IMG/VR virus record: IMGVR_UViG_3300032397_000005
Coordinates: 41,444-105,443 of that record
Reading direction: 5' to 3' (one strand)
From: a virus
Length of the DNA stretch: 64,000 nt
Part shown: positions 1-64,000 of the stretch, one piece after another
Layout of the letters: each line of letters begins with the position of its first letter
Position numbering within the stretch: the first letter of the stretch is position 1
Translations under genes and position numbers: made by a program
The notes under the pieces: generated by a model
What the model saw: only the letters and a program-made list of their open reading frames with translations
The model's database searches: none
What the model was told of the DNA's origin: nothing

Positions 1-168
1 GCGCGGGAGGCGCTTCGGCGGTTGGGGTATCACGTGGAGGGGGACGACTCGCTCCTGACCAGCGTCCGGATCTACCAGCAGTCGCGCGGTTTGGACGTGG
101 ACGGGGACGTTGGGTCCCAGACCTACGCGGCGCTGGATAAGGAACTGAAGTCATGGAGGCTAAGGTAG
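1..168 (+). CDS. C-terminal end of a peptidoglycan-binding domain protein (partial)
   Basis: The gene enters from beyond the left edge and stops at TAG 166-168. The visible 55 residues match the PG_binding_1 fold: LRRLGY, then a spaced V-x-x-Y-Q-Q-S-R-G-L core, then D-G-D-V-G-x-x-T and a closing A-L-D-K-E-L helix. This domain usually targets a lysin, amidase or hydrolase to peptidoglycan, so this is probably the wall-binding tail of an endolysin. The catalytic part lies outside the window and cannot be checked. The next gene starts 5 bases downstream, consistent with one operon. Confidence 0.75.
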   Translation, partial: AREALRRLGYHVEGDDSLLTSVRIYQQSRGLDVDGDVGSQTYAALDKELKSWRLR

Positions 169-172
169 GGTC

Positions 173-436
173 ATGAGCGAGCCAACCTACGTGAAGATCT
201 ACCGGGTCAGCGAGGCGTTTGAGGTGGAGGTGGATGAGGACGCGTTGGGTCCTCCCGGTCCCGGGGATGAACCCGGGCGACCTGCGCTCCGGGAGGCGCT
301 CCGGATGGTTCGCGCTGGGGAGCTGGAGGGCGGTCCACCGGACGCTGAGTTCGTGGCCTTGGCCTGGGATGAGACGGCGCAGGTGAGTGCGGCCGCGCTG
401 ATGGGGCTGGAAGAAGTGAGGGGGAGGCGGCGATGA
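173..436 (+). CDS. hypothetical protein, 87 aa
   Basis: Small acidic protein of unknown function. ATG follows an AGGTAGGG SD-like sequence, and the end overlaps the next start by 4 bases (ATGA), indicating translational coupling. It begins with a short YVKIYRVSEAFEVEV strand-like segment followed by a Gly/Pro-rich loop and charged helices. No cysteine motif, signal peptide or membrane segment is seen. Codon use matches its neighbours. Confidence 0.65.
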   Translation: MSEPTYVKIYRVSEAFEVEVDEDALGPPGPGDEPGRPALREALRMVRAGELEGGPPDAEFVALAWDETAQVSAAALMGLEEVRGRRR

Positions 437-1059
437 GGATCCTTGTGACGGGTGGCGCTGGATTCGTGGGATCCCACGTGGTGGACGAGTTGGTCTCCCG
501 GGGTCACGCGGTCCTGGTGCGGGACGACCTCTCGACGGCGGAGCTGGAGGAAGACGGGAAGACGCCGCGCTGGTTTCGGAAGGGGGCTGCCTACGTTGAC
601 TGCGCGATGCCGTACATGAAGAAGGATCTGAATATCCTGGAGGCGGTCGTTCACCTGGCGCTCCGGCACCCGCTGGAGCGGGAGCGCGCGTGCTGGGTCG
701 CCGCCTTCGACGGTTACGTTACGGGTGGGGTCAGACTCCTGATGGACCTCCTGAACGCGGGGGCTCCGCTGAAGCGATTCGTCTTCGCGGGTCCGGTTAA
801 CGTCCAGGGCGTGAAGAAGTCTGCGGAGTTCTCCATGGTGAACGGGCTAGTCGACTTGCTTGGGTACTGGCACCGTCCACCGATGTTGGCGGTTCATTGC
901 CTGCGGCTTCCGGAGCTCTCCGGGGAGCGGAGGGCGGTCCCCATGCCGGACGGGGTGACGGGTCAGCGCGTGGAGACGGCGGCAATGATCCTGGCGAACC
1001 TGGCGGACGGCACATCACCCCATCACTTACACGTTGAAGTTCACTACGGTGACGCGTGA
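433..1059 (+). CDS. NAD(P)-binding epimerase-like protein (extended SDR), catalytic dyad apparently missing
   Basis: The first 40 residues are a textbook extended-SDR Rossmann start: RILVTGGAGFVGSHVV with the TGxxGxxG nucleotide loop, then a second strand ending in DDLS. A later VVHLA strand and a FVFAGPVNVQG strand keep the fold of GalE/UDP-sugar epimerases. At 208 aa it is much shorter than the usual 300-330 aa, lacking most of the substrate-binding domain. Where the family has YxxxK the sequence reads FSMVN, so both catalytic residues seem replaced. It may bind NAD(H) without being an enzyme, or act on a partner. Overlaps both neighbours. Confidence 0.75.
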   Translation: MRILVTGGAGFVGSHVVDELVSRGHAVLVRDDLSTAELEEDGKTPRWFRKGAAYVDCAMPYMKKDLNILEAVVHLALRHPLERERACWVAAFDGYVTGGVRLLMDLLNAGAPLKRFVFAGPVNVQGVKKSAEFSMVNGLVDLLGYWHRPPMLAVHCLRLPELSGERRAVPMPDGVTGQRVETAAMILANLADGTSPHHLHVEVHYGDA

Positions 1060-1406
1060 TGGACGGCTACGCGGTGGTGAGGAAGTCGACGTTGGCCTGG
1101 CTCCTCGAGCTCTATCGGGAGGCGGGGGAGCGGCCGGACCTCCCGGAGGAGGTGGCGCGTGACCTCCGCGTACAGGTGACGCGGGACGTGAGCGTGCCCG
1201 TTGACAAGGATCGCCTCCGGGTGGTTGGTCCGGTCCTCTCCGCGGAGGAGCACGTCCAACTCCTGGAGGCGTGTGATGACTTGGATCTCCCCCGAGAGAA
1301 GCAGGCCGGGGCGTTCTGGCGCCTGGTGGTTCAGGTGGTCCATGAGATGCTGCGAAACGAGGGGGATGCGGTACTGAGACTCATTGGAGGAGAAGATGGC
1401 AAGTGA
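1056..1406 (+). CDS. hypothetical protein, 116 aa
   Basis: Unknown. It starts at ATG overlapping the epimerase-like stop (ATGA-type junction) and overlaps the following gene. Mostly charged and helical, with a central EEHVQLLEACDDLDLPREK segment. No recognisable motif, cysteine pair or membrane segment. Its composition matches the surrounding operon. Confidence 0.6.
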   Translation: MMDGYAVVRKSTLAWLLELYREAGERPDLPEEVARDLRVQVTRDVSVPVDKDRLRVVGPVLSAEEHVQLLEACDDLDLPREKQAGAFWRLVVQVVHEMLRNEGDAVLRLIGGEDGK

Positions 1407-2079
1407 GGGAAGTCTGCGCTCGATCAAGGTGGCGCGCAAGAAGAAGAAGGACTTCGAGGCGGAGGTGCGGGAGGGGTTGAAGTCGGCCTCTGAGCAAATT
1501 CAGCGCATCAACGAGCACCTGGCCAAGATATTCTCGACCCTGAAGGAGGTGGTCAACGCCAACAACGCGGCGTCGCTGATCACGGCCTCCGTGGAGCGGT
1601 TCCTGGACGGGAAGCACCCGGGTTGGGACGACGGGATCCGGGACGACATCCTCCGGAGGCGAAACCTCCTAGCGGAGCGGAAGGCGCTCCATGCGGAGGC
1701 GGTGGCGCAGATGAAACCGGACGCGGAGATCCCTTGTAGTCCTCAAACGGTACTTTTCCGATCGGAGCGAAGGGTCGAGTTGGCGGATCGTCTGTGGGAG
1801 GTGGGGAAGGAGCTTGGGACGGAGGTTCAAGATGGTGCGATCTCCGTCTCTCTCCTGCTCAAGAGCAAGTTGCCGGAGCGGGCGGACGCCAGGATCAAGG
1901 AACTGCGGGGGATGACGCGGGAGACGACGCCGGAGATCTCTCCGGAAGGCAGGAACAAGGAACTGCGGGGGACGACGCCGGAGATCTCACCGGAACTTGA
2001 GGTGATATTCAAGAAGTTGGAGGAGCGGGTGGCGGAGGTGAGGCGCTCCGAGCGCAGGCCCGTTGTCCCCGGAGAATGA
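1396..2079 (+). CDS. hypothetical coiled-coil protein with an internal repeat near the C terminus
   Basis: Start chosen at ATG 1396 because GGAGGAG lies just upstream; an in-frame ATG at 1384 has no SD. About 227 aa and strongly charged. Residues ~20-50 and the last 25 residues are predicted-looking coiled coil (heptad-like runs of E, L and K). Between them sits a degenerate tandem repeat with core KELRG...TTPEISPE, present twice. No catalytic motif. Could be a scaffold or DNA-associated structural protein, but function is unknown. Confidence 0.65.
   Translation: MASEGSLRSIKVARKKKKDFEAEVREGLKSASEQIQRINEHLAKIFSTLKEVVNANNAASLITASVERFLDGKHPGWDDGIRDDILRRRNLLAERKALHAEAVAQMKPDAEIPCSPQTVLFRSERRVELADRLWEVGKELGTEVQDGAISVSLLLKSKLPERADARIKELRGMTRETTPEISPEGRNKELRGTTPEISPELEVIFKKLEERVAEVRRSERRPVVPGE
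1897..1995 (+). repeat. imperfect direct repeat inside a coding sequence
   Basis: Copy A (1897-1947) and copy B (1957-1995) share AAGGAACTGCGGGGG and CGCCGGAGATCTC. Copy A carries 12 extra bases, so the frame is preserved. It encodes the KELRG-TTPEISPE repeat of the 1396-2079 protein and looks like a recent in-frame tandem duplication. Confidence 0.85.
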
Positions 2080-2151
2080 CGCCATCAACGTGGTCGCCGC
2101 TTTGGGTGGAGGGGTAGGCTGGAAACTTCCGATCGCGGAGTCCCAACGAAC

Positions 2152-2385
2152 GTGAAGCAAACACTCTCCGGCAAGCGACGGCAGTCCCTCCCACGGAGGA
2201 TGGACTCCAAGGTTGCTCCGGGGACCCTTCTTGGGCGGAAGTTGACGGGTTGCTACAGGTGCGGCCTGGAGTTCACACCGGAGGAGCTCCGGACGTTTCC
2301 AACGGAAGCGACCGTGGACCAATCTCGGATCTACGTCTGCGCGGGATGCGCTGGAGGGGAAGATGTCAAGGATCCTGACGCCTGA
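2152..2385 (+). CDS. small zinc-finger protein, 77 aa
   Basis: Contains a CYRC...CAGC pair (two CxxC knuckles about 35 residues apart), the signature of a four-cysteine zinc ribbon. The N terminus is basic. GTG 2152 has only a distant GGAG; an in-frame ATG at 2200 sits directly on a GGAGG and is too close for normal initiation. Overlaps the next gene by 23 bases. Function unknown; probably nucleic-acid or protein binding. Confidence 0.6.
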   Translation: MKQTLSGKRRQSLPRRMDSKVAPGTLLGRKLTGCYRCGLEFTPEELRTFPTEATVDQSRIYVCAGCAGGEDVKDPDA

Positions 2386-2716
2386 GGCGCTGGTGGACGC
2401 GGCGGTGTGTCGGTTCTCCCGGTGGACGGAGCGGGACGCGGAGTTCAAGCGGAGATTTGGGCGGTGGACGCGTCCAAGCTTTGCTAGGCGCTACCCGTTG
2501 GCGGAGATGAAGCGGCTCATCCGCTGGTCCACCCTGGATCCGGAGATCCTTGACTTGGCTCCGTTCATCAACGAGATGCTCAAGGAGGACCGGAGGATTG
2601 CCGGGGAGATCGCCCTCTTTGTCTTCGAGGAGTTTAGGGATGCCTTCGCGACGGACAAGACGCTCAACCTGTTCAGGCTCAGCTACCTCAGACGCCTGGA
2701 TACCTGCGGATTCTAA
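2363..2716 (+). CDS. hypothetical protein, 117 aa
   Basis: Starts at ATG 2363 behind GGAGGGGAAG and ends 9 bases before the RNR gene, so it is likely co-transcribed and coupled with it. Aromatic and Arg-rich N-terminal half (FSRWTERDAEFKRRFGRW), helical C-terminal half. No recognised motif. It could be an RNR accessory by position alone, but nothing in the sequence shows that. Confidence 0.65.
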   Translation: MSRILTPEALVDAAVCRFSRWTERDAEFKRRFGRWTRPSFARRYPLAEMKRLIRWSTLDPEILDLAPFINEMLKEDRRIAGEIALFVFEEFRDAFATDKTLNLFRLSYLRRLDTCGF

Positions 2717-2725
2717 GGAGTCAAC

Positions 2726-5434
2726 ATGTCCGACGCTGACGTCACCTGCGCTCAACCTGCGTCCGCATCTCGTTTCACATGTAAGTCCGGGGATCCGCGG
2801 CCGGTCCGCCACTTCTCCAGGGAGGGGGAGGACGTCTGGGACGCCGCTGGGCCGTGGACGCGTAGGACGGCGCGGATCGAGGGCGCGGGGGGAGCGGCGC
2901 TCTTCGAGCAGGAGAACGTGGAGGCGCCGGCCAGTTGGAGTCAGATGGCCGTCGATGTGGTGGCGTCGAAGTACTTCCGCGGGCGACTTGGGACCGTAGG
3001 AAGGGAGTATTCCGTCCGGCAGTTGGTGGATCGGGTGAGTAAGGAGATCTCGTACTGGGGCGGTCAGGATGAGTACTTCGAGGACGTCCCGCTCCGGGAC
3101 GTCTTCCGGGATGAGTTGACGGTCCTCCTCCTCACTCAGCGACTCTCGTTCAACTCCCCAGTCTGGTTCAACGTTGGGGTGGAGCAGACCCCCCAGTGCT
3201 CGGCCTGCTTCATCAACTCCGTCGATGACTCCATGGAGAGCATCATGGACCTGGCCAAGACGGAGGGTCTCATATTCAAGCGCGGGAGCGGGGCGGGCGT
3301 CAACCTCTCCGCGTTGCGCGGGAAGAACGAGCCGCTTAGTGGGGGCGGGACGGCCTCCGGTCCGGTTTCGTTCATGCGGGGATACGACGCCTTTGCGGGC
3401 GTCATCAAGAGCGGAGGTCGCACGCGGCGCGCGGCCAAGATCATCATCCTAAACGTGGATCACCCGGACATCCTGGACTTTATTCGCTGCAAGCCGGAGG
3501 AGGAGCGGAAGGCGCGGGTACTGGCGAGCGCCGGCTTTGGCTCCGGGTTGGACGGGGACGCGTCCGTCTGCTACCAGAACGCCAACAACGCCGTGCGCGT
3601 GACGAATGCGTTCATGATGGCGGCGGAGCGGGGGGATGCTTGGAAACTGTACGCGCGCAAGACCGGGGAGGTCATGGAGACCGTGAATGCGGCGGATCTC
3701 TGGGACGAGATCGTCTCGGCCGCGCACGACTGCGGGGACCCGGGACTGCAGTTCGACGACGCCGCGAACGCGTGGAACACCTGCTTGGTGGACGGTAGGA
3801 TCAACTCATCCAACCCTTGCTCTGAGTTCACGTTCCTCGACAACTCCGCCTGCAACCTGGCCTCCCTGAACCTCCGAAGGTTCCAACTAGAGGACGGTTC
3901 CCTGGACGTGGCGGCGTTCTCCGCGGCCGTGGAGGTCTCCATCTTGGCGCAGGACGTCCTGGTCGATCACTCCAGTTACCCCACGTCGAAGATTGCGGAG
4001 AACTCCAAGCGGTTCAGAGCGCTGGGTCTCGGGTACACCAACCTGGGGGCGTTCCTGATGGCGGCCGGTCTTCCGTACGACTCGAACGTTGGTCGAGCCT
4101 ACGCGGCCTCGTTGACGGCGCTCATGACGGGCGTGGCGTACCGCAGCAGCGCGCGGATTGCGCGGAGGAAGGGGTCATTCGAGGCGTGGCCGCGCAACTC
4201 TCGCGCCATGACGCAAGTTCTTCAGAAGCACCAAAACGCAATCCGAGGCATCGACGCCGGTCTAGCGCCGATGGCGGTCCTCGAGGCGGCGCGGGACGTC
4301 TGGGACGAGGCTCTGGCGGAGGGGGTGGCCGGGTGGAGGAACGCGCAGGTGACCCTCCTCGCCCCAACCGGGACGACTTCGTTCATGATGGACGCCGACA
4401 CCACGGGGGTTGAGCCGGACTTCTCCCTCATCAAGCGGAAGCGGCTCTCCGGTGGCGGGGAACTCCTCATGGAGAACGGCTCCATTGCGCGGGCGCTGGA
4501 GCGGCTCCTGTACGACGGGGTGGAGATCGAGCTGACGCTGAAGCACCTCCGGGATAAGGGGACGCTGCAGGGTTCCGAGGTCCTACCGGAGGACCTCGCG
4601 GTCTTCGACTGCGCGGCGGAGGACGCGGCGGGTCGGAAGATCTCCTGGACGGGACACGTCCTGATGGTGGCGGCGGTCCAGCCGTTCCTCTCCGGGGCGG
4701 TCTCGAAGACGGTCAACCTACCGGCGGACGCCACCCCGGAGGACGTTGGTCAGGTCTACCGCCTGGCGTGGCGGGAGGGTCTCAAGGCGGTCAGTGTCTA
4801 CCGGGACGGGTGTAAGCGGGTTCAACCACTGGAGCGCAAGAGCGGGAACGGGGGGAACGGGAAGTCCGTGGGGTGGGTCGCGTCGGTCCAGGTGGAGCGG
4901 GCGGCCGGGAGGGAGCGGATGCCGAGGGAGCGGGACTCCCGGACGCACAAGTTCGACATTTCCGGGCACGAGGGGTACGTCACCGCGGGGATGTACCCGG
5001 ATAGGCGGCTCGGGGAGCTCTTCGTGGTGATGGCCAAGGAGGGGAGTACGGTTCGGGGCCTCCTGGACGCCTGGGCAACCTCCGTGTCCATTGCCCTCCA
5101 GTACGGCGTGCCGTGGGACGCCTTGGCGGACAAGTTCCGGCGGATGAGGTTCGAGCCAAGCGGGTTCTCGGACAACCCGGATATTGGGGCCACGACCTCC
5201 CCACTCGACTACATCACGAGATGGGTGGATCTGCGCTTCCCGGAGGGGAGGTTCGCGGATGTTCCACCGAGGGAGGAGGCGCCGGCGGCGGTCCGGGATG
5301 TCATCCAGCGCGTGGCGGAGGTGCTCCGAGTTCACGACTCCGGACCTCCCTGCGTGTCGTGCGGCGCCATCACGGAGCCCAGCGGCGCTTGCCACCGTTG
5401 CCCAACATGTGGAACCAGCACTGGTTGCGGATAG
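2726..5434 (+). CDS. nrdJ: adenosylcobalamin-dependent (class II) ribonucleoside-diphosphate reductase
   Basis: Converts ribonucleotides to deoxyribonucleotides using B12-generated radical chemistry, supplying dNTPs for phage replication. The 902-residue product shows the family hallmarks: NSPVWFNVG followed by CSACF (Cys158/161, including the redox cysteine), the GSGAG-NLS loop, the active-site NPCSE at 363-367 with the thiyl cysteine and essential Glu, and the APTGTTSFMMDADTTGVEP loop near residue 550. The C terminus carries CVSC...CHRCPTCG cysteine pairs typical of the thioredoxin-like/zinc tail. No small subunit gene accompanies it, as expected for class II. SD AAGGAG precedes ATG. Confidence 0.95.
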   Translation: MSDADVTCAQPASASRFTCKSGDPRPVRHFSREGEDVWDAAGPWTRRTARIEGAGGAALFEQENVEAPASWSQMAVDVVASKYFRGRLGTVGREYSVRQLVDRVSKEISYWGGQDEYFEDVPLRDVFRDELTVLLLTQRLSFNSPVWFNVGVEQTPQCSACFINSVDDSMESIMDLAKTEGLIFKRGSGAGVNLSALRGKNEPLSGGGTASGPVSFMRGYDAFAGVIKSGGRTRRAAKIIILNVDHPDILDFIRCKPEEERKARVLASAGFGSGLDGDASVCYQNANNAVRVTNAFMMAAERGDAWKLYARKTGEVMETVNAADLWDEIVSAAHDCGDPGLQFDDAANAWNTCLVDGRINSSNPCSEFTFLDNSACNLASLNLRRFQLEDGSLDVAAFSAAVEVSILAQDVLVDHSSYPTSKIAENSKRFRALGLGYTNLGAFLMAAGLPYDSNVGRAYAASLTALMTGVAYRSSARIARRKGSFEAWPRNSRAMTQVLQKHQNAIRGIDAGLAPMAVLEAARDVWDEALAEGVAGWRNAQVTLLAPTGTTSFMMDADTTGVEPDFSLIKRKRLSGGGELLMENGSIARALERLLYDGVEIELTLKHLRDKGTLQGSEVLPEDLAVFDCAAEDAAGRKISWTGHVLMVAAVQPFLSGAVSKTVNLPADATPEDVGQVYRLAWREGLKAVSVYRDGCKRVQPLERKSGNGGNGKSVGWVASVQVERAAGRERMPRERDSRTHKFDISGHEGYVTAGMYPDRRLGELFVVMAKEGSTVRGLLDAWATSVSIALQYGVPWDALADKFRRMRFEPSGFSDNPDIGATTSPLDYITRWVDLRFPEGRFADVPPREEAPAAVRDVIQRVAEVLRVHDSGPPCVSCGAITEPSGACHRCPTCGTSTGCG

Positions 5435-5514
5435 ACGTTCACTCCTAGTCAAATTTTGGTAAGGTTCCACCCACTCCATCCCTCATCTTCACCTACTCCC
5501 ATCTGAGGTGGTAA

Positions 5515-5934
5515 ATGGATCGAGATCAAGTCAACTTGGTGGACCCCACCCTGGAGCCGACGGAGCTTGCGGCGCTCCGGGAGCTGGTCAAGGAACTCCA
5601 GGCGGAGGGGTGGGAGGTCATCTCCACGGCTGTTGTTGGGATGGACAGGACGCCGGCGGCGGTGGTCCTCCGGAGGGGGGCGGTCGAGCCGCTGCGGACG
5701 TTTGTGGCCGCGTGTCGGAGCTTACTCCGGGCGGCGGAGAAGGTTCGGCAGGTCCCCGCGCTCTCGGCGGAGGAGCACGAGACGGTTCAGGCGGCGCGGT
5801 TGACCTGTCGGATCATGGCGGAGCGCGCAACGGTCTCCGGGGCCTCGTTTGGGACGTTTGCCCACGCGGTCATGGCTTCGGCGGTCCGCGCATACGAGGA
5901 TAAGAAGGATCAAGGGCAAGGAGAGGGAAGATGA
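5515..5934 (+). CDS. hypothetical protein, 139 aa
   Basis: Follows an 80-base gap after nrdJ that could hold a promoter (no convincing -35/-10 seen). Strong SD (GAGGTGG) before ATG; 4-base overlap with the protease gene. Helical protein with an LRELVKELQAEGWEVISTAVVG segment and a later helical AARLTCRIMAERATVSG region. No known domain recognised. Confidence 0.7.
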   Translation: MDRDQVNLVDPTLEPTELAALRELVKELQAEGWEVISTAVVGMDRTPAAVVLRRGAVEPLRTFVAACRSLLRAAEKVRQVPALSAEEHETVQAARLTCRIMAERATVSGASFGTFAHAVMASAVRAYEDKKDQGQGEGR

Positions 5935-6740
5935 ATCACTCACTAGGCTGGCGGAGGGACCTCCCGGATCACCGGGACTACACTCAGACGCACCCAAGCG
6001 TTGGCCCAACGCTGGCGCTATCCAAGCCGCTCATGCAGGTCTACGTGTCCGGGAGGGCGGGTAAGAAGGACCTGCGGGCGTTCTGCTCCCCAATCGAGGA
6101 TCAGGGGGAACTGGGGTCCTGCACGGCACACGCGGGCGTTGGACTCATGGAGTGGTTCCAGCGCCGGGCGTTTGGGAGGCACCTCGACATGAGTCGCCTG
6201 TTCCTCTACCTTGTTGCCCGGAGAATGGTTGGGATCCGGGGGGACGAGGGTTGCTACCTCCGGACGGTGATGCAGGCCATGGTGATGTTTGGGGTCCCTC
6301 CGGAGCAATTCTGGCCCTACAAGACGGCGGACTTCGACCGGGAGCCGGACGCGTTTGTCTACTCCCTGGCGGATGACTTCAAGGCGTACAGCTACTACAG
6401 ACTCACGCCAAACGCGGGGAAGTCTCAGTTGGAGGTCCTCCTCGACCACCTGGACGGCGGGCTCCCGTTCATGTTCGGGTTCACGGTGTTCTCCAACATC
6501 TCAAACAACGGTTGGATTCCGGAGCCTCAACCGGGAAACACCGTCCTCGGCGGTCACGCCGTGGCGGCGTTTGGGTACGACGACAAGATGAAGGCGTTCC
6601 TCATTCGGAACTCGTGGGGGACGTCCTGGGGCCACGAGGGGTACGGGTGGCTACCCTACTCCTACGTGGAGCGGGGCCTGGCGGATGACTTTTGGACGCT
6701 CATTAAGGCGAACTTTGTCAACACGGAGCTCTTCAAGTAG
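5931..6740 (+). CDS. papain-like (C1 family) cysteine peptidase
   Basis: Hydrolyses peptide bonds by a Cys-His-Asn mechanism. All active-site parts are present in order: Gln58 in DQGELGSC with nucleophile Cys64, His209 in GGHAVAAFGYD, and Asn227 in RNSWGTSWG. The start LGWRRDLPDHRDYT resembles the short pre-region of bacterial and phage C1 peptidases; there is no long inhibitory propeptide or signal peptide, so the enzyme should be cytoplasmic. At 269 aa it fits a bare catalytic domain. Possible roles are host-protein degradation or virion processing. Confidence 0.92.
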   Translation: MNHSLGWRRDLPDHRDYTQTHPSVGPTLALSKPLMQVYVSGRAGKKDLRAFCSPIEDQGELGSCTAHAGVGLMEWFQRRAFGRHLDMSRLFLYLVARRMVGIRGDEGCYLRTVMQAMVMFGVPPEQFWPYKTADFDREPDAFVYSLADDFKAYSYYRLTPNAGKSQLEVLLDHLDGGLPFMFGFTVFSNISNNGWIPEPQPGNTVLGGHAVAAFGYDDKMKAFLIRNSWGTSWGHEGYGWLPYSYVERGLADDFWTLIKANFVNTELFK

Positions 6741-6749
6741 GAGGCGCGG

Positions 6750-7196
6750 ATGGATGAAGACGCGGATCTGAGATGCACCGGGAGCTTGTCTCCCGGATCT
6801 CAGGGGGGTCACCCGTCGAGGAGAGTGTGGTCACTCAGATCAGGAAAGGAACCGGAGGCGGTCAAGGAGGAGATTGAGGTGGAGGTGAGCCTGAAGATGA
6901 CGGTTCGGAACGGCAAGGGCGGCCGGGCAATCTCGAGGTGGGTTGTGCTCAGTCACTTTGGGTTCAACGTGGATAGGCTCAGGGTGGCGGCGGATCCCGT
7001 TCTACTCCTGGGAGCGCAGCGGTCCCTACCGGCCACGCTGAAGGTGTTTGTCGATGGTCACGGGGGAACGATCTGCGAGCAGCTTCGGGACCTTCAGGTC
7101 CGCGTTGCGCGGGAGGGTATCGTCGAGGTGATGGTGGGTCCCGAGGAGGAGTTGAACCTCACTTCACTGGAGAACGTAGATGACAAGGGAAGTTGA
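6750..7196 (+). CDS. hypothetical protein, 148 aa
   Basis: ATG 6750 follows TAGGAGGCGCGG, a strong SD starting at the protease stop. The N-terminal ~45 residues look disordered; the rest (IEVEVSLKMTVRNGKGG onward) alternates hydrophobic and charged residues like a beta-rich domain. Overlaps the next gene by 17 bases. No recognised family. Confidence 0.6.
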   Translation: MDEDADLRCTGSLSPGSQGGHPSRRVWSLRSGKEPEAVKEEIEVEVSLKMTVRNGKGGRAISRWVVLSHFGFNVDRLRVAADPVLLLGAQRSLPATLKVFVDGHGGTICEQLRDLQVRVAREGIVEVMVGPEEELNLTSLENVDDKGS

Positions 7197-7470
7197 GCCA
7201 GATGTTCACGTTGACGGGACCTCCTTGATGGTGAACGGAGTCAGGATCCACCTCCACTTCCTGGACGCGTTCCGGGAGCTCCCGGAGGGGGGAACGGTGC
7301 CGCTGGTCAAGGTCTACTGCCAGGGCTGTCGGAAGTACAAAGTCGTCTCCCGGGTTGGCCTCCGTCACATGGGCGGCGGGGTGGTTGCCCTCCAGTCGAA
7401 CTGCCACGAGTGTCGGGGCGTCATGAACGCCAGGAAGGCGGAGGAAGATGGGAGAAGGGCCACTCGCTGA
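7180..7470 (+). CDS. zinc-ribbon protein, 96 aa
   Basis: Two CxxC knuckles, CQGC and CHEC, about 35 residues apart, form a probable treble-clef or zinc-ribbon site in the C-terminal half. The first half contains LMVNGVRIHLHFLDAFREL. Overlaps both the upstream gene and the dCMP deaminase gene, so the three are translationally linked. Function unknown. Confidence 0.65.
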   Translation: MTREVEPDVHVDGTSLMVNGVRIHLHFLDAFRELPEGGTVPLVKVYCQGCRKYKVVSRVGLRHMGGGVVALQSNCHECRGVMNARKAEEDGRRATR

Positions 7471-8320
7471 GAGACCCCTGATTGCGGCGGTTAGGGACGC
7501 CTTGTCGGAGGCGGAGCGGCGCGGGCGGGAGGCGGGGCTCCGGGAGCGGCTCCGGATCCCAAGGCTCCCCTGGGATCAGTTCTTCATGCTCCACGCTCAC
7601 CTGACGGCCACTCGGTCCACGTGTGATCGCGGGCCGGAGCTCCTCCTGGATCCCGGGCGGCACGGCGTGGGGGCGGTGATTGTCCGGGAGAACCGGATGG
7701 TGGCCGGGGGCTACAATGGGTCACCTCCTGGGGAACCGCACTGCTCGGATCTGGTTTGCGCCAATTGCGCCGCGGACTACGTGAGGGACCCCATCGACCC
7801 GTCTAAGGACGACCGTGGCTTTGCCCGGGCGGAGATCAATGCGGGGAGGTGCCCGATCTGCGGCGGGAAGATCCTGGGTGGTCACATAATGCGGGATGGT
7901 CATTGCGTCAGAACACTGCACGCGGAGGAGAACGCCTTGCTCCAGTGCGCCCTGGACGGGACCACCCCGGAGGGGGCCGCGATCTACACGTCCGCCTCTG
8001 CGTGCTGGGACTGCTCCAAGCGGATCCTGAGGGCCAAGGTGGCGCGCGTGGTCTTTGCGGACGTGTATGACTCGCGCTACGGGCTCTCACTTGACGCCGT
8101 GGAGTTGCTCCGGCGGAATGAGGTGCAGATTGAGTACCTGGACGTTCGAGATGCGCTTAGTTGGGCCAGAGCTTCCTCTTTCAAGGTAGTAGGGGCCCGG
8201 GGTCGCGTCCGGTCCCACCCAGAGCGACTTGAGCGAGGAGAGGACGGGGGTGAGCCAAAGCAGGAGACCAGGAAGGGTCATCCGGTGGTGAATAACTCAC
8301 CCGGGGATTGGGATCCCTGA
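7448..8320 (+). CDS. dCMP (deoxycytidylate) deaminase
   Basis: Deaminates dCMP to dUMP, feeding the ThyX reaction encoded 1.4 kb downstream. The catalytic zinc site is complete: HAE at 158-160 and CWDC at 186-189. A GAVIVRENRMVAGGYNGSP strand precedes it. Between the strand and the HAE motif is a cysteine-rich insertion (CANC...CPIC), matching the extra structural zinc of T4-type dCMP deaminases. The product (290 aa) is longer than usual; about 60 residues after the catalytic domain are basic and of no clear function. ATG 7448 follows GAGGAAG. Confidence 0.92.
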   Translation: MGEGPLAERPLIAAVRDALSEAERRGREAGLRERLRIPRLPWDQFFMLHAHLTATRSTCDRGPELLLDPGRHGVGAVIVRENRMVAGGYNGSPPGEPHCSDLVCANCAADYVRDPIDPSKDDRGFARAEINAGRCPICGGKILGGHIMRDGHCVRTLHAEENALLQCALDGTTPEGAAIYTSASACWDCSKRILRAKVARVVFADVYDSRYGLSLDAVELLRRNEVQIEYLDVRDALSWARASSFKVVGARGRVRSHPERLERGEDGGEPKQETRKGHPVVNNSPGDWDP

Positions 8321-8526
8321 TGCCTCCCTGCGTCATCTGCCTGAAGCGACCGCGTATTGGGAGCCTGTTGTGCGACGTCTGCGGGCGGAGCTACGACCGG
8401 GACCTGCGGATTGGGGACGGGACGATCGCCGGGGCGATCCGGTGGGCGGCGCGCCGGGCGCGGTTCTTCGAGCGGCGCAGAGCGAGCTTCATTCTGAGAG
8501 AAGGAGGGAAGCGTGACCAAGTTTGA
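8320..8526 (+). CDS. small zinc-finger protein, 68 aa
   Basis: Start set at ATG 8320, which overlaps the deaminase stop by one base; an upstream in-frame TTG at 8308 is less likely. The protein opens with CVIC and CDVC pairs 15 residues apart, a compact zinc knuckle, followed by an Arg-rich helix (RWAARRARFFERRRA). That layout suggests nucleic-acid binding. Overlaps the next gene. Confidence 0.6.
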   Translation: MPPCVICLKRPRIGSLLCDVCGRSYDRDLRIGDGTIAGAIRWAARRARFFERRRASFILREGGKRDQV

Positions 8527-9007
8527 GATGGAACTGAGGGACCTCATTAACAAGCACAGCCTGGAGAACGCAAGTGACACCCCGGACTTCATCCTGACCC
8601 AGTACATCACCGGGTGTCTGGTCAACTTCTCCAACCGGGCGCGGGAGCGGGAGGGTTGGTTTGGGAGGATCCGCTCGCGGGAGGACGGGGAGGAGCTTGC
8701 GTTCAAGGTTGGGGAGCCCCTGAATAACCCCCACCGCGTGGCGGAGGCGGAGGAGTGCGAGCTGCTCTCCGCGCTGGTTCAGATCTTCCCGGACGCTAGT
8801 CACCGGGCGGAGGCGGAGCGGCGTCTGGCGGACGCATGTCAACCGTTCCTGGTCTGCATCAACGGGACCGGGACGCGGGCGCGGATCTCCGCGGCGGCGC
8901 AGGTTGTCCTGGATGAGATGCGGGCGGAGGGGAAGACGGACGTTCAGGCGGTGGTTTCGGCGGAGGGGCGGGCGTCACGCGTGAACCTGACGTTCCGGAA
9001 GGTCTGA
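8513..9007 (+). CDS. conserved phage hypothetical protein, 164 aa
   Basis: GTG start behind AAGGAGGG. The N terminus (LRDLINKHSLENASDTPDFI) resembles a small conserved protein found in many phages of high-GC hosts, usually near replication genes, with no assigned function. The C-terminal half is a separate helix/strand region with no motif recognised. The family link is from memory of the SDTPDFIL-like motif and should be confirmed by a profile search. Confidence 0.7.
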   Translation: MTKFEMELRDLINKHSLENASDTPDFILTQYITGCLVNFSNRAREREGWFGRIRSREDGEELAFKVGEPLNNPHRVAEAEECELLSALVQIFPDASHRAEAERRLADACQPFLVCINGTGTRARISAAAQVVLDEMRAEGKTDVQAVVSAEGRASRVNLTFRKV

Positions 9008-9570
9008 TGGGTCCGGTCCTGACCAAGCGGGAGAACCTCCGGAGGATCGAGTTGGGACTCTACGGCAACCGCCTGCGGACGTGGCGGACGCTCGGGGATC
9101 TCCGCGCAAGTGGTTGGGCCGGGTTGGTGACGATCCGGACCCTCATGGGGGGCGGCGGACCCTGCGTCTACGACGTACCGGCGCTCAGCGTGGGGTTCGT
9201 GGTTGAAGCTCTCGGTCTCCCGGAACGGGACGTGTACTTCAACCAGGGCGCGGTGGACTCCAGCGTGATCATTCAGGGGGAGTACCTGAACGACGTGGTC
9301 CGCGTGGACGGGCGGACGTTTGACGGGGTCCTCCTGTTCTCCACCGTCAAGCTGAAGATGCGGGACGCCCTCCGGGCGGAGTCTCGGACCGTCTACGGCC
9401 TGGCGGGTCAGACGGCGCTCCGGGCGGAGATGACGCCCTCCAGCTGGGCGGACTTCGAGGCGCTCCTGGAGCTCTACCCGAGTCACGTCCTGGAGGTCTC
9501 CGTCTACGCTGGGACGGTTGGGGACGTTCCGGGAAGAAACGCGGTGGTGTGGGAGGTTCGTAGGTATTGA
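9007..9570 (+). CDS. hypothetical protein, 187 aa
   Basis: Starts at ATG 9007, overlapping the previous stop by one base. Mixed alpha/beta composition with segments such as WAGLVTIRTLMGGGGPCVYD and VLEVSVYAGTVGDV. No recognised motif, single cysteine, no membrane segment. Co-linear and coupled with its neighbours. Confidence 0.65.
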   Translation: MGPVLTKRENLRRIELGLYGNRLRTWRTLGDLRASGWAGLVTIRTLMGGGGPCVYDVPALSVGFVVEALGLPERDVYFNQGAVDSSVIIQGEYLNDVVRVDGRTFDGVLLFSTVKLKMRDALRAESRTVYGLAGQTALRAEMTPSSWADFEALLELYPSHVLEVSVYAGTVGDVPGRNAVVWEVRRY

Positions 9571-9583
9571 TTGGAGGTGCTTG

Positions 9584-9703
9584 GTGATTGCGTACATCCT
9601 GGCGACGGTGGGAAGTTCCTGGTTCCGGACCTTTCTACTGGTCTTGACCATCGTCGGCGTGCTCCTGTACGCCCTGGTTCACCTAGAAGGGAGGGATGAA
9701 TGA
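9584..9703 (+). CDS. small membrane protein, 39 aa
   Basis: Start chosen at GTG 9584, six bases after GGAGG at 9573-9577. The product is essentially one hydrophobic helix (FLLVLTIVGVLLYALV) with short polar ends, predicted to span the inner membrane once. It overlaps thyX by 4 bases. Could be a tiny holin-like, spanin-like or host membrane-modifying peptide; nothing distinguishes these. Confidence 0.5.
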   Translation: MIAYILATVGSSWFRTFLLVLTIVGVLLYALVHLEGRDE

Positions 9704-10527
9704 GTAAATTTAGCATTTTGGAGGTTGTGGAACCGCACGCGTACCTTGTGGGGGAGGCGGGAAGCAGCCCGGAGACTTGGGCGGAGCGGGCACTTCTGCT
9801 CATCGAGGAGTGCGGGCGGGTCTCCCACAAGAGCGAGGGGCGGATCAAACCCGGGAGCGCGGTCCCGTTCGTGCGGAAGGTGGCCATCGAGTGGGGGCAC
9901 GAGTCGATTCTGGAGCACGCCAGCCTGACGGTCTGCTTCGTGGGCTCCCGGTCGATGAGTCACCAGCTGGTTAGACATCGAATCGCCGCCTACACTCAGG
10001 AGTCCCAGCGATTCTGCGACTACGCGACGCCGGCACTTGGTCTGGACGAACAACCGGAGTGCGAGCGGGTGAGTCGACTGAAGGTGGTCGTCCCCCCGTC
10101 CGTCTCCGCGGACCTCCCGGCGGGGAGCCTGGTGTACCAAGATAACGTGCGGATAACCGACGCTAATTGCGTCCTGGAACGCCTCAGCGTGAGGCGAAGT
10201 GAGGAGCTGCCTCCGGAGGGAGTAGACCTCAGATCCCCAGTCGGGGTCTTCCTCGCGTCCGTCATGAGCTCATACGCCACCTATCAGAAACTTCGGGAGC
10301 TCAACATACCGGCGGAGGACGCGCGGGAGGTCCTGCCAAACGCCACGAAGACGGAGGTGTACACCACCTTCAACCTCCGGGAGTGGCGCCACTTCTTCAA
10401 GATGAGACTGGACAAGCACGCTCAGTGGCAGATCAGGAAGGTTGCCCGGGAGGTCTTCAACTTCCTCCTGGCGGTCTGCCCTGTGGTGCTGGAGGGGTTG
10501 AGGACGCACTCCGGGGAGGTGATATGA
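9700..10527 (+). CDS. thyX: FAD-dependent thymidylate synthase ThyX
   Basis: Methylates dUMP to dTMP with methylene-THF and NADPH/FAD. The ThyX signature RHR-x7-S is present as RHRIAAYTQES at residues 92-102. Upstream are the conserved HKSEGRIKPG and HESILEHASLTVCF (substrate/FAD-binding His) segments, and downstream NATKTEVYTTFNLREWRHFF with the conserved Arg-rich helix. Length (275 aa) is slightly above the usual 215-250 aa, with an insertion around residues 115-165. Works downstream of the dCMP deaminase. Confidence 0.95.
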   Translation: MSKFSILEVVEPHAYLVGEAGSSPETWAERALLLIEECGRVSHKSEGRIKPGSAVPFVRKVAIEWGHESILEHASLTVCFVGSRSMSHQLVRHRIAAYTQESQRFCDYATPALGLDEQPECERVSRLKVVVPPSVSADLPAGSLVYQDNVRITDANCVLERLSVRRSEELPPEGVDLRSPVGVFLASVMSSYATYQKLRELNIPAEDAREVLPNATKTEVYTTFNLREWRHFFKMRLDKHAQWQIRKVAREVFNFLLAVCPVVLEGLRTHSGEVI

Positions 10528-10748
10528 GGTTTGTCAAGTTCACCGCGGATAACGGCGACCCAATCTATATCAACCCGGAGTCCGTGCAGCGGGTGAGTAG
10601 GCGGGACGTTCAAGGCGGGGGGAGCCTGGTGGTGATGACCTACGGATCCGCGTCCGCGCGTGTCACCGAGGAGCCGGAGGAGGCGGCGCGGCTCCTGGAG
10701 GAGTGCCCGCCCTGGCGGCACGTCGAGCCGACCAAGTTGCACCTATGA
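10524..10748 (+). CDS. small conserved protein resembling FlbD-like/NP-loop phage proteins
   Basis: ATG overlaps the thyX stop (ATGA), with GGGAGG as SD. The 74 residues start FVKFTADNGDPIYINPESVQ, the pattern F-x-x-x-x-G-x-x-Y-I-N-P-x-x-V seen in many short beta-rich phage and bacterial proteins of unknown function. Start chosen here because upstream in-frame codons lie inside thyX. Confidence 0.6.
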   Translation: MRFVKFTADNGDPIYINPESVQRVSRRDVQGGGSLVVMTYGSASARVTEEPEEAARLLEECPPWRHVEPTKLHL

Positions 10749-10785
10749 GGGTGCGGACTTCCGCTGGATGACGGGATGAGGTACG

Positions 10786-11010
10786 GTGAAGGCGGGTGCT
10801 ACTGAGGCAAGTGAGGAGCTGAGAACAGTGGATCATCGAAGAAGTGGCACCCACCTCGCTCCGAACGGAGGCGGCGTTTCCCTGGACGGGCGCTTCCTGA
10901 GCATCTGGTCCGACAAGACGGGCCCGGGCGCAATGTACTTCCGCGTGGGCGGTCGGTGGGTCCTCCTGCCGGACTGGGTGGCCAACCTGGTCCGGGAGCT
11001 GCGCTCGTGA
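10786..11010 (+). CDS. hypothetical protein, up to 74 aa
   Basis: GTG 10786 is preceded by GATGAGG. A second possible GTG at 10828 has a GAGGAG upstream and would remove 14 poorly structured residues. The conserved-looking core is FLSIWSDKTGPGAMYFRV, ending in a short helix. No known family. Ends with a 4-base overlap to a short open frame. Confidence 0.5.
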   Translation: MKAGATEASEELRTVDHRRSGTHLAPNGGGVSLDGRFLSIWSDKTGPGAMYFRVGGRWVLLPDWVANLVRELRS

Positions 11011-11141
11011 CGTCACGTACGTCCCTAGACGTCCCAGCGCCACCAGGGGGGCTCCGGGGCGCCAACCGGTGTCTAGGGTCGGGGGCGGCAACGGAGGGGC
11101 CTCGAGGGCCGGCCAACGCGTCCACGCGTGATGTGAGGTGA
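11007..11141 (+). CDS. possible short ORF, 44 aa (weak)
   Basis: GTG overlaps the previous stop (GTGA) and the frame runs to TGA 11139-11141. The product is Pro/Gly/Arg-rich with no pattern of a folded protein, and it could equally be a spacer between genes. Recorded so the 130-base interval is not left blank. Confidence 0.2.
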   Translation: MTSRTSLDVPAPPGGLRGANRCLGSGAATEGPRGPANASTRDVR

Positions 11142-11143
11142 GG

Positions 11144-11410
11144 ATGCCTTCCTACGTGATCTGCGTCGAGGCGGTGATCTCCCTGTCAACGGAGGTGGAG
11201 GCAACTTCCCTCGAAGACGCCGTCTCCGCGGCGCAGCGGCGTGGAGTCCGGGATCTGTGCCATCAGTGCGCCGGCGGAGACCCCGCCTCTGAGTGGGTGA
11301 CCAGCGGTGAGCTCGACTGCGATCCCGCGATCTCCACCCTCTCGAGCGTCACCGTCGACGGGGAGGACGTTGACCTGGGAGCGGTCCGCGCGTGCTGGGA
11401 AGGTGGGTGA
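11144..11410 (+). CDS. hypothetical protein, 88 aa
   Basis: ATG 11144 preferred over the in-frame GTG 11138 because GAGGTGAGG precedes it. The N terminus (YVICVEAVISLSTEVEATSL) is a strand-helix start common in small phage proteins, and CHQC is a single cysteine pair. Acidic overall. Ends 3 bases before the exonuclease gene, so probably coupled. Confidence 0.6.
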   Translation: MPSYVICVEAVISLSTEVEATSLEDAVSAAQRRGVRDLCHQCAGGDPASEWVTSGELDCDPAISTLSSVTVDGEDVDLGAVRACWEGG

Positions 11411-11413
11411 CGG

Positions 11414-12274
11414 GTGACGTTCCTCATCGACGGCTCCGGCTTCGCCAAGGCGGCCTTCGTGCCCGGTCAGCAGAGTGCCCTCGCCCACCGCTTCCTCTCC
11501 CGGGTCTTCCAGCTGAACCTGCGCGGGCGCGGCCGGCCAATCGTCGTGGCCTGGGACGCGCCGGACCACGTCTCCGGGCGCCGGGCCCGCTTCCCGGCCT
11601 ACAAGGCAAACCGCGGTCTCCGCCCAGATCCGTTCGGGGGCGAGTACGCGGAGCAGGTTGCGGAGCTCCGGTCCCTCCTCCCGTCCCTGGGCGTCCACCA
11701 GGCGCTCAGTCCAGGTTGGGAGGCGGACGACGTCCTGGCCACCCTGGCTCGATCCGCGCCGGGGGAGGTGCTCGTCCTGACGCGGGACCGGGACATGATC
11801 CAGCTCGTTGATGAGCGGGTCTCCGTCCTGCTCAAGGTGGGCTCGAGGGAGCACCTCCTCGGGGAGCGGGGCGCGGAGAAGTTCCTCGGCTTCTCACCGC
11901 ACGTCCACCGAGATTGGAAGGCGCTGGCGGGCGACTCCGGCGACGGCGTGCCCGGGATGCCGGGGATCGGGGAGAAGACGGCCACGGCGCTCCTCGAGTT
12001 CCGCCCCACGCTCGTTCCGGACCTCCTCGGGGGCTCCGTCTACTACGGGCCGAACGGGCTCCAGGAACTCGAGCCGCGGGTCCGGACCGCCTTCCTGGGA
12101 CTGCTCAAGCCGGAGGCGCGGGACCGACTCGAGCTGATGCGCTGGCTGGTCTCGCTTCACGAGGTCCCAATCCAAGTCCTGCGCGGGCGCCTGGACCTGG
12201 TGGAGGCGCGGACCTTCTTCTCCGCCTCGGGACTCCGGCTCCTTGGGTCTCGACTCCCGGAGTGGTCAAAATGA
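11414..12274 (+). CDS. 5'-3' exonuclease (FEN/Pol I N-terminal family)
   Basis: Removes RNA primers or 5' flaps during replication. Family landmarks: FLIDGSGF (first metal Asp), VVAWD followed by RRARFPAYKANR (basic clamp region), GWEADDVLATLA (acidic metal cluster), LTRDRDMIQLV (second acidic cluster), and the helix-hairpin-helix GMPGIGEKTA after GDSGDGVP. At 286 aa it is a stand-alone nuclease without a polymerase domain, like T7 gp6 or T5 flap enzymes. GTG start; 4-base overlap with the nuclease gene downstream. Confidence 0.93.
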   Translation: MTFLIDGSGFAKAAFVPGQQSALAHRFLSRVFQLNLRGRGRPIVVAWDAPDHVSGRRARFPAYKANRGLRPDPFGGEYAEQVAELRSLLPSLGVHQALSPGWEADDVLATLARSAPGEVLVLTRDRDMIQLVDERVSVLLKVGSREHLLGERGAEKFLGFSPHVHRDWKALAGDSGDGVPGMPGIGEKTATALLEFRPTLVPDLLGGSVYYGPNGLQELEPRVRTAFLGLLKPEARDRLELMRWLVSLHEVPIQVLRGRLDLVEARTFFSASGLRLLGSRLPEWSK

Positions 12275-12597
12275 GCAACGTCTGGTTCGTCTACCTGGTC
12301 CGCGCGGCGGACGGTTCCCTCCACTGCGGGATCTCCACGGACGTCGAGCGGCGGGTCCGGGAGCACAACGAGGGCTGGCGCGGCGCCAAGTGCCTCCGGG
12401 GGAAGCGGCCGGTTTCCCTGGCCTGGCGGAGCGCGGGGATGACCAAGTCGGCCGCCCTCCGACTCGAGGCGCGCCTCGAGCCACTTCACCCGCACTGGAG
12501 CGAGCGCCTGGCCGCGGAGTGGGCGGAGGTCAACGACCGATGGGGAGGAGTGGAGGAGTGGAGGAGTGGAGGAGTGGAGGAGGTTCGCCGCCGTTGA
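12271..12597 (+). CDS. GIY-YIG domain nuclease (YhbQ/UPF0213-like)
   Basis: Start at ATG 12271, overlapping the exonuclease stop (ATGA). The first 80 residues are a compact GIY-YIG fold: WFVYLVRAADGSLHCGISTD carries the two-strand signature in the degenerate form V-Y-L...C-G-I, followed by the Arg helix VERRVREHN and a later ARLEPLHPHWSERL. Closest in size to stand-alone UPF0213 proteins. Could be a structure-specific endonuclease in replication or a degenerate homing enzyme. The last ~15 residues are encoded by an 8-bp tandem repeat. Confidence 0.8.
   Translation: MSNVWFVYLVRAADGSLHCGISTDVERRVREHNEGWRGAKCLRGKRPVSLAWRSAGMTKSAALRLEARLEPLHPHWSERLAAEWAEVNDRWGGVEEWRSGGVEEVRRR
12551..12582 (+). 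repeat. four tandem copies of TGGAGGAG at the 3' end of the GIY-YIG gene
   Basis: The 8-bp unit is repeated exactly four times, with a partial copy just upstream. Because 8 is not a multiple of 3, loss or gain of a copy would shift the reading frame of the last residues of the nuclease. Each unit also contains an SD-like GGAGG. Confidence 0.9.
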
Positions 12598-12821
12598 TAC
12601 CTTGGTGAGTGAGCTGCCCGTCTTGGCCGTCCTGGCGAAGAGGGGTCCAACGTGACGGCTAATGACCTGGTACTCTTCAGGAAGGTTCGTGATCCTCATT
12701 GGGGCACCACTGGTTCGAGCTGGCGCTATCCAAGCCGTCCTGGCGAATGATCCGTACTGTGGCTCCTTTACTCAGGAATTTCACATTGAGATGCAGCGAG
12801 TCGGTCCCCCGCTCGAGGTTC

Positions 12822-12845
12822 GTACACTTCCCCTGGGTAGTGTAC
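12822..12845. repeat. inverted repeat GTACACT-N10-AGTGTAC
   Basis: Two perfect 7-bp arms separated by 10 bases. The spacing places the half-sites about 17 bp centre to centre. Could be an operator or a weak hairpin; no promoter is evident across it. Confidence 0.6.
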
Positions 12846-12887
12846 ATGAAAAGGCGAGGGGATCCCGAGGGCGGGCGGGGCGGCGGG

Positions 12888-12909
12888 CGCGGGAGGGGTC
12901 CCTCCCGCG
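12888..12909. repeat. 22-bp palindrome, 10-bp arms with a 2-bp centre
   Basis: CGCGGGAGGG, then GT, then CCCTCCCGCG: perfect 10-bp arms. A second smaller palindrome, CCCTCC-TG-GGAGGG, follows at 12920-12933. The tiny central spacer favours a protein-binding or cruciform site rather than an RNA terminator; there is no T-run. Confidence 0.65.
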
Positions 12910-12942
12910 TAAGCGGGCGCCCTCCTGGGAGGGGCTGAATGT

Positions 12943-12960
12943 CTGCCTACATGTAGGCAG
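12943..12960. promoter_or_regulatory. perfect 18-bp palindrome CTGCCTACATGTAGGCAG
   Basis: Fully self-complementary. Close relatives occur at 20469-20486 and 21804-21821, sharing GCYTA-YATG-TAGGC. A perfect 18-bp dyad repeated at separate sites is typical of a dimeric repressor operator. The recognising protein is not known; the nearby minus-strand HTH protein is one candidate. Confidence 0.55.
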
Positions 12961-13030
12961 GAGGGGGGTGGGGGGCGGTCCGGGGTCGGGGGGCGGGTCG
13001 CTCCGGGCGGGGCTGACTCGCGCCCCGGGC

Positions 13031-13147
13031 GGGACCCAAGTTGGGACCAACTTGTTATCGTTCAGAAACGGGACCCAAGTTGGGACCAACTTGTTATCGT
13101 TCAGAAACGGGACCCAAGTTGGGACCAACTTGTTATCGTTCAGAAAC
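13031..13147. repeat. three tandem 39-bp iterons with a palindromic core
   Basis: Copies at 13031-13069, 13070-13108 and 13109-13147 are identical. Each contains AAGTTGG-GA-CCAACTT, a 16-bp near-perfect dyad, followed by TTGTTATCGTTCAGAAAC, which is the only AT-rich stretch in this GC-rich gap. Three phased dyads plus an AT-richer arm resemble replication iterons or ParB/ParR-type centromere sites. The HTH gene 13184-13402 lies immediately to the right, on the minus strand. Confidence 0.9.
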
Positions 13148-13183
13148 GGGGTTCAGAAATGGAGTCCCGGTTTAGGTCCAACG

Positions 13184-13402
13184 CTAGGCCAGTCTCTTGA
13201 CGCGGGCGACGTGACCGGACGCGTTCCGGACGCTCCGGGAGTACGCCCTTGGGGACCACCCCTCGGCGTCCACCTCCCGGACGACCCACATCGAGCCGAC
13301 GCGGGTCCCGGGCAGCCTCCCGTCTCGGATTGCGTACAGGACGCAGACGCGGGTGACGCCCCGCAGCGCGGCAACCTCGGACACCGACAGGAGCTTGTCC
13401 AA
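13184..13402 (-). CDS. excisionase/MerR-type helix-turn-helix DNA-binding protein, 72 aa
   Basis: One of only two minus-strand genes in the window. Residues 4-50 form an HTH_17 domain: LLSVSEVAALRGVTRVCVLY as the turn-helix pair, then IRDGRLPGTRVGSMWVV as the wing and the usual closing strand. Starts at TTG 13402 behind GAGAGCGAGG. Such proteins are excisionases, repressors or origin-binding factors. No integrase is present, so a role on the adjacent iterons or palindromes is more plausible than excision. Transcription runs toward the iterons. Confidence 0.8.
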   Translation of the reverse strand: MDKLLSVSEVAALRGVTRVCVLYAIRDGRLPGTRVGSMWVVREVDAEGWSPRAYSRSVRNASGHVARVKRLA

Positions 13403-13429
13403 CTCGAACCTCGCTCTCTCTCTCCCTAT

Positions 13430-13458
13430 ATCTTAGCGAACGAAAGGTCTCCCGTCCA
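13430..13458 (-). promoter_or_regulatory. promoter of the HTH gene
   Basis: On the minus strand TGGACG (13458-13453) is followed after 17 bases by TAAGAT (13435-13430). These hexamers match those of the eight promoters on the other strand (TGGACA/TAAGAT). The predicted start is near 13423, giving an approximately 20-base leader with an SD-like GAGCGAGG before the TTG. Confidence 0.6.
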
Positions 13459-13592
13459 TCACTTTTCACTCCCAATCGGTAACGAACTGGCAACGCTCCC
13501 GGGCTTCGAGTCGGCGGAGGTCCGCCTCGGGTCTGAGGTGGTCGACGTTGGCGCGGACGGATCGGTCCGCGTTCGCCCGGAGTGAGGCGTCC

Positions 13593-14312
13593 GTGGACTG
13601 GATCCTGCGGACGATGGAGGACCTGGTGGTCACGCTCCCCTCCGGTGAGAGGGTGGAGGCGGCCTTCCGGAGGCCGTCGACGTCCGGACCCACCTCGCTG
13701 GCCGCCTCCGTCCGGTCCTGGCGCGGGGCCACGGTCTCCCTGGGGGACGGTTTCATGACGCTCACCCTGGGTCGCGCGATCCTCCGCGTGAGGACGCGTC
13801 CGGTCTCGATCCAACGTCCCCAAGTGCCGGCGTACTTCCGGACGGGTTCCATCCACGTTGTCCTCGGGGATCCCGGGTGGATCCTCCTGCGCGTTGAGGG
13901 GCGTACGGTGGCGATCCTGCGGGCGGATCTGGCGCCGTGGGCGCCGGTTGTGCGCTTGGTGGTCCCGGATCCCGGGGTTGAGGCGCTGCTGAATGCGTCC
14001 GCCGGTCCGGCGCGTTTCCTCCCGGCGATTAGAACTGGTACCGGGGTGCTACTGTCCGGCGTTCGCTGGGTGAACGCGGGCGGGGCGGTGGTCCCGGTGG
14101 ACTTCCTGCGGGCGCTCCCGGTTGGGACGGTCGTCTCGGTGGCTGAAAACGTCCTGCGGGCACCCGGGTTTGGGGCGGTAACCGGAACGACGGACTTCCT
14201 GGCGTGCGTGGAGGAGGAGACCGGGGTGCTCCCGCCCTCCCGGACGTCCTACTGGACTGATCTTCTCCTCTTCTTATTTCCCTGGACATATTCTTTCTAC
14301 GTGGTAAGATGA
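13593..14312 (+). CDS. hypothetical beta-rich protein, about 239 aa
   Basis: Start placed at GTG 13593 behind GGAGTGAGG; ATG 13614 is the alternative, and the frame extends upstream without a good start. The strong GC3 pattern shows that this strand, not the opposite one, is coding. The product is rich in alternating V/L strands (DLVVTLPSGERVEAAF, GWILLRVEGRTVAILRADL) like a repetitive beta protein. The last ten residues are encoded inside the first of the repeated promoters, and the stop TGA overlaps its downstream flank. Confidence 0.6.
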   Translation: MDWILRTMEDLVVTLPSGERVEAAFRRPSTSGPTSLAASVRSWRGATVSLGDGFMTLTLGRAILRVRTRPVSIQRPQVPAYFRTGSIHVVLGDPGWILLRVEGRTVAILRADLAPWAPVVRLVVPDPGVEALLNASAGPARFLPAIRTGTGVLLSGVRWVNAGGAVVPVDFLRALPVGTVVSVAENVLRAPGFGAVTGTTDFLACVEEETGVLPPSRTSYWTDLLLFLFPWTYSFYVVR

Positions 14313-14316
14313 AAGT
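14283..14316 (+). promoter_or_regulatory. repeated promoter, copy 1
   Basis: TGGACA 14283-14288, 16-base spacer, TAAGAT 14305-14310, six bases, ATG 14317. The transcription start expected 7 bases after the -10 coincides with the A of ATG, so the mRNA would be leaderless. Unlike the other copies, it lies inside the end of the upstream gene and lacks the A-tract upstream. Confidence 0.8.
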
Positions 14317-14961
14317 ATGACAAACAACGCGGTGATTGAGACCACCTTCCAGCTCCTGAGCGTTCGCGACGTCCGCCCGGTGGACTGGTTCTCCGGTGAG
14401 CGGGTTGCAATCCCGGATGGTGAACTCCCGGAGTGCGCGCGCTGTGGGCGGCGCCACGCCGTGGTCTGGACCCTCCGGGAGCTCCCATCCGGCGGGACGG
14501 TGACGGTTGGCTCCGGTTGCGGGCCCAAGCTCCTGGCGGAGGGGCTCCTCCCGGGTGTGGACCTCCACGCGGTTGCGGCGGCCAAGAAGGTCGCGGCGGC
14601 GGAGGTCAGGGCGATCCGGCGCGTGGGCGCGGAGGTGCGGGCGCGGGAGCTGGCGGAGCTGGCCCGGGCGGCGGATCTGGCGGCGGGTGACCCACCGGCG
14701 CCGGTCTGGACCGCGGACGTGTACGGGCGGGCGGAGTTCGTGACCGTGACCGTCGGCGCCGTGGTCCGCTGCGCCGTCGCCCGCCAGCTGGACCGCGTGG
14801 CGCTCGAGCGGATGGCCGCCTCCCAGTGGCGGGACGAGGTCCGGATGGCCGCGGTCGTCGCCGCCGGCTGCCCGCGCGGCGCGCAGCACGCGGTGGTCCG
14901 CCTGGCGAACGCGGAGACCGAGGGGACCCTCCGGGACGCCGCGGCCGCCCTCCTCGGGTAG
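14317..14961 (+). CDS. zinc-site hypothetical protein, 214 aa
   Basis: ATG directly at the predicted transcription start of promoter 1, with no SD, so leaderless translation is expected. CARC at residues ~40-43 and GSGCG about 28 residues later form a metal-site pattern (CxxCG...GxxC) seen in small phage zinc proteins. A long Ala/Arg/Glu helical region follows (VAAAEVRAIRRVGAEVRAREL). Function unknown; first gene of the small-gene island. Confidence 0.7.
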   Translation: MTNNAVIETTFQLLSVRDVRPVDWFSGERVAIPDGELPECARCGRRHAVVWTLRELPSGGTVTVGSGCGPKLLAEGLLPGVDLHAVAAAKKVAAAEVRAIRRVGAEVRARELAELARAADLAAGDPPAPVWTADVYGRAEFVTVTVGAVVRCAVARQLDRVALERMAASQWRDEVRMAAVVAAGCPRGAQHAVVRLANAETEGTLRDAAAALLG

Positions 14962-14965
14962 TGAG

Positions 14966-15029
14966 AAAAAAAACGCACGCGGCTCGTCTTTTCCCTGTAC
15001 ATATTCTTTCTGCATGGTAAGATGAGAGT
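14966..15029 (+). promoter_or_regulatory. repeated promoter, copy 2
   Basis: A-tract 14966-14972, then TGTACA 14996-15001 (one change from TGGACA), 16-base spacer, TAAGAT 15018-15023, six bases, ATG 15030. The sequence from the A-tract (AAAAACGCACGCGGCTC) to the start codon is shared with copies 3-5. Confidence 0.85.
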
Positions 15030-15233
15030 ATGAGCAAGACGACGGAGAGCAAGATGGCAAAGCGGAACGGACGCGAGGTGATGGAGCGGCTGGACGCGGA
15101 GCGGACGGACCGGATGCTCCGGGAGCTGGCCTCGGACCTGGCGGACCTCGTCGCCTCCGGTGACCTGACGGAGGCGGAGGCGAACGAGTGGATGACCCGG
15201 AAGCAGGACCAGTGGAACGGGGGTGACCGGTGA
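15030..15233 (+). CDS. hypothetical protein, 67 aa (or 59 aa from the second ATG)
   Basis: The first ATG is at the predicted +1 of promoter 2. A second in-frame ATG at 15054 has GGAG six bases upstream, so either leaderless or SD-led initiation is possible. The MSKTTESK leader is shared with three otherwise unrelated genes and belongs to the promoter repeat. The body is a helical acidic/basic protein (LRELASDLADLVASGDLTEA). Function unknown. GTGA overlap to the next gene. Confidence 0.6.
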   Translation: MSKTTESKMAKRNGREVMERLDAERTDRMLRELASDLADLVASGDLTEAEANEWMTRKQDQWNGGDR

Positions 15234-15469
15234 CCGCTAAGAAGGACCCGCGCGCCGCAATCCGCGCCGCGCTCGAGGTGGCGATGGCGATCGCGGATGC
15301 CATCCGGGAGCTGGGGACGGTCCCGTCGGGCGTGCTCTACGCCCAGGTGGCGTCGGTCCTGACGCTGGAGGACTTCCTCTGCGTCGTCCGGAACCTGAAG
15401 GAGGCGGGCGTCGTCGCGGAGGCGAACCACGTCCTCCGCTGGACCGGACCCGCGTGGGGTGGCAAGTGA
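15230..15469 (+). CDS. conserved small helical protein, 79 aa
   Basis: GTG start overlapping the upstream stop. The sequence AIADAIRELGTVPSGVLYAQ, then LTLEDFLCVVRNLKEAGVV and a final HVLRW, resembles a small winged-helix-like family common in phages and mobile elements, where it has no assigned function. The resemblance is from recalled pattern only. Could be a DNA-binding regulator. GTGA overlap with the RadC-like gene. Confidence 0.6.
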   Translation: MTAKKDPRAAIRAALEVAMAIADAIRELGTVPSGVLYAQVASVLTLEDFLCVVRNLKEAGVVAEANHVLRWTGPAWGGK

Positions 15470-15855
15470 CCGCCCGGGTCTCCTGCGCGTCGGACGTCGC
15501 CGCGGTCTCCCGCCCGGTCTTCCGTCGCTGGCGGTGGGAGCAGGAGGCGTTCGTGGTCCTCCTCCTCAACGCGAAGCACGACGTCATCGGGCGCCCGGAG
15601 GTCTCGGCGGTCGGGACGGTCACCTCCGTCACGGTCCACCCGCGGGACGTCTTCCGGGCGGCGGTCCGCCGGAACGCGGCCGCGGTCATCGTCGCGCACT
15701 GCCACCCGAGCGGGGACGTGGCGCCCTCCGCGGACGACCTCCTCCTGACCCGGCGCCTCCGGGAGGCCGGGGAGCTTCTCGGGATCCCGCTCCTGGACCA
15801 CGTCATCGTCGGCCGGGACGCCCTCCGGTCCCTGGCGGAGACCGGGCAGCTGTGA
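15466..15855 (+). CDS. RadC/JAB-domain (MPN+) protein
   Basis: Start at GTG 15466 (GTGA overlap). The 129-aa product is a complete RadC-type JAB domain: VVLLLNAKHDVIGRPEVS, HPRDVFRAAVRRNAAAVIVA, the metal motif HCHPSGD...PSADD, then LREAGELLGIPLLDHVIVG. JAB/MPN+ domains are metal-dependent isopeptidase-like folds; RadC proteins are typical of mobile elements and defence islands, with no settled activity. It lacks the HhH region of full RadC. Lies in the small-gene island, so an anti-host role is possible. Confidence 0.88.
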   Translation: MTARVSCASDVAAVSRPVFRRWRWEQEAFVVLLLNAKHDVIGRPEVSAVGTVTSVTVHPRDVFRAAVRRNAAAVIVAHCHPSGDVAPSADDLLLTRRLREAGELLGIPLLDHVIVGRDALRSLAETGQL

Positions 15856-15916
15856 AAAAACGCACGCGCCCTCATTTTTCCCTGGACAGATTCTTTCTGC
15901 ATGGTAAGATGAGAGT
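15854..15916 (+). promoter_or_regulatory. repeated promoter, copy 3
   Basis: A-tract 15855-15860, TGGACA 15883-15888, 16-base spacer, TAAGAT 15905-15910, GAGAGT, ATG 15917. It begins at the stop codon of the RadC-like gene, with no separate terminator between. Confidence 0.85.
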
Positions 15917-16096
15917 ATGAGCAAGACGACGGAGAGCAAGATGACGAAGACGACGAAGACGGTCCACGTCCTGTCCCTCGGCGGGGAGCCCATCCACTTC
16001 GAGACGGCGGCCGCGGCGCGCCGGTTCCTGGACGCCCTCCCGGCCGGGCGACGCTGCGAGTGCGCCTACCTCGGGACGGTCGAGGTGCCCCGATGA
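15917..16096 (+). CDS. hypothetical protein, 59 aa
   Basis: Short gene driven by promoter 3. Begins with the shared MSKTTESKM leader; a second ATG at 15941 with GGAG-N6 could be the real start (51 aa). The body reads VHVLSLGGEPIHFETAAAAR and RRCECAYL, a small alpha/beta layout. ATGA overlap with the next gene. Function unknown. Confidence 0.6.
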   Translation: MSKTTESKMTKTTKTVHVLSLGGEPIHFETAAAARRFLDALPAGRRCECAYLGTVEVPR

Positions 16097-16311
16097 CGCG
16101 CCCGGGCCGCTTCGAGGACACGACGATCTACATCTACTTCCGGCAGTTCCGCGTCCGCTGCGCGGTCACCGGCCGCGTGGAGCACGGGTGCGCGGCGGCC
16201 GGGCCGGCCAAGAAGATGCTTCGGGAGCTGGGCTGGGACTACCTCCCGCGCCAGGGCTGGGTGAGCCCGGAGGGTCTCGAGACGCTGAGGAAGGAGAGCA
16301 CCAATGGCTAG
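16093..16311 (+). CDS. hypothetical protein, 72 aa
   Basis: Start at ATG 16093, overlapping the previous stop by four bases. Sequence features: IYIYFRQFRVRCAVTGRVEH, one CxxxG region, and a C-terminal LGWDYLPRQGWVSPEGLETL. A compact beta-then-helix protein with no recognised family. Overlaps the next gene. Confidence 0.6.
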   Translation: MTRPGRFEDTTIYIYFRQFRVRCAVTGRVEHGCAAAGPAKKMLRELGWDYLPRQGWVSPEGLETLRKESTNG

Positions 16312-16564
16312 GTTCAACGAGGGCGCGATGGCGGAGCTGCTGGCGGAGGTCCTCGGGACGCCGGAGGCGGCGGAGCTGGTGGAGGAGATCCTCGGCGCGC
16401 AGGCGGCGGTCTCCTCCACCTCCTTCCGGGAGGCGGGCGTCCTGACCAACAACGCGGGCCTGGTCGTTCGCGTCGGCCGCCGGGAGTTCCAGCTCACGGT
16501 GGTCGAGAGCACGCCCTCCTACCTCCGGGAGGACGACGGGGAGGATGACGATGACGATGAGTAG
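16304..16564 (+). CDS. hypothetical acidic protein, 86 aa
   Basis: ATG follows AGGAGAG. The first half is helical (MAELLAEVLGTPEAAELVEE), the second contains VVRVGRREFQLTVVES, and the protein ends in a run of Asp/Glu. A strongly acidic tail is common in DNA-mimic or anti-restriction proteins but also in many inert small proteins, so no function is assigned. Confidence 0.6.
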   Translation: MARFNEGAMAELLAEVLGTPEAAELVEEILGAQAAVSSTSFREAGVLTNNAGLVVRVGRREFQLTVVESTPSYLREDDGEDDDDDE

Positions 16565-16829
16565 GCGCAGGCGGTTCCGCCCGGAGGGTCTCCTCCGCGT
16601 CCGCGTCCTCCAGGGCGCGCGCGGCTTCATCCAGAAGTTCCTCGAGCACGAGCTTTGGTACGGGGGAGCGGAGGAGCAGGGCTTCGCGGACGGCTCGACG
16701 GTCTGGCAGGTCTACTTCTGGACGCGGCTCGAGGCGGCGGACGTTCAGGAGCGGATCTGGGCGCAGAACGGCGGCGGCTGGTGTGAGGTCGTCGAGGTGG
16801 ACCCGGAGACCGGGGAGGTGGCGCGGTGA
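16551..16829 (+). CDS. hypothetical protein, paralogue of the 19191-19457 product
   Basis: ATG codons occur at 16545, 16551 and 16557; 16551 is best placed six bases after GGGGAGG. The C-terminal half contains GSTVWQVYFWTRL and ERIWAQNGGGWCEV, matched closely by GSTAWQVYVRTEI and ETIWARNGGGWCEV in the gene at 19191. The two are therefore duplicates within the island. The N terminus is Arg-rich. No known family. GTGA overlap with the next gene. Confidence 0.7.
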   Translation: MTMSRRRRFRPEGLLRVRVLQGARGFIQKFLEHELWYGGAEEQGFADGSTVWQVYFWTRLEAADVQERIWAQNGGGWCEVVEVDPETGEVAR

Positions 16830-17068
16830 GAGGTCGCGACCGGATCCCCTTCGAGCGGAGCGCTGACCTCCGTCTCCTCCTCCCCGGGGGCTGGGAGGCG
16901 TTCGCGCTCCCGCGGACCGAGTTGGCGGCGCTCGAGGAGACCTTCGGAGCCGGGGCGGGTCCGTGGATAGGTCAACAGGCGGAGGCATTCGGAGGCGGTG
17001 AAAAAAACGCACTGAGTTCATCTTTTCCTATGGACAGATTCTTTCTGTATGGTAAGATGAGAGTATGA
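16826..17068 (+). CDS. hypothetical protein, 80 aa, reading through promoter 4
   Basis: GTG start overlapping the upstream stop. The first ~50 residues (RSADLRLLLPGGWEAFALPR...ELAALEETFG) look like a folded protein; the last ~25 residues are encoded by the promoter repeat and are probably incidental. The frame ends at the TGA overlapping the next ATG. Loss of an earlier stop when the promoter repeat was inserted is a likely explanation. Confidence 0.5.
   Translation: MRGRDRIPFERSADLRLLLPGGWEAFALPRTELAALEETFGAGAGPWIGQQAEAFGGGEKNALSSSFPMDRFFLYGKMRV
17000..17064 (+). promoter_or_regulatory. repeated promoter, copy 4
   Basis: A-tract about 17001-17007, TGGACA 17031-17036, 16-base spacer, TAAGAT 17053-17058, GAGAGT, ATG 17065. 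Lies within the 3' end of the upstream reading frame. Confidence 0.85.
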
Positions 17069-17271
17069 ACAAGACGACGGAGAGCAAGATGAACCGGATC
17101 GAGATCGTCTCCTCCCGCAGCGCCAACACCGTCTCCATCGTTGACGGCCTGACGGTCGTCAACATCATCCGGTTCCCCTCCGGGAATTTCTTCAAGACGT
17201 CCACCAAGTGCGCGTCCGTCGAGCGGGCGCGCGCGCTGGCCGCCTCCCTGGCGGCGGAGGAGGTGCTCTAG
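17065..17271 (+). CDS. hypothetical protein, 68 aa
   Basis: Starts with MNKTTESKM, a one-residue variant of the shared leader; the second ATG at 17089 has GGAG-N6. The body is strand-rich (IEIVSSRSANTVSIVDGLTV, NIIRFPSGNFF) with a C-terminal Ala helix, a layout shared loosely with other island proteins that have a strand pair then a helix. Function unknown. One-base overlap with the next gene. Confidence 0.6.
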   Translation: MNKTTESKMNRIEIVSSRSANTVSIVDGLTVVNIIRFPSGNFFKTSTKCASVERARALAASLAAEEVL

Positions 17272-17504
17272 TGGGGACCGCGCGCGTGAACTTCACCCTC
17301 CCCTCCTACCCGGGCGGGGAGGCGCGGCTGGACGAGATCGCGCACCGGCTGGTGGAGGACCTCCCGGCGCACATGCGGCGCGGCGCGGTCCTGGTGGTGG
17401 CTCAGGACTGGGACGGGCGGACGATCTGCTGGACCTCCCTCCGCTGCGGGGAGAGCCGGCCCAACCACCTGGCGTGGGCGCCCGCGTCCATGCCCTGGGA
17501 GTAG
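17271..17504 (+). CDS. hypothetical protein, 77 aa
   Basis: GTG 17271 overlaps the preceding TAG by one base, with GGAGGAGG upstream. Segments: RVNFTLPSYPGGEARLDEIA, AVLVVAQDWDGRTICWTSL. One possible fold is a small alpha/beta domain. No recognised family. Confidence 0.55.
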   Translation: MGTARVNFTLPSYPGGEARLDEIAHRLVEDLPAHMRRGAVLVVAQDWDGRTICWTSLRCGESRPNHLAWAPASMPWE

Positions 17505-17513
17505 GAGAGGACG

Positions 17514-17825
17514 ATGAAGGTCTCCCTGGAGTGCACGAGCCTGGCCGCCCTGGCGGCCGCCCTGACGGACCGGATGCTGAAGCACGCGGACTACGCGGCG
17601 GAGATGTGCGCGGACGGCGACGAGCCCGGGGACGCGGCGCGCTGGATCGCCTTCGCGCGGCTCCTCCGCCGCGGCGGGTCGGTGGAGGTCAACGCCTCCC
17701 TCGAGGCGGCGCTCGACTGCCTCATCGTCGAGCAGGAGACCCTCCCGCCCTGTCCCCGCTGCGGCGGGCAGCGGGACCGGGACCCGGGCGGGGAGGTCTA
17801 CTGCACCGAGTGTCACCCGGGGTAG
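17514..17825 (+). CDS. zinc-ribbon hypothetical protein, 103 aa
   Basis: ATG behind GGAGAGGA. A helical N-terminal two thirds (LAALAAALTDRMLKHADYAA) ends in a zinc ribbon CPRC...CTEC. The arrangement of helical domain plus C-terminal ribbon is typical of small regulators or nucleic-acid-binding proteins. Last gene before promoter 5. Confidence 0.65.
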   Translation: MKVSLECTSLAALAAALTDRMLKHADYAAEMCADGDEPGDAARWIAFARLLRRGGSVEVNASLEAALDCLIVEQETLPPCPRCGGQRDRDPGGEVYCTECHPG

Positions 17826-17886
17826 AAAAGCGCACGCGGCTCATCTTTTCTCTGGACATATTCTTTCTGCATGGTAAGATGAGAGT
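17824..17886 (+). promoter_or_regulatory. repeated promoter, copy 5
   Basis: Short A-tract after the upstream stop, GCACGCGGCTC, TGGACA 17853-17858, 16-base spacer, TAAGAT 17875-17880, GAGAGT, ATG 17887. Almost identical to copy 2 over its whole length. Confidence 0.85.
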
Positions 17887-18081
17887 ATGAGCAAGACGAC
17901 GGAGAGCAAGATGAAGACCGCCACCGAGTACGGGATCCGCTGGTTCGAGTTCGACCGGAGCGACCGCCGGGTCCAGCGGGAGAAGTTCTTCAAGACGGAG
18001 AAGGCGCGCGCAGCCTTCGCGGCGCGGCTGGAGACCAAGGACAACTTCGCGGGTGACTTCACCTGGAGCGAGGAGGCGTAG
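17887..18081 (+). CDS. hypothetical protein, 64 aa
   Basis: Shared MSKTTESKM leader, with the second ATG at 17911 behind GGAG-N6. The body YGIRWFEFDRSDRRVQREKF followed by FKTEKARAAFAARLETK looks like a strand pair plus helix. Function unknown. Ends immediately before the next ATG. Confidence 0.6.
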   Translation: MSKTTESKMKTATEYGIRWFEFDRSDRRVQREKFFKTEKARAAFAARLETKDNFAGDFTWSEEA

Positions 18082-18369
18082 ATGGCCAGCAAACGGAAGA
18101 AGGCGGCGCCGGAGTACCTCCCGCCGGCGGAGCGGATCCTGGCGGCGAAGTTCCTGGCGACCTCGAACCTGGGGCAGCCGGAGCCGCGGAGCGCGGACCC
18201 GTTGGCGAGCAGCTGGTGGACGGGCGCCCGTCCACGGTCCGTGGGCGGAGATGTGCGTCTCCTGCCACGCGCGCGTTGGGCTCGGTTTTGGGCTCGGGCG
18301 GGGTCAACTCTACCAGTTGGCTCCGGACGGAACCTGGGTGAAGGTGCGGCGAACGTGAGGGATCCCTAG
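18082..18369 (+). pseudogene. probable broken paralogue of the 19447-19728 gene
   Basis: The first ~38 residues (FLATSNLGQPEPRSADP at the end) match WLATSNLGQPEAETADP in the gene at 19447. After ADP the similarity stops and the sequence becomes Trp/Arg/Gly-rich. In the +2 frame at 18251-18358 there is a protein-like stretch, CVSCHARVGLGFGLGRGQLY, then APDGTWVKV, with a CxxC pair. The simplest reading is that a deletion or frameshift fused the start of one gene to the tail of another. It could still make a short protein. Confidence 0.5.
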
Positions 18370-18386
18370 GTGTTGGGAGGGCGCGA

Positions 18387-18451
18387 ATAAAAAGCGCATG
18401 AGCTTATCTTTTTCCCCTGGACATATTGTTTCTATCTGGTAAGATGATAAT
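18387..18451 (+). promoter_or_regulatory. repeated promoter, copy 6
   Basis: A-tract, TGGACA 18418-18423, 16-base spacer, TAAGAT 18440-18445, GATAAT, ATG 18452. Belongs to a second subfamily (copies 6-8), with TATTGTTTCTATCTGG-like spacers and GATAAT before the ATG. Confidence 0.85.
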
Positions 18452-18859
18452 ATGAGAACCGAGAGAGAAACCCAGACCAAGGAGACGAAGATGAACTCCC
18501 AGACCGTGACCTTCCCCGTCCGTTCCATCCCACTGACCATCAGCGCCAGCGCGGCGGCGGCGCTCCTGAACGTCTCCACGGACTTCGAGCTGGTGGTGAG
18601 GTTCCTGGGCTACGGCTCGGACTACTCCCGCCTGATGACGGGTGCCGAGAAGGACGTCGTTCGCTACCTGGCGGACGGCTTCGGGACCCTCACCGCGGCG
18701 GACGCGGTGGAGACGGACGAGCACCAGGACCTCCTCCGCGACTGGAGCCACGTCCGCGACTCCTCGCCGGAGGCGGTGGCGAACATGGCGGCGGCCATCC
18801 GCGCCTTCTTCGCGGCGCACACGGTCCAGGATGAGGAGACCTTCCTGAGCGGTTACTAG
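18452..18859 (+). CDS. hypothetical protein, 135 aa
   Basis: The first ATG is at +1 of promoter 6. A second at 18491 (Met14) has AAGGAG-N6 and may be the true start, giving a 122-aa protein beginning NSQTVTFPVRSIPLTISASA. The rest is an acidic helical protein (FELVVRFLGYG, then MTGAEKDVVRYLADGFGTL). No known family. Confidence 0.65.
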   Translation: MRTERETQTKETKMNSQTVTFPVRSIPLTISASAAAALLNVSTDFELVVRFLGYGSDYSRLMTGAEKDVVRYLADGFGTLTAADAVETDEHQDLLRDWSHVRDSSPEAVANMAAAIRAFFAAHTVQDEETFLSGY

Positions 18860-18866
18860 AGACGTC

Positions 18867-18893
18867 GACCCTGGGGGAGCTCCTCCCGGGGTC
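18867..18893 (+). terminator. strong hairpin between 18452-18859 and 18911
   Basis: GACCCTGGGGG pairs with the following CTCCCGGGGTC (11 pairs, two of them G-T) with a 5-base loop. There is no T-run after it; instead the SD of the next gene follows directly. It may be a weak terminator, an mRNA-stability structure or a translation-control hairpin. Confidence 0.4.
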
Positions 18894-18910
18894 TTGGGAG
18901 GAGGTGCGCG

Positions 18911-19129
18911 ATGCTGATTGAGGCGACGGATCCGCGGGAGGCGGCGCTGGGGATCCTCCGTCGGGACTTGACGGGGGACGCGCGGGGGGCGCTGGCGTAC
19001 CTCCTGAACAACGCCCTCTGCCCGCTGGTCTGCGATCTCTCGTTCGACGACGCGGCGCTCAACCTGGGGTACGTCCGGGACGCGGTCATGCAGCTCCGGG
19101 CGATGGTTCTGGAGATCGTTTCTGGGTGA
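18911..19129 (+). CDS. hypothetical protein, 72 aa
   Basis: ATG behind GGGAGGAGG. Helical throughout: DPREAALGILRRDLTGDARG, then YLLNNALCPLVCDLSFDDAA. Two cysteines. No recognised family. Separated from promoter 7 by a few bases. Confidence 0.6.
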   Translation: MLIEATDPREAALGILRRDLTGDARGALAYLLNNALCPLVCDLSFDDAALNLGYVRDAVMQLRAMVLEIVSG

Positions 19130-19190
19130 TAAAAACGCCTCCCCCCACTTTTCCCCTGGACATATTGTTTTTATCTGGTAAGATGATAAT
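19129..19190 (+). promoter_or_regulatory. repeated promoter, copy 7
   Basis: A-tract, TGGACA 19157-19162, 16-base spacer, TAAGAT 19179-19184, GATAAT, ATG 19191. No second ATG with an SD follows closely, so initiation at the first ATG (leaderless) is required here. Confidence 0.85.
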
Positions 19191-19457
19191 ATGAGAACAA
19201 AGAAAGCAACCAAGAAGCTCCTCAGGATTCGGATGGGTCAGGCGTTCCGCGGGTTCCTGCTGGGCGTTTGCCAGGAACTCCGGCTCGAGGTGGAGTCCAC
19301 GGGGTACGCGGAGGGGTCGACGGCGTGGCAGGTCTACGTGCGGACGGAGATCCCGGCGGACGTGATTCAGGAGACGATCTGGGCGCGCAACGGCGGCGGG
19401 TGGTGCGAGGTCAATGAGATCAACGGTCAGGACAACGGAGGGAGAGATGTCAAGTAA
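19191..19457 (+). CDS. hypothetical protein, paralogue of the 16551-16829 product
   Basis: Begins at the predicted +1 of promoter 7. Shares LLRIR/LLRVR at the N terminus and GSTAWQVYVRTEI...ETIWARNGGGWCEV at the C terminus with the earlier gene, so the N-terminal residues before Met15 are genuine and support leaderless initiation. Overlaps the next gene by 11 bases. Function unknown. Confidence 0.7.
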   Translation: MRTKKATKKLLRIRMGQAFRGFLLGVCQELRLEVESTGYAEGSTAWQVYVRTEIPADVIQETIWARNGGGWCEVNEINGQDNGGRDVK

Positions 19458-19728
19458 GAAGAGAGCGAAGCAGCCGGTCTTTATCCCGGAGGCGGAGCGG
19501 GACCTGGCGGCAAAGTGGTTGGCCACCTCGAACCTGGGGCAGCCGGAGGCAGAGACGGCGGACCCAGAGGCAATTTTGCGCGCATGGGAGGCGTGCGTCC
19601 GGGCGCACGGGGACGAGGGGATCGACGTGATGCCGGAGTTCAGGGGTTGGAAGCGGGACATTGCGGCGGGTGACGCCTTCTGCGCGGAGGAGTGGGGGAA
19701 GTTCAAGGCTCAGAAGGAGGTGCGTTGA
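19447..19728 (+). CDS. hypothetical protein, 93 aa
   Basis: ATG 19447 behind GGAGGGAG. Full-length version of the family whose broken copy lies at 18082: AERDLAAKWLATSNLGQPEA near the start, then an alpha-helical region with EACVRAHGDEGIDVMPEFRG. One-base overlap with the next gene. The same gene order, with a WQVY-type gene upstream, is not kept at 18082. Confidence 0.65.
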   Translation: MSSKKRAKQPVFIPEAERDLAAKWLATSNLGQPEAETADPEAILRAWEACVRAHGDEGIDVMPEFRGWKRDIAAGDAFCAEEWGKFKAQKEVR

Positions 19729-19877
19729 TGGATCACGCGGCGGTTGTGAGGGCGGCGATGATGTGGTGCGCGGAGCTCCTTGAGGCGGCGCTCGAGGGCC
19801 TGGTGACCCGGAGGCGAGGGAGGTCTTTCTGGCGGACGCTACGGGTCTGCGGGACCGCCAGGAGGTGGTCTTTGTGA
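19728..19877 (+). CDS. short hypothetical protein, possibly frameshifted
   Basis: ATG 19728 overlaps the upstream stop, with AAGGAGG as SD. The first ~27 residues (VVRAAMMWCAELLEAALEGL) look folded, then Arg-rich low-complexity follows. In the -1 frame from about 19811 to 19945 a protein-like continuation is seen (EAREVFLADATGLRDRQEVV, then FVTYLIRHQICELRAR). A single-base indel near 19800-19815 would explain both. A true two-gene arrangement is possible but lacks a start. Confidence 0.4.
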   Translation: MDHAAVVRAAMMWCAELLEAALEGLVTRRRGRSFWRTLRVCGTARRWSL

Positions 19878-19965
19878 CGTACCTCATTCGGCACCAGATC
19901 TGCGAGCTCCGTGCCCGGGCGGATGTGATGGGGAAGAAGGTTTGACGGGTACCTCCTGATACGTG

Positions 19966-20030
19966 AAGAAAACGTCACCTCCCCTCATTTTTCCTCTGGA
20001 CAAATTGTTTCTATCTGGTAAGATGATAAT
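19966..20030 (+). promoter_or_regulatory. repeated promoter, copy 8
   Basis: A-tract, TGGACA 19997-20002, 16-base spacer, TAAGAT 20019-20024, GATAAT, ATG 20031. Last copy of the series. Confidence 0.85.
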
Positions 20031-20249
20031 ATGAGAACCACGAAGGAGACGCAGATGACGAAGACGATGAAGGCGGTTCGGAAGTTCACGGCGGGCCTGG
20101 CGGTTGGGCGCTCTGACCTCAACCGGAACGGTTACGCCTGGATGGCGCGGAACGTGGCGACGCTCATCCGCCTCACCAAGGACGAGCCCAACTGGCTCCG
20201 CGGTTACCGCGCGGCGCTCGAGGACGCGCAGGACGGGGAGGTGCTTTGA
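20031..20249 (+). CDS. hypothetical protein, 72 aa
   Basis: The first ATG is at +1; a second (Met9) has AAGGAG-N6 upstream. Basic N-terminal half (MKAVRKFTAGLAVGRSDLNR) and a C-terminal helix (NWLRGYRAALEDAQDG). The GYRAALED pattern is common in small phage proteins of unknown role. One-base overlap with the next gene. Confidence 0.6.
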   Translation: MRTTKETQMTKTMKAVRKFTAGLAVGRSDLNRNGYAWMARNVATLIRLTKDEPNWLRGYRAALEDAQDGEVL

Positions 20250-20467
20250 TGCGGAAGAAGGGCGTGCGTGGCAGCGTGGTCTCCGCGCTGCGGCTCCTGC
20301 GGGACGCGCGGCTCCTCCTCCGCGGGGAGGTGGAGGCGGGTGAGTGGGGGGACGCGGACGCAATCGAGCTCTCCCAGCGCCTCGCGGAGGTGACCGCGGA
20401 GACGCTCACGCTGCGGCGGGAGCTGGCGTCCTGGTTCCTATTTGTCCGTCCGGCGGACATTGACTGA
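20249..20467 (+). CDS. hypothetical protein, 72 aa
   Basis: ATG 20249 chosen over an in-frame TTG at 20246, with GGGGAGG upstream. Helical, heptad-like protein (LRLLRDARLLLRGEVEAGEW ... IELSQRLAEVTAETLTLRRE), probably a coiled coil. No recognised family. Followed by the 18-bp palindrome. Confidence 0.6.
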   Translation: MRKKGVRGSVVSALRLLRDARLLLRGEVEAGEWGDADAIELSQRLAEVTAETLTLRRELASWFLFVRPADID

Positions 20468-20468
20468 T

Positions 20469-20486
20469 GCGCCTATATGTAGGCGC
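20469..20486. promoter_or_regulatory. 18-bp palindrome, copy 2 (GCGCCTATATGTAGGCGC)
   Basis: Self-complementary apart from the centre, and the same length and core as the palindrome at 12943-12960. It lies in the short gap after the small-gene island, just before the SD of the next gene. Candidate operator. Confidence 0.5.
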
Positions 20487-20510
20487 CTGACACTTTGGAG
20501 GAGGTGAAGG

Positions 20511-20765
20511 ATGAGTGAAGTCATGTTTAAACGCGGGGACCCGGTGGAGGTCATGATCGGCGGCGCGTGGAGGGCGGGTCGAGTTGCTTACGCGAGGATG
20601 CTTGGTCCGGAGTACAGGAGGGTCGCCGCCTACTCCGTCGTGCTGCATGATCTCGAGCTGAAGCCGGGTTATATGGGGACAAACATCGTGTCCGTGTGCT
20701 GCTCAGGCGTGATGGTGTCCGTGGAGTTCGTTCGCGCGGTGACGATTGACGGAGGGTTGAAATGA
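20511..20765 (+). CDS. hypothetical protein, 84 aa
   Basis: ATG behind GGAGGTGAAGG. A short SH3-like beta protein is suggested by FKRGDPVEVMIGGAWRAGRV near the start. Two adjacent cysteines (VCCSG). ATGA overlap with the next gene. Function unknown. Confidence 0.6.
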   Translation: MSEVMFKRGDPVEVMIGGAWRAGRVAYARMLGPEYRRVAAYSVVLHDLELKPGYMGTNIVSVCCSGVMVSVEFVRAVTIDGGLK

Positions 20766-21754
20766 GAAGAATGGTGCTTGCGCTGCTCCTCCTCCCCTCA
20801 CTGAACGCGGTGGGGGATCCGCTGGTTCTTCCGCGGGACTTCCGGGTACGCTGCTTCCCGAGGAACCTGAGGTTCAAGCCGGATTGCCTGGTGCCATGCG
20901 AGCGTGCAGGGCGGGAGGGACGGGCACTGGACGAGGTCCTCCCCCTGGATGCCCTCCTGACCGCGGGAACCGGGTCCCACGCCACGGAGACCTTCGCGGC
21001 GGTGTGTTCATCTAGGTGGCAGGAGCTCATCCCTCAGGAGGCGCTGGCGCGTCTGAGTCGATGCAACCCGCGGCGGGACGTGATCCAGTACGCCCTCGAG
21101 CTCCGCCTGACGCACCTCCGGAAGACGCGGGGTAAGGTCCCAAACTACGTCGCCCCGGATCTCGACGGGACGCCACCGGTGGTCAAGGGCTCGATGGCGG
21201 CAAGTAAGCGGGCTTACATCAACAGACACCTCGCGCTCCTGGCCGGGGTCCTAGACTGTCCCCTCATCTCGGACGCGGAGGGCGTGCGGACCGTTGCCCT
21301 GGAGCTCCGGGACCGCGCGAGGGAGAAGTTAGTGGCGATTGAGCGGGAGGCGGCGGAGGAGGTGGAACGCGCGACCAGGCGGGCGGAGTCGATCGCGCGG
21401 ATCCGGGCGGAGCTGGCTCCCCTCCTCCGGGGGGCGGTGGGTTGCCCGCGGTGCTCGGTCGACGCCGTCTGGGAGGCGCATGAGTACGCGGAGGCGATCT
21501 GCGGAGCGATCCAGAGTAGAGCGGAGGCGGTTGCGGAGCTCGCCAGGCTCCGGCGCTACGGCGCTCGCCACGGCGTGGTGGACCTCTCGGACCTCAAGGA
21601 CCAGTCAGACGCCATCCGGGAGGCGGAAGACAGCATCCGCGGGAATCGGAGCGAGTTCCTCAGGGTGACCAAGCGGGTGTTCAGTCCGGGTTGCTGCCGG
21701 AACCTCCCGAATGTTGCGGAGCGGCTCGAGGCGGCGTCCAACAAGGTCAGGTAG
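20762..21754 (+). CDS. hypothetical protein with a signal-peptide-like N terminus, 330 aa
   Basis: Starts MRRMVLALLLLPSLNAVGDP: two Arg, a hydrophobic core and an AVG-type cleavage region, i.e. a plausible Sec signal peptide, unusual for this genome. The mature part is cysteine-containing (CFPRNLRFKPDCLVPCERAG) with a long charged coiled coil at about residues 190-240 (AREKLVAIEREAAEEVERAT) and a final CCRNLPNVAERLEAAS. No known domain. Could be a periplasmic lysis accessory or exclusion protein. Overlaps the 3' end of the convergent minus-strand gene by 8 bases. Confidence 0.65.
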   Translation: MRRMVLALLLLPSLNAVGDPLVLPRDFRVRCFPRNLRFKPDCLVPCERAGREGRALDEVLPLDALLTAGTGSHATETFAAVCSSRWQELIPQEALARLSRCNPRRDVIQYALELRLTHLRKTRGKVPNYVAPDLDGTPPVVKGSMAASKRAYINRHLALLAGVLDCPLISDAEGVRTVALELRDRAREKLVAIEREAAEEVERATRRAESIARIRAELAPLLRGAVGCPRCSVDAVWEAHEYAEAICGAIQSRAEAVAELARLRRYGARHGVVDLSDLKDQSDAIREAEDSIRGNRSEFLRVTKRVFSPGCCRNLPNVAERLEAASNKVR

Positions 21755-22502
21755 GCGCGAGCTGCTTGACGCGCGGCGCGCGCGGTTCCGCGGGGATTGG
21801 TTCTTGCTTATATGTAGGCAACTGGAGTGACGCGTCAATCACCTTCCCACCCTCCTCCACCGGTTGCGTGATGCGGCGGAGGACGGCGCCAACCGTTCCC
21901 TGGAGGCGTTTCTGGGGATCCGCTAGGTATGCCTGGAGACCGGTCACCTCCTTTGATAGGTGAACCTGGAGCTCGGAGATGGACATCGAGCGGATGTCCA
22001 CGTGCCCGTGGATCTGGAGCTCCCGGGCGGCGCGCTTGATGACCCCCAGCTCCTGCCCGACCTTGATGATCTGCTCCAGGATGCTGGACCGGGCCTTGAT
22101 CGCGGTGGTGAGTGCGGCAAACTGCTTCGACCCGCGGAAGATCTCCGCCATGTCCTGCAGTTCCTTACAGCAGAGCATCTGCTGCTCCCGGTACTCCGCA
22201 AACAGCAGCGTGGAGTCCGCGGAGTCCCACATGCGCCGGTATTCGTCTCGGCTCGTGCGCTCCACGCTCATCAGGCGCTGCAGGCTCCAGCCGGTTTCCT
22301 GGAGGATCTGGTCACGAGACCACATCAAGGAAATACAGGCTCTGTACTGAGTGATGTCGCGTCTATCTCGGCGGATCTCCTGTGATTCCGTTAGGTCTTG
22401 GATACCAAACTTGGCTAGGTTCCTAGTTCTGGCCTTGGCGCCTGCGCACCCGGACGCGACGTCCGAGAGTTCGAGTTCCTTGGCGTTTGAGTGCTGTGAC
22501 AT
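21747..22502 (-). CDS. putative terminase small subunit / HTH packaging protein
   Basis: 251 aa, divergently transcribed from the large terminase. Residues ~55-80 (LMWSRDQILQETGWSLQRLM) fit an HTH, and residues ~125-165 (TTAIKARSSILEQIIKVGQE, then LGVIKR) fit the oligomerisation helix seen in small terminase-like proteins, where I-x-A-R-x-x-I-L-x-x-I-x-x-x-G is common. The location next to terL supports the call; the opposite orientation is atypical. Alternative: a DNA-binding regulator. Strong SD (GGAGGAGGG). Confidence 0.55.
   Translation of the reverse strand: MSQHSNAKELELSDVASGCAGAKARTRNLAKFGIQDLTESQEIRRDRRDITQYRACISLMWSRDQILQETGWSLQRLMSVERTSRDEYRRMWDSADSTLLFAEYREQQMLCCKELQDMAEIFRGSKQFAALTTAIKARSSILEQIIKVGQELGVIKRAARELQIHGHVDIRSMSISELQVHLSKEVTGLQAYLADPQKRLQGTVGAVLRRITQPVEEGGKVIDASLQLPTYKQEPIPAEPRAPRVKQLAPT
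21804..21821. promoter_or_regulatory. 18-bp near-palindrome, copy 3 (TTGCTTATATGTAGGCAA)
   Basis: Same length and TATATGTAGGC core as the copies at 12943 and 20469, with one arm mismatch. It falls inside the 3' end of the minus-strand gene, so its function is doubtful; recorded for the motif family. Confidence 0.35.
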
Positions 22503-22520
22503 CCGCTCCCTCCTCCCCCC

Positions 22521-22530
22521 ATCTTAGCAA
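22521..22530 (-). promoter_or_regulatory. extended -10 promoter of the minus-strand gene
   Basis: On the minus strand TGCTAAGAT is an extended -10 (TGn-TAAGAT) using the same hexamer as the island promoters. No good -35 is visible. The predicted start lies ~12 bases upstream of the ATG, leaving just enough room for GGAGGAGGG. The 107-base divergent gap to terL shows no clear rightward promoter, only a CGCTT/AAGCG hairpin at 22578-22593. Confidence 0.45.
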
Positions 22531-22609
22531 CTGTTCCGGTTGCGGACTAGGGTTCTCTGCGCTCATCTCACTGGGGACGCTTCAAACTAAGCGATAACTT
22601 TACGGTCAG

Positions 22610-24160
22610 GTGTCAAGATCTCATCATCAGATGTCGGCGGATGATCTCCGGCGGGAACTGGAGACGGTCTACCAATCTAAGGCGCACCTCCAGAGAAAGT
22701 TGATCCTGGAGGAGCGGAGGTTGGACGTCCTGGCGACGGTCCTGGGCTACGTTGTCCTGCCGTTTCACGCGCTCCTCATCGAGGCCAAGCGGCGGATGCC
22801 CGGTCCGTGGCGGTTGTACCTGGCTCCACGGGGGAGCGGGAAGTCTACGATCATCACGGTCGTGGACTCCGTTCTCCAACCCCTCCTCGATCCCAACGTG
22901 CGTATCCTCATCGGATCCCGCGTGAAGGATCAGAGCAAGGACATCCTGGCGGAGATCCAGGGTTGCTTTGCCGTGGACCGCTTCTGCGAGCTGTTCGGGG
23001 ACATTCGCGGTGAGAAGTGGGGGACCGGGGAGGCCACGGTCAAGACTCGAATGCGGCAGTTTAAGGAGCCAACGTGGTTGGCCGCGGGCGCCGACGGACC
23101 CGTCACCTCCAAGCACTTCGACGTCGTGAAGGCGGACGACCTGGTCGACGAGAAGAACAGCCGGACGGACGGGGAGCGGGACCGCATGTACACGTTCTTC
23201 TACAAGACGCTCGTCCCCACGCTGATGATGGTCCGGAAGGACGGGACGCCGGGGGAACTGGATCTCCTGGGGACGCGGTATCACCCCGACGACGTCTACG
23301 CCCGGGCGGAGGAAGTTGACCCCAAATTTCGAGGGAATGTCTGCGAGATCCCGGCGCTGGTGGATCCGGAGACCGGGGAGCGGGCCTCTGACGGCGTGTC
23401 GATCGTTCCGGAGCTTCTCCCAACCGAGGACCTGAAGTGCCTTCGCATCTCGATGGGGTCGGCACACTTCGACTCTCAGTACCAGCAGAGTACCAAGCGG
23501 TTGAAGGGGGACATCTTCCGGGATGACATGTTCTCCTACTATGACGAGTCTCCGGAGGATCTGATCAAGCGGTTGGAGCTCAAGGTCTGGAGCGCGTGTG
23601 ACCTGGCGATTGCGGAGGAGCAGGAGCAGGATGAGTACGCGGACGCCGTTATCGGGGTGGACGATCGGGACGGTGACACAAACCTCAGAATCTACCTGCT
23701 GGACCTCTACCACGGGCGGATCCCCTACTTGCTCCAGATTGGGAGGGCATCCTACATCTTCGATCGGTGGGACCCCATCAGGTTTGGAATCGAGGCCAAC
23801 GCGTTCCAGAAGAGCCGGCTTTACTCCGTGTACCGGGAGCTTGGTTCGGAGATTGGGGATCGGTGCGTGCCGGTTATGACGCTCACGGACAAGGTGACGC
23901 GGGCTTGGAAGTTGGCGGCTCGCTACGAGGCGGGGCGGGTTTTCCACCGCAAGGGATCCTTTCACCTCGAACTCGAGGACCAGCTATGCGGGTTCCCAAG
24001 GGGGAGGTTTGACGACATCTTCGACGCCGTGGATCTTGCCGTGACGCTTGGTTGCGTCACGCGTGCGAGGCGCAGCAGGAAGCGAAAGGTCGGGTTGTTC
24101 GGCGGGCAGAGATCGCGCCGGCAGGCCAATTTAACAATTACGTCAGGAGGAGTCAAGTGA
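22610..24160 (+). CDS. terL: terminase large subunit
   Basis: ATP-driven DNA packaging motor with a nuclease domain. Walker A is APRGSGKST (Lys78), Walker B HFDVVKADDLVD around residues 169-180, and the motor coupling region LLGTRYHPDD follows. The C-terminal nuclease begins with WSACDLAIAEE (Asp331), with VIGVDDRDGD downstream, then FGIEANAFQK. At 516 aa it has the usual two-domain length. GTG 22610 is used; ATG 22631 is an alternative and neither has a strong SD. Confidence 0.93.
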   Translation: MSRSHHQMSADDLRRELETVYQSKAHLQRKLILEERRLDVLATVLGYVVLPFHALLIEAKRRMPGPWRLYLAPRGSGKSTIITVVDSVLQPLLDPNVRILIGSRVKDQSKDILAEIQGCFAVDRFCELFGDIRGEKWGTGEATVKTRMRQFKEPTWLAAGADGPVTSKHFDVVKADDLVDEKNSRTDGERDRMYTFFYKTLVPTLMMVRKDGTPGELDLLGTRYHPDDVYARAEEVDPKFRGNVCEIPALVDPETGERASDGVSIVPELLPTEDLKCLRISMGSAHFDSQYQQSTKRLKGDIFRDDMFSYYDESPEDLIKRLELKVWSACDLAIAEEQEQDEYADAVIGVDDRDGDTNLRIYLLDLYHGRIPYLLQIGRASYIFDRWDPIRFGIEANAFQKSRLYSVYRELGSEIGDRCVPVMTLTDKVTRAWKLAARYEAGRVFHRKGSFHLELEDQLCGFPRGRFDDIFDAVDLAVTLGCVTRARRSRKRKVGLFGGQRSRRQANLTITSGGVK

Positions 24161-24666
24161 ACAACGACCTAGTGGAGCTCAAGAAGGCAATCAAGTCCGG
24201 GGGACGCCTCTCGGATGAGAACGTGCGGAAGCTTGCGCAGCTTCGGCGAAGCGCCAACGCGGACCGTACGTTCGTTCGGGTTGGGAAACTTGCCCTCCAG
24301 GAGGGGGAGGAGCTGATGGAGTTCGTCTGGACAATGATCTCCGCGGTTCAGACGGATCGCATCATCCTGGCGGACGGTTCCCTTGACGCCTGGTTGGAGG
24401 GGATCTTCGATGATCACATCATCGTTCGGGACGGGAACACCGGGCGGTTGTTCCGCGCGGACTTCGCGCGTGGGGCGGACGGTTCCATCGCGTTTGCGGA
24501 GCCGGTGGAGGTGCGCGTCCAGTTTGTCCCCATCTCACAACCGGGAGCTTCGGAGGGTGACGGGACGGTGAAGTCGGTGGAGAAGCGGGCGCCGGATCAG
24601 ATTGTTGAGATCAAGAAGGCGGAGTCGAAGTGGTCCTTCCTACCCGCGTCACTTCGGGGGAGGTGA
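24157..24666 (+). CDS. hypothetical head-region protein, 169 aa
   Basis: GTG 24157 follows CAGGAGG and overlaps the terL stop; longer upstream frames overlap terL. Residues ~85-125 read GIFDDHIIVRDGNTGRLFRA, then DGSIAFAEPVEVRV, a beta-hairpin pattern seen in small phage head-associated proteins. A charged helical tail follows. Function unassigned. Confidence 0.65.
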   Translation: MNNDLVELKKAIKSGGRLSDENVRKLAQLRRSANADRTFVRVGKLALQEGEELMEFVWTMISAVQTDRIILADGSLDAWLEGIFDDHIIVRDGNTGRLFRADFARGADGSIAFAEPVEVRVQFVPISQPGASEGDGTVKSVEKRAPDQIVEIKKAESKWSFLPASLRGR

Positions 24667-24670
24667 CCAA

Positions 24671-25069
24671 ATGGCGGCCGTGACCCCAGTTGGGCGCGTT
24701 CCAAGCGCGCCAAACCTGTCAATCTTCCGTGAGGTGTCCGCAAACGACGCGGCGCTCCCCACCGCGAAGAAGGCGGGTCTGAACTGCTCGGAGTTCGATG
24801 AGATCGTCGTGGTTGCCACCCCGGTGGCGCCGTGCACCGGGGCGAACGTCGAGCCGCACTTCTGGTCCGAGGCGCTGTCCGGGACCCCAAATGGGGGTTT
24901 TGTTCCGGAGGCCACGCCCGTGATCTTCGCGATGGGAACCGGGGGGCGCAAGATCTTCCGCGTGGCGCATGCGGAGTCCGTCTTCTTCGAGGTGACGGCA
25001 ATCGCCGGGGGTGGGGGTTCGGTCCGTCTCGAGGTATATGGCGTCCCAATCTACGGGAAGGTGGGCTAG
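24671..25069 (+). CDS. hypothetical virion-type protein, 132 aa
   Basis: Start at ATG 24671 with GGGAGGTGA upstream. Beta-rich: GLNCSEFDEIVVVATPVAPC, VIFAMGTGGRKIFRV, then FFEVTAIAGGGGSVRLEVYG. Its position between terminase and portal and its compact beta fold suggest a capsid-associated or decoration protein, by context only. Confidence 0.6.
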   Translation: MAAVTPVGRVPSAPNLSIFREVSANDAALPTAKKAGLNCSEFDEIVVVATPVAPCTGANVEPHFWSEALSGTPNGGFVPEATPVIFAMGTGGRKIFRVAHAESVFFEVTAIAGGGGSVRLEVYGVPIYGKVG

Positions 25070-27154
25070 ATGAGCGAGCGTCAAGCGGCGGAGGTCCAGA
25101 TCCAGCGCGACTTCGCGGACAACCCTACCGTCGCGGAGATCAAGAAGCGCAACGTGAACGTGTTGCGGGCCACCGTCCTTGGCTTGGCGCGGATCCGGGA
25201 GGAGAAGCTTTCCCGGCAGAGGGAGGCGGATAGACCCGCGTCCGGGACCGGGACCTCCGCTGGGGAGAGCAAGGCGCTACTGAACGACCCCATCTCGGTC
25301 CTCATGCAGAGCGGTCAGGTGGTTGCTCCACCGTTCGACCTCCTCACCCTGGCGGTGATGCCGGAGAACAGTACGGAACTCGGCCCTTGCATCGACGCGA
25401 TGGCCGTGAACGTGGAGGGGTTTGGCTGGCGGCTCGAGTCCCGCGTTCCGGTCAACGAGCGGACGCCGGTGGAGGTTCTCCAGATTCTGGAGGAGGAGCA
25501 GGTCATAGCGGAGAACTTCTTCAGCAACTGCTGCCCGGACGGGGAGTCCCTCGAGGACCTCCGGGATAAGCTTCGGCGGGACCTGGAGGCCACCGGGAAC
25601 TGCTACGTGGAGTTCGTGGAGGTTCCGGGGACGGGACGCCTGGACGGGTTGAATCACCTCCCCTCGTGGACGATGCGTATTGGGCGCGTGGAGCAGGAGT
25701 CCACGGAGTACGTGGACCTGGGCGTGGAGAAGATGGTCCGCTTCGTGGAGCTCCCTCCGGAGCCGAAGGAGTCGACGGAAGTACCTGAACTCGCTGACGA
25801 GGAATTCTCTGCGGATGAGGATGGGATCTCCGGACCTCCGCTGAGGCACGTTCAGGAGGCGGAGGGGGAGCCGATCCGAATCCAGAAGCAGTCGACCTTC
25901 GAGACGCAGGTCACCTACGAGCTGCGGGAGCAGGTGCGCTTCAAGCGGTTTCGTCGGTACGTCCAGCTGCGGGAACGTCAGGTCATCTGGTTCAAGGAAC
26001 TGGGGGATCCGCGCCTCATATCCAACCGAGACGGGCACGTGGTGACGCGTGAGGAGCTCCTGAGGGAGGAGAACGGCGGGGAGCAGCTTCAGCGGTTCAC
26101 GCTCCTCGGGGACCGCGTGACGGTTGCGCTCGGGATTCGGGGTTTTCCGGTCCGGGACGCGGCCAACCCGGTTCGTCATAAGCGACTCTACTCCACGCGC
26201 TCGCCCTACGGGCTCCCGCGGTACACCGGGCACCTGTTCTCCATCTTCGGTTCCCGGGCGGCGGAGGAGATCAACTTCACGACGTTCAAGAACAACAACG
26301 TTCCCTCTATGGTCATCACGGTGTCCAACGGGAAGATGGACGACGAGTCCGTCGAGCGGATCGAGGAGTTCGTGGAGGCCACGATTGCGGGGGATGACAA
26401 TTACAGCAAGTTCCTACTCTTGGAGGCGGAGCCGGTTCTGGAGGGGATGCGGGACCCGGGGTCGATGCGCATCGACGTCAAGCCGCTTACGTCTGAGCAG
26501 CACACGGACGCGATGTTCGTCAACTACCAGAACTCGAACGATGAGCGCGTTCGGCGGGCCTGGCGATTCCCACCCATCTTCGTCGGGAAGTCGGATGACT
26601 TCACGGGCAAGACGATCGAGGCCAGCCGGAAGCTCGCGGACGAGCAGGTCTTCGGGCCGGAGCGGGGGAAGGTGGACCGCTTCTTGACCCGGGACGTCCT
26701 GCTCCGAATCGGGGTGGTCTGGAGCGTGTTCCGGTCCAACTCCCCGAACGTGACGGAGAACGCGGACCTGGTCAAGCTCCTGGCTCAGGGCGAGAAGACG
26801 GGCGGGCTCACACCGCGCATTGCGCGGAGACTCATCGGGCGGATCGTGAACGAGGATCTGGGGGAGATTGACACGGATCTCCTCCCTCCGGATCAGCCGT
26901 TCTCCCTGACGTTGGCGGCCATCATGAAGACAAACTCGGCCACCGAGGCTCCCGGGGGCGGGGAACCGACGAGTCAGGGGCGGGCGGGGTTACAGGTTGC
27001 CGGTCCACCGAAGGAGTCCATCGCGGAGAGTGCGGACGACGGTGAGGTGTTCTCGTCCCTGGCGGGGATGATCCGCGCGGAGGCGGCCATGCGCTTTGGG
27101 GGGTTTGTCCCGCCCGCGCTGAAGGACGAGCCGGAGGAAGTGGAGCCGGACTGA
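25070..27154 (+). CDS. phage portal protein
   Basis: Dodecameric portal at the DNA-entry vertex. The order after terminase and typical motifs support it: VAPPFDLLTLAVMPENSTEL, TGNCYVEFVEVPGTGRLDGL (portal wing), YGLPRYTGHLFSIFGSRAAE, FTTFKNNNVPSMVITVSNGK, and RRAWRFPPIFVGKSDDFTGK near the C terminus, the usual PBSX/HK97-type portal layout. At 694 aa it is longer than the ~450-550 aa norm, with an acidic insertion around residues 215-290 and a low-complexity C-terminal tail. Confidence 0.92.
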   Translation: MSERQAAEVQIQRDFADNPTVAEIKKRNVNVLRATVLGLARIREEKLSRQREADRPASGTGTSAGESKALLNDPISVLMQSGQVVAPPFDLLTLAVMPENSTELGPCIDAMAVNVEGFGWRLESRVPVNERTPVEVLQILEEEQVIAENFFSNCCPDGESLEDLRDKLRRDLEATGNCYVEFVEVPGTGRLDGLNHLPSWTMRIGRVEQESTEYVDLGVEKMVRFVELPPEPKESTEVPELADEEFSADEDGISGPPLRHVQEAEGEPIRIQKQSTFETQVTYELREQVRFKRFRRYVQLRERQVIWFKELGDPRLISNRDGHVVTREELLREENGGEQLQRFTLLGDRVTVALGIRGFPVRDAANPVRHKRLYSTRSPYGLPRYTGHLFSIFGSRAAEEINFTTFKNNNVPSMVITVSNGKMDDESVERIEEFVEATIAGDDNYSKFLLLEAEPVLEGMRDPGSMRIDVKPLTSEQHTDAMFVNYQNSNDERVRRAWRFPPIFVGKSDDFTGKTIEASRKLADEQVFGPERGKVDRFLTRDVLLRIGVVWSVFRSNSPNVTENADLVKLLAQGEKTGGLTPRIARRLIGRIVNEDLGEIDTDLLPPDQPFSLTLAAIMKTNSATEAPGGGEPTSQGRAGLQVAGPPKESIAESADDGEVFSSLAGMIRAEAAMRFGGFVPPALKDEPEEVEPD

Positions 27155-27155
27155 C

Positions 27156-29333
27156 TTGGACCTCGACAGCAAGACAGCCACCGGAATCACGCCGGAGTTC
27201 CTGGCGGAGCTCTCCCACGGGGAGTTGATCTTCCTGGCGGACGTCGTGTCTGAGCGGACGCTGGAGCCGGTCCTCCGGGAGGACGAGCGGGATCGCGCCC
27301 TGGAGACGGAGCTGGCGGAGGGGTTGGACGCGGACTGGACGGCGGACTACGAGCCGGCGTCGGAGGCGGCGCTTGCGGACCTCCCGGAGGCGGACGTGTC
27401 CGTTGAGGAGGTGGACGCGGCGCTCGGGAGGATTGGGGCCAGTCTAGACAAGCGGGACACGTCCGGAGCGCGGAAGTTGTTGCTTGGGGCGTTGACCGCG
27501 GTGGCCCTCCTGGCGCGCGGGCGGACCCGGGACCGGGTCCGCGTAAAGGACCCCAAGGCGGCGGCGCAGGTCTCCACTTCCCTCTCCCAGGCGGACAAGG
27601 GGGCGATTGAGGCAACTACCAAGGCGCAGCTCTGGTGGATCGGGGACCTCTGGGGGCAGCACCTCTCCCGGGTGATCCTGGAGACGGTTCGCCGGGAGGC
27701 GTTGGTCCGCGGGCTGGGGCGCGCGGACGTGGGGAAGGTCATGGACGGCGTCATCAACGCAAAGGTCCCGGCGGCCTTTGTTCCGGATACCTGGAGGGGG
27801 AGCAAGGAGGGGTACTTCCGGATGCTCTCCGGGACGGTCAGGTGCCGTGAGAGTACGTCCAGCGCCCTGTACTCCCTCCGGGAAGCGGGGTTCTCCCGGT
27901 ACAGGTTCGAGGCGGTCATGGATGAACGCACCTCGGACGTCTGCTTTCGCGCGGGGACGCGGGTGTTCTGCGCGGACGGGGAGCGGGACATCTCGGAGGT
28001 CCGGGTTGGAGACACCGTTATTTCCGGGCTTGGAGCGCGGAGGAGGGTGCTCAGGACCTGGTTGAATGAAGCGGAGGACTGGAGGGTCATAACGCTGACG
28101 TCCGGTCGTACGGTTACGGTAACCTCCAATCATCGGTTCCTCACGGTCCGCGGGTGGCGCCGCGCGGGGGACCTGGAGATTGGAGAGGACCTTGCCGCGC
28201 AGGAAGCACGTCCTGAAGAAACTTGCCGGGGTCTGCGAGCACTGCGGGAAGACGTTCCCCTACACCCCGTCGAAGACCAAGCCGGTCCGGAAGTTCTGCG
28301 GGCTTGCATGCTACCACGCCCGCAAGGGCGCGGAGAAGCGGGTCGAGCGAAAGTGCCTTCAGTGCGGGGAGACCTTCCACCCGTACCGGACTCACGCGGA
28401 GCAAGGGCGGGGACTGACCTGCAGCACCGTATGCCGCCGGAGGTTCTTCCGTCGGGGGCTCCCGCCGGAGGCGCTCGACCGGATCTGCGAGACGTGCGGG
28501 AAGACGTTCAGGGTCCGGCCGCTGGAGCACCTTACCGGGAAGGCGCGTCGACACTGCTCCAACGAGTGCCGGAAGCGGCGCGGATTGATCGTCTGCGAGA
28601 CCTGCGGGGTAGAGTTCGAGGCAAAGCTGACGAGCGGAGGGATTCCAAGGCGCTTCTGCTCCCGTCACTGCTACCACTCCCGGAGGACCGCAACGCGGCC
28701 GGAGGTGTTCGTTCGAGCGGTCCTCGAGGAGGCGGGTCTGGAGTTCCGCGCGGAGGAGCCGCTGGGGAGTCTTTTCCTAGACTTCTTTGTTCCGGCGCTC
28801 TCCTTGGGGATCGAGGTGGACGGGACGTACTGGCACTCTCGGGAGAACTCACGGGAGCGGGATTATGCCAAGGAGGAGGCGGTGCGGCGGGTCGGGATTC
28901 GACTCCTGCGGATCTCGGAGGAGAACACCCAGGCGCCGGACGCGGAGAAGCGGGTCCTGCGGAGTATCTTGCGCGCGCTGTTGGAACCGTCCGCGTTGTC
29001 TCAAATGCTCCGCTCCGCGTCGTAGACTTCTCCTACAACCTCTCAGTGGACGGTGACCCGACCTATGTAGTCGAGGGGGTGATTGTCCATAACTGCCGGG
29101 AACTTCACGACCGCGTGTTCGTCGTTAACGACGGCATCGACCTGATGGAGCGGGTGAACGTGGCGGACAACCCGGACGCGGTGAAGGACCTGGCCGGGTG
29201 GCGAACCGCGGACGACGTTCGCGGGATCATCGGGAAGCAAGATGCGGAGGGGGCCAGGAAGTCCCTGACGGAGTCCGGGATCATCTGGCCTCCACTCCAC
29301 GCCAACTGCCGGAGCGTCATCACGCCGGACTGA
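27156..29333 (+). CDS. MuF-like minor head protein interrupted by an intein
   Basis: The exteins together (about 341 aa) form a Mu gpF/SPP1 gp7-type head protein: FEAVMDERTSDV joined to CRELHDRVFVVNDGIDLMER and ending WPPLHANCRSVITPD. These match the MuF core D-E-R-T-x-x-x-C-R...L-H and P-x-H-x-N-C-R-S. The intein (27942-29093) sits exactly before the conserved Cys of DVC. Starts at TTG 27156. The N-terminal ~200 residues are acidic and helical. Without splicing the head domain would be disrupted, so splicing is presumably essential for virion assembly. Confidence 0.88.
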   Translation: MDLDSKTATGITPEFLAELSHGELIFLADVVSERTLEPVLREDERDRALETELAEGLDADWTADYEPASEAALADLPEADVSVEEVDAALGRIGASLDKRDTSGARKLLLGALTAVALLARGRTRDRVRVKDPKAAAQVSTSLSQADKGAIEATTKAQLWWIGDLWGQHLSRVILETVRREALVRGLGRADVGKVMDGVINAKVPAAFVPDTWRGSKEGYFRMLSGTVRCRESTSSALYSLREAGFSRYRFEAVMDERTSDVCFRAGTRVFCADGERDISEVRVGDTVISGLGARRRVLRTWLNEAEDWRVITLTSGRTVTVTSNHRFLTVRGWRRAGDLEIGEDLAAQEARPEETCRGLRALREDVPLHPVEDQAGPEVLRACMLPRPQGRGEAGRAKVPSVRGDLPPVPDSRGARAGTDLQHRMPPEVLPSGAPAGGARPDLRDVREDVQGPAAGAPYREGASTLLQRVPEAARIDRLRDLRGRVRGKADERRDSKALLLPSLLPLPEDRNAAGGVRSSGPRGGGSGVPRGGAAGESFPRLLCSGALLGDRGGRDVLALSGELTGAGLCQGGGGAAGRDSTPADLGGEHPGAGRGEAGPAEYLARAVGTVRVVSNAPLRVVDFSYNLSVDGDPTYVVEGVIVHNCRELHDRVFVVNDGIDLMERVNVADNPDAVKDLAGWRTADDVRGIIGKQDAEGARKSLTESGIIWPPLHANCRSVITPD
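27942..29093 (+). mobile_element. intein in the MuF-like head protein
   Basis: Begins with Cys in CFRAGTRVFCADGERDISEV (block A), has GRTVTVTSNHRFLT as block B, WRRAGDLEIGEDLA after it, and ends LRVVDFSYNLSVDG...VVEGVIVHN (blocks F/G: terminal His-Asn) directly before extein Cys. The splicing residues Cys1, block B His, penultimate His and terminal Asn, plus the +1 Cys, are all present. Length is 384 codons. The central ~260 codons in this frame are low-complexity Arg/Gly/Pro; the real information there is in the +1 frame (28180-29025). Confidence 0.9.
28180..29025 (+). CDS. zinc-finger Vsr-like (EDxHD) homing endonuclease, out of frame within the intein
   Basis: 281-aa frame, +1 relative to the intein. 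Four successive zinc fingers of the form C-x2-C-G-x-x-F...C-x3-4-C occupy residues ~18-165 (CEHCGKTF, CLQCGETF, CETCGKTF, CETCGVEF). They are followed by a PD-(D/E)xK/Vsr-like nuclease: LGSLFLDFFVPALSLGIEVD, GTYWHS, ERDYAKEEAVRRVGIRLLRI. The E-x-D...H...D set fits the EDxHD homing endonucleases. The only starts are TTG 28180 or TTG 28192, with weak SDs. It would spread the intein by cutting inteinless MuF genes. Confidence 0.85.
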   Translation: MERTLPRRKHVLKKLAGVCEHCGKTFPYTPSKTKPVRKFCGLACYHARKGAEKRVERKCLQCGETFHPYRTHAEQGRGLTCSTVCRRRFFRRGLPPEALDRICETCGKTFRVRPLEHLTGKARRHCSNECRKRRGLIVCETCGVEFEAKLTSGGIPRRFCSRHCYHSRRTATRPEVFVRAVLEEAGLEFRAEEPLGSLFLDFFVPALSLGIEVDGTYWHSRENSRERDYAKEEAVRRVGIRLLRISEENTQAPDAEKRVLRSILRALLEPSALSQMLRSAS

Positions 29334-29343
29334 GGAGGAGTAC

Positions 29344-30990
29344 GTGAACAAGCAGGTGACGGTACAGACCCTGATCTTGGCCAAGGAGACCTTCCCAACG
29401 GCGGCGGATGCCACAAAGTGGGTCACGGATCACGACTTTAAGGTCAAAGACGGTGCTCCGGACGAGACGGAGAGCTCCTGGCGCTACCGTCAGCGGGAGC
29501 CGGGTGAGTTCCAGGAGGGGACCTTTCGGACCATAGACATGACGGATGGCGTCCAGGCCGTGGTCGGACGCCTCAAGGAGGAGAAGATGAGAAGGAACGA
29601 GGAGTCGGTGGCGCGCGGGAACGCCCTCCTGCTTCCGCTGAACCTGTCCGTCGACAACGTCCACGACCTTGAGTTCGCGGTGGATAAGTTCCGGCAGGCA
29701 TCTGCGGCCAGGGCCTGGGCGGAGAATCACGGGATGGTTCCGCGGGAGGTCAAGGTCCGGGCGGACGCGATCTTCGCGGAGATCCTCCCGGCGGATGCAT
29801 TTGTCTTTGCGACGCTTCGCCGGGAGAAGGTCACCAGGGACGTCTTTGCGGTGGTCGGGGATCGCGTTGCTGAGATCAATGCTCTCCACGTGGTTCCGGA
29901 CGCCGACGCTTCGATGGAGGAGAAGCGGGATGTCCAGGAGGTGGATGATCCCTCCCCGGTGAGGAAGCGAGCGGAGCTCCACGTCCTGAAGGCTAAGGAT
30001 GCGGCGGATCCAATGGCGGAGGTCCGGATGTTTGGGATCGTCATGAAGCCAGACGTCCCGGACATCGAGGGGGACGTTACGTCTGTAGAGGAGATCATAC
30101 AGGCGAACGACCTGTTCATGCGGGAGTTTGGGACCGTTGGCTTCATGCATAAGAAGGACGTGACCGAGAAGGTCTCCATCATCCAGAACGTGATTGCTCC
30201 GATCGACTTCGACTTCCCGATCGACGACGGGGGGAGCAAGTCGATTGGGAAGGGAACGTGGTATCAGGAGCTCTACACGGCAGATGCGGAGCTGGTCAAG
30301 CGTATCCGGGAGAGGAAGTTAAACGGGCTCTCCATCGGGGGCTTTGCGCGGCGGGTGTCGGTGGACGGGGAGGGGGAGGTTCAGGAGGCGGTGGGGAAGC
30401 GGTCTCCGGAGCACCTGGGGAAGGCAGAGGGGGACACCCCAAAATCACGATTTGTCAACCTTCGCGTCGAGGAGGTGTCCATCGTGGACGCAGCCGCCAA
30501 CGAGGAGGAGTTCTTCATCATCAAACGGAGGAAAGACATGAGTACGAATCAGGAAACGCAGATGGCGGTGGCGCTGGTGGAACAGGTGGGGGCGGTCATC
30601 CTACCGGTGACGCCCACGTCACCGGTTGTTCCGGTGGCGGCGGCCGCACCCGCGGCGGTCACTCCGCCGACTCCGGCGGTCACTCCGCCGACTCCGGCGG
30701 TCACTCCGCCGACTCCAGCTGTTCCGGTGTCGGAGCCGGTGGACGTGGCAAAGGCGGTCCAGTCGGCCGTGAGCTCGGCCGTGGAGAAGGGTATCGCCCC
30801 GATCGTGGAGCGGCTCGACGCCGTCGAGAAGCGGCTCAGTGAGCAGGCAACGATCCGGGCGGCGGCCAAGGGGGAGTCCGTTCCGGAGACCACGGCGCGT
30901 CCGGCGGAAGCACCGGCGCAGAAGTCGAAGTGGGCGGGGACGGCGGTTCACAACGTCGTATCTCGCGCGCAGCAGAGGAAACCCGCCTAG
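29344..30990 (+). CDS. XkdF-type prohead protease fused to a scaffold-like C-terminal region
   Basis: 548 aa. The N-terminal module (residues 5-80: TFPTAADATKWVTDHDFKVK, then SSWRYRQREPGEF) is the conserved lead-in of phage XkdF proteins. The protease proper spans ~235-395: GIVMKPDVPDIEGDV, REFGTVGFMHKK (His), LNGLSIGGFARRV (Ser), and VEEVSIVDAAANEEEF. The C-terminal 150 residues are Pro/Thr/Val repeats and a coiled coil (VERLDAVEKRLSEQ), like a scaffolding domain cleaved off during maturation. GTG start behind GAGGAGGAG. Directly precedes the capsid gene. Confidence 0.88.
   Translation: MNKQVTVQTLILAKETFPTAADATKWVTDHDFKVKDGAPDETESSWRYRQREPGEFQEGTFRTIDMTDGVQAVVGRLKEEKMRRNEESVARGNALLLPLNLSVDNVHDLEFAVDKFRQASAARAWAENHGMVPREVKVRADAIFAEILPADAFVFATLRREKVTRDVFAVVGDRVAEINALHVVPDADASMEEKRDVQEVDDPSPVRKRAELHVLKAKDAADPMAEVRMFGIVMKPDVPDIEGDVTSVEEIIQANDLFMREFGTVGFMHKKDVTEKVSIIQNVIAPIDFDFPIDDGGSKSIGKGTWYQELYTADAELVKRIRERKLNGLSIGGFARRVSVDGEGEVQEAVGKRSPEHLGKAEGDTPKSRFVNLRVEEVSIVDAAANEEEFFIIKRRKDMSTNQETQMAVALVEQVGAVILPVTPTSPVVPVAAAAPAAVTPPTPAVTPPTPAVTPPTPAVPVSEPVDVAKAVQSAVSSAVEKGIAPIVERLDAVEKRLSEQATIRAAAKGESVPETTARPAEAPAQKSKWAGTAVHNVVSRAQQRKPA
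30655..30720 (+). repeat. 21-bp tandem repeat encoding VTPPTPA
   Basis: Three consecutive 21-bp units (GCGGTCACTCCGCCGACTCC core), the last with a single change. Because 21 is a multiple of 3 the frame is kept, so copy number can vary the linker length between the protease and scaffold segments. Confidence 0.9.
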
Positions 30991-31020
30991 CGACCGGCGA
31001 GGTCCGCGGGCACCAACCGT

Positions 31021-31033
31021 CCGGCAACGCCGG
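31021..31033 (+). promoter_or_regulatory. small hairpin upstream of the major capsid gene
   Basis: CCGGC-AAC-GCCGG followed by CATATTT and then the SD AGGAGAAGAGG. Could be a weak terminator reducing read-through from the protease gene, or an mRNA 5' stabiliser for the capsid message. Not a convincing intrinsic terminator (only three Ts). Confidence 0.3.
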
Positions 31034-31053
31034 CATATTTAGGAGAAGAGGAA

Positions 31054-32247
31054 ATGACGAATGAGGAGCTGGTTCAGAAGGCGATCATCACGACCGCTGA
31101 CATCGCTTCCGCGGGGAAGCTCAACGACCTGCAGGCGGACGTCTTCATCGACTTCGTGATCGACGTCACGGAGCTCAAGGGATCCGTCCGCGTTGTGCGG
31201 TTCCGAAACGAGTCGATGGCCATCGACAAGATTGGCGTTGGTCAGCGGGTATCCGTCCCGAAGGAGGAGGCCAAGGACCCGGGGCTGCGCCGGGGAGTCA
31301 CCACCTCGAAGATCAACTTGACCCCGAAGGAGATCATGACCCCCTTCGAGATCTCGGACAACTTCGCGGAGCTCAACATCGAGGGGGAGGCGGTTGAGGA
31401 CACCGTCGTTCGCCTGATGGCAACGCAGACCGCAAACGACATCGAGGAGGTGATGGTCAATGGGGACGTCCTTGGTCCGGCGCGGATCGAGGCGGATCTC
31501 CTGAACGGCGGATCCACCACTCAGGTCATCAAGGATACCTTCGTGGCCCTGTTTGACGGGTGGCTCCGTCTCCTGGACGCCGGGAACATCTACGACGGGC
31601 TCGGCGCCAACATCTCGAGCAAGATCTTCTCCTCGATGATCAAGAAGATGCCGGTGAAGTTCCGGCGGACGCGGCGCAACCTGCGCTTCCTCATGTCACT
31701 CGACATGGAGCAGAACTGGCGGGAGAAGATCGCCTCCCGCGCCACCGCCGGCGGAGACGCGGCAATCACCTCTGCCAGCGCGATCCCGGTCTTCGGGGTC
31801 CCGATGGTTCCGGTGCCCCTCCTTGAGCCGGACCCGCGCGTGGTCCAGCACCTGGTCTTCGGGGCGGCTCCGGTCACGGTTGCCCTTCGCTACAACCACA
31901 TCGGGACGGAGATGAGCATCGTCCTCTCGACGCTCGGCGCCTCCCCAACCACCCCCTACATCGAGAACACGGACTATACCGTGGACCGGACGCTCGGCAC
32001 GGTGACCAACGTGGCGGGGCAGGCGATGGCCGCCGGTGGGACCTACAAGGTCACCTACCGGAGCGGCTCTCAGATCATCCTCTGTGACTTTCAGAACCTG
32101 ATCCTGGGGATCGGGCGGGACATCCGGATCGAGTCGGATCGGGACATCTACAAGGGGACGAATCAGTTCGCCATCACGACCAAGATCGCCGTCCAGGTGG
32201 AGGAGGTGACCGCGACGGTCAAGGGCATCAACATCGGGCTCGACTAG
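31054..32247 (+). CDS. major capsid protein (HK97-fold type)
   Basis: 397 aa, right after the protease/scaffold gene. Segments typical of HK97-fold capsid proteins are visible: an N-terminal helical arm (ELVQKAIITTADIASAGKLN), IMTPFEISDNFAELNIEGEA, VVRLMATQTANDIEEVMVNG, a central A-domain (FLMSLDMEQNWREKI, IPVFGVPMVPVPLLEP), and the closing GIGRDIRIESDRDIYKGTNQ P-domain strand. Family assignment is from position plus these patterns. Excellent SD and very uniform codon use fit high expression. Confidence 0.9.
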   Translation: MTNEELVQKAIITTADIASAGKLNDLQADVFIDFVIDVTELKGSVRVVRFRNESMAIDKIGVGQRVSVPKEEAKDPGLRRGVTTSKINLTPKEIMTPFEISDNFAELNIEGEAVEDTVVRLMATQTANDIEEVMVNGDVLGPARIEADLLNGGSTTQVIKDTFVALFDGWLRLLDAGNIYDGLGANISSKIFSSMIKKMPVKFRRTRRNLRFLMSLDMEQNWREKIASRATAGGDAAITSASAIPVFGVPMVPVPLLEPDPRVVQHLVFGAAPVTVALRYNHIGTEMSIVLSTLGASPTTPYIENTDYTVDRTLGTVTNVAGQAMAAGGTYKVTYRSGSQIILCDFQNLILGIGRDIRIESDRDIYKGTNQFAITTKIAVQVEEVTATVKGINIGLD

Positions 32248-32262
32248 GCCGAGGGCGAGAAC

Positions 32263-32286
32263 CGCGGACCGGGGATCCCGCGTTTT
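32263..32286 (+). terminator. possible intrinsic terminator after the capsid gene
   Basis: CGCGG at 32263-32267 pairs with CCGCG at 32278-32282 (GGGATCCC lies inside as an alternative stem), followed by TTTT at 32283-32286. Short stem and short T-run, so probably partial termination lowering downstream expression. Confidence 0.4.
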
Positions 32287-32323
32287 GACTTGACGCGGGT
32301 CACTTGCCCGCACGGAGGACCAG

Positions 32324-32650
32324 ATGACCAAGAACCACATCACTACGCGCCGGACGTCACCGCGGACCGATGCGGCGGAGGAGATGGCAAAGGTCACGTC
32401 CACCGAGTCTAAGGTGGTTGAGCCGAAGTTGAAGCGGATCGTTCCGGAACCGGAGGTGGTTCCGGAGGAGGCGCTGGCGGCGCCCCAGGTGGTCCGCCCA
32501 ATGACCGTGGAGCTCGTGGAGGGATCCTCCTATGAGCTCCGTGGTGTTCGGTTCTACGCCAAGAGACCGGTGGTTGTGGTCGACGAGCGACTCCTCTCCG
32601 AACTGAAGTTCAACTCACGGTTCAAGGTGACCGGCGTAGGAGGGGACTAG
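32324..32650 (+). CDS. hypothetical protein, 108 aa
   Basis: ATG behind CGGAGGACC. N-terminal ~65 residues are Glu/Pro/Val-rich and probably unstructured; the C-terminal part (VELVEGSSYELRGVRFYAKR, then LLSELKFNSRFKVTGV) looks like a small folded domain. Located between capsid and adaptor genes, so likely a head protein, but unrecognised. Ends one base before the next ATG. Confidence 0.65.
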   Translation: MTKNHITTRRTSPRTDAAEEMAKVTSTESKVVEPKLKRIVPEPEVVPEEALAAPQVVRPMTVELVEGSSYELRGVRFYAKRPVVVVDERLLSELKFNSRFKVTGVGGD

Positions 32651-33103
32651 ATGAACAGAGCAATCGTTACGCTCCGCTCTGCTCCCTCGGTGTCAATCGA
32701 CATCCCGGCGCAGGAGGAAGACGCGAAGCAGATTCAGCGGAGCTGCTTCGGGGCCATCCGCCTGTTTCCCGGGGTACCGAAGGCAGTCACGAAGGACGAG
32801 CTGGATCACATCAAGGCGACGATGCCGGAGGTCTTCCTCCGGCTGACCATCCAACCGTACGTCGAGAGCAAGCGTGTGGACCTGCGGGGGGTGGCCGAGG
32901 CGGACGTCTCCAAGCTGGCCGCGGAGGAGGGGATCGAGCACCTGAGTCACGCTCGGCAGGTGGATCTCCTGAGGGAACGCGGGCAAATCGCGAGACCGGC
33001 GCATCGAGGCGTTCAGTCTCAGGACCACGACGTCACCGAACAACCGGTGGTAGTCAGGAAGCCGGTGGCCAAGCGCGTCAGGTCCGGGAACGGCAACAAG
33101 TAG
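32651..33103 (+). CDS. hypothetical protein, 150 aa
   Basis: ATG 32651 behind GTAGGAGGGG. The first 80 residues have an alpha/beta pattern (SIDIPAQEEDAKQIQRSCFG, FPGVPKAVTKDELDHIKATM); the end is basic (KPVAKRVRSGNGNK). Basic tails on head-region proteins often contact DNA. Function unknown. Confidence 0.65.
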   Translation: MNRAIVTLRSAPSVSIDIPAQEEDAKQIQRSCFGAIRLFPGVPKAVTKDELDHIKATMPEVFLRLTIQPYVESKRVDLRGVAEADVSKLAAEEGIEHLSHARQVDLLRERGQIARPAHRGVQSQDHDVTEQPVVVRKPVAKRVRSGNGNK

Positions 33104-33112
33104 CTTCGGCAC

Positions 33113-33460
33113 TTGCTCTACGTCAGCCTGCGCAACGGGACAACAACGTCCTTTGACTTGGGAGATCCGGACGGGTTCCGGGCCTGGGAGATCCTTGCCT
33201 CCGACCCGTCCGGTCTGACCGGACTGGCGTTGTCCGCGGACGGGTACCGGGCGGATCTCCCGCTCCCGAGGAGGTTCCGGGAGCTCCGCTTCTCGGCGGA
33301 GGTCCTCCGGGGCGCGGACGGGGTGGCCACCGCGGAGAGGATCCTGGCCGTGGCGGACGGGGTGGTCCTCTCCCTCACAATGCGGCTAAACGGGCGGGTT
33401 GGTAGGTTTAGAGTTGATCTGGACAAGCGTGGGAAGGCACGCTGGGTTCCTCCCTCATAA
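33113..33460 (+). CDS. hypothetical protein, 115 aa
   Basis: TTG 33113 without a clear SD. Beta-rich sequence with repeated V-L-R and L-S-L strands (SFDLGDPDGFRAWEILASD, FRELRFSAEVLRGADG). Position suggests a virion protein. The gap that follows (33461-33531) contains an AT-richer TTGTTAAAATC that could be a -10, without a convincing -35. Confidence 0.5.
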   Translation: MLYVSLRNGTTTSFDLGDPDGFRAWEILASDPSGLTGLALSADGYRADLPLPRRFRELRFSAEVLRGADGVATAERILAVADGVVLSLTMRLNGRVGRFRVDLDKRGKARWVPPS

Positions 33461-33531
33461 TGGTAACCACCCACCCCGTCTCGGTCCTACCCTAGAATCA
33501 ATCGCTTGTTAAAATCTAAACGGAGAGTGAA

Positions 33532-35247
33532 ATGACCGTTTCCAGGCTTCGTCAGGAGCAGATGCACACGGAGGGGTCCGCCATCAACGACGCGTTGACC
33601 CCGACCGACCACGACGCAAACGCGGTGGACCTTGCGGACACCGTCAGTCACCTGGCCTCCCAGATTGCGGACATCACGGGGGAGGCCACCTGGGAAGCGG
33701 CTCCGGACGCCACGATTGCCGCGATTGTGGCCAAGACGTTCCTCGATGAGAAGTTGGCGGACCGGGAGCTCCAGCTGCTCACGGACATCACGATTGCGAA
33801 CGCGAAGAACTACAAGATTCTGGTCGTGGCCACGAATGAGTTGCCGGCGGGTGGGTTGAACAAGAAGGCGATTGCCACGACCGTGACGGGACTCGTGTCC
33901 GCGGAGCACGGTGGGAGCTTTGGCGCGGCACACTCCCTGCTGGAGATCGCCGGGGATAACGCGATCAACCCGGAGAACCTCTTGGCGGTGGTGGACGCCA
34001 GCACCGGTGACCCCATCTTCTCAGACGGGCGCATTGTCTGGGGTCTCCTCCAGCACGAGGCCGGCGCGACGGACGCGGCCGCGTTCACGGATACCACGCC
34101 GGAGCGGGCTCAGCTCTCCCTGGTGAGGGTGAACGCCACTCACGACGACCTCGAGGCGGCGGCCGTGGCGGACGTTGAGGACAAGGTCATCAACGTCGCC
34201 TTCACGGACCGGAAGTACCTGGATGACTGGACCCGGATGAGCTTCCTCCGGAGGTCCCCGTTCGTCGACGTGGGCGCCGGGGCGGTGGTCAACACCCTGA
34301 ACACGGCCATCGACAACCAGGGCGCAACGCCGGCCACTCAGGCCACGGCGGTCTACTGGCGCATCGCCGACGCCGTGGCGCTGGTCTTCGAGACATCCGA
34401 CGGGGGCGTGGACCTCCTCTCCCTCTCTCCGGCGGCGGCCGGGGACGCGGTGGCCATCAACTGCAACTCCCTGGACATCAACGTCGGTGCCAGCGGAACC
34501 GCGGACGTTGACAACGGGATCACAGTCGACTCCGGCGGGACCCCGATCAACCTGGGCGTGACTGCGGGGCAGATCGACGCGGGGGCGGCGGGCATCACGG
34601 TCCTTTCCTCCGGGGCGGTGGCCAGGTTGGACGGCGTGGGCGTGACCCTGGACGCAAACGCGGGGAACGTGGTGGCGGACGGCGTGGTCCTGGACGTGGA
34701 CGTGACGGACGCCTCCCACATCATCCAGGCGGCAAACTCCGCGGACGCCAAGTCGCTCACGATTGCGTCGCGGAACGCCGGGGCGGGAGTTGGGCACCTG
34801 GTGCTTGAGGCGGATGAGAACATCACGTTTGAGACCAAGAATCAGGCGGCGGCGCTCCCGCTGGACGACGACACCGCCGGGGCGATCTCCGCGCTGGCGG
34901 GCGGGCCCCACGCGTCCATCGCGGCGGCCATCAAGTACGCCATACTGAGCGGAGGCGTTGGTCTGACGGGGGCCTTCCTGTTCGTCTCCGGCGGCGCGTA
35001 CGCCATGGGAGCCAACGTCCCGGCGGCCACGTTCGACCAGACCGGGTACACGATGACAATGGGTTCCGGCGGGGCGGTGTCCGCGACGATGATGGTGTTC
35101 CTCAACGGGCGGCTCCTCCGTGGAGGGGCGGCCACTGGTACCGGGGACGTCTACCCGGGGACCACACCCGCTTCTGGGGACGTGAAGTTCGACTTCCCCA
35201 AGGGCATCAAGACGGGAGACATCATCCTGTCGCTTGGGTTCTCTTAG
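33532..35247 (+). CDS. large virion structural protein, 571 aa
   Basis: ATG with SD GGAGAG after an AT-rich leader. Residues 1-60 are a helical head (DADAVDLADT-like), then a long beta-repetitive stretch between ~280 and 440 with short V-x-V/G-N repeats (DINVGASGTADVDNGITVDS; TLDANAGNVVADGVVLDVDV), and a compact C-terminal domain (TYTMTMGSGGAVSATMMVFL-like with FLNGRLL). Repetitive beta strands plus a terminal carbohydrate-type domain suggest a decoration or fibre-like virion protein. No closer assignment. Confidence 0.65.
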   Translation: MTVSRLRQEQMHTEGSAINDALTPTDHDANAVDLADTVSHLASQIADITGEATWEAAPDATIAAIVAKTFLDEKLADRELQLLTDITIANAKNYKILVVATNELPAGGLNKKAIATTVTGLVSAEHGGSFGAAHSLLEIAGDNAINPENLLAVVDASTGDPIFSDGRIVWGLLQHEAGATDAAAFTDTTPERAQLSLVRVNATHDDLEAAAVADVEDKVINVAFTDRKYLDDWTRMSFLRRSPFVDVGAGAVVNTLNTAIDNQGATPATQATAVYWRIADAVALVFETSDGGVDLLSLSPAAAGDAVAINCNSLDINVGASGTADVDNGITVDSGGTPINLGVTAGQIDAGAAGITVLSSGAVARLDGVGVTLDANAGNVVADGVVLDVDVTDASHIIQAANSADAKSLTIASRNAGAGVGHLVLEADENITFETKNQAAALPLDDDTAGAISALAGGPHASIAAAIKYAILSGGVGLTGAFLFVSGGAYAMGANVPAATFDQTGYTMTMGSGGAVSATMMVFLNGRLLRGGAATGTGDVYPGTTPASGDVKFDFPKGIKTGDIILSLGFS

Positions 35248-35329
35248 GCCAACCTTTTCACCCCGGGCGGGATGATCTAGGGTTCCTCCCAACGAGTCAC
35301 CCGCCGAGGTGACGGATAGGAGGAGGATC

Positions 35330-35953
35330 ATGCCACTTAAACTCATTGCGCAACTCGACGCCGCGTTCGTCGACCTTGGTGACTTCAGGAGGGAACTGGC
35401 GGGGGTGCCAATCTACCTGGATCGGGCGGAGACATCCGCGCGCGTGTTCCGGGAGATCCGCGGCAAGCTGGCGGAGGTTGCCCCGAACCTCTACGAGCTG
35501 AAGGGCGTTGCGGCTGGTTTGCGGCAGGCGGAACCCGTGGTCCGGCAGTACTCCGAGATTGTCAAGCAGGGGATCAAGGACGAGAAGTTTGACCCGGCGC
35601 TTGGGAAGGAGTTGATCTCGATCATTTCCCGGGCGGTGGACTCCCTCCGGGAGGTGGCGGAGTCTCGGAGCATGGAGCTGAGTCGAGTTGCCGGGAAGGT
35701 GGACGGGCTCTACCTGGCGGCCAAGACCGCTTTTTCGGAGCTGACAAACGTCATTGCGGCGAACCACCGCGCGGTGGAGGTGGAGAAGGACGCCGAGGAC
35801 GGCGACTGGAGCGGACGTGGGACGGAGAACGGTCAGCGACCGGTGGGGACCTCCGGCGGGAACGGTGACCTGGGGAACGGAGCGCAGGTGGTTCCAATCA
35901 AGGCCAAGAGACAGCGGTCCACGCGCGTCAAGCGCGCATCCCCGGAGGCGTAG
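35330..35953 (+). CDS. hypothetical coiled-coil protein, 207 aa
   Basis: Start at ATG 35330 immediately after AGGAGGATC; an in-frame ATG at 35309 lacks an SD. Long amphipathic helices (VDLGDFRRELAGVP; VREIRGKLAEVAPNLYELKG; IISRAVDSLREVAESRSMEL) and a basic C terminus (KAKRQRSTRVKRASPEA). Resembles a trimerising or scaffolding structural protein. Function unknown. Confidence 0.65.
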   Translation: MPLKLIAQLDAAFVDLGDFRRELAGVPIYLDRAETSARVFREIRGKLAEVAPNLYELKGVAAGLRQAEPVVRQYSEIVKQGIKDEKFDPALGKELISIISRAVDSLREVAESRSMELSRVAGKVDGLYLAAKTAFSELTNVIAANHRAVEVEKDAEDGDWSGRGTENGQRPVGTSGGNGDLGNGAQVVPIKAKRQRSTRVKRASPEA

Positions 35954-35955
35954 GA

Positions 35956-36897
35956 ATGGGCGTCACTCCGGACAGGTTCCCCGGACCTACCGTTGAGGAC
36001 GAGGAGGTACTCCTCAGCGAGCAGATAACCGGCGCAACTCCCACCGCGGCGGGGGCGTTCCTCTACGTAGATGGGGCGTTCAAGTTTCGGGACGGGCTTG
36101 GGAACTTCGACCCGCGGGACGGCATTGCCGGGATTGCGATCCCGACCCTACTTGACAAGAGGTTGGTCTGCCTGGTCACGGACTCGGACTTTGACAAGGC
36201 GACAAACTCCACCATCAGCGCAACGCCGGCGTTTGGGAGCTACGTCCAGGTCATGGTCAACGGGGTTCAGGCGGACCTTGGGGACGGCGTGAAGACCAAG
36301 GATTGCTACTTCTCCGGGGACGCCGGGACCACGGCGCGGGCAATCGAGGACGTGGTGGCGGGGGACACGATTCACTGGGTGGGGTCCGTGGCGGGATTCG
36401 AGCTGGACGCGGACGATCGGCTCGACTTCAACTACGTTGCGGTTGGGGCGGGCTCCCAGATCGTGGCTGTGGAGGTGGTGGAGGCCAGCCAGCCGTCCGC
36501 TCTGCTGGCAAACGGCGTGCGGTACGTTCCGTTGGTCAAGGGCGAGACGGACTGGGTCCAGTTTCAGTTCCTGGTCCCGGCCTTCGTGTCCACCGTCACC
36601 CTGCACGTCCACTACCACATGAGCGCGGCGAACGCGGGGGACGTGGAGCTCCACCTGGACACGCTGGCGGTGTCCCCGACGGACGACCCCACGGCGGCGC
36701 TGGTTGGCGGGGACGAGTTCGTGGTCACGCCCGGGAACGACGTCCTGATGCACGTCATCAGCGACGGGGACGACGCCTCCCTAGCCATCGACGTGATGCC
36801 CGGGGACCTCTTAATCTGCAAGCTCCAGCGGACGGCGGACGCGCAGGACACGCACACCGGGGACGTTCGGATCACCGGCATCTCGGCGGAGGTGTAG
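35956..36897 (+). CDS. virion structural protein, 313 aa
   Basis: ATG behind GGAGGCG, two bases after the upstream stop. Beta-rich: VEDEEVLLSEQITGATPTAA at the N terminus, a phage-type LYVDGAFKFRDG region, and a C-terminal beta-sandwich-like domain (FVSTVTLHVHYHMSAANAGD). Likely a head or neck decoration protein in the lectin-like cluster; not a clear member of the paralogue set downstream. Confidence 0.6.
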   Translation: MGVTPDRFPGPTVEDEEVLLSEQITGATPTAAGAFLYVDGAFKFRDGLGNFDPRDGIAGIAIPTLLDKRLVCLVTDSDFDKATNSTISATPAFGSYVQVMVNGVQADLGDGVKTKDCYFSGDAGTTARAIEDVVAGDTIHWVGSVAGFELDADDRLDFNYVAVGAGSQIVAVEVVEASQPSALLANGVRYVPLVKGETDWVQFQFLVPAFVSTVTLHVHYHMSAANAGDVELHLDTLAVSPTDDPTAALVGGDEFVVTPGNDVLMHVISDGDDASLAIDVMPGDLLICKLQRTADAQDTHTGDVRITGISAEV

Positions 36898-36899
36898 CC

Positions 36900-37487
36900 G
36901 TGCTGTCCACCGCCGGTGTGCGCCCCAAGGTGTCGCTGACCAAGAACCTGATCTCGGACCAGACGCTGGCGGGTCTCCACAAGCTACTCAACACCGCCGG
37001 TCTGGCGTTCGACGTCGTGGAGGGGCTTGGGACGGGGGCCAGCGCCACCTCGTCGATTGTCTTGGTCGGGGTGGGGGGCTTTGCGGACCAGAGGATCGAG
37101 GCGGACCTGAAGTGGGTTGCTCCTTCTGACTCCTCAACGCACGACGTCGGGGTGATCGCGCGCGTCCGAACGGTCCACTCCGGGGCGGAGGTGGACTACC
37201 TATGGGCTCGCCTGGACGGGGGCGTGGCGAAGATCTGCAAGGTTATTGCGGGGAGCTTCACCACGCTGGCCCAGAACGCCTTTGTGGTCCCGGCGGACAC
37301 GGTGGTAACGGTCTCCCTCTCGTGCGTCTCAGACACCGTCTCCGCGACGTTCACCTGCGCCGGAGTATCCGGTTCCCCACTCACGCTGGGCACGACCAAC
37401 AGCGACGTTCCAGCGAGTGGGTTGATGGGGATGAGGTCCTACGGCAGCACCGTTTGGATGCGGTCCTTCACGGCGGAGGAGATGTGA
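36900..37487 (+). CDS. lectin-like (LamG/concanavalin-type) virion protein, 195 aa
   Basis: GTG 36900 two bases after the upstream stop. Has the layout of one jelly-roll domain: an early FADQRIEADLKWV strand, DVGVIARVRTV, YLWARLDGGVAKICKV, and final SGLMGMRSYGSTVWMRSFTA. The same order of strands recurs in the products at 39819, 40512 and 41155. Such domains bind glycans on the host surface or capsid. Overlaps the M23 gene by 4 bases. Confidence 0.7.
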   Translation: MLSTAGVRPKVSLTKNLISDQTLAGLHKLLNTAGLAFDVVEGLGTGASATSSIVLVGVGGFADQRIEADLKWVAPSDSSTHDVGVIARVRTVHSGAEVDYLWARLDGGVAKICKVIAGSFTTLAQNAFVVPADTVVTVSLSCVSDTVSATFTCAGVSGSPLTLGTTNSDVPASGLMGMRSYGSTVWMRSFTAEEM

Positions 37488-38938
37488 TCGACGCCAGGTC
37501 ACACCGCTCGGCGCGGAGCAGCGGGATTGTCTGGTACGACTCCGGGAACGGTGTCCTGCGGAGTCCCATTGACAACGCCTTTGGTCCGCGCAAGTTCAAC
37601 CCGCACGTGGAGACACTGGGGTTCGACTACGACTGGCATCGAGGGATAGACACCCAGCTGGAGGAGGGGGAGCAGATCTACGCTCCGTGCGGGGGCGTGC
37701 TGACCAGGCTGCACCGGTCCCACTTTGGGTTCGAGAATAACTCCCAGCTCGATTACTGGGAGGAGGACCAGGACGGCGGGGGCTCCTTCGCCACGTTTGT
37801 CCGCAGCGGATCCAACCTGGTGATCACCGGAACGCGGGCCGGGGAGGAGCTGTTCCCCTTTGTACCTAAGTTCAAGGCGTGGCCGGAGCGGGTGGGGTTG
37901 GCGACTAAATTCGAGATGCGGGTGAAGCTCGGCGCGGTGGGGGCGCTGGCCGCCGGGCAGTTTGGGTTTGCCGTCCTGGATGAGTACTACGGGGAGTTTG
38001 TCGGGCTCGAGTGGAACGGGGCGGTGGCCACCGCGTGCGGCCGGGACTCCGACGACTACATGACGGAGCACGGGACGACCCTGGCCGTGACCACGGAGAC
38101 CTGGCTGCGGTTCATGATGTCCTCCGGGACCCTGTACTGGCAGGTGTCCTCCAACGCCCGCAACTGGAGCACCGTTGCCTCCCAAGCGATGCCCGCCATG
38201 ACCTCCGCAGTCAAGGACCTGGTACCGATGCTGTACTGGCGGGCAACGGACGTCGACACTCCCCCGGTGGAGATCCTGGTGGACAGCGTGGCGTGGGTCG
38301 ACGCGGACGGGATCGGGCGGTTCGGAAACTGGCTGTTCCTCATCCACGGCGGGCAGAGCTCCAAGTTCATGCTGGCCCACTTCCGGGATCTGGCGGTGGA
38401 GGTTGGGGAGGTGGTGGAGGCGGGGCAGGCGCTGGGCATTGCGGGCTCGACCGGGTTCGACGAGCGGTCCGGTCCCATACTGGACACTCACTCCCACGTG
38501 GAGTACCTCCCAACGGACTCCGCGCTGTACGACAACGACGAGCCGGTCAACCCGCTCTCCCCCGGAGTGTTTCCGCGCGCGGACGTGTCGAGCAACGTGA
38601 CCGTCACGCGGAGCACCGCCAACGACCCGGATGGGGTGACGTCGTGGAAGCTCCGCATTCAGGTTGCGCGGGCGGACAGCGACTTCGACCTGAACTCCGT
38701 CTCCCTGACGGGGAACACCGCGACCCGGACGATTGACTTCGACACGCGGTCCGGACTCAACTCGGACTCCGACGTCCCAAAACAGAGCGGTGTCTACATT
38801 GTCCCGGATGAGTTCGATGCGGACAGTCCGGAGTTTGTGGTGGACGTCTACTTCAATAAGGTGATCTTGGGTTCCACCTTCGTCTCCGCCTACGTGAAGG
38901 ACACGGAGGGCGTGACTCTGTGGAGTGAAGTGGTATGA
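37484..38938 (+). CDS. M23-family metallopeptidase split by an inserted lectin-like domain
   Basis: Start at GTG 37484 (GTGA overlap); upstream in-frame codons lie inside the previous gene. The LytM/M23 zinc site is present in two halves: HRGID (His52, Asp56) in the first, HSH (His336, His338) in the second. About 200 residues intervene, containing a jelly-roll-like module (ATKFEMRVKLGAVGALAAGQ ... TWLRFMMSSGTLYWQVSSNA) like the neighbouring lectin-like proteins. A C-terminal ~130-residue beta domain follows. M23 enzymes cut peptidoglycan cross-links; on a virion this would aid local wall penetration. Confidence 0.85.
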   Translation: MIDARSHRSARSSGIVWYDSGNGVLRSPIDNAFGPRKFNPHVETLGFDYDWHRGIDTQLEEGEQIYAPCGGVLTRLHRSHFGFENNSQLDYWEEDQDGGGSFATFVRSGSNLVITGTRAGEELFPFVPKFKAWPERVGLATKFEMRVKLGAVGALAAGQFGFAVLDEYYGEFVGLEWNGAVATACGRDSDDYMTEHGTTLAVTTETWLRFMMSSGTLYWQVSSNARNWSTVASQAMPAMTSAVKDLVPMLYWRATDVDTPPVEILVDSVAWVDADGIGRFGNWLFLIHGGQSSKFMLAHFRDLAVEVGEVVEAGQALGIAGSTGFDERSGPILDTHSHVEYLPTDSALYDNDEPVNPLSPGVFPRADVSSNVTVTRSTANDPDGVTSWKLRIQVARADSDFDLNSVSLTGNTATRTIDFDTRSGLNSDSDVPKQSGVYIVPDEFDADSPEFVVDVYFNKVILGSTFVSAYVKDTEGVTLWSEVV

Positions 38939-39447
38939 TCCCAATCAAGCAGGTGTCCGGGGGCGGAGTAGACACCACCGCAATTCACGACAACGTGGAC
39001 GACGAGATTGTGGCGGTGACGGAGAAGGTGACCCCGGTGGACGCGGACGTCCTCCTGATCGAGGACAGCGCGGCGTCGTACGCTAAAAAGCGCGTCCAGA
39101 TCGGGAACCTACCGGGTGGGGGCGGCGGGATCTCCGAGGCGGACCACAAGATTCTCCGTCAGCTCATCCACTTCATCGACAACGGTCCGGCGGAGGGGTT
39201 TGCCTCCGCTGCATACCGAACCGTGACCGGGACCGTGTTCCCGACCGCGATCATCTGGTACGATAAGGCAACCGCAGGTAAGGTCAAGATCGTGGAGAAA
39301 CTGATCTCCTGGACGGGCGTGAACCCCACGACCATTGCGTGGAAGGTCTACGACGCGGCGGAGGCTCTCATCGCCACCGTGAGTGATGCCGTATCGTACA
39401 CCGGGGTATTTGAGACATCACGGACCAGGACGATAACTATAGCGTAA
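38935..39447 (+). CDS. virion protein with an LLIEDSA repeat module, 170 aa
   Basis: ATGA overlap with the M23 gene. Residues 12-60 carry the module T-A-I-H-D...E-K-V-T-P-V...LLIEDSAASYAKKRVQIGN, found twice more in the tail-fibre protein at 60815. The C-terminal half is a beta domain (VKIVEKLISWTGVNPTTIAW). The module probably links or trimerises fibre-type proteins; no enzymatic motif. Confidence 0.65.
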   Translation: MIPIKQVSGGGVDTTAIHDNVDDEIVAVTEKVTPVDADVLLIEDSAASYAKKRVQIGNLPGGGGGISEADHKILRQLIHFIDNGPAEGFASAAYRTVTGTVFPTAIIWYDKATAGKVKIVEKLISWTGVNPTTIAWKVYDAAEALIATVSDAVSYTGVFETSRTRTITIA

Positions 39448-39456
39448 GGAGCTGAC

Positions 39457-39819
39457 ATGGCGGATGGACCGGCAGCAATCCTCCACGACACCAGCGGGAA
39501 TGAAAAGGGCGTAACAGCCAACCCGGTGACCGTCGTGGTTGTCCCGGCGGCAACGCCCGCCTGCACCAATGTGTCGGCGGCCGTGGCGGACACCGTTATC
39601 CTGGCGGCAAGTTCCACCCGATTGTGGAGCGCCATCTTCAACGACTCCGTGGCCACCCTCTACCTGAAGCTCGGGACCGGGGCGAGCACGACCTCGTTCA
39701 CCATCGCCCTCGGGCGGTACGACTACTACGAACCCCCCGCGCACTACACCGGGGCGATCAACGGCTACTGGAGCGCGGCCTCGGGGAGCGCGCGGGTCAC
39801 CTCGCTGTCGATTGCCTGA
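39457..39819 (+). CDS. small virion structural protein, 120 aa
   Basis: ATG behind AAGGAGC. A compact beta domain: NPVTVVVVPAATPACTNVSA, then LWSAIFNDSVATLYLKLGTG and a closing INGYWSAASGSARVTSLS. The pattern R-x-L-x-x-x-x-F-N-x-S-x-x-x-L-Y-L-x-L resembles small phage capsid or tail accessory proteins. One-base overlap with the next gene. Confidence 0.6.
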   Translation: MADGPAAILHDTSGNEKGVTANPVTVVVVPAATPACTNVSAAVADTVILAASSTRLWSAIFNDSVATLYLKLGTGASTTSFTIALGRYDYYEPPAHYTGAINGYWSAASGSARVTSLSIA

Positions 39820-40511
39820 TGCCCCCACGCCGCAACATACTGGAGGGTTGGAGGAACCCAGATCACGGCTACGTGCCGCAAGCAGATCGGTCTAGGTTCT
39901 ACTTCTGGGATGACTTTGACGGGGGGAACTGGGACCAGCGGTGGTGGCGGACGGGCGGAGGGCCTGGGTACTCCTTCTTCACGATGGACACCATCACGAC
40001 CGGGATTGCCGGTGTCCTCCGTGGGATCGTCTCGTCCACGGCAACGAGGACCTCCTACATCGACCAGAACACGGTCAAGGGCTTCAGCCTGAATAGCGCC
40101 GCTGACATCGCGAGGCTCGACCTCACGTGGCGGGTCCAGCTCGTGCTGGTGACCTACCTCTCCTTCACGATGAGCTTCTACATTGACGCCACTCACTTTG
40201 TGGACATCCAGCTCGACACCGCCGTGGGCGTCAACTGGCTCATTCGTTCCTACAATGGCGCTTCCAACACCACGACGGACACGGGGGTTGCTCCGGCGGC
40301 GGCCACTTGGTACAAGCTCCGGATCACCGGGCTCAAGGACGGGAGTGGGTTTGACTTCTTTGCGAACGGGGTGCTGTTGGGGACCATCACAACCAACATC
40401 CCGACGGGGGAGGCGGGCATCCAGATCCTGGTCACCCGACGGACGGGGGGCTCTGGGACGAGGACGTGGTACATGGACTGGGTTCAAGCGACCGGGGCGA
40501 GGGTAGCTTAG
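39819..40511 (+). CDS. lectin-like virion protein, paralogue, 230 aa
   Basis: ATG 39819 overlaps the previous stop. Contains an N-terminal FYFWDDFDGG loop, DLTWRVQLVLVTYLSFTMSF, TWYKLRITGLKDGSGFDFFA, and a final WYMDWVQATGARVA. This is the strand order of single-domain LamG-like proteins, in which W-x-K-L/F-x-I and a terminal Y-x-D-W strand are typical. Part of a tandem run of related genes. Confidence 0.72.
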   Translation: MPPRRNILEGWRNPDHGYVPQADRSRFYFWDDFDGGNWDQRWWRTGGGPGYSFFTMDTITTGIAGVLRGIVSSTATRTSYIDQNTVKGFSLNSAADIARLDLTWRVQLVLVTYLSFTMSFYIDATHFVDIQLDTAVGVNWLIRSYNGASNTTTDTGVAPAAATWYKLRITGLKDGSGFDFFANGVLLGTITTNIPTGEAGIQILVTRRTGGSGTRTWYMDWVQATGARVA

Positions 40512-41153
40512 ATGCCCCTCATCCGCAGGCTGCGCCAGCGTCAGGACCTCGACCGGTTCTACCTGTACGATGACTTCGCAACCTGCATGGACCCGGGCGA
40601 GACCCTCCAATACTGGGGTACGGCAAAGTCGGCAAGCTCAACGGTGCTGCCCATATCCGACGGGTCGTTGGAATTCCACGTGGCCAACGGGGACGCCGCT
40701 GGGTTTGCGACCCTCCACAAAATGCACAAGGGTCAGTACTCCGTCGCCAAGCGCGCCCAGATGAGAGGGCGGTTCAAGCTCAGTCGCGCCACGGACATCA
40801 ATTGCCAGATCGCGTTCTACGGGACCGCCGCCAACGCCCTTGTGATGCTGACCTATGACACCCAGATCAGCGTAGTGGACCCGACCCACTGGATCTTCAT
40901 CACGGACAACGCCTCCGGCAACGAGAAGCACGACAGTGGGGTTGTGGCGACCCCCACCGTCTGGCACGAGTTTGAGATCAAGTGCCTGGCGTCGAACAAA
41001 GCGGAGCTGTGGCTCGACGGAGCGTTGATCTGCACGAACACCACGTACATCCCGACCCAGGTCATGGAGCCGTCGTTCACGGTCAGCACCTACACGACCA
41101 CGGGACCGTACATGTACTTGGACTGGATAGAGTTGGAAGGGGACAGGCTCTAG
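40512..41153 (+). CDS. lectin-like virion protein, paralogue, 213 aa
   Basis: Starts directly after the previous stop. Aligns with its neighbours: FYLYDDFATCMDPG near the start, FKLSRATDINCQIAFYG, VWHEFEIKCLASNKAELWLD, and a closing YMYLDWIELEGDRL. Single jelly-roll domain; contains four cysteines that might form disulphides on an exposed protein. Function probably receptor or glycan binding on the virion. Confidence 0.72.
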   Translation: MPLIRRLRQRQDLDRFYLYDDFATCMDPGETLQYWGTAKSASSTVLPISDGSLEFHVANGDAAGFATLHKMHKGQYSVAKRAQMRGRFKLSRATDINCQIAFYGTAANALVMLTYDTQISVVDPTHWIFITDNASGNEKHDSGVVATPTVWHEFEIKCLASNKAELWLDGALICTNTTYIPTQVMEPSFTVSTYTTTGPYMYLDWIELEGDRL

Positions 41154-41154
41154 C

Positions 41155-41763
41155 ATGCCCCTCCGTAAGTTCGACCCCGCCTCCGCCGTGGGCGGTCACC
41201 AGTGGATCACCGATGACTTTGGCGGGGCCCTGTATGATTGCTACATGTGGGGCTTGGTTGGGGGCTCTGGGTCCATTCCGGTTGTGGCCTCCGCCGTCGG
41301 CGGGCTGATCGTGGTCAGAGCGGACGCCAGCAACTACTACGAGCTGGCCGCGCTGTACCCGCAGTTCACGGTGGCCAGGAACTTCCAGATCACCTGGCGG
41401 GGCAAGCTCGGGTCCCTCACGACCAGCCGGGCGGCTTGGGGGTTGCAGACGGACGTCAACAACCGGGTCGAGTGGATCTACGAGGCGGCGCTAGGGGCGA
41501 ACTGGCGATGCCGATCCGTGGCCAGCTCAACGGACACGGTCGTGGCGTCCGCCGTTGCTGCGGATACCGCCTTCCACGAGTTCACGATGGTGAGCGCCAC
41601 GGGCTTGGTTCACTTCGCCCTGGACGGCGTTCCCATCACCACCATCACGACCAACCTCCCAACGGGGGCCCTTGGTCCGTTCATCCGCTCGACCAGCACC
41701 GCGGCCGGTACGCGGGACGTGACGGCGGACTGGGTCGAGGCTTTCTGCGACAGGACGGCATGA
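41155..41763 (+). CDS. lectin-like virion protein, paralogue, 202 aa
   Basis: Last of the run. WITDDFGGALYDCYMWGLVG near the start, FQITWRGKLGSLTTSRAAWG, FHEFTMVSATGLVHFALDGV, and DVTADWVEAF at the end repeat the same order as the two preceding genes. Divergence is high (few identical residues), so the duplications are old or under diversifying selection. Confidence 0.7.
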   Translation: MPLRKFDPASAVGGHQWITDDFGGALYDCYMWGLVGGSGSIPVVASAVGGLIVVRADASNYYELAALYPQFTVARNFQITWRGKLGSLTTSRAAWGLQTDVNNRVEWIYEAALGANWRCRSVASSTDTVVASAVAADTAFHEFTMVSATGLVHFALDGVPITTITTNLPTGALGPFIRSTSTAAGTRDVTADWVEAFCDRTA

Positions 41764-41849
41764 CATGGCTCGTAAAGACCCATTGCGGGAACGACCTCGG
41801 TCTCGTATGGTACGTTTGAGTGGACACAATACTGATAAGGGGAAAGCTC

Positions 41850-42011
41850 ATGTTATTACTACTGATTCTGGTCCTGCTACTCGCACTAGCCGTTATCCTG
41901 CTCGGCTCCCCGAGCTGGAAGAACCCGCCGGTGGGCGTGGGAATGGCGCTTGCAGCCATCGTGGCTGTGGTCTGCATCTACCAGATGCTGGTCGGGTTTG
42001 GGCATAGGTGA
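41850..42011 (+). CDS. holin-like small membrane protein, 53 aa
   Basis: Start at ATG 41850 after AAGGGG; a GTG at 41820 would add 10 polar residues. Two hydrophobic segments: LLLLILVLLLALAVILLG and VGMALAAIVAVVCIYQMLVG, separated by a polar PSWKNPP turn. Two-helix topology and size fit a class II holin. It lies in the decoration-gene block rather than beside an endolysin, so an alternative membrane role is possible. Overlaps the next gene by 4 bases. Confidence 0.6.
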   Translation: MLLLLILVLLLALAVILLGSPSWKNPPVGVGMALAAIVAVVCIYQMLVGFGHR

Positions 42012-42463
42012 GCGAGAAGTCGCTACGGGAGTTGTTCCTCCACCTACTGAAGTTAATGGAGCGGGTTGAGGAACGGTTGGCGATGATGGAGGCCAACTCC
42101 ACGCTCCTCCACAACGCCATAGCGCGTCACGGGAGGTCGATAGAGGATCTCAACCGACGGTGTATCGAGCGGCTCGGGAAGATCTGCCCGATGAACGGAC
42201 TGGATAACCGGAGTCAGGAAAACGGAGGTAAAACGGTGGGAGCTCCGCTTGTAGAGGCAATTGGGGACGTGGACGGGGTCAACCGGGACTTCAACACGTC
42301 CACCCCGTACGCACCGGGGTCACTCCAGATCTTCCGCAACGGGCGCCTTGTGACGCGGGACCTGGATGACGGGTACGAAGAGGTGGATCCGGTGAACATG
42401 ACCTTCCGGATGAAGGTCGCCCCGAAGGGCGGGGACGTTCTCTTTGCGTTCTGGGTGGAGTGA
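42008..42463 (+). CDS. coiled-coil protein with a C-terminal fibre-type domain, 151 aa
   Basis: GTG start (GTGA overlap). Residues 1-60 form a coiled coil (LRELFLHLLKLMERVEERLA). Residues 77-151 are a small beta domain: GDVDGVNRDFNTSTPYAPGS, FRNGRLVTRDLDDGYEE, then GDVLFAFWVE, the G-x-x-N-x-x-F...P-G-S...N-G pattern of phage tail-fibre modules. The next gene carries the same domain. Confidence 0.68.
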   Translation: MSEKSLRELFLHLLKLMERVEERLAMMEANSTLLHNAIARHGRSIEDLNRRCIERLGKICPMNGLDNRSQENGGKTVGAPLVEAIGDVDGVNRDFNTSTPYAPGSLQIFRNGRLVTRDLDDGYEEVDPVNMTFRMKVAPKGGDVLFAFWVE

Positions 42464-42466
42464 GAG

Positions 42467-42850
42467 ATGTCGTACGCTAGGATCACGCAGGCGTTGGGTC
42501 CCGTCAACGGGGTCAACCGGGACTTCAACTCTCCAACTCACTTTCGCCCGGGCTCCCTCGTTTGTTTCCTGAACGGTCAGCAGCTCAAGCGGACGCTAGA
42601 CAATGGTTGGGAGGAGGTGGACCCAACTCTGGGGATCTTTCGGATGAAGGTTGCTCCGGTTGGTCCACGGCCGGGCGCGCTGGATGACCCGGGGGACGTG
42701 CTCTTTGTCTTCTACGACACCGAGGCCAGCTCGTCCACCGGAGGAGCGGATGGCGGGATCCCAAACTTGGTGGCGTTGGACGTGGTAATCCCGCGGATGA
42801 CGGAGGCGGTGGACCTTCACCCGAACTTAGTCAACGCGGAGGAGATCTGA
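42467..42850 (+). CDS. fibre-type domain protein, 127 aa (paralogue of the preceding C-terminal domain)
   Basis: ATG three bases after the upstream stop. Residues 8-70 (GPVNGVNRDFNSPTHFRPGS, FLNGQQLKRTLDNGWEEVDP) closely match the domain of the gene at 42008, indicating duplication. A different C-terminal ~45 residues follow. One-base overlap with the adaptor gene. Confidence 0.65.
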   Translation: MSYARITQALGPVNGVNRDFNSPTHFRPGSLVCFLNGQQLKRTLDNGWEEVDPTLGIFRMKVAPVGPRPGALDDPGDVLFVFYDTEASSSTGGADGGIPNLVALDVVIPRMTEAVDLHPNLVNAEEI

Positions 42851-43833
42851 TGGCAACGATCAAGCTGACGATCACGGTGGACAAGCTCACGAACGTCCTG
42901 AGTCTGTTTGACCACATCAAGGTCTACAGATCCGTGCTTGAGGCGGGACCGTACGCGGAGATCACCATCCCGGTGACGCGGATCAACCTTACCGCGGGTC
43001 AGGTGGTCTACTACTACGACGACGTGGCGGGGGATCCGGCGTGGTTCTACAAGACGTCGTACTTCAACTCCATAACGCTGCTTGAGTCATCCCTCTCTGA
43101 CTCAATTCAGGGGGAGGCGGATCCGCTCTACGTCTCCGTGCAGGACGTCCGGGACGAGGGGATCTCCGTTGCGACCGCCAGCGACGCTCGCCTCCTGATG
43201 CTCATCTGGACCTGGCAGCAGTACGTGGAGCGGGCCTGCCGTCAGTGGTTTGTACCGCGTCAGATCACCTGGGACTTCGACGGGAACGGAACCACGCTAG
43301 CGCAGTTCCCCGTCCCCATCATCTCCGTCTCCGAGCTGCACGTCAACGACGACTTTTCCTCCGCGATTCCCACCGCGGATTACAAGGTCTACACGGACCG
43401 GAGGAACCCGCGCATCAAGCTGGTGACGCGGGAGACGTCGATCTTCGAGGGCGTTGGTCCGGTAAACTACGAGCGGCTCTCCTTCCTCGTGGGGGAGAAG
43501 AACCAGCGGGTCGTCGGTTCCTTTGGTTACGTGGAGGCGGACGGGAGCACGCCATCGCCCATCCAGTACGCGGTCAGGAAGCTCGTCTGCGGTCACGTGG
43601 GGCCAATGGGTGCCTCCGCAATTGGATCCACACCCGCGGGACCGGTGATTGAGGAGGAGACGGATCGACACCGTCGGAGGTGGGCGGATCCCTACGTGGG
43701 GGCCAAGGTGTGGTTCACGACCGGGGACGCGGAGGTGGATCAGATCATTGCCTTCTACCGGGCACCCATCTCAATGCGAGCACCGCGGACGATGTTCCGG
43801 CGGCTCAACGGTGGGTCCATCTACCCGTACTGA
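42850..43833 (+). CDS. head-tail connector (gp6-like adaptor) with an N-terminal beta domain
   Basis: The C-terminal ~200 residues (DVRDEGISVATASDARLLML, IWTWQQYVERACRQWFVPR, then PIISVSELHVNDDFSSAI) match gp6/YqbG-type head-tail adaptors: the D-V...E-G-I/V-x-x-A-x-D helix, a Q-x-x-I-E-x-A-C-x-Q-W-F helix and the strand hairpin. The N-terminal ~90 residues are FN3-like (FDHIKVYRSVLEAGPYAEI). The 327-aa length is larger than the typical adaptor (~100-200 aa) because of this extra domain. Confidence 0.8.
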   Translation: MATIKLTITVDKLTNVLSLFDHIKVYRSVLEAGPYAEITIPVTRINLTAGQVVYYYDDVAGDPAWFYKTSYFNSITLLESSLSDSIQGEADPLYVSVQDVRDEGISVATASDARLLMLIWTWQQYVERACRQWFVPRQITWDFDGNGTTLAQFPVPIISVSELHVNDDFSSAIPTADYKVYTDRRNPRIKLVTRETSIFEGVGPVNYERLSFLVGEKNQRVVGSFGYVEADGSTPSPIQYAVRKLVCGHVGPMGASAIGSTPAGPVIEEETDRHRRRWADPYVGAKVWFTTGDAEVDQIIAFYRAPISMRAPRTMFRRLNGGSIYPY

Positions 43834-43842
43834 GGAGGGAAC

Positions 43843-44292
43843 GTGCAGCCAAACTTGATCCACCCGATTCCCGTGATCATCCAGCGGATGGAGCGGGCAA
43901 TCACGGTCCTGGACCCGGTGGCGCGGGAACCGGTCCGGCAGATCTGGCGAAACGACTCCGGACCGGGAACGGGCGCGTCCATTCAGCTCGTGGCTCAGGT
44001 TAACTGGAATGAGGGGACGATTGCGCGACCCACCTTCCGCGCGGGGGGCGTGGAGGAGGCGTGGCGTGGGTACCTTCTCTTCAGGATCTTCGATCTGGTC
44101 CTGGCGGGTGTGGCGACGGAGGTTGCGGACGGGACGGTGGAGGTTGCGCTGGCGCGCGGGGATCGGGTTGTCCGGATCGGAAGGCGGGAGGTGAACCTGT
44201 ACCTCCTCTACTTTCGGGACGTGGCCTCCTACACGGATCAGGGTGGGTGCACCCTCCTCGAGATCCGCTTCGACGACCGAATGGCCGCCTGA
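43843..44292 (+). CDS. putative head-closure/neck protein, 149 aa
   Basis: GTG behind GAGGAGGGAACG. Located between the connector and tail-completion genes, where head-closure proteins lie in related phages. Beta-rich: VARGDRVVRIGRREVNLYLL-like region, and VREPVRQIWRNDSGP early on. No signature motif, so the role is from position only. Confidence 0.6.
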   Translation: MQPNLIHPIPVIIQRMERAITVLDPVAREPVRQIWRNDSGPGTGASIQLVAQVNWNEGTIARPTFRAGGVEEAWRGYLLFRIFDLVLAGVATEVADGTVEVALARGDRVVRIGRREVNLYLLYFRDVASYTDQGGCTLLEIRFDDRMAA

Positions 44293-44293
44293 C

Positions 44294-44905
44294 GTGGGTG
44301 CCAAGCTGACGTTGAAGGGGGCCTGGAACTCCCTCTTGGACTTCCTAGACCCGACCCACCTTCAGGCGCGGCTCCGCGTGGAGCTCAAGCGGAAGATGGC
44401 GCAGCAGGTTCAGTTACTCCGCGCGGACGTCATCCGGTACATTGACCAGGAGCGGCACGGGATCCCTAACTCACCGCTGACGATCCTGGTCAAGGGGAGC
44501 TCCAGACCGCTGGTGGACCGCGGGGACCTCCGTCAGAGCATCAGCGCGTCGGTGGAGGTTTACGGAGCGAACGTCCGCGGGGCGGTGGGGGTGATGCGGT
44601 CCGCGCGCGGGAAGGGCGGGAAGGGGTTGGTCAGCGTGGCGGCGGCGCTCCATGAGGGGTTCACCATCAAGGTGACGCCCAAGGTGAGGGCGGCGGTCTT
44701 TGCGGAGATGCGGAAACGGCGTGGGAAGGTGGGGAAGGGTAAGAAGCGGCGGGGCGCAACGATCGACACCTCCGGGCTCTCCGGAGCGGGCGCGCGGGTC
44801 TGGCACGTTCGTGGCCGTCCGTTCATCCGGCAGCCACTCGATGAGGCAACCCAGCGCATTGTCATGGCTCTCGGTGACGGGGTGTCCCTTACCCTCAAGA
44901 AGTGA
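44294..44905 (+). CDS. tail-completion protein (gpS/gp10/Mu G-like), 203 aa
   Basis: GTG 44294 preferred; upstream frame overlaps the previous gene. Contains PLVDRGDLRQSISASVEV, followed later by GRPFIRQPLDEA. These are the two most conserved segments of Phage_tail_S/HK97 gp10-like proteins, which cap the tail before head joining. An Arg/Lys/Gly-rich insertion (GKVGKGKKRRG) lies between. ATGA overlap with the next gene. Confidence 0.8.
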   Translation: MGAKLTLKGAWNSLLDFLDPTHLQARLRVELKRKMAQQVQLLRADVIRYIDQERHGIPNSPLTILVKGSSRPLVDRGDLRQSISASVEVYGANVRGAVGVMRSARGKGGKGLVSVAAALHEGFTIKVTPKVRAAVFAEMRKRRGKVGKGKKRRGATIDTSGLSGAGARVWHVRGRPFIRQPLDEATQRIVMALGDGVSLTLKK

Positions 44906-46248
44906 CAACGTGCCGCCTCATAACGGAACTCTCCTGGGAACCCGGGCAGGGGTTTGACCCAAGATCCGCTACCTCCTTCTCGGATGCTAACATGGTTCGA
45001 CTTGACCCGACTGACGACCGGGTCAAGCTCAGGCTCCAGCCCGGGTTCATTTTTCCGTTGGATGTGGATCTCTCCGTCAGAACGCGGGTCGCGCGTCCGG
45101 AGGCGGTCCGGCGGCTCCTCCTACTCCAACTCGACGCGGAGGTCCCGGAGGGGACCTCCGTTGGACTGCGCCTTCACGACGGGACGGGGGAGCTGTGGTG
45201 GGACGGCGCGGCCTGGACCACTCCCGCTGCCGGGGAGTGGAACACGGTCGCGGAGGTGAACGTTCACGTCACCACCTTCCCGGTAACCACAAATCGGGCG
45301 TTTGCGGTGGTCCTCAACCTCCTGACGACGGACGAGAAGGTGACCCCCACCGTGAGTGAGGTCCTGGTCCTGTGGGAGGGGGACGTGGACTGGGTTGCGG
45401 ACGCCCTCCTCGACTCCTTGACGGCAACCTTCCAGGAGGACGCCACGTTCACCGCGGATCTGGCGCTCCCTCCGCTCCCGACAACGGTCACGTCCATTGA
45501 CCTCGACGCCTACCGAGACGAGGCGGAGCTCACCTTCGCGGGGGCGGAGGCGGTCTACGACCACGCGGCGGATCCGGAGCACCTGATCAACCTCCTCTCC
45601 TCCTATAACCCGACCACGCGCGTCCTCACGCTCACCGCACCGGGTATCCTGGCAACGGGCGTGCCGTTCCTCAGAATGCGGGCGCGTGCTCAGGTGGCCT
45701 GGGACACGAATCAGGACTGGGCGGAGGTTGGGAAGTTGCCCCAGGTGGTGCTTAGGGACGCGGAGACGCTCATCTCATCTTCGTACCCAATGTCGGCCGC
45801 TAGGGGTATCATTCGAGAGGATACGGGGGCGGGTGTCCTCATTCCGCCCCCAATGAGGACAACTTACCGAATCACGATGGAAGTGCGGATCAACCGGAGC
45901 AGGGAGCAGGCGCGGCTCCTCGAGAGTTTGACGCGGCTCCTGACCGTCGGCCCCACCGGGGAGGTTGGGCCGTTCCTGAGGGTTCGGTCCACGGACGAGC
46001 GTTACCGGATATGGCTCGTGAGTCAGTTCAACGCAATGTCTCCAGGACTTGAGGACGGAGACGTGCGTTCCTTCCAGATGGACTTCAGGATCGAGGACGT
46101 TCGGGCGCACCTGAGACCGGCCGAGGATCGTCCATCTGTCCAACGGCTCAAAATGAACTGGGCGCAGACATCCTCGGAGGCCGAACAGGACGCGCTGCTG
46201 CGCGGTTCACCGGTCCCGAGTACGGCGCCGGAGACCTACGAAACGTAG
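44902..46248 (+). CDS. virion structural protein, 448 aa
   Basis: Lies between tail completion and sheath genes. Beta-rich with several long strand regions (RVARPEAVRRLLLLQLDAEV; LRMRARAQVAWDTNQDWAEV) and a C-terminal helical/beta region (TYRITMEVRINRSREQARLL). Position suggests a tail terminator, neck collar or sheath-associated protein, but no family motif was recognised. Confidence 0.65.
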   Translation: MTTCRLITELSWEPGQGFDPRSATSFSDANMVRLDPTDDRVKLRLQPGFIFPLDVDLSVRTRVARPEAVRRLLLLQLDAEVPEGTSVGLRLHDGTGELWWDGAAWTTPAAGEWNTVAEVNVHVTTFPVTTNRAFAVVLNLLTTDEKVTPTVSEVLVLWEGDVDWVADALLDSLTATFQEDATFTADLALPPLPTTVTSIDLDAYRDEAELTFAGAEAVYDHAADPEHLINLLSSYNPTTRVLTLTAPGILATGVPFLRMRARAQVAWDTNQDWAEVGKLPQVVLRDAETLISSSYPMSAARGIIREDTGAGVLIPPPMRTTYRITMEVRINRSREQARLLESLTRLLTVGPTGEVGPFLRVRSTDERYRIWLVSQFNAMSPGLEDGDVRSFQMDFRIEDVRAHLRPAEDRPSVQRLKMNWAQTSSEAEQDALLRGSPVPSTAPETYET

Positions 46249-46262
46249 ATAGGAGGACATCA

Positions 46263-49200
46263 ATGTCGGTTCGTCGATTTGGCCCAGTACTGGGAGCCGG
46301 AGTTCAGGTGGAGGAGAAGGAGGGGGATCAGCAGATCAACCCGGCACCCCTTGGCGTGAGCGTCATGATTGGGGACTTCGAGCGCGGCGTCCCCGGTGAG
46401 CCGGCATTCCTCTCCGGCGTCCTTGACCTGAAGAGAAGGAACGGGGGGAGGATCCCGCTGTCCGACGCACCCCAGGCGGCGCTCGACTTCTACAAGTTGG
46501 GGCGGGGAGCCGGGGAGCTGATCACCTATCGGGTGACCGGAGGGGACGAGCGGCGCGCGGAGTTGACCCTCCACACGCGCCAGGGGACAACCGCGTCCGG
46601 GGCAAGTTCCCCCAGCAAGGCGTACGTCCTGGGCTCCGTGGTTGGACCGTGGCCGCTGGCGCACAACGGGACCCTTGTTGGTGCCGTGGATCACACCGCG
46701 GAGGACATCGCGACGATCGCCGCAATCTCCGCCACCCTCCAGAACGGGGCGGATGAGAACTTTGCCCTGTCGAACAACATGACCCTGACCGTCAAGATCG
46801 ACCGCGGTCCGGTTCAGACCATCCTGTTCCTCACCGGGGAGTTCGTGAGCATTGCGGCGGCAACGGCGGAGGAGGTGGCGGCGGTCATTGCCAATAAGAT
46901 CTCCGGCGCGAGCGTGAGCGTGACCTCCGGTGGGAAGCGCGTCACGATCACCTCGGACACTCAGGGGACGGACTCCTACATCGAGGTGACCGGGGGGACG
47001 TCGAACACGGCGCTCCTGTTCCCCACCGCGGAGACGGCCACAACCGCCTCCAACGTGGCGGATGTGACGCAGGTCACCTCCGCGGAGCTCAAGACGATCC
47101 TGGAGGCGGCCTGGAACAACTCCGCGGGCATCACCGTGACGGCTCCCGGGGGGTACCTCCGGATCGAAACCAACCTGGCCGGTGCGGGCGGGTACATGCA
47201 GGTCATCGCCACCTCCACGCTCGACACAATCCTCGGGCTCGACAATTCTGAGCACCAGGGGTCCGCCGGGGCGGCGGCGGCGCTTTCCTCCGGGCGGAAG
47301 GTCCTGGGGAAGCTGTACGCCAAGAACGGCGGGAAGTGGGGCGGGCAGCGGAAAACGCACGTCGATACGCTCACCGGTTCCGGGGACATCACCGCGACCA
47401 CGCTCGACACCGGGGACACGCTGGTGGAGAACGAGTGGGCGGGTGGGACCCTGGAGCTCAAGAAGGTCACGACCAAGACCTACCGGATCACCGGGAACAC
47501 CGTGGCCGGGGTGGTCTCCGTGGAGGGGGACCAGAACCTCCTCGCGGACTGGACCGCGGGCGCGGGGACGCCGGCACTTCGGTACGTCCTGACGCGTGAG
47601 AACGTGGATCACCTTACGAAGGACAAGCACCTGGCGGTCGTCCTGGGGAACGGGAACGAGAACCCCACCACGGAGTTCTCCCTGAAGATCTACGTGGACG
47701 GAGCCAGCGTCGGGAAGGGTTATAACAACCTCTCAACGGACCCGACCAAGGCCAACTACTGGGTCAAAGTCATCAATGACGACCCGTCCAACCGGGAGGT
47801 GACCGCCACGGACCTCTACGTCGGGGATAAGACGGTGGCGGCGGTCCGGGCGGCAAACTTCTACGGTCTGAGCAAGGTCCTGACGTCGCTGACCCTCACG
47901 CTCCCGGATCCGGACGTGACGGTGACGTCCCCGGGTCTTGCCAACCCAACCGTCGTCTTCGTGAAGGGCACCGCCGTGCGCTCCCAGATCCTGACCGGGA
48001 CCGTGCAGGGCGGCGGGGCGCACATCATCTGGACAACCAGCATCGGGACGCTCTCCGTCCTCCAGACCACGTTCACCGGGGTGGCAACGAACCTGGGTCC
48101 GGAGATCGGGACCGTGACCCTGACCAACGGGACGACCGTCCTATCTGCCGGGGACGTGGTGACGCTGGAGATCCTGGCACTTGTCACGAATGAGGCCAAG
48201 GGTGGGACGCTCTGGCCGAGCGTGGTGGCTAAGCCGAAGCTGGGCTTCTACGTCGACTCAAACACGCGGACAACGGTCTCCGTGCGGACCGGGCTGGACC
48301 TGACGGACGGGGCGACTATCGTGGCCGGGACTCCCTTCATGCTGGCGTTTCAGGAGGAGTTCGGGCTGGGGTGCAACGGGGGACCGCTGGCGGACGCGGA
48401 CTTCCTCCCGGCGCTCGACGCCAACCTGTCCACGCTCCGGAGGATCTTCGGCCGGAACAAGGGCATGGTCAAGCTGGCCGTCCCGGGGGTGGTCTCCACG
48501 GTGGTTCAGCGGGCGGCCATCGAGTTTGCGGCCGCGATGAACTGGGGCTTTAAGGTTCAGATCCCGGACACCATCCTCACGGAGGCGGACGCGATCGACT
48601 ACGTCAACGGGACGATCGGGCGCTCGGACTACGCCTCGACTCACTTCCCTTCCTACGGGTCCGTTCTCGACCCGGACGCCACCCCGGGTGCGGGGGACGT
48701 CCCGCTGAAGCAGCAGACCTTGGTGGGGATGATTCTCGGGCGAGAGGCGCTGGTGGCGCGGCAGTACGACGGCTACCACAAGGCGCCGGCTGGGATCGAC
48801 GTCACGCTCCCGGACGTCATGGAGCTCCCGACCGGGAACCCGGAGGAGCAGATCGCGCTGAACGAGGAGATGACGAATCCGCAGGGTTTGAACCTCGTTA
48901 AGTTCCGCCAGGGGGTCTGCATCCTCTGGGGGGATCGGACCCTCTCCCCGACCTCGGAGTGGAAGTGGTTTCACCAGCGCTGCCAGATGAGCCACTACGA
49001 GAACCTCATTCGGGAGAATTTCGACTGGATCGTCTTCGCCATCAACAACCCGACGGCGTGGCAGCGGGTGGCGACGACGCTCCGGGCCTTCTTCCTCCCG
49101 GAGTGGACGAAGGGGGCGCTTCGGGGCAAGACGTTCACGGAGGCGTTCAAGCTGAAGCTGGACGAGGAGAACAACACGGATCTGACCCTCTCCGCCGGGG

Positions 49201-49295
49201 ACCTGAACGCGGAGCTCACCCTGAAGCTCGCGGACACGGTGGAGCGGTTCAAGATTGTTCTCGGGAAAGCCGGCATCTTCGACGCGGTGGAGTAG
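46263..49295 (+). CDS. tail sheath protein, unusually long (1010 aa)
   Basis: Contractile tail sheath. The N-terminal ~115 residues (GVSVMIGDFERGVPGEPAFL, LSDAPQAALDFYKLGRGAGE) and the C-terminal ~250 residues (WGDRTLSPTSEWKWFHQRCQ, ARENFDWIVFAINNPTAWQR-like region, TLRAFFLPEWTKGALRGKTF, DLNAELTLKLADTVERFKIV) are typical of T4 gp18/Mu-type sheaths. The middle holds two copies of an inserted domain with pattern A-A-x-I-N/A-x...S-V-T-S-G-G-K-R-V-T-I-T-S. Typical sheaths are ~400-700 aa, so the inserts explain the size. SD AGGAGG. Confidence 0.93.
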   Translation: MSVRRFGPVLGAGVQVEEKEGDQQINPAPLGVSVMIGDFERGVPGEPAFLSGVLDLKRRNGGRIPLSDAPQAALDFYKLGRGAGELITYRVTGGDERRAELTLHTRQGTTASGASSPSKAYVLGSVVGPWPLAHNGTLVGAVDHTAEDIATIAAISATLQNGADENFALSNNMTLTVKIDRGPVQTILFLTGEFVSIAAATAEEVAAVIANKISGASVSVTSGGKRVTITSDTQGTDSYIEVTGGTSNTALLFPTAETATTASNVADVTQVTSAELKTILEAAWNNSAGITVTAPGGYLRIETNLAGAGGYMQVIATSTLDTILGLDNSEHQGSAGAAAALSSGRKVLGKLYAKNGGKWGGQRKTHVDTLTGSGDITATTLDTGDTLVENEWAGGTLELKKVTTKTYRITGNTVAGVVSVEGDQNLLADWTAGAGTPALRYVLTRENVDHLTKDKHLAVVLGNGNENPTTEFSLKIYVDGASVGKGYNNLSTDPTKANYWVKVINDDPSNREVTATDLYVGDKTVAAVRAANFYGLSKVLTSLTLTLPDPDVTVTSPGLANPTVVFVKGTAVRSQILTGTVQGGGAHIIWTTSIGTLSVLQTTFTGVATNLGPEIGTVTLTNGTTVLSAGDVVTLEILALVTNEAKGGTLWPSVVAKPKLGFYVDSNTRTTVSVRTGLDLTDGATIVAGTPFMLAFQEEFGLGCNGGPLADADFLPALDANLSTLRRIFGRNKGMVKLAVPGVVSTVVQRAAIEFAAAMNWGFKVQIPDTILTEADAIDYVNGTIGRSDYASTHFPSYGSVLDPDATPGAGDVPLKQQTLVGMILGREALVARQYDGYHKAPAGIDVTLPDVMELPTGNPEEQIALNEEMTNPQGLNLVKFRQGVCILWGDRTLSPTSEWKWFHQRCQMSHYENLIRENFDWIVFAINNPTAWQRVATTLRAFFLPEWTKGALRGKTFTEAFKLKLDEENNTDLTLSAGDLNAELTLKLADTVERFKIVLGKAGIFDAVE

Positions 49296-49343
49296 TCCTC
49301 CGCGGAAAGATAGGAACGGAACAATCAACTCTCAACGGAGGAC
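49295..49343 (+). promoter_or_regulatory. long inverted repeat GTCCTCCG...CGGAGGAC spanning the sheath/next-gene gap
   Basis: Arms 49295-49302 and 49336-49343 are perfect 8-bp complements; the right arm contains the CGGAGGA SD of the gene at 49350. The loop is 33 bases. Folding would hide the SD, so it may tune translation after the sheath gene. Confidence 0.45.
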
Positions 49344-49349
49344 AAGAAA

Positions 49350-49661
49350 ATGGGTAGCGGAATTGCAAGGATCGTGACCGGAATCTACACGGGGAGCGGG
49401 GCGGCAAAGAGCATCATCGGGGACAAGGTTGGCTTCAAGCCGAAGCGGGTGATCATCAGCCGGATGACCACCGCCATCGACCAGGGGGAGCACATCGAGG
49501 GGATGGCGGCGGCCTCCTTCATCCAAACGGTTGGGGCGGACGGGATCCGGACGCTCGTGACCACGGAGGGCATCACCCTACAGGCCACGGGGTTCTCCCT
49601 GGGGACGGACGCCCACATCAACAACTCGGGGGACACCTACCGCTTCGTGGCGGAGGAGTAG
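49350..49661 (+). CDS. small virion protein with an IVTGxYxG domain, 103 aa
   Basis: ATG behind CGGAGGACAAG. Sequence ARIVTGIYTGSGAAKSIIGD, then VGFKPKRVIISRMTTAID and TLQATGFSLGTDAHINNSGD: a small beta domain used repeatedly as a phage tail or decoration module (T-G-x-Y-x-G-x-G...F-K-P-K-x-V). Located between sheath and tube. Confidence 0.7.
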   Translation: MGSGIARIVTGIYTGSGAAKSIIGDKVGFKPKRVIISRMTTAIDQGEHIEGMAAASFIQTVGADGIRTLVTTEGITLQATGFSLGTDAHINNSGDTYRFVAEE

Positions 49662-49702
49662 ATCCGGCGGGGATCGATCCCATCGCCAGGAGGAGGATTT
49701 AA

Positions 49703-50686
49703 ATGACGAAGATCACCAAGGAAAAGTATCACGGAGGACGCGACGTCTCGACCGGGGAGCTGGCGGATGACCTCCGAGACGTCGCAGACGACCTCGCGAC
49801 GGTGAAGGCGGGGGCATCCATCACGGCCTCGGCCGTTTCCGCCACGGCGGCGGCCGACATCGCGGCGCTGGTGGCGCCCGCCCCAACGGCGGTTGCCGCC
49901 ACGGACATCGCGGCGGTGGCCGCGGGCGCTCCCGCCGCAACGGTCGTGGTCGACGTGGGCGAGACCTACGGCGTGGCGGACGGCTTGGTCGCGGGGGTAC
50001 CAACCACAGCGAGCACTCAGGCAGTCGATCCCGCGGCGCTCCTCGAGTGGAACGTGAACATCCCCGCCGGGTACGCCTTCGCCAACGCGGTCGGCATGTA
50101 CTGGGCGGCTCAGGTCGACTTCAAGGTATCCACCGGCGCGAAGCGCATGGACATCGCCCAGGCCATGTACGCCTGGATCGTGATCAAGGAGAACGGCGCG
50201 GGCGTGGTGGCGATGCACGTGGTCCTGGGAACGGCGGCCGCTCTCGGGGCCGAGGTCATCCCGAATGACGCCGCAATCGACGCCAGCGTGACGCACGCTC
50301 GTTGGTGCAAGCTGGCCCTCTGCCACGCGAGCCGGACGGCGGACGCCGTGGTCGCGTGCACTCAGGATCCGTCCTTCATGAAAAAGTGGGGCGGGGCCGG
50401 AACGACCCTGATCAACGACCTCAAGGCGAAGTACAACGTGGCCGTGACCGCCATCGCGGAGCTGCGTGTGTTGGCCGGGACGGTCCTGACCATGGTCAAC
50501 GAGAACAAGTCTAAGTTCAACATTGGCGTGACCGCCATCGCGGAACTCCAGACCGTCGGAGCGACCATCCGCACCCTGGCCAACGAGGTGAAGGCGGACC
50601 TCGCCGAGGCGCGGGCGATCGCCAACGAGGTCAGGACGGACTTGAACGCCCTGGGCGGTGTGACCCTGAAGACCACCAAGGGCTAG
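49703..50686 (+). CDS. virion structural protein, 327 aa
   Basis: ATG behind GGAGGAGG. N-terminal ~90 residues are Ala-rich (ASITASAVSATAAADIAALV), a middle beta region (WNVNIPAGYAFANAVGMYWA), and a C-terminal ~100-residue helical section with short heptad-like repeats (ALRVLAGTVLTMVNENKSKF-like, VGATIRTLANEVKADLAEAR). Likely a tail or fibre-associated protein; unrecognised family. Confidence 0.6.
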   Translation: MTKITKEKYHGGRDVSTGELADDLRDVADDLATVKAGASITASAVSATAAADIAALVAPAPTAVAATDIAAVAAGAPAATVVVDVGETYGVADGLVAGVPTTASTQAVDPAALLEWNVNIPAGYAFANAVGMYWAAQVDFKVSTGAKRMDIAQAMYAWIVIKENGAGVVAMHVVLGTAAALGAEVIPNDAAIDASVTHARWCKLALCHASRTADAVVACTQDPSFMKKWGGAGTTLINDLKAKYNVAVTAIAELRVLAGTVLTMVNENKSKFNIGVTAIAELQTVGATIRTLANEVKADLAEARAIANEVRTDLNALGGVTLKTTKG

Positions 50687-50687
50687 T

Positions 50688-50705
50688 CCTCCGCTCTAGC
50701 GGAGG
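50688..50705 (+). promoter_or_regulatory. hairpin overlapping the SD of the tail-tube gene
   Basis: CCTCCGC-TCTA-GCGGAGG is a perfect 7-bp stem with a 4-base loop, and the right arm contains GGAGG just before GAGAGGAGAAG and ATG 50719. It begins in the same TAGTCCTCCGC context as the inverted repeat at 49295. Confidence 0.5.
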
Positions 50706-50718
50706 AGAGGAGAAGCAG

Positions 50719-51159
50719 ATGAAGGGCATCATCCTACCGGACCACATCCCGGTCAACAACTACCAGATGATCATCGTGGGTGGACCGCCGTTCATCACGT
50801 TCACGTCCATCGACGGGCTGGAGGAGGAGCTGGAGACGGTCGACCTCCCGGATCGGACCGTGGCAAGCGGGGGGAATACCAAGAGCCTGGAGTTCACGGC
50901 GGCGCATCCCAAGCACCACGCGGCGGAGGACATCTTCCTCGAGCTCTGGTTCATGACGTGCCAGGATCCCGTGCTCCCGATCTACAAGAAGGCGGCTACA
51001 CTCCTGGTTCAGAGCATCTCCCGGATGCAGACGCGGTCCTACAACCTCATCGGGCTGTTCCCGTCGAAGCGGAAGACGCCGGACCTGGAGATGAACAACG
51101 AGGGGGAGCTATTCACCACGGAGTGGACGTTCAAGTGTGACCGGCTCATTCCGGTCTAG
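50719..51159 (+). CDS. tail tube protein (T4 gp19-like)
   Basis: 146 aa, the size of gp19. Characteristic start: DHIPVNNYQMIIVGGPPFIT, then FTSIDGLEEELETVDLPDRT, the S-I-x-G-L pattern and an H-x-x-H/K loop after GNTKSLEFTAAHP. Forms the inner tube inside the sheath. Order sheath, tube, chaperone, tape measure is canonical for myophages. Confidence 0.9.
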   Translation: MKGIILPDHIPVNNYQMIIVGGPPFITFTSIDGLEEELETVDLPDRTVASGGNTKSLEFTAAHPKHHAAEDIFLELWFMTCQDPVLPIYKKAATLLVQSISRMQTRSYNLIGLFPSKRKTPDLEMNNEGELFTTEWTFKCDRLIPV

Positions 51160-51277
51160 CGTTCGGGCGGTGACGGAGGCGCGCCAACAGACCGTCGGAT
51201 CTCCGGTGGTAACTGGGGCGGCCGGATAGAGGGACGAGGACCTCACAACGACCCAGATGGGTCCACTTGGAGGAGTC

Positions 51278-52189
51278 ATGCAGACCCAGGAACAAGTAGA
51301 GAAGAACCGGACCGGGGACGCCCGTCTGCCCGTCGTTCCCCCGGACCTTGCGGCGCTGGACGGGCAGCAGACGGGGGACGTGGAGAAGCTCCCCTCCCTG
51401 GCGGACGTGGGGAAGTTCCTCCCGCTCGGGTTCCGGGACCAGACCGGAGCCATTCACCGGGACTTCGATCTGGTGGAGTGGACGTACGAGTTGGAGGAGC
51501 AGCTTGGGGAGCTGGCGAGTCAGAATCAGGAGATGACCATCAACGTGTACGTCTCGGAGATCATCGCGCATGGTCTGGCTCGAGTGGGGACGATAGACGT
51601 CTCGAAGATGCGGCGGTCCGAGAAGCGGCTCCTAGTCCGTAACATGTTCTTCTCCGACGCGCTGTACGTCTACATCTGGATCCGGATCGGAGCACTTGGG
51701 CCGGTACTGAAGCTCAAGTCGTTCCGGTGCTCCTCCTGCGGGAAGACAATCGAGGAGTTCTCCGGGGACCTCCGGACGCTGGAGGTCCGGACGTTCGACG
51801 GGAAGGTCCCAAGCAGGTCGGTCACCCTTGATCAGGGGGTGCTCTACGCGGGGAAGCGACTCGCGGAGTTCACCGTGGGTCCGGTCAGGTGGGCGTTCAT
51901 GGAGACGGACGACCCAACGATCCTCTCCAACCCGGCGAAGTTCAAGCTGGCGAGCATCCAGCAGGGGGTGGTTGCTCTGAAGGGAGCTCCGGAGGGTCCG
52001 GTCTACCTGACCGCGGAGCACCTCCGGTCGATGCAGCCGCGGGAGATCAACGTCCTGGTTCGGGAGATTGACCAGTGCGGCGGCGGGCCGGTGATGGAGA
52101 TTCGGGACACCTGCCCGAAGTGCAGACGGGAGTTCCGGCAGGCCGTCAACTGGAGCTACGAGGGTTTTTTCGCACCTTCTTCCCAGTGA
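51278..52189 (+). CDS. tail assembly chaperone, zero-frame product, with zinc ribbon
   Basis: ATG 51278 (SD GGAGG) preferred to the in-frame ATG 51257. Located exactly between tube and tape-measure genes. Core: FDLVEWTYELEEQLGELASQ and NVYVSEIIAHGLARVGTIDV, helices typical of tail assembly chaperones. CSSC in the middle and CPKC near the end can form zinc sites. The zero frame stops at TGA 52187-52189, shortly after a GGGTTTT slip site, giving a shorter and a frameshifted longer form. Confidence 0.8.
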   Translation: MQTQEQVEKNRTGDARLPVVPPDLAALDGQQTGDVEKLPSLADVGKFLPLGFRDQTGAIHRDFDLVEWTYELEEQLGELASQNQEMTINVYVSEIIAHGLARVGTIDVSKMRRSEKRLLVRNMFFSDALYVYIWIRIGALGPVLKLKSFRCSSCGKTIEEFSGDLRTLEVRTFDGKVPSRSVTLDQGVLYAGKRLAEFTVGPVRWAFMETDDPTILSNPAKFKLASIQQGVVALKGAPEGPVYLTAEHLRSMQPREINVLVREIDQCGGGPVMEIRDTCPKCRREFRQAVNWSYEGFFAPSSQ

Positions 52190-52389
52190 CGCCTCGGGAC
52201 GTTCTCTGGGAGGAGGAGTTCGCAATCCTGGTTGGGAGTGAGGGGGCCTACCGGGCGGCGGACGTGTGGCGGATGACGCCGGAGAAGCGGGTCTGGGTGC
52301 TCCGGAGGATCCGTAGGATGCAGGAGAGGATGCGCCGAACGTCAAGTGGCGTCGCCGGGGGAGAGCCCAAGATCCCGCGACGTCGGTAG
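52162..52389 (+). CDS. -1 frameshift extension of the tail assembly chaperone
   Basis: GGGTTTT at 52162-52168 is read G GGT TTT in the zero frame, a canonical X-XXY-YYZ -1 slip site followed by further Ts. In the -1 frame the protein continues FFRTFFPVTPRDVLWEEEFA, ILVGSEGAYRAADVWRMTPE and ends in RR-rich residues at TAG 52387-52389, just before the tape-measure GTG. This matches gpG/gpGT-type chaperones. A separate start at GTG 52186 lacks an SD and is less likely. Confidence 0.75.
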   Translation, partial: GFFRTFFPVTPRDVLWEEEFAILVGSEGAYRAADVWRMTPEKRVWVLRRIRRMQERMRRTSSGVAGGEPKIPRRR

Positions 52390-52400
52390 GAGGAAACCAC

Positions 52401-54944
52401 GTGAGGAAGTTCGGACTCGCCGCCATCCTGGAGTTCATTGACAAGGGCGCCACCGCGGGGATGGGTCGCGTGGGCCGAGCGGCAATGGCGCTGAAGGCCA
52501 ACCTCCGGGGTCTCCAGTCCGGCGTCGGGATGATGGGGAGCGGACTCCAGTCCGTGGCGATGGCCTCCATCCCGGTTGGCGGCGCCTTCGCCGTGATGGT
52601 CAAGGACGGGATGAAGTTCGAGCAGTCGATCGCCAACCTGAAGGCGGTCACGCTCGACACGACCGGGGCCTCGACGGAGGCGCTCCGACAACTGGCCAAG
52701 ACCCTCGGCGCAACCACCAAGTTCACCGCGTACCAGGCGGCGGACGCCATGACCACGCTGGCACGCGCCGGTCTGAGCGTTGATGAGATCATGAAGGCAA
52801 TTCCGGGGACGCTGAACGCGGCGGCCGCGGAGGGGATCGACATGGCCACTGCGGCGGACCTGGTGGCCTCCAACATGCGGGCGTTTGGGTTGAGTGCGGA
52901 TGAGGCGGGGTCGATTGCCGGCACGTTGGCCCTTGTCTCCGCTCGAACAAACACCAACATGCTGTCGCTCCAGGAGGGGTTGAAGTTCGCCGCTCCGGCG
53001 GCGCACATCCTGGGCTGGAACCTGAAGGAGACCGCGCTTGCCCTGGGCATGCTGGGGGACATCGGGATCAAGGGGACCCTGGGTGGGACCGCGCTGCGTC
53101 AGGCGATGGTGCGTCTGACGAAGCCAACGAAGGAGACCATTAAGGTATTTGGGGGTCGGGATGGTCTGAACAAGATCCTGATGAACACGGATGGAACCAT
53201 CCGCCCGCTGTCAGACGTGATGATGGACTTCGTCTCCCTCATCCAGAAGCAGCCAAACGTGGTGAAGAAGGCGGAGATCGCCACCAAGATCTTCGGCGTT
53301 CGGGCGCAGTCCCTTGGTGGGGCGTTCACGTTCACGAAGGAGCGCATGGAGGCGTTTCGCGCTAAGCAGGCGGAGCTCCGGAAGGAGACCGGGCAGACCG
53401 CGGAGACAATGCGGGACATCCAGATTCAGACATTCTCCGGTCAGTGGCTCATCCTGCGGTCCTCGATTGAGGGCGTGAACATCGAACTCTTCAGCCTGTT
53501 TGCGGGGTTTACGGGGAAGGGGATGATTGCGGCGTCCGACGCTCTCAATGACTTGAGTATTGCGCTCCGCGTGGTCCGCGGGGAGGTCATCGTTGATCCC
53601 AAGTCACTTCAACTCCTGGGGAAGATGCCGCTGGTGATGCTGGAGGTGGCCTCCGGGATCATCCAGGGGTTCGAGGCGGCGAAGCGGACCATCTTAGAGG
53701 TCATCGACTCGCTCGGTTCACTTGGGCGTTGGTTTGGTTCCACCGGGAACAAGAGCGTGGCGGAGACCACGAAGATGATCACGAAGTTTGTGATCCTCCT
53801 GGCGGCCATCGGGCCCGTCACCCTGGCGCTCTTCATTGTCACGAGTCTGGTGGGCGGACTGGTCAAGATGTTCTGGGGCGCGGCGAAGGTGGTGATTTCC
53901 CTGGTCCCGCTCCTTGGGAACCTGGGCAAGGCGTTCATCGGACTCCGGTGGGCCATCCTGGGACCTCTTGGGGTGCTGGCGTACCTGGTCTACAAGTGCG
54001 TTGACTTCGGGGCCATCTGGGAGGGGATCAAGAGCACGCTATCGGAGTACGGAGTCATCGACGAGTTCTGGAAGCAACTCAAGGGACTGGGGGATGAGTT
54101 CGGGAATCTCCTGGCCGCGATGTTCAACGTTCAGGGGAGCGCGGAGGGCTGGCGGGAGTTCGGGGTGGCGGTGGGGGAGGTCCTGAGTCGCCTCCTCTGG
54201 CTCATCACGAAGATCATCGAGGGTTACCGGGAGCTGTTTGCCCTCATCAACGAGTTCCGGCGGGAGGGGTTGGGGGGCGTTGGGGGTGCCATCTCTCAGA
54301 CGTTTGGGGGCAAGGGGTTCCACCAGGGAGCTCCGCTCGATAAGACCGCGATGGCGACGGAGAACGCGGCGCGGCTCGCCACCCAGATGGCGGACCTTGC
54401 GCAGCGGGGGGTCAAGACGGTTGGGGCCGGGGGTCCGGCGCTCACGCAGGAGTACGCAACGGGGCGGCTCCTGGCCTTCCTCAAGACGCAGAATCTGACC
54501 CAGCCCCAGATTGCGGACATCCTGACCAGGTTGAACGCCACGCTCTCCAAGATCCCATCCTCCGCCACGTCCACCCCGGTCAAGCCGGCGGTGGCGAAGG
54601 ACGCCCTGGTGAACGCCGGCGGGATCATGGGGGTCTCCGCGGGGGACATCATCCTGAACCGGGCGGCGCTGGCCTCCGCGGTTACCTCCCAGATGGGGGG
54701 CGGTTTGCTGGGACGGGCGGGCGGCGGGGAGCTTGGCGGCGGGGATCCCGGGCGCACCAGCCCGGCGCCGGCGGCAGCGGGCGGGGGGACCATCCGGATC
54801 GAGGTTCCCCTCACCGTGGACGGGCGGCAGCTGGCGATGGCCGTGGCGGAGATCCAGCTGGATAAACTGGAGCGCAGCGGGCGCGTCAGACCGGGGGACC
54901 GATCCTCCATGCTCTCCGGTCGGTTTGTAGGAGGTTCTAGATGA
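52401..54944 (+). CDS. tape measure protein
   Basis: 847 aa, directly after the chaperone frameshift region, with GTG behind GTAGGAGG. N-terminal GATAGMGRVGRAAMALKANL, then KFEQSIANLKAVTLDTTGAS and FTAYQAADAMTTLARAGLSV, the tape-measure signature (TMP family) seen in TP901/phiE125-like phages. Hydrophobic helices at ~residues 450-490 (LLAAIGPVTLALFIVTSLVG) may cross the membrane during DNA ejection. Length should set tail length. Confidence 0.92.
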   Translation: MRKFGLAAILEFIDKGATAGMGRVGRAAMALKANLRGLQSGVGMMGSGLQSVAMASIPVGGAFAVMVKDGMKFEQSIANLKAVTLDTTGASTEALRQLAKTLGATTKFTAYQAADAMTTLARAGLSVDEIMKAIPGTLNAAAAEGIDMATAADLVASNMRAFGLSADEAGSIAGTLALVSARTNTNMLSLQEGLKFAAPAAHILGWNLKETALALGMLGDIGIKGTLGGTALRQAMVRLTKPTKETIKVFGGRDGLNKILMNTDGTIRPLSDVMMDFVSLIQKQPNVVKKAEIATKIFGVRAQSLGGAFTFTKERMEAFRAKQAELRKETGQTAETMRDIQIQTFSGQWLILRSSIEGVNIELFSLFAGFTGKGMIAASDALNDLSIALRVVRGEVIVDPKSLQLLGKMPLVMLEVASGIIQGFEAAKRTILEVIDSLGSLGRWFGSTGNKSVAETTKMITKFVILLAAIGPVTLALFIVTSLVGGLVKMFWGAAKVVISLVPLLGNLGKAFIGLRWAILGPLGVLAYLVYKCVDFGAIWEGIKSTLSEYGVIDEFWKQLKGLGDEFGNLLAAMFNVQGSAEGWREFGVAVGEVLSRLLWLITKIIEGYRELFALINEFRREGLGGVGGAISQTFGGKGFHQGAPLDKTAMATENAARLATQMADLAQRGVKTVGAGGPALTQEYATGRLLAFLKTQNLTQPQIADILTRLNATLSKIPSSATSTPVKPAVAKDALVNAGGIMGVSAGDIILNRAALASAVTSQMGGGLLGRAGGGELGGGDPGRTSPAPAAAGGGTIRIEVPLTVDGRQLAMAVAEIQLDKLERSGRVRPGDRSSMLSGRFVGGSR

Positions 54945-55768
54945 GCGCTGGAATTGGCGAGGCGGGCCCAAGCAACAAACTCTGGGTCATCACGGATCAC
55001 GATCGAACGGAGGACATCGTCGGTCAGTTCATCCCCCAGGACATGACCAAGACGGTCTCCGCGCGGATCGAGGCGGGGGAGTCCGTTAACCGGGATTACC
55101 CCATCCTCCAGTGGATCTGCGGGGAGGTGGAGGAGGTCACGTTCAAGGCCAAGCTCTGGGCCACGGACTGCATGGACACAACCGTGGAGGAGCGGCTGGC
55201 GCGGCTTGAGGGTCTGGTTCGGAGGAACTCCGACCTCAAGCGACCCCCCATCTGCGGCTTCTGCTGGGGGTCCCTCGGGACGCTCCAGATGATGGACTGT
55301 CTGGTCAAGAGCATCGGCGGGGTGGTCTACGACGAGGTACGGGAGGACGGGTCCTTCCGGGGGGCCTCCCTCCAGATCACCCTCCTCCGCTACGAGGCGC
55401 CGGACTGGACGGTCACGGATCCGACCACGCCGGAGAAGATGACGAGGATCCGGCGGGCCAAGCGGGGGGACACCTACGAGTCGATCGCGCGGGCGGAGTA
55501 CGGCAACGCGCTCCTGGGGGTCCTCCTCCGGCAACTGAACCCGCGGACGCTTGGGATGCCGCTAGCCACCCTCCGCGTGGGGGACGGGGTCCACATCTAC
55601 CCGGAGGAGTACCTGTACGCGATGGCGGTTCAGCCCCAGTTCCACGGGTTCCGATCCGGACCCGGGAACGAGAGGGCGGAGGAGAACCGGCGGCGGCTCC
55701 TGGTGCTTCGGAACAAGGATCGGTTCGTGTCCTTCTTCGCGGACACCGCGGACGAGGAGTTCATGTGA
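54941..55768 (+). CDS. LysM-domain baseplate/tail protein (T4 gp53-like), 275 aa
   Basis: ATGA overlap with the tape-measure gene. The LysM module at ~residues 165-225: RAKRGDTYESIARAEYGNAL, then LRQLNPRTLGMPLATLRVGD. N-terminal region (MTKTVSARIEAGESVNRDYP) resembles baseplate-associated proteins that pair LysM with a gp53-like fold. LysM here usually mediates assembly with the hub rather than binding peptidoglycan. Confidence 0.82.
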   Translation: MSAGIGEAGPSNKLWVITDHDRTEDIVGQFIPQDMTKTVSARIEAGESVNRDYPILQWICGEVEEVTFKAKLWATDCMDTTVEERLARLEGLVRRNSDLKRPPICGFCWGSLGTLQMMDCLVKSIGGVVYDEVREDGSFRGASLQITLLRYEAPDWTVTDPTTPEKMTRIRRAKRGDTYESIARAEYGNALLGVLLRQLNPRTLGMPLATLRVGDGVHIYPEEYLYAMAVQPQFHGFRSGPGNERAEENRRRLLVLRNKDRFVSFFADTADEEFM

Positions 55769-56085
55769 GCGCGCGCGTCTTCTACCTGGTCCGGATCGAG
55801 GACGAGACCGGGACCTCCGGAATCGGGATCGTAGCGGAGGGGGTCCTCTGGAGCGGCGGGGACGTCTCCGTTCGCTGGCGTGGGGAGTCGCCGTGCATCC
55901 ACTACTGGCCCGGGGGAATCGAGGACGTCAAGCGGATCCACGGTCACCGGGGGAAGACCAAGGTGGTCTGGGCCGAGGACCAGGAGACCTCACCTGACGT
56001 CACTGCAGCCCCGCAGGGGCCTGTTCACGGCGCACCCGGTACTTCCGGACCGGCCTCCGGTAACGGGGCCGTGGAGGGTGGCTGA
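55765..56085 (+). CDS. hypothetical baseplate-region protein, 106 aa
   Basis: GTG start overlapping the LysM gene. Folded beta segment at the start (RVFYLVRIEDETGTSGIGIV, SVRWRGESPCIHYWPGGIED), then a disordered-looking Gly/Pro/Thr tail. One-base overlap with the hub gene. Position suggests a baseplate accessory. Confidence 0.6.
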   Translation: MSARVFYLVRIEDETGTSGIGIVAEGVLWSGGDVSVRWRGESPCIHYWPGGIEDVKRIHGHRGKTKVVWAEDQETSPDVTAAPQGPVHGAPGTSGPASGNGAVEGG

Positions 56086-57278
56086 TGGGCTCCACGGACA
56101 TGCTTGCCCCGCGGTACTCTATTGTGGTGGAGGGTACGAAACTGAAGGAGGACGTGACCTCCTACATCTCCTCCGTGGAGTACGAGGAGGAGGAGAACGC
56201 GTCCTCCAAGATCACGCTGGAGGTCCTCAACCACGACCTCCGCTTCCTTGATGAGCGGATCTTTGCGGAGGGGAACACGGTGGACCTGTGGATGGGGTAC
56301 GTGGGGAAGTCCCTGCACTACATGAACCGCGGGATCATCGTCAAGCCGGACCCACGGTTTCCGCGGGCCGGCATCCCGCGGATGACCATCACGACCAACG
56401 ACCTCTCGACTAACCTGATGACGGTGGGGGAGAAGGATAAGGGGAAGTGCTACTCGAAGATGACGGACTCCGCCATCGTCCGCAAGATCTTCGCGGAGGA
56501 GGGGATCAACCCGTTCACCTTCGGGACGCACGCGCTCGTGACGCGCGTCCGGAAGAAGGGCAAGTCTCGCTGGGATTTTCTCCGGGAGCTGGCGCGTATC
56601 CACAACTTCGTCATCTGGGTCCGCTACGACATGGAGCAGGGGATGACGCTCGGGTACTTCGGACCTCCGGACGTGGAGGATCAGCCCGTGAAGCACAAGT
56701 TCATCTGGGGGACGGGGGAGGCGGACGCCACGCTCCTCGAGTTCGATCCCAAGATGAGCCTACCGTCCCAGAGCACCACCGTGGAGGTGTCCTACACGGA
56801 CCCCAAGACCCGCAAGTCCTACCGCGTCAAGTGTGAGGTGAAGAAGAAGACGGCGGAGAAAGCGCGGTTCACGGCGGCGGCCGGGCGGGAGAAGCTCAAG
56901 CAAAGGATCAAGAACGGGCCAATGGTGACCATCACCTGCTTTGGGCAGCGGGAGGAGGTGGTTGCGGATCGGAAGTTCTCCTCACCGGCGGATGCCAAGC
57001 GGTTTGCGGCGGCCTGGTTTGCCTCCAGGCAGAAGGACTTTCTGTTCGGGCGCGGGGTCATCGTGGGGTCCCCGGACGTCCGACTCGGGCACGTTCACGA
57101 GCTGAAGGGGGTCGGTCCGCGGCTCTCCGGGGACTGGATCATGACCAACGTCTCCCACAAGATGAGCGGGGCGTCAATCTACGAGACGGAGTTCTCCGCC
57201 ACGAAGAAGGCGCTGGAGTCCGTGGTTGGAGCTCCGGACAGTGTGTCCGGAGTTGAATCCGAGGAGTCCGAGCAGTGA
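56085..57278 (+). CDS. baseplate hub protein (gpD/gp27-like late-control type)
   Basis: 397 aa. Typical of phage late control D: YSIVVEGTKLKEDVTSYISS at the start, DERIFAEGNTVDLWMGYVGK, KGKSRWDFLRELARIHNFVI (D-x-x-F-L-x-x-L-A), and a final SGDWIMTNVSHKMSGASIYE (W-x-I...V-x-H). Trimeric hub on which the spike sits. GTGA overlap with the spike gene. Confidence 0.85.
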   Translation: MGSTDMLAPRYSIVVEGTKLKEDVTSYISSVEYEEEENASSKITLEVLNHDLRFLDERIFAEGNTVDLWMGYVGKSLHYMNRGIIVKPDPRFPRAGIPRMTITTNDLSTNLMTVGEKDKGKCYSKMTDSAIVRKIFAEEGINPFTFGTHALVTRVRKKGKSRWDFLRELARIHNFVIWVRYDMEQGMTLGYFGPPDVEDQPVKHKFIWGTGEADATLLEFDPKMSLPSQSTTVEVSYTDPKTRKSYRVKCEVKKKTAEKARFTAAAGREKLKQRIKNGPMVTITCFGQREEVVADRKFSSPADAKRFAAAWFASRQKDFLFGRGVIVGSPDVRLGHVHELKGVGPRLSGDWIMTNVSHKMSGASIYETEFSATKKALESVVGAPDSVSGVESEESEQ

Positions 57279-57934
57279 GGCCGGAGAAGCACTTCGGGAC
57301 GGTTCGGGAGAACGCGGACCCGGAGAAGACGGGCGCGCTGAAGGTCGAGGTGCGGACCGTCATGGAGGGGATGCCAATCCAGGACGACTGGATCCCGGGC
57401 AAGTTCCCGTTTGCCGGCAAGGGGGAGGGTTTCTACTACGTCCCACCGGTTGGGTCCCTCGTTGAGGTGGAGGTGGAGGCGGACTCAGAGGCGGCCGTGG
57501 AGGACCTGGACGCTCGGTGGTCCTCCGCCAGGTACACCAGGTCGGACTCGATCCCGGAGGAGTTTCAGAGCGCAGCCACCTCTCGCGGGGGGATCAAGTA
57601 CGGCAAGGAGGTGTTCCTGCAGGACAAGGAGAAGGCGCTCACCGCCCTCATCTCCGGAAAGGTCCGGCTGGGGGAGGAGAACTGCGCGCACCCGCTGGTG
57701 CGGGGGGACACGTTCAACGAGAAGCTCTCCACCTACCTGACCGCGTGCAAGTCGGTTGCGGACAAGAACGTGGCGCAGTTCACCGCCCTGTCCACTGCGG
57801 CCGTGGGGCCGTTGGCTCCGCTGAAGGCGGCCTTCGACCTCCTGGTGACGGCGTGGACGGAGCACTCCGCGGCCGTTGTGACCTTCAAGGCGGAACTAGA
57901 CACCTGGTTGTCCACGAAGTGCAGGACGGAGTGA
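57275..57934 (+). CDS. baseplate spike/OB-fold protein (gp5/gp45/gpV-like), 219 aa
   Basis: GTG start overlapping the hub gene. N-terminal OB-fold: HFGTVRENADPEKTGALKVE, PIQDDWIPGKFPFAGKGEGF, YYVPPVGSLVEVEVEADSEA, the V-P-x-V-G...V-x-V-x-F pattern. Middle has KVRLGEENCAHPLVRGDTFN (P-L-V-R-G-D as in gpV-type spikes), then a helical C terminus. Forms the membrane-piercing tip. Confidence 0.85.
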   Translation: MRPEKHFGTVRENADPEKTGALKVEVRTVMEGMPIQDDWIPGKFPFAGKGEGFYYVPPVGSLVEVEVEADSEAAVEDLDARWSSARYTRSDSIPEEFQSAATSRGGIKYGKEVFLQDKEKALTALISGKVRLGEENCAHPLVRGDTFNEKLSTYLTACKSVADKNVAQFTALSTAAVGPLAPLKAAFDLLVTAWTEHSAAVVTFKAELDTWLSTKCRTE

Positions 57935-57938
57935 ACGC

Positions 57939-58361
57939 ATGGCTAGGGGTTTTATGATTCCAATGCGGACAAACGCGCGCGGCGGGGCTCAGTTGATCCA
58001 GGGCACCCCGTACACGGAGCAGACCATCAAGGTGGGTCTGACATCCAACGTCTCCCGCAACCCGTTCCAGGAGGGCGGCGGGGTGGACGTTGGAATTTCC
58101 GAGCAGCTCATCTTTGCGGTGAACGCGCCGGCGGCGGGCGCGCGGGCGCGGCGGGAGGTCACCCGGTTCTTCACGCGCCTCCGGACCGCGGACATCGCCA
58201 AGCTGTCCTCAGAGGACGGGATCCGCATCACGCAGGAGGCGGAGGAACTGGTGGCCAGGGTCAAGTACATCGACCTCGAGGCGGACGAGCCGGGGGAGGT
58301 CGAGTCAAACTTCAAGGACGCCCTCCGGTCGTCCCCAAGGGTCAACTACTCCGGGAAGTGA
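57939..58361 (+). CDS. baseplate wedge protein (gp25/W-like)
   Basis: 140 aa, the size of gp25-type lysozyme-like wedge proteins, and in the expected place between spike and gpJ. Segment KVGLTSNVSRNPFQEGGGVD resembles the N-terminal region, and REVTRFFTRLRTADIAKLSS the central helix. The gp25 assignment rests mainly on position and length; the sequence is divergent, so a different baseplate protein is possible. Confidence 0.6.
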   Translation: MARGFMIPMRTNARGGAQLIQGTPYTEQTIKVGLTSNVSRNPFQEGGGVDVGISEQLIFAVNAPAAGARARREVTRFFTRLRTADIAKLSSEDGIRITQEAEELVARVKYIDLEADEPGEVESNFKDALRSSPRVNYSGK

Positions 58362-58364
58362 GAC

Positions 58365-60803
58365 ATGGGAAGCACGAAGGTTGTCGTCCCAGACTACGAG
58401 TTCTCAGGCTTCTACTACGCGGACTTTCTCCGACGGATCCGCATGTACAACCGGGTGAACGCCCCGGAGATCACGTCCGAGGTGGCGGAGGAACCGTTCA
58501 TCCAGGGGGAGCGCGCCTTCTCCCTGGTTGGGCACTACAATAACGTACTCCTGGACCTAGCGGCGCAGGAGAACCTCCTACCAACGGCGCGGCTTGCGGA
58601 CAGCGTCCGGATGCTCCTGCAGCTCATCGACTACCAGATGAGAGACTACTCCCCTGCGGTGGCGGAGCTCCTCCTCGAGCTGGCGCAGGTCCCAACGTCA
58701 TCCGTCCTCCTCCTGGAGGCCATCTCCGCGTTCGAGACGCACCGGACGGAGGAGTCAGATCCCATCTCCTTCGAGGTCCTGGACGAGATGTACGTCGGAC
58801 CGGCAAACGTCATCGACGCCGCGTTCGCCCTGATCCTGGATCGATCCGGAACGGACGGGAAGACGATCTTCGGGGACCCAACCGTGTTCGAGTCCGTCTC
58901 CATGGCGGTTGCCGCGGGGGATCTGAACAAGGAGGTCGAGGTCGGGAACTCCATCCTGGGGAACGTGGGGACCTTCGTCATCTCGGAGGTTGTCCAGACC
59001 GGTGGCGTCTCCCGCGTCCGCCTGGCCGGAACGCTTGGTGGTCCGGACCCGCTGTTCATCCCGGAGGAGGACCTCACGTGGAAGATCCGGTCGTTCTCCG
59101 CCAACGGGGCCTCGTCCGTGAATACCGCGGGCGCACCGTACCTCACGCCGTGGGCGACGGTTCACGTTGGGGACAAGCTGTACGTTGGGAGCAGGTGGGT
59201 GATGTGGGACGTCCTCAGCGTCGCGCTCCAGACGGCGGCCACTGGGACCGTTGGCATCTGGGAGTATTACGACGCGGACAACCTGGATGAGACGCCGGAC
59301 TCCGTGTACAACGACGGGTCCTCTCTCATCCTGAACCTCCTGACCCTCCTGGGTCCGTTGGACCGGAGTGGCGCGCTGGTTCGCGTGACGTACCTCCCAA
59401 CGATGACCTCGGAGCTCCTGGCCTCCTCGTTTGGGTCCGGGAGCAACACGGTCGAGACCTCCGCTTTCCTCGGTCAGACCGGGACGCCGTCCACGGATCC
59501 GGCGGACTACGCGGTTGGGACGGACTGGAACCCGCTCCCGAACCTGGAGGACGGGACCGCGGAGTTCACGGTGGACGGGGACGTGGAGTTCAGCCTCCCG
59601 CAGACGCTGCGGGAGAACTGGCAGAAGGTGACCGTGGCCGGGGTGGAGGGGTTCTTCCTCCGGTTCCGCGTCATCACCGCGGGGACGTCCCCGATCCTGG
59701 ACCGCGTGCGGATAGACGGCGGGAAGCAATACGCCCTTGCGCTCGCGGTTCAGGGGGAGACGGTGCGGACGGAGCCGCTCCAGAGCAGCAGCGCGCAGGC
59801 AAACCAGTGGTTCGACCTGGCCTCAAGCCCCGCCCTCCGGGATACCGTCCGATGCTTTATTGACGACGGCGGGGAGGTGGAGTGGACCAACCTAACCGCG
59901 GTTGGTCTGAAGCTCCTCAGCGTGGGACCAAAGGACACCTGCTTCACCGTGGATCAGGATGCCCTGGGGGTCCTGACCGTCAAGTTCGGGGACGGAACGC
60001 ACGGGAAGATACCGGCGTTGGGGACGGACAACGTTCGTTTCGTCTACCGCGTGAACGCCACGGTGGACGGGAACGTGGGGGCCAACTCCGTCGTTGTCAA
60101 CTCCGGCGGGGCGGCGGGGGCCTCCAGCGTGACCAACCCGCGGCCGGCGAGCGGGTGGCAGGAGGCGGACGGCGCCTCGGAGGAGTCCCTGGCGACGGTC
60201 AAGGAGCTTGGGCCGGCCTCCCTCCGCGCCATGGGGAAGGCGACGGCGCCGGAGGACTACGAGACCCTGGCGCTCCGGTTTGTCAACTCCCGGGGATCCC
60301 GCCCGGTGGTCCGCGCCAAGGCGGTTGAGGAGGGCTACGGACCGAAGACCATCAAGTTGGTCGTGGTGGGGACGAACGGCGTGGCCATCTCCGCCACGGA
60401 CAAGGCGGAGTTGGAGGAGATGTTCAACGGGGACCCGTTGACCGGATCCGGGGGAGTTGGTCAGGCAAACACCAAGACCACGGTGGACAACTTCAGTCCG
60501 CGGCTCATTGGACCAACGCTGGTCGTCGAGGCGAACGCGGCGCTGACCGTCAAGCTGGTCAAGACGCGCCTGACGACGTTCCTCAACCCAACGTCCAAGG
60601 AGTCCGACGGGCGGTGGGTGTGGCGCTTCGGTGGGCGGGTTCCGCTCTCACGGATCATCTCCGAGATCTTCCAGATCAGCCCGGGCAACGTCTTCGACGC
60701 GGACGTCTCCCTCCCGCAGTACGACCTGGAGCTGGCGGAGGACGAGCTGCCGTTCCCGGACACCGCGGCCTTCAACGTCTCGATCGTGACCCCCGTGAAG
60801 TGA
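58365..60803 (+). CDS. baseplate J-like protein, 812 aa
   Basis: Bridges wedge and hub. The Baseplate_J signature is in the C-terminal third: GKIPALGTDNVRFVYRVNAT, VDGNVGANSVVVNSG, ASEESLATVKELGPASLRAM, KATAPEDYETLALRFVNSRG, VRAKAVEEGYGPKTIKLVVV. The N-terminal half is enlarged with beta domains compared with the usual ~350-450 aa, possibly taking over other baseplate roles. No gpI-like gene follows; the fibre gene begins 11 bases later. Confidence 0.88.
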   Translation: MGSTKVVVPDYEFSGFYYADFLRRIRMYNRVNAPEITSEVAEEPFIQGERAFSLVGHYNNVLLDLAAQENLLPTARLADSVRMLLQLIDYQMRDYSPAVAELLLELAQVPTSSVLLLEAISAFETHRTEESDPISFEVLDEMYVGPANVIDAAFALILDRSGTDGKTIFGDPTVFESVSMAVAAGDLNKEVEVGNSILGNVGTFVISEVVQTGGVSRVRLAGTLGGPDPLFIPEEDLTWKIRSFSANGASSVNTAGAPYLTPWATVHVGDKLYVGSRWVMWDVLSVALQTAATGTVGIWEYYDADNLDETPDSVYNDGSSLILNLLTLLGPLDRSGALVRVTYLPTMTSELLASSFGSGSNTVETSAFLGQTGTPSTDPADYAVGTDWNPLPNLEDGTAEFTVDGDVEFSLPQTLRENWQKVTVAGVEGFFLRFRVITAGTSPILDRVRIDGGKQYALALAVQGETVRTEPLQSSSAQANQWFDLASSPALRDTVRCFIDDGGEVEWTNLTAVGLKLLSVGPKDTCFTVDQDALGVLTVKFGDGTHGKIPALGTDNVRFVYRVNATVDGNVGANSVVVNSGGAAGASSVTNPRPASGWQEADGASEESLATVKELGPASLRAMGKATAPEDYETLALRFVNSRGSRPVVRAKAVEEGYGPKTIKLVVVGTNGVAISATDKAELEEMFNGDPLTGSGGVGQANTKTTVDNFSPRLIGPTLVVEANAALTVKLVKTRLTTFLNPTSKESDGRWVWRFGGRVPLSRIISEIFQISPGNVFDADVSLPQYDLELAEDELPFPDTAAFNVSIVTPVK

Positions 60804-60814
60804 CAGGATAGAAC

Positions 60815-62398
60815 ATGGCCAAACCAGTGGTTACCTGCAACGTTGACGTTGTTCTAGAGCACTCCGCCAGTCCGCAGACCGTTGCACTTGGTGCAACTGC
60901 GTCTGGGTTCCCAACGTCTTGGCTCTGGACCATGCTCTACGTTCCTCTCGGGTCCACCGCAAACGTAGGTGCGAAGGGGAGCTTCACGGACGGTGCGTCC
61001 ACTGCGCAGAATCCGTCCATGATCGCGGATGCAAACGTGGACGGTGGGTACACGCTCCAGTGTGTGGCCACGAACGGGGACGGGGACTCCGATCCACTCC
61101 TGGATCGCTGCGGCGGGCAGCAGGCCGTGATCGTGAGGACGGAGCACCAGCGGCTGACCCTCCCGGGGGACTTCCTCTACGACTGGGGAGAGAAGTACAT
61201 CAACCCCACGCTGCGGACCCTGGAGGGCGCCACGGACATCTCCGGGACGGCGGAGAAGGTGACTCCGGTTGCGGCGGACCTCCTGCTCATCGAGGACAGC
61301 GCGGATGGGAACGCCAAGAAGCGGATCCAGGTGGGGAGCATTGCCTCCGGGGTGGACGCGACCGCGATCCATAAGGCGACAGCGGGGGAGTTTGCGGCGC
61401 TGACGGAGAAGGTGACCCCGATTGCGGCGGACCTCCTCCTGATCGAGGACAGCGCGGCCGGGAACGTCAAGCGAAAGGTGCAGGTTGGGAGCTTGGTTCC
61501 AACGGAGAACGTGAAGTTGGGTAAGAACGTCCTCCACGTGGACGGTGCTAGGGTCGATTCCTACACGGCAGACGGTACACTGGCTCGCCCGTACAAGACC
61601 ATCGGCGCAGCGATGGCCGCAGCATCAGGTACATCCTTAACCCACATCGAGGTGGCCAAGGGTGTGTATACCGAGAACGTGGTGTTCAAGGACTACACCC
61701 ACGTGTCCGGCCCAGCCCACGGCCCGGTAGGTTACACAACGTGCAACATCCTAGGCACGGTGAGCTTCCCAGTAGGTGTTGCCAACTGGTCATCACTCCA
61801 CTGGATGTTTGTCTCTGGGTGGGGCGCAGCGCCTTCCATTTCGCTCGTTGGTTACGCTGGAATATACCACTGTAGCGTTGGTGGTTCGGATCGTGGGGTT
61901 GTGGCTGACGCATGTGGGTACTTTGAGATTGGGGATACCTTCATTTCTGTCCCACTGCATGCCCTGCACCTAAAGAATACTTCCTACGGTGAACTGTATG
62001 GGGACGTTCACCTGGACGGCGGCACTGGCGCGAACAAGGATCTCCTCATCGAGACCGGCAGTGAGTTGTTCGGGGTTCTTTGCCATATCAACTTCGCCCA
62101 CGGCAACGTCACATGCACCGGTCCTCTCACCCTTGATCACTCTCCCTCTGAGCGGGAGCAGGAGTTTACCGCTTCTGGCGGAGACCAGACGTTCACCCTA
62201 GCCAAGAACGTGGCGGCCAACCCAAACCTGCCCGCTGGATACGCGATCCTTGGCGTCTGGAGGAACGGAGGGAGACTTCGGTATATGGCAACTCCGACGA
62301 CCAACGCGCACTACGGGTTCACAACGCCGACCAGTGTTGTGTGCAAGGATCTGACGGCGAGTGACATCATCGCCGTTCAGTACGGCACGCGTTATTAG
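60815..62398 (+). CDS. tail fibre/spike protein with Ig-like, LLIEDSA repeats and beta-helix C terminus
   Basis: 527 aa. Residues 5-110 look Ig-like (TWLWTMLYVPLGSTANVGAK-like). Residues ~145-225 carry the LLIEDSA module twice (AEKVTPVAADLLLIEDSADG and EKVTPIAADLLLIEDSAAGN), also present in the 38935 gene. From ~240 on, SYTADGTLARPYKTIGAAMA and THIEVAKGVYTENVVFKDYT are the pectin-lyase beta-helix entry of phage tailspikes. Codon use changes to a lower-GC pattern from about base 61,500. Confidence 0.82.
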   Translation: MAKPVVTCNVDVVLEHSASPQTVALGATASGFPTSWLWTMLYVPLGSTANVGAKGSFTDGASTAQNPSMIADANVDGGYTLQCVATNGDGDSDPLLDRCGGQQAVIVRTEHQRLTLPGDFLYDWGEKYINPTLRTLEGATDISGTAEKVTPVAADLLLIEDSADGNAKKRIQVGSIASGVDATAIHKATAGEFAALTEKVTPIAADLLLIEDSAAGNVKRKVQVGSLVPTENVKLGKNVLHVDGARVDSYTADGTLARPYKTIGAAMAAASGTSLTHIEVAKGVYTENVVFKDYTHVSGPAHGPVGYTTCNILGTVSFPVGVANWSSLHWMFVSGWGAAPSISLVGYAGIYHCSVGGSDRGVVADACGYFEIGDTFISVPLHALHLKNTSYGELYGDVHLDGGTGANKDLLIETGSELFGVLCHINFAHGNVTCTGPLTLDHSPSEREQEFTASGGDQTFTLAKNVAANPNLPAGYAILGVWRNGGRLRYMATPTTNAHYGFTTPTSVVCKDLTASDIIAVQYGTRY

Positions 62399-62416
62399 GT
62401 TTGTTGGTAACTGCAA

Positions 62417-64000
62417 ATGGCTTACACCATCACCCAGCGGTCACGGATAACGGCAGCGGATGGCGCTGTTCTAGACCAATTTGGTTGTTCGATAGGATTA
62501 AACGCCAACACCCTTATCGTAGGCGCTCAAGGCGTTGACGGTGCGGGGCACCCATACTGTGGCGCAGCGTACATCTATACTAGGCCAGCCATAGCCGGTG
62601 TTTGGTCGCTACAGCAAAAGTTGCAGGAGACTTTCCCGGCATACTTCGAGGAGCCCCTCCCTGTCCCTGGCGGGTATTGGCCGTACAATCTTCCGTTCAG
62701 GAGAAGCTACAAGAACCCATACTATGGCTGTTTGGTCGGCCTGTGGCAGGCGGACACTGCCGCAATAGCGGTCCGTCTACCGTGGGACGCCGCGTGGGAG
62801 CCACTGTATGAATCATGGGCCAGCCACTATCACCCAATGGATCCTTTCGGGGCTGGCCCGTTTGGTTATTGTGGCGGTCCTTGGCAGGTGATTACCTACA
62901 CGCGGGCTGCTGGCGTGTGGAGCCAGGCAACCATTGGGAAGTTAGTCCCGCTAAGCTACTACGCTTGGACAAGTCCCGCTAATCCATGGCCGGACCCTTC
63001 GAACGTGCCAACATCTATTCGTGCGTTCCCGTATTCCGTCTCCTCCCTTGCTGTGGGTGATGGGATTGTAGCCGCGGGTTGCATCCAGCGGAGTTGGAAC
63101 GAGTCCGTGTTTAGTTACTACGGGGTAAATTCCCACATGGGGTCGGGAGCGGTTACGGTGTTTAGTGGCGGGGTGGAGGTGTGTAGCATTGCGGACCCGG
63201 ACAGGCATCCAGGGGAGTTTGTCACTCCCTTCCCCTACTACGATAACCGCTTCGGGTCAAGTGTCTCCATTTGTCCGTTGACTGGGACAACGATGGTGAT
63301 TGGTGCCATCAAGGCGCTGGGTGGTTCTGGTCGAGGGCGGGTGTATGTCTTCACAGGTTCTGGGGGCAGCTGGTCTTTGCAACAAACGATATCCCCCGCC
63401 ACGGGGTCTTGTTCGACCTTTGGAACGAGTGTGGCGGTCTATGGCGACTACCTGGTTGTCGGCGCCCCCACGCTGGTCCGTGGGGAGGTCCATATCTATA
63501 AGCGAACGGGCGTGGTCTGGGCTGAGCAGGCGTTGCTTACAGACGCCGCTGGGGCTCGTTTCGGGTCCACAGTTGGCATTGACAAAAACACCGTGCTCGT
63601 CGGCGACCCAATGGTGGGCGCCGGGGCCTACGGACAGATCTCCGCCTACTACCGGGCTGGGACAACCTGGACCCTGGTCGGTAGAAAATACTCCACCCCA
63701 ACAGGCAACAGCGAGTACATGACCCAGCAAGGCGTGGCCGCCCTTGGAGATGGCGTACCGACCTACATGGCTGCGGTGCAGAGGTATTCCGCCGGGGCTA
63801 ACACAGGGGCGGTAGTTGAGTTCTATGTGGCCAGTCCAGGACCGGGCTACCCGAGCATCACCAACAATTCCCCGCTGTGGTCGGGGGTGCCCCCCAACGT
63901 GGACCTTACCTTCCAGTTGATAGACCCAGACCTGCGCGCCGACTTGGACCCCACCAAGACCCGGGTATGGGTCAACGGCGCCGTGATCTACGAAAACGAG
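62417..64000 (+). CDS. FG-GAP/beta-propeller tail-associated protein (runs off the right edge)
   Basis: ATG 62417; the frame is open for 528 codons to the window edge. Repeated blades of integrin-type FG-GAP pattern: DGAVLDQFGCSIGLNANTLI, VGAQGVDG, then DNRFGSSVSICP, CSTFGTSVAVYGDYLVVGAP, ARFGSTVGIDKNTVLVGDP. Spacing of ~50-70 residues fits a seven-bladed propeller. Third-position GC is visibly lower than in the baseplate genes. A likely receptor-binding protein. Confidence 0.75.
   Translation, partial: MAYTITQRSRITAADGAVLDQFGCSIGLNANTLIVGAQGVDGAGHPYCGAAYIYTRPAIAGVWSLQQKLQETFPAYFEEPLPVPGGYWPYNLPFRRSYKNPYYGCLVGLWQADTAAIAVRLPWDAAWEPLYESWASHYHPMDPFGAGPFGYCGGPWQVITYTRAAGVWSQATIGKLVPLSYYAWTSPANPWPDPSNVPTSIRAFPYSVSSLAVGDGIVAAGCIQRSWNESVFSYYGVNSHMGSGAVTVFSGGVEVCSIADPDRHPGEFVTPFPYYDNRFGSSVSICPLTGTTMVIGAIKALGGSGRGRVYVFTGSGGSWSLQQTISPATGSCSTFGTSVAVYGDYLVVGAPTLVRGEVHIYKRTGVVWAEQALLTDAAGARFGSTVGIDKNTVLVGDPMVGAGAYGQISAYYRAGTTWTLVGRKYSTPTGNSEYMTQQGVAALGDGVPTYMAAVQRYSAGANTGAVVEFYVASPGPGYPSITNNSPLWSGVPPNVDLTFQLIDPDLRADLDPTKTRVWVNGAVIYENE

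Follow-up and report, generated by a model that had tools for sequence, protein, structure and literature searches.

Results

An array of promoters that end on a start codon

How is translation started in a viral gene cluster whose near-identical promoters all end on an ATG? The question arises in a 105,443-bp IMG/VR virus record (IMGVR_UViG_3300032397_000005, here G000), of which we analyzed a stretch of 64,000 nucleotides (G000:41444-105443, hereafter the window; positions below are those of the window unless a contig is named). Eight copies of TGGACA-N16-TAAGAT-N6-ATG lie on its plus strand within 5.7 kb (14283-20033); the chance expectation is 0.02, and eight copies were reached in 0 of 100 shuffles. 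An earlier note on this DNA had described the array, and we recovered all eight copies, at 14283, 14996, 15883, 17031, 17853, 18418, 19157 and 19997, with one mismatch in copy 2 (TGTACA). The 16-nt spacer and the 6-nt gap that the note called invariant are so in every window copy, and both of its subfamilies, GAGAGT and GATAAT, are present, copy 1 reading GAAAGT. We noted in addition that the window copies carry an extended -10, TGnTAAGAT, which is absent from the earlier description.

Downstream of the first ATG, six copies had been distinguished by a second in-frame ATG with GGAG-N6, and this division stands. The second ATG lies at +24 in copy 2 (14996-15032, TGTACA..TAAGAT, ATG 15030, second start 15054, gene 15030-15233), copy 3 (15883-15919, ATG 15917, second start 15941, gene 15917-16096), copy 4 (17031-17067, ATG 17065, second start 17089, gene 17065-17271), copy 5 (17853-17889, ATG 17887, second start 17911, gene 17887-18081) and copy 8 (19997-20033, ATG 20031, second start 20055, gene 20031-20249), and at +39 in copy 6, of the GATAAT subfamily (18418-18454, ATG 18452, second start 18491, gene 18452-18859). 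No GGAG start follows copy 1 (14283-14319, -35 TGGACA, extended -10 TGGTAAGAT, ATG 14317, gene 14317-14961) or copy 7 (19157-19193, ATG 19191), the latter offering no more than a weak AGGA-N5-ATG at +42. The gene of copy 7 is a paralogue of 16545-16829, and the two align at 44% identity from residue 2 of the first-ATG ORF, in support of the previous argument that the first ATG is used there.

Outside the window, the same record holds two further copies, at G000:17718, ahead of a UvrD-like helicase, and at G000:19294. A known RNA element was considered as the identity of the repeats and dropped, an Rfam search of 13-22 kb having given no match near the gathering score.

The promoter recurs in related contigs

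A TerL search returned related contigs at 67-79% identity (L060-L062 and L082-L086). Nine related contigs and L061 were scanned with a matrix of the 28-nt promoter core, in which the start codon was unscored, at a cut-off of 20 bits. Sites above this cut-off numbered 32, spread over eight related contigs, and 0 in the shuffle; no site was found in G007 or L061. The choice of contigs is only partly independent, because the copies used to train the matrix came from start-codon patterns. A strict pattern scan of genome contigs added one bacterial MAG contig (L106) with two copies outside matrix training, and both keep the rule, with ATG first starts and second starts at +30 and +45. With the search for such arrays for which the earlier note had called, the count stands at 32 promoters in eight related contigs, those of G000 included, and two in the MAG contig, or 34 in total. 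The exact pattern had 51 matches in viral contigs, many of which are probably due to chance for a 15-base pattern, and only contigs joined by TerL, helicase or the stricter pattern were kept for analysis.

Individual genes retain the arrangement across contigs: the copy 6 gene has a homologue in L106 that is likewise cassette-led, as is the orthologue of the copy 8 gene in L060/G001 (84%), where the leader between the two starts is 21 nt vs 24. The phage has no DNA match among named phages, its TerL is only about 25% identical to theirs, and no TerL relatives were found among 84,980 genomes. One cassette contig sits in MAG M3-44_Bin_119, the binning of a phage fragment being weak evidence of a host. 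We saw no phage sigma factor or RNAP among the sampled genes of G000, for which annotation is partial.

The first codon behaves as a translation start

The codon 6 nt after TAAGAT is ATG in 20 and GTG in eight of the scan copies (28/32), and one copy has an ATG at 5 nt. Over all 34 copies, there are 22 ATG and eight GTG at 6 nt and one ATG at 5 nt, with no TTG or CTG. Seven GTG copies read ATGTGA at the start; the ATG two bases upstream of the GTG stops immediately, so only the GTG frame is open. In mycobacteria, an ATG or GTG at +1 is necessary and sufficient for a leaderless start, whereas TTG and CTG are poor (PMC4633059), and the use of ATG and GTG without TTG in the cassettes matches this rule. 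The first RTG was lost in three copies, which read ATA (G006-70704), TAG (G006-15404) and ATC (G005-27982), so a leaderless start is not essential.

A second start of the form GGAG-N5-8-RTG lies downstream of the first RTG in 26 RTG-bearing copies, with 23 unique leaders between the two. The leaders were selected without regard to frame. Nevertheless, the 12 distinct distances from RTG to second start (18, 21, 24, 30, 33, 36, 39, 42, 45, 48, 51 and 105 nt) are all multiples of 3, for which the chance probability is (1/3)^11 = 6e-6, copies inside one genome not being independent. Read in frame, the leaders contain no stop in 249 codons; in the two other frames together, nine of 452 codons are stops. 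The GC content of the leaders at codon positions 1/2/3 (0.45/0.49/0.755) is near the pattern of phage genes. A natural control is provided by G005-27982, in which the start is ATC, the leader has lost one base (20 nt), the second start is out of frame and the frame is closed after seven codons; its sister copy G005-26933 has an ATG, a 21-nt leader and an in-frame second start. Were the first codon under selection as a start of translation, such a contrast would be expected.

The earlier proposal that the first ATG is used thus gains from the 12 in-frame leader lengths, the lack of stops, the GC3 bias, and an ATG or GTG, never TTG, at a fixed distance in eight contigs. Judged from these patterns, the first RTG almost certainly serves as a translation start, and an RTG read in this way would, with normal sigma-70 geometry, imply a leaderless mRNA. 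The placing of +1 on the RTG is taken from promoter geometry; both sigma-70 geometry and competence of the host for leaderless GTG starts are assumed.

An SD start is embedded in frame behind the first

Within 60 nt of the first start, a second start is present in 27/34 cassettes vs 15/218 control genes (7%; Fisher P = 2e-19, descriptive since the copies are related). The 34 copies comprise 26 with both starts, five with the first only (window copies 1 and 7, G000:19294, G006:71701 and G006:72592), two with the second only (G006-15404 and G005-27982) and one ambiguous copy (G006-70704, ATA). Four cassette-led orthologues of the helicase gene have WSxYQE in common after the second start, and a cassette-less helicase relative, L121, begins AGAAAGGAG-N7-ATG-GAA-TGG, which is homologous to the second start. 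The embedded start that the earlier note had placed behind the first ATG is therefore strongly enriched, and L121 starts there. The second SD start is likely the ancestral start of at least one gene, and the cassette appears to have been added in frame ahead of an SD-started gene that was already there. We infer that both starts are used in vivo.

Promoter architecture and a candidate regulator

The copies have the features of a sigma-70-type extended -10 promoter: a -35 of TGGACA, TTTACA or TTGACT, a 16-nt spacer (17 nt once) and TGnTAAGAT, which is nearly invariant across copies. A conserved NNTTCTTTCT lies within the spacer, and the -35 is preceded by a T-rich block. The conservation of NNTTCTTTCT is more than a plain sigma-70 promoter requires. 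Perhaps a second protein binds in the spacer, and we infer that the promoter is strong or early in expression.

Further upstream, most copies have an A- or T-tract about 62 bp and a T-tract about 42 bp before +1. In window copies 2-8, for which the earlier note had reported an A-tract and a T-tract, these lie at about -64 to -60 and at -43 to -41, as exemplified by copy 2 (14968-14995, plus strand). The A-tract is two helical turns upstream of the -42 T-tract, and relatives have a T-tract in its place, which suggests an UP-type or curvature element. The tracts of the window copies were also considered as terminators and rejected, since their folds are not more stable than those of shuffled sequences (z -1.8 to +1.5). 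Outside the window, there are strong hairpins at G001-29454 and G008-2465 and weaker ones at four other copies.

A small DNA-binding protein, HTH_17 (PF12728), is encoded on the minus strand at 13184-13402, and each of the seven related contigs over 10 kb in length has homologues in the neighbourhood of its cassettes. Hypothetically, HTH_17 proteins could be regulators of the spacer element, which makes this gene a candidate.

Discussion

A model for dual-start genes and its competitors

We put at roughly three in four the probability that these repeats are a promoter-plus-start cassette, combining a leaderless first start with an embedded in-frame SD start, that has been copied and kept in the phage lineage. 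According to this model, which is built from sequence, the upstream A/T-tract element and a housekeeping (sigma-70-type) extended -10 promoter would set transcription to start on the first base of the RTG: with +1 seven bases after the -10, the RTG's own A or G would open the message, which would be leaderless. The 6-17 codons that follow (35 in one gene) would encode a hydrophilic, A-rich N-terminal tail, and the SD and the older start codon would lie inside this stretch, in frame with the first start. RNA made at the local promoter could then be translated from the leaderless start, to give an extended protein, and from the SD start, to give a short one, and read-through RNA from upstream would use the SD start only. 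The cassette would have spread by copying to as many as ten sites in this phage, and selection would keep it in related phages. We are doubtful, though it is possible, that the matter goes further, such that a lineage-wide mobile cassette turns SD-started genes into dual-start genes, the isoform is chosen by transcription origin or ribosome state, and HTH_17 controls the spacer element.

Were the mRNAs conventional, transcription would begin from about the first RTG and the SD start alone would be used, the RTG being a preferred initial transcribed sequence and the leader a short 5' UTR. Such a reading is compatible with the conservation of the GGAG-N6 start in 26 RTG-bearing copies, with G006-15404 (TAG) and G005-27982 (ATC), which keep the SD start without a first start, and with L121, which starts at the SD site. 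Nonetheless, we regard it as very unlikely, given that 12/12 leader lengths are multiples of 3 with no in-frame stops and coding-like GC3, that five copies lack a GGAG second start, that the first codon is kept as ATG or GTG and never TTG, and that the homology of copy 7 reaches residue 2. Another way to give the RTG a lesser role is 70S recruitment, in which, on the pattern suggested for E. coli ptrB, a 5'-terminal RTG would mainly supply the SD start further on and the extended protein would be a by-product. In ptrB, the 5'-uAUG is the major recruitment signal and the leader is 26 nt (PMC4965119), to which the 18-51 nt leaders here are similar. Yet recruitment does not require a shared frame, and the frame is always kept; the E. 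coli uORFs either lie in another frame or stop ahead of or inside the gene (PMC4965119), and five copies offer no SD start to feed. We consider recruitment as the main role quite unlikely.

The repeats might instead act as operators, or form a promoter class peculiar to the phage, under the control of a phage DNA-binding protein such as HTH_17, in which case the overlap with the start codon would be incidental. The spacer and the upstream T-rich block are indeed conserved beyond the hexamers, and HTH_17 genes accompany the cassettes in each of the seven longer related contigs. But this account, in which binding by HTH_17 is purely hypothetical, explains neither the RTG nor the conservation of frame, and we judge it unlikely as a replacement for the dual-start cassette, with which it is compatible rather than exclusive. 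Lastly, chance or plain duplication of one locus would reduce the common features to recent copying. Copies 2-5 are nearly identical, and so are copies 6 and 8 in their promoters, but the same architecture is found in eight related contigs (TerL 67-79% identical), whose leaders have diverged in length and sequence, and was found again by the separate MAG search, leaving this explanation next to no chance.

Relation to known systems

Leaderless genes are common, and a TANNNT hexamer precedes their start codon by about 12 bp (PMC3160421); in 28/32 cassette copies, the RTG lies 12 bp past the first T of TAAGAT, and the restriction of leaderless starts to ATG and GTG holds across the 34 copies. 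Leaderless genes of Actinobacteria and Deinococcus-Thermus (PMC3160421, PMC4633059, PMC12340547) are alike in having a -10 about 12 bp before ATG or GTG and no SD for that start. They are, however, single host genes, whereas one near-identical phage promoter is reused up to 10 times here, and the cassette adds a -35, an extended -10, a conserved spacer, A/T tracts and an in-frame SD start. Thermus phage phiYS40 is described as making leaderless middle and late transcripts (Sevostyanova 2007, as cited in PMC3594737). It is alike as a phage that issues leaderless mRNAs, a property deduced here from geometry, but the citing account of phiYS40 mentions no embedded second SD start. Thermus phages were absent among the TerL and MCP matches listed. 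In E. coli, some mRNAs have a 5'-terminal AUG and an SD start a short way on (Beck 2016, PMC4965119), and by sequence 26 copies have both an RTG predicted to be 5'-terminal and a downstream SD start; the uORFs tested in E. coli are out of frame or end separately, whereas the two cassette starts always share frame and gene.

Other phages repeat short elements at small genes. SAS/ESAS repeats occur at the starts of many small non-structural genes in cluster K mycobacteriophages and cluster EF Microbacterium phages (PMC3203893, PMC7302621). The SAS motif, 13 bp long and RBS-like (GGGATAGGAGCCC), precedes the start, whereas what is repeated here is a promoter with the start codon at its end, and the 13-bp motif was absent from all cassette leaders examined. 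PeSL cassettes, found in small-gene islands of T4-like phages, join a promoter to a stem-loop (Arbiol 2010, Comeau 2014, cited in PMC4503421). As summarized in the citing paper, PeSL comprises a promoter and a terminator stem-loop, with no mention of a leaderless start; the window cassettes have no significant hairpin, none of the eight copies reaching a fold z of -2 or below, as six copies elsewhere do. Our search of open-licence papers turned up no account of a repeated promoter that has a start codon at its end, is followed by an in-frame SD start and is conserved in a phage family. Leaderless phage messages and mRNAs with a 5'-terminal AUG and an SD start are thus already known; the repeated, conserved, in-frame dual-start promoter cassette is a new form of these.

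Implications

Leaderless initiation is usually studied gene by gene. The cassettes form a natural replicated set over several related phages, spanning near-identical promoters with both starts, a leaderless start only, an SD start only or a broken start codon, and with them one can test directly how leaderless and SD initiation compete and how phages use N-terminal isoforms. Gene callers that choose the SD start will misannotate the N-termini of cassette-led proteins. If the model is true, many small phage genes may each yield two versions of their protein.

Variant cassettes and neighboring genes

A weaker cassette-like core, TGGACG-N17-TAAGAT, lies on the minus strand immediately 5' of the HTH_17 gene in the window (13458–13430) and has no start codon at +1. 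In a related phage contig, the cassette at G006:70704 (minus strand) carries ATA as its start codon and has an otherwise intact, in-frame leader; the ATA possibly reflects AUA initiation or a recent loss. Two contigs from other samples, L116 (IMGVR 3300031999_007328) and L117 (IMGVR 3300031997_002114), contain helicase loci encoding a protein identical to that of the G000 phage, and the L116 leader bears one synonymous change (CCG to CCT). A serine-recombinase (Resolvase) gene at G000:19555–20277 comes immediately after the cassette-led gene at G000:19328.

Other coding features of the window

The gene after the portal encodes an intein (PF14890/Hint; 27156–29333, plus strand), inside which a Vsr/DUF559-type endonuclease-like ORF (28180–29025, plus strand) is nested in a different reading frame. 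GC3 identifies the nested frame as coding across 28200–29000; the intein frame is open throughout. Separately, direct repeats at approximately 13000–13130 within ORF 12662–13585 encode three copies of GTQVGTNLLSFRN.

Candidate cassette regulators

Small HTH_17 proteins are encoded close to promoter cassettes in each of the related contigs above 10 kb: at window 13184–13402 (minus strand) and G000:17416–17640; G001:31319 and G001:96153; G006:17913 and G006:71563; G002:9904; G003:2569; G004:9141; and G005:25012. These HTH_17 proteins may regulate the cassette.

Follow-up and report, generated by a model that had tools for sequence, protein, structure and literature searches.

A homing endonuclease gene nested out of frame in a contiguous, probably splicing-competent phage intein

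The question raised by this locus was whether one stretch of phage DNA can encode an intein in one reading frame and a homing endonuclease in another, and, if so, how the two proteins are made and how the arrangement arose. The locus lies in a 64,000-nucleotide stretch of viral DNA (the window; 65% GC) taken from a virus record of 105,443 bases. An earlier note on this DNA had placed an intein in frame 0 of a head gene and a nuclease in frame +1, and the open reading frames, the profile matches and the empty-site homologues bear out this assignment and its coordinates. We think it very probable that the intein is contiguous, and probably competent for splicing, and that an endonuclease gene is nested within it in another frame, with one DNA encoding two separate proteins.

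The head-gene intein and the overlapping nuclease gene

The features of the locus are as follows.

27156..29333, plus strand: host ORF in frame 0, 725 aa, an SPP1 gp7/Mu gpF-type minor head protein with the intein; 341 aa after predicted splicing
27942..29093, plus strand: intein in frame 0, 384 aa, from Cys1 to His-Asn, followed by Cys; from profiles, empty-site homologues and an AF2 model
27942..28199, plus strand: Hint N-terminal splicing module in frame 0 (block A, block B TSNH, end motif AGDLEIGEDLAA); dN/dS 0.12
28180..29025, plus strand: out-of-frame homing endonuclease gene in frame +1, 281 aa; from profile matches, dN/dS 0.24
28182..28194, plus strand: candidate internal ribosome-binding site GGAGAGG with TTG (28192-28194), in the intein codons for G-E-D-L-A; conserved in the relative L003
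28212..28940, plus strand: the overlap as read in frame 0, an open, unconstrained linker predicted to be disordered (intein residues 91-333)
28234..28671, plus strand: zinc-finger-like Cys4 repeats (nuclease residues 19-164); invariant Cys pairs in alignments
28681..28929, plus strand: EDxHD/Vsr-like catalytic domain (nuclease residues 168-250); from profiles, alignment and structure matches
28988..29093, plus strand: Hint C-terminal module in frame 0 (blocks F and G, VHN), its first part overlapped by the C-terminus of the nuclease

The frame-0 head ORF lies between a portal gene (25070-27154) upstream and a gene for an XkdF-like protease (29344-30990) downstream, and it matched the profiles phrog_2841 (minor head protein, 2e-7) and phrog_13868 (9e-10). 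A DNA search of the window region against deposited phages gave no matches. The C-terminal part of the protease gene has a repeated AVTPPTP motif (about 30700-30760). Elsewhere in the window there are genes for tail sheath-like (46263-49295) and baseplate wedge-like (58365-60803) proteins, indicating a contractile-tailed phage, and for the large subunit of a phage-encoded ribonucleotide reductase (2726-5434; phrog_84, 3e-111).

The intein begins with the Cys1 codon at 27942 and ends with the His-Asn codons at 29088-29093, followed by the +1 Cys codon at 29094. The splicing residues in the window are C1, TSNH in block B, and VHN followed by the +1 C; in an alignment of six head-protein inteins C1, T61, H64, H383 and N384 were invariant. 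The Pfam Intein_splicing profile matched with E = 2e-7, slightly below its curated cut-off, and the TIGR intein profiles matched at the C-terminus (8e-5) and the N-terminus (4e-4). In the AF2 model of the frame-0 intein, residues 1-90 and about 340-384 had a pLDDT above 90, and residues 91-333, the part overlapped by the nuclease, had one below 50. The profile matches and the confident modelling of both halves thus point to a Hint fold. The intein interrupts a conserved site in the host protein (DERTxxx, then CxxL), and there are intein-less alleles: the site is uninterrupted in the homologues L037 (341 aa) and L038 (337 aa). There were no Rfam matches at E up to 1 within 26500-30000, and for that reason we rejected a group I or group II intron.

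The nuclease ORF starts at TTG 28180, with an alternative TTG at 28192, and ends with TAG at 29023-29025. It matched profiles of the MTES_1575/DUF559/Vsr families and phrog_559 (3.5e-18). The top PDB profile match was I-Bth0305I (3r3p, 3.5e-13), which was also the top Foldseek match of the nuclease model (mean pLDDT 78; 5e-5, TM 0.76 by target); Vsr (1cw0/1vsr) gave the next nucleases in the structure and profile ranking. E175, E192, D201, E212, D214 and H219 of the catalytic domain were invariant in the alignment. On the strength of this fold and these acidic and His residues we assign it to the EDxHD/Vsr-type homing endonucleases.

The splicing blocks are in frame 0, as the earlier note had it, but the nuclease is not confined to the central part of the intein. 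Its start lies within GEDLA and its stop within VVD of block F, both true intein motifs. The intein is not of the classical endonuclease-containing kind, as the nuclease is in phase +1 and not in the same frame, nor is it a split intein or a fractured gene, as frame 0 has no stop between the intein halves.

Error, chance and selection in the two frames

The out-of-frame nuclease in the intein is real and does not result from indel errors. A second IMG/VR contig (L002) matched the window over 5567 nt at 99.84% identity with no gaps, and in L003, which has about 78% nucleotide identity to the window, a 729-aa frame-0 ORF and a 277-aa nuclease stand in the same relation. Frame 0 has no stops through the nuclease in the window or in L003. 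On this point, and on the uncoupling of splicing and nuclease into different frames, the earlier note was right. That sequencing or assembly indels fake a frame change in an ordinary in-frame intein has general plausibility alone in its favor and can be practically dismissed, given the gapless match to L002, the repeat of the layout in L003 at 78%, and its recurrence in 67 clusters (see below) from many assemblies and isolates. Because the same layout is found in dozens of other phages, we regard it as a widespread design of mobile inteins and not as a sequencing error.

Across the overlap, codon-position GC shifts to the pattern of the nuclease frame. In a comparison of the window with L003 (269 shared codons), dN/dS was 0.24 in the nuclease frame and 1.38 in the intein frame; in Hint N before the nuclease start it was 0.12. 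The third frame had five stops in each of the two sequences, and the other two frames were open in both. The nuclease frame is under selection, and the intein frame of the same DNA is without amino-acid constraint, yet open. When the nuclease protein was held fixed and synonymous codons were redrawn from the codon usage of this phage (20000 simulations), frame 0 was open in 0.35% of simulations for the window and 0.385% for L003. Permuting each gene's own synonymous codons left frame 0 open in 0.37% (window) and 0.06% (L003).

We obtained a similar picture from the terminase (TerL) HNH family of Synechococcus phage S-EIV1, which has 37 loci, 31 of them with the full 338-aa intein (L148, L150, L153, L154, L155 and L156, which are cut, interrupted or deleted, were left out of the analysis). 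For 16 representatives below 97% identity (sharing on average 66% of nucleotides), median dN/dS was 0.14 in the nuclease frame, where dS is near saturation (mean 2.38), 1.31 in the intein frame and 1.33 in the third frame. The intein frame had no stops in any of the 16, and the third frame had 12-21. Synonymous permutation predicted 11.6-18.4 stops, and for each representative 0 of 5000 permutations were open. Since the intein frame is free of stops but has a dN/dS like that of the third frame, the host frame appears to be kept open and nothing more. These inteins lack the penultimate His (VLN, then C), which makes splicing less certain for them than for the intein in the window.

It is very improbable that the intein is dead, or that the frame-0 ORF is open by chance at high GC, and that the nuclease merely interrupts the head gene. 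Alternate frames are often open at a GC content like that of the window (65%), and a few phase +2 clusters have near-even odds of an open frame. However, the catalytic residues for splicing are retained, Hint N has a dN/dS of 0.12, and the same layout occurs at GC 0.32-0.50, where many stops are expected and none was observed.

Synonymous divergence was uneven along the locus. Between the window and L003, dS was 0.38-0.41 in the intein and 0.81-0.97 in the extein, a difference of about one half that fits transfer of the intein after the two phages had split; double-coding constraint could account for part of it. Within the nuclease, dS was 1.3 over the first 60 codons and 0.18 over the last 121, a pattern suggestive of patchy recombination.

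Recurrence in other phages and expression of the nuclease

Loci from viral contigs and deposited phages were classified by Hint profiles of our own making together with a test of phase. The set of 211 entries leaves aside the record of the window itself (L001), the intein-less L036-L038, duplicate copies of contigs (L002, L011, L014, L015, L017, L020, L021 and L022), and ten of 16 inspected deposited regions (L041-L044, L046, L168 and L170-L173). The entries comprised 110 nested out-of-frame nucleases, two in-frame, four split, six with one Hint half and 89 without Hint. Clustering at 95% nucleotide identity in the nuclease region gave 142 clusters (67 nested, 1 in-frame, 4 split, 1 half and 69 without Hint), in which the ratio of nested to in-frame is not a population estimate, the queries having been out-of-frame nucleases. 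Because the nested class requires both Hint halves in one ORF, the absence of stops is partly a matter of definition, and a fair comparison sets the 67 nested clusters against the 4 split ones. Nested out-of-frame nucleases are widespread, and the rarity that had been supposed from the single locus does not hold.

The nested class includes EDxHD and HNH nucleases, both shifted frames, and head-protein and terminase sites. Phase was +2 in 42 of the nested clusters and +1 in 25, and GC ranged from 0.32 to 0.66. An HNH family at the terminase site ...DH, then C...DAxRY had 63 loci (55 nested, none in-frame, 3 split, 3 without Hint and 2 cut); phase was +2 in 54 of the 55 nested loci and +1 in L219. 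Over all families, permutation predicted 386 stops in the intein frame of 66 of the 67 representatives (one with fewer than 60 nuclease codons was dropped) and none was observed, which in part follows from the definition of the class.

L004, L005/L006 and L034/L035, all recovered with the window nuclease, also have a long host ORF across a nuclease in another frame. In L034 the intein is in a terminase and the nuclease is of the HNH type. Several deposited phages have the same layout in their terminases: S-EIV1, Gordonia phage Clown and Rhodobacteraceae phage LS06-2018-MD07. Acinetobacter phage Highwayman and Tetrasphaera phage TJE1 have it as well; S-EIV1, Clown and TJE1 are cultured phages. 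In S-EIV1, TJE1, Clown and Highwayman the terminase annotation spans the nested nuclease, and no nuclease is annotated. A search of bacterial genome contigs with profile A2 gave only two weak loci (L164 and L165), both without Hint, and a search with the nuclease type of Clown (L040) recovered only the same phage.

How the nuclease is expressed is suggested by the position of its start. In the head-protein and S-EIV1 families the nuclease starts in the motif that closes the Hint N module, a position homologous between the two. The codons for G-x-x-[LIV]-[VAG] hold a TTG in the +1 frame in 15 of the 16 TerL representatives, and the Shine-Dalgarno sequence is the Gly codon of that motif together with its neighbor. 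The starts in L004, L005, L034 and L040 are different or ambiguous. Our first start-site energies were biased, starts having been picked partly for their Shine-Dalgarno sequence, and we repeated the test without choosing starts. A start with a Shine-Dalgarno sequence of -4 kcal/mol or better was present near the end of Hint N in the nuclease frame in 60% of the 67 clusters, compared with 19% in the third frame (Fisher p 3e-6), 25% in the intein frame and 10% of 422 windows in the nuclease interior. There was no such start in the region tested in 27 of the 67 clusters, including Clown (L040/L232). Because of this enrichment at the end of Hint N, internal initiation is the likely route of expression, and the nuclease is likely translated independently from an internal TTG, one of the two routes that the earlier note had suggested.

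Alternatively, +1 ribosomal frameshifting at a CTT-G site could give a fusion of head protein, Hint N and nuclease that is perhaps then cleaved. We consider this improbable. In the +1 families there is a Shine-Dalgarno-like stretch upstream of CTT G, which would resemble the layout of prfB. However, the slip codon varies (CTT, ATT or GTT) and the TTG is retained in 15 of the 16 TerL representatives, there is no downstream stop in the host frame that would stall the ribosome, and families with phase +2 start at ATG or GTG with a Shine-Dalgarno sequence in a similar place. A +1 slip does not explain these last families.

Proposed mechanism, origin and related systems

From these results we infer splicing, internal initiation, cleavage with homing, and an origin by gene capture. 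Ribosomes on the head gene would cross the nuclease DNA in frame 0 and make an unstructured linker, which the flanking Hint halves, once folded, would excise by splicing. Other ribosomes would initiate at the internal TTG with its Shine-Dalgarno sequence, at the end of Hint N, and make a free zinc-finger/EDxHD nuclease. This nuclease would cleave intein-less head genes, into which the intein would then be copied. The arrangement most likely arose by insertion of a free-standing nuclease gene into a mini-intein, in a reading frame that kept the host frame free of stops; afterwards, the nuclease frame would have been under functional selection and the host frame only under selection against stops.

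The nested head-protein relatives with the window type of nuclease (L003, L004/L049, L005/L006/L051/L052, L048, L050 and L053) all have phase +1, at 28-38% identity or more, and phase is likewise +1 in all 31 full-length TerL loci. A phase shared across such deep divergence in both the head-protein and the TerL families indicates that the arrangement is old and inherited, and a recent origin through frameshifts is not supported. The earlier note had proposed instead that an in-frame intein endonuclease was shifted by two compensating indels. An in-frame EDxHD-type intein does exist in a head-like protein (L102/L103), and L219, with phase +1 among +2 relatives, indicates that nucleases of one family need not all have the same phase. 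Against the proposal are the single phase common to whole families over deep divergence, the start sites that the nucleases have of their own, and free-standing relatives of the nuclease that adjoin terminase genes (L168, L170 and L172). We consider two compensating frameshifts unlikely; gene capture fits better, and the frameshifts are not needed. The sole in-frame cluster, L102/L103 (GC 0.29), is too distant to give polarity.

Other states of the element were also found. There are four split clusters (L058, L169, L189 and L230). In the terminase of Vibrio phage 1.238.B (L169), IntN and IntC are in the same frame, and the 14 stops that separate them lie within the HNH gene. In L058 (2693-4763) an EDxHD-type nuclease is fused in frame to the IntN of a head-protein intein, and IntC is in a separate ORF. 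The nuclease is decayed, with an intact intein and terminase frame, in L148 (a remnant of 141 codons) and in L155/L156 (a deletion); these three are a decayed stage of the same element. Together, these states suggest a series from a free gene to a nested gene to split or fused forms, with the direction inferred. We lean toward the broader view that a nested, independently translated nuclease is a standard and widespread form of tailed-phage intein, in which the Hint-N end AGDLxxGxxLV provides the ribosome-binding site and start, and that it may be an entry stage leading to a split intein (by a stop in the host frame) or to a textbook large intein (by fusion of the frames).

Some deposited regions have features of separate interest. 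The terminase of L169 (MG592604, 3-3371) apparently has two inteins, the first inside the N-terminal ORF and the second split by the other-frame HNH gene, and its C-terminal piece is annotated merely as a hedgehog/hint protein. Mycobacterium phages Malithi (L041, 2501-3265) and KilKor (L042, 2501-3199) have an EDxHD-type relative on the strand opposite all annotated genes, overlaid by a hypothetical-protein annotation in Malithi and with nothing annotated in KilKor. Brevundimonas phage Poludnitsa (L173, 2501-2941) has an unannotated HNH relative between its terminase and portal genes.

If separate but overlapping nuclease genes are common in inteins, annotation pipelines overlook them, and surveys that label such inteins endonuclease-free are wrong. 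The entry of an endonuclease without breaking the intein would also be simply explained, as only the host frame must stay open. The locus would then be a natural example of dual coding with one frame merely kept open, and would provide a testable link among contiguous, out-of-frame and split inteins.

A 2025 preprint by Gosselin et al. reportedly deals with actinobacteriophage inteins of "non-canonical architecture". The papers that our literature searches turned up do not describe an out-of-frame endonuclease inside an intein, although that preprint may cover part of this, for example Clown. The available portions of PMC6293099, PMC5050341, PMC10448857, PMC10885494 and PMC12768974 describe no other-frame intein endonuclease.

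The ShiLan paper, in the sections available, reports an out-of-frame HNH gene in a phage methylase with the methylase frame open, finds no intein or intron at the insertion, expects the insert to remain in the protein, discusses the translation of the HNH gene as an open question, and cites Gosselin et al. 2025 for frequent overlapping frames in actinophages (2025, PMC11855218). A methylase insertion of the ShiLan kind also appears in the available part of a genome announcement (PMC12613952). As in ShiLan, the nuclease in the window is inserted out of frame and the host frame is open. Unlike in ShiLan, it is flanked by Hint halves; the arrangement also occurs at several sites, its nucleases have two different folds, and there is a conserved start with a Shine-Dalgarno sequence.

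The nuclease shares its EDxHD catalytic domain with I-Bth0305I (PDB 3r3p), a group I intron protein, but has a preceding zinc-finger array, and its carrier is an intein in another frame and not an intron. Large inteins are usually described as one polypeptide with a splicing domain and an endonuclease domain. Like these textbook inteins (here L102/L103), the element occupies a conserved host site and has a homing endonuclease flanked by Hint halves; unlike in them, the endonuclease is a separate protein from another frame and not a domain of the intein polypeptide. The "fractured genes" of Dassa (2009) are said to be split inteins with a free-standing endonuclease gene. Our element resembles these in having a nuclease gene between the intein halves, with predicted expression of its own, as for the HNH relative in Vibrio phage 1.238.B. 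Unlike in fractured genes, the host frame is uninterrupted, so splicing is predicted to occur in cis, from one polypeptide.
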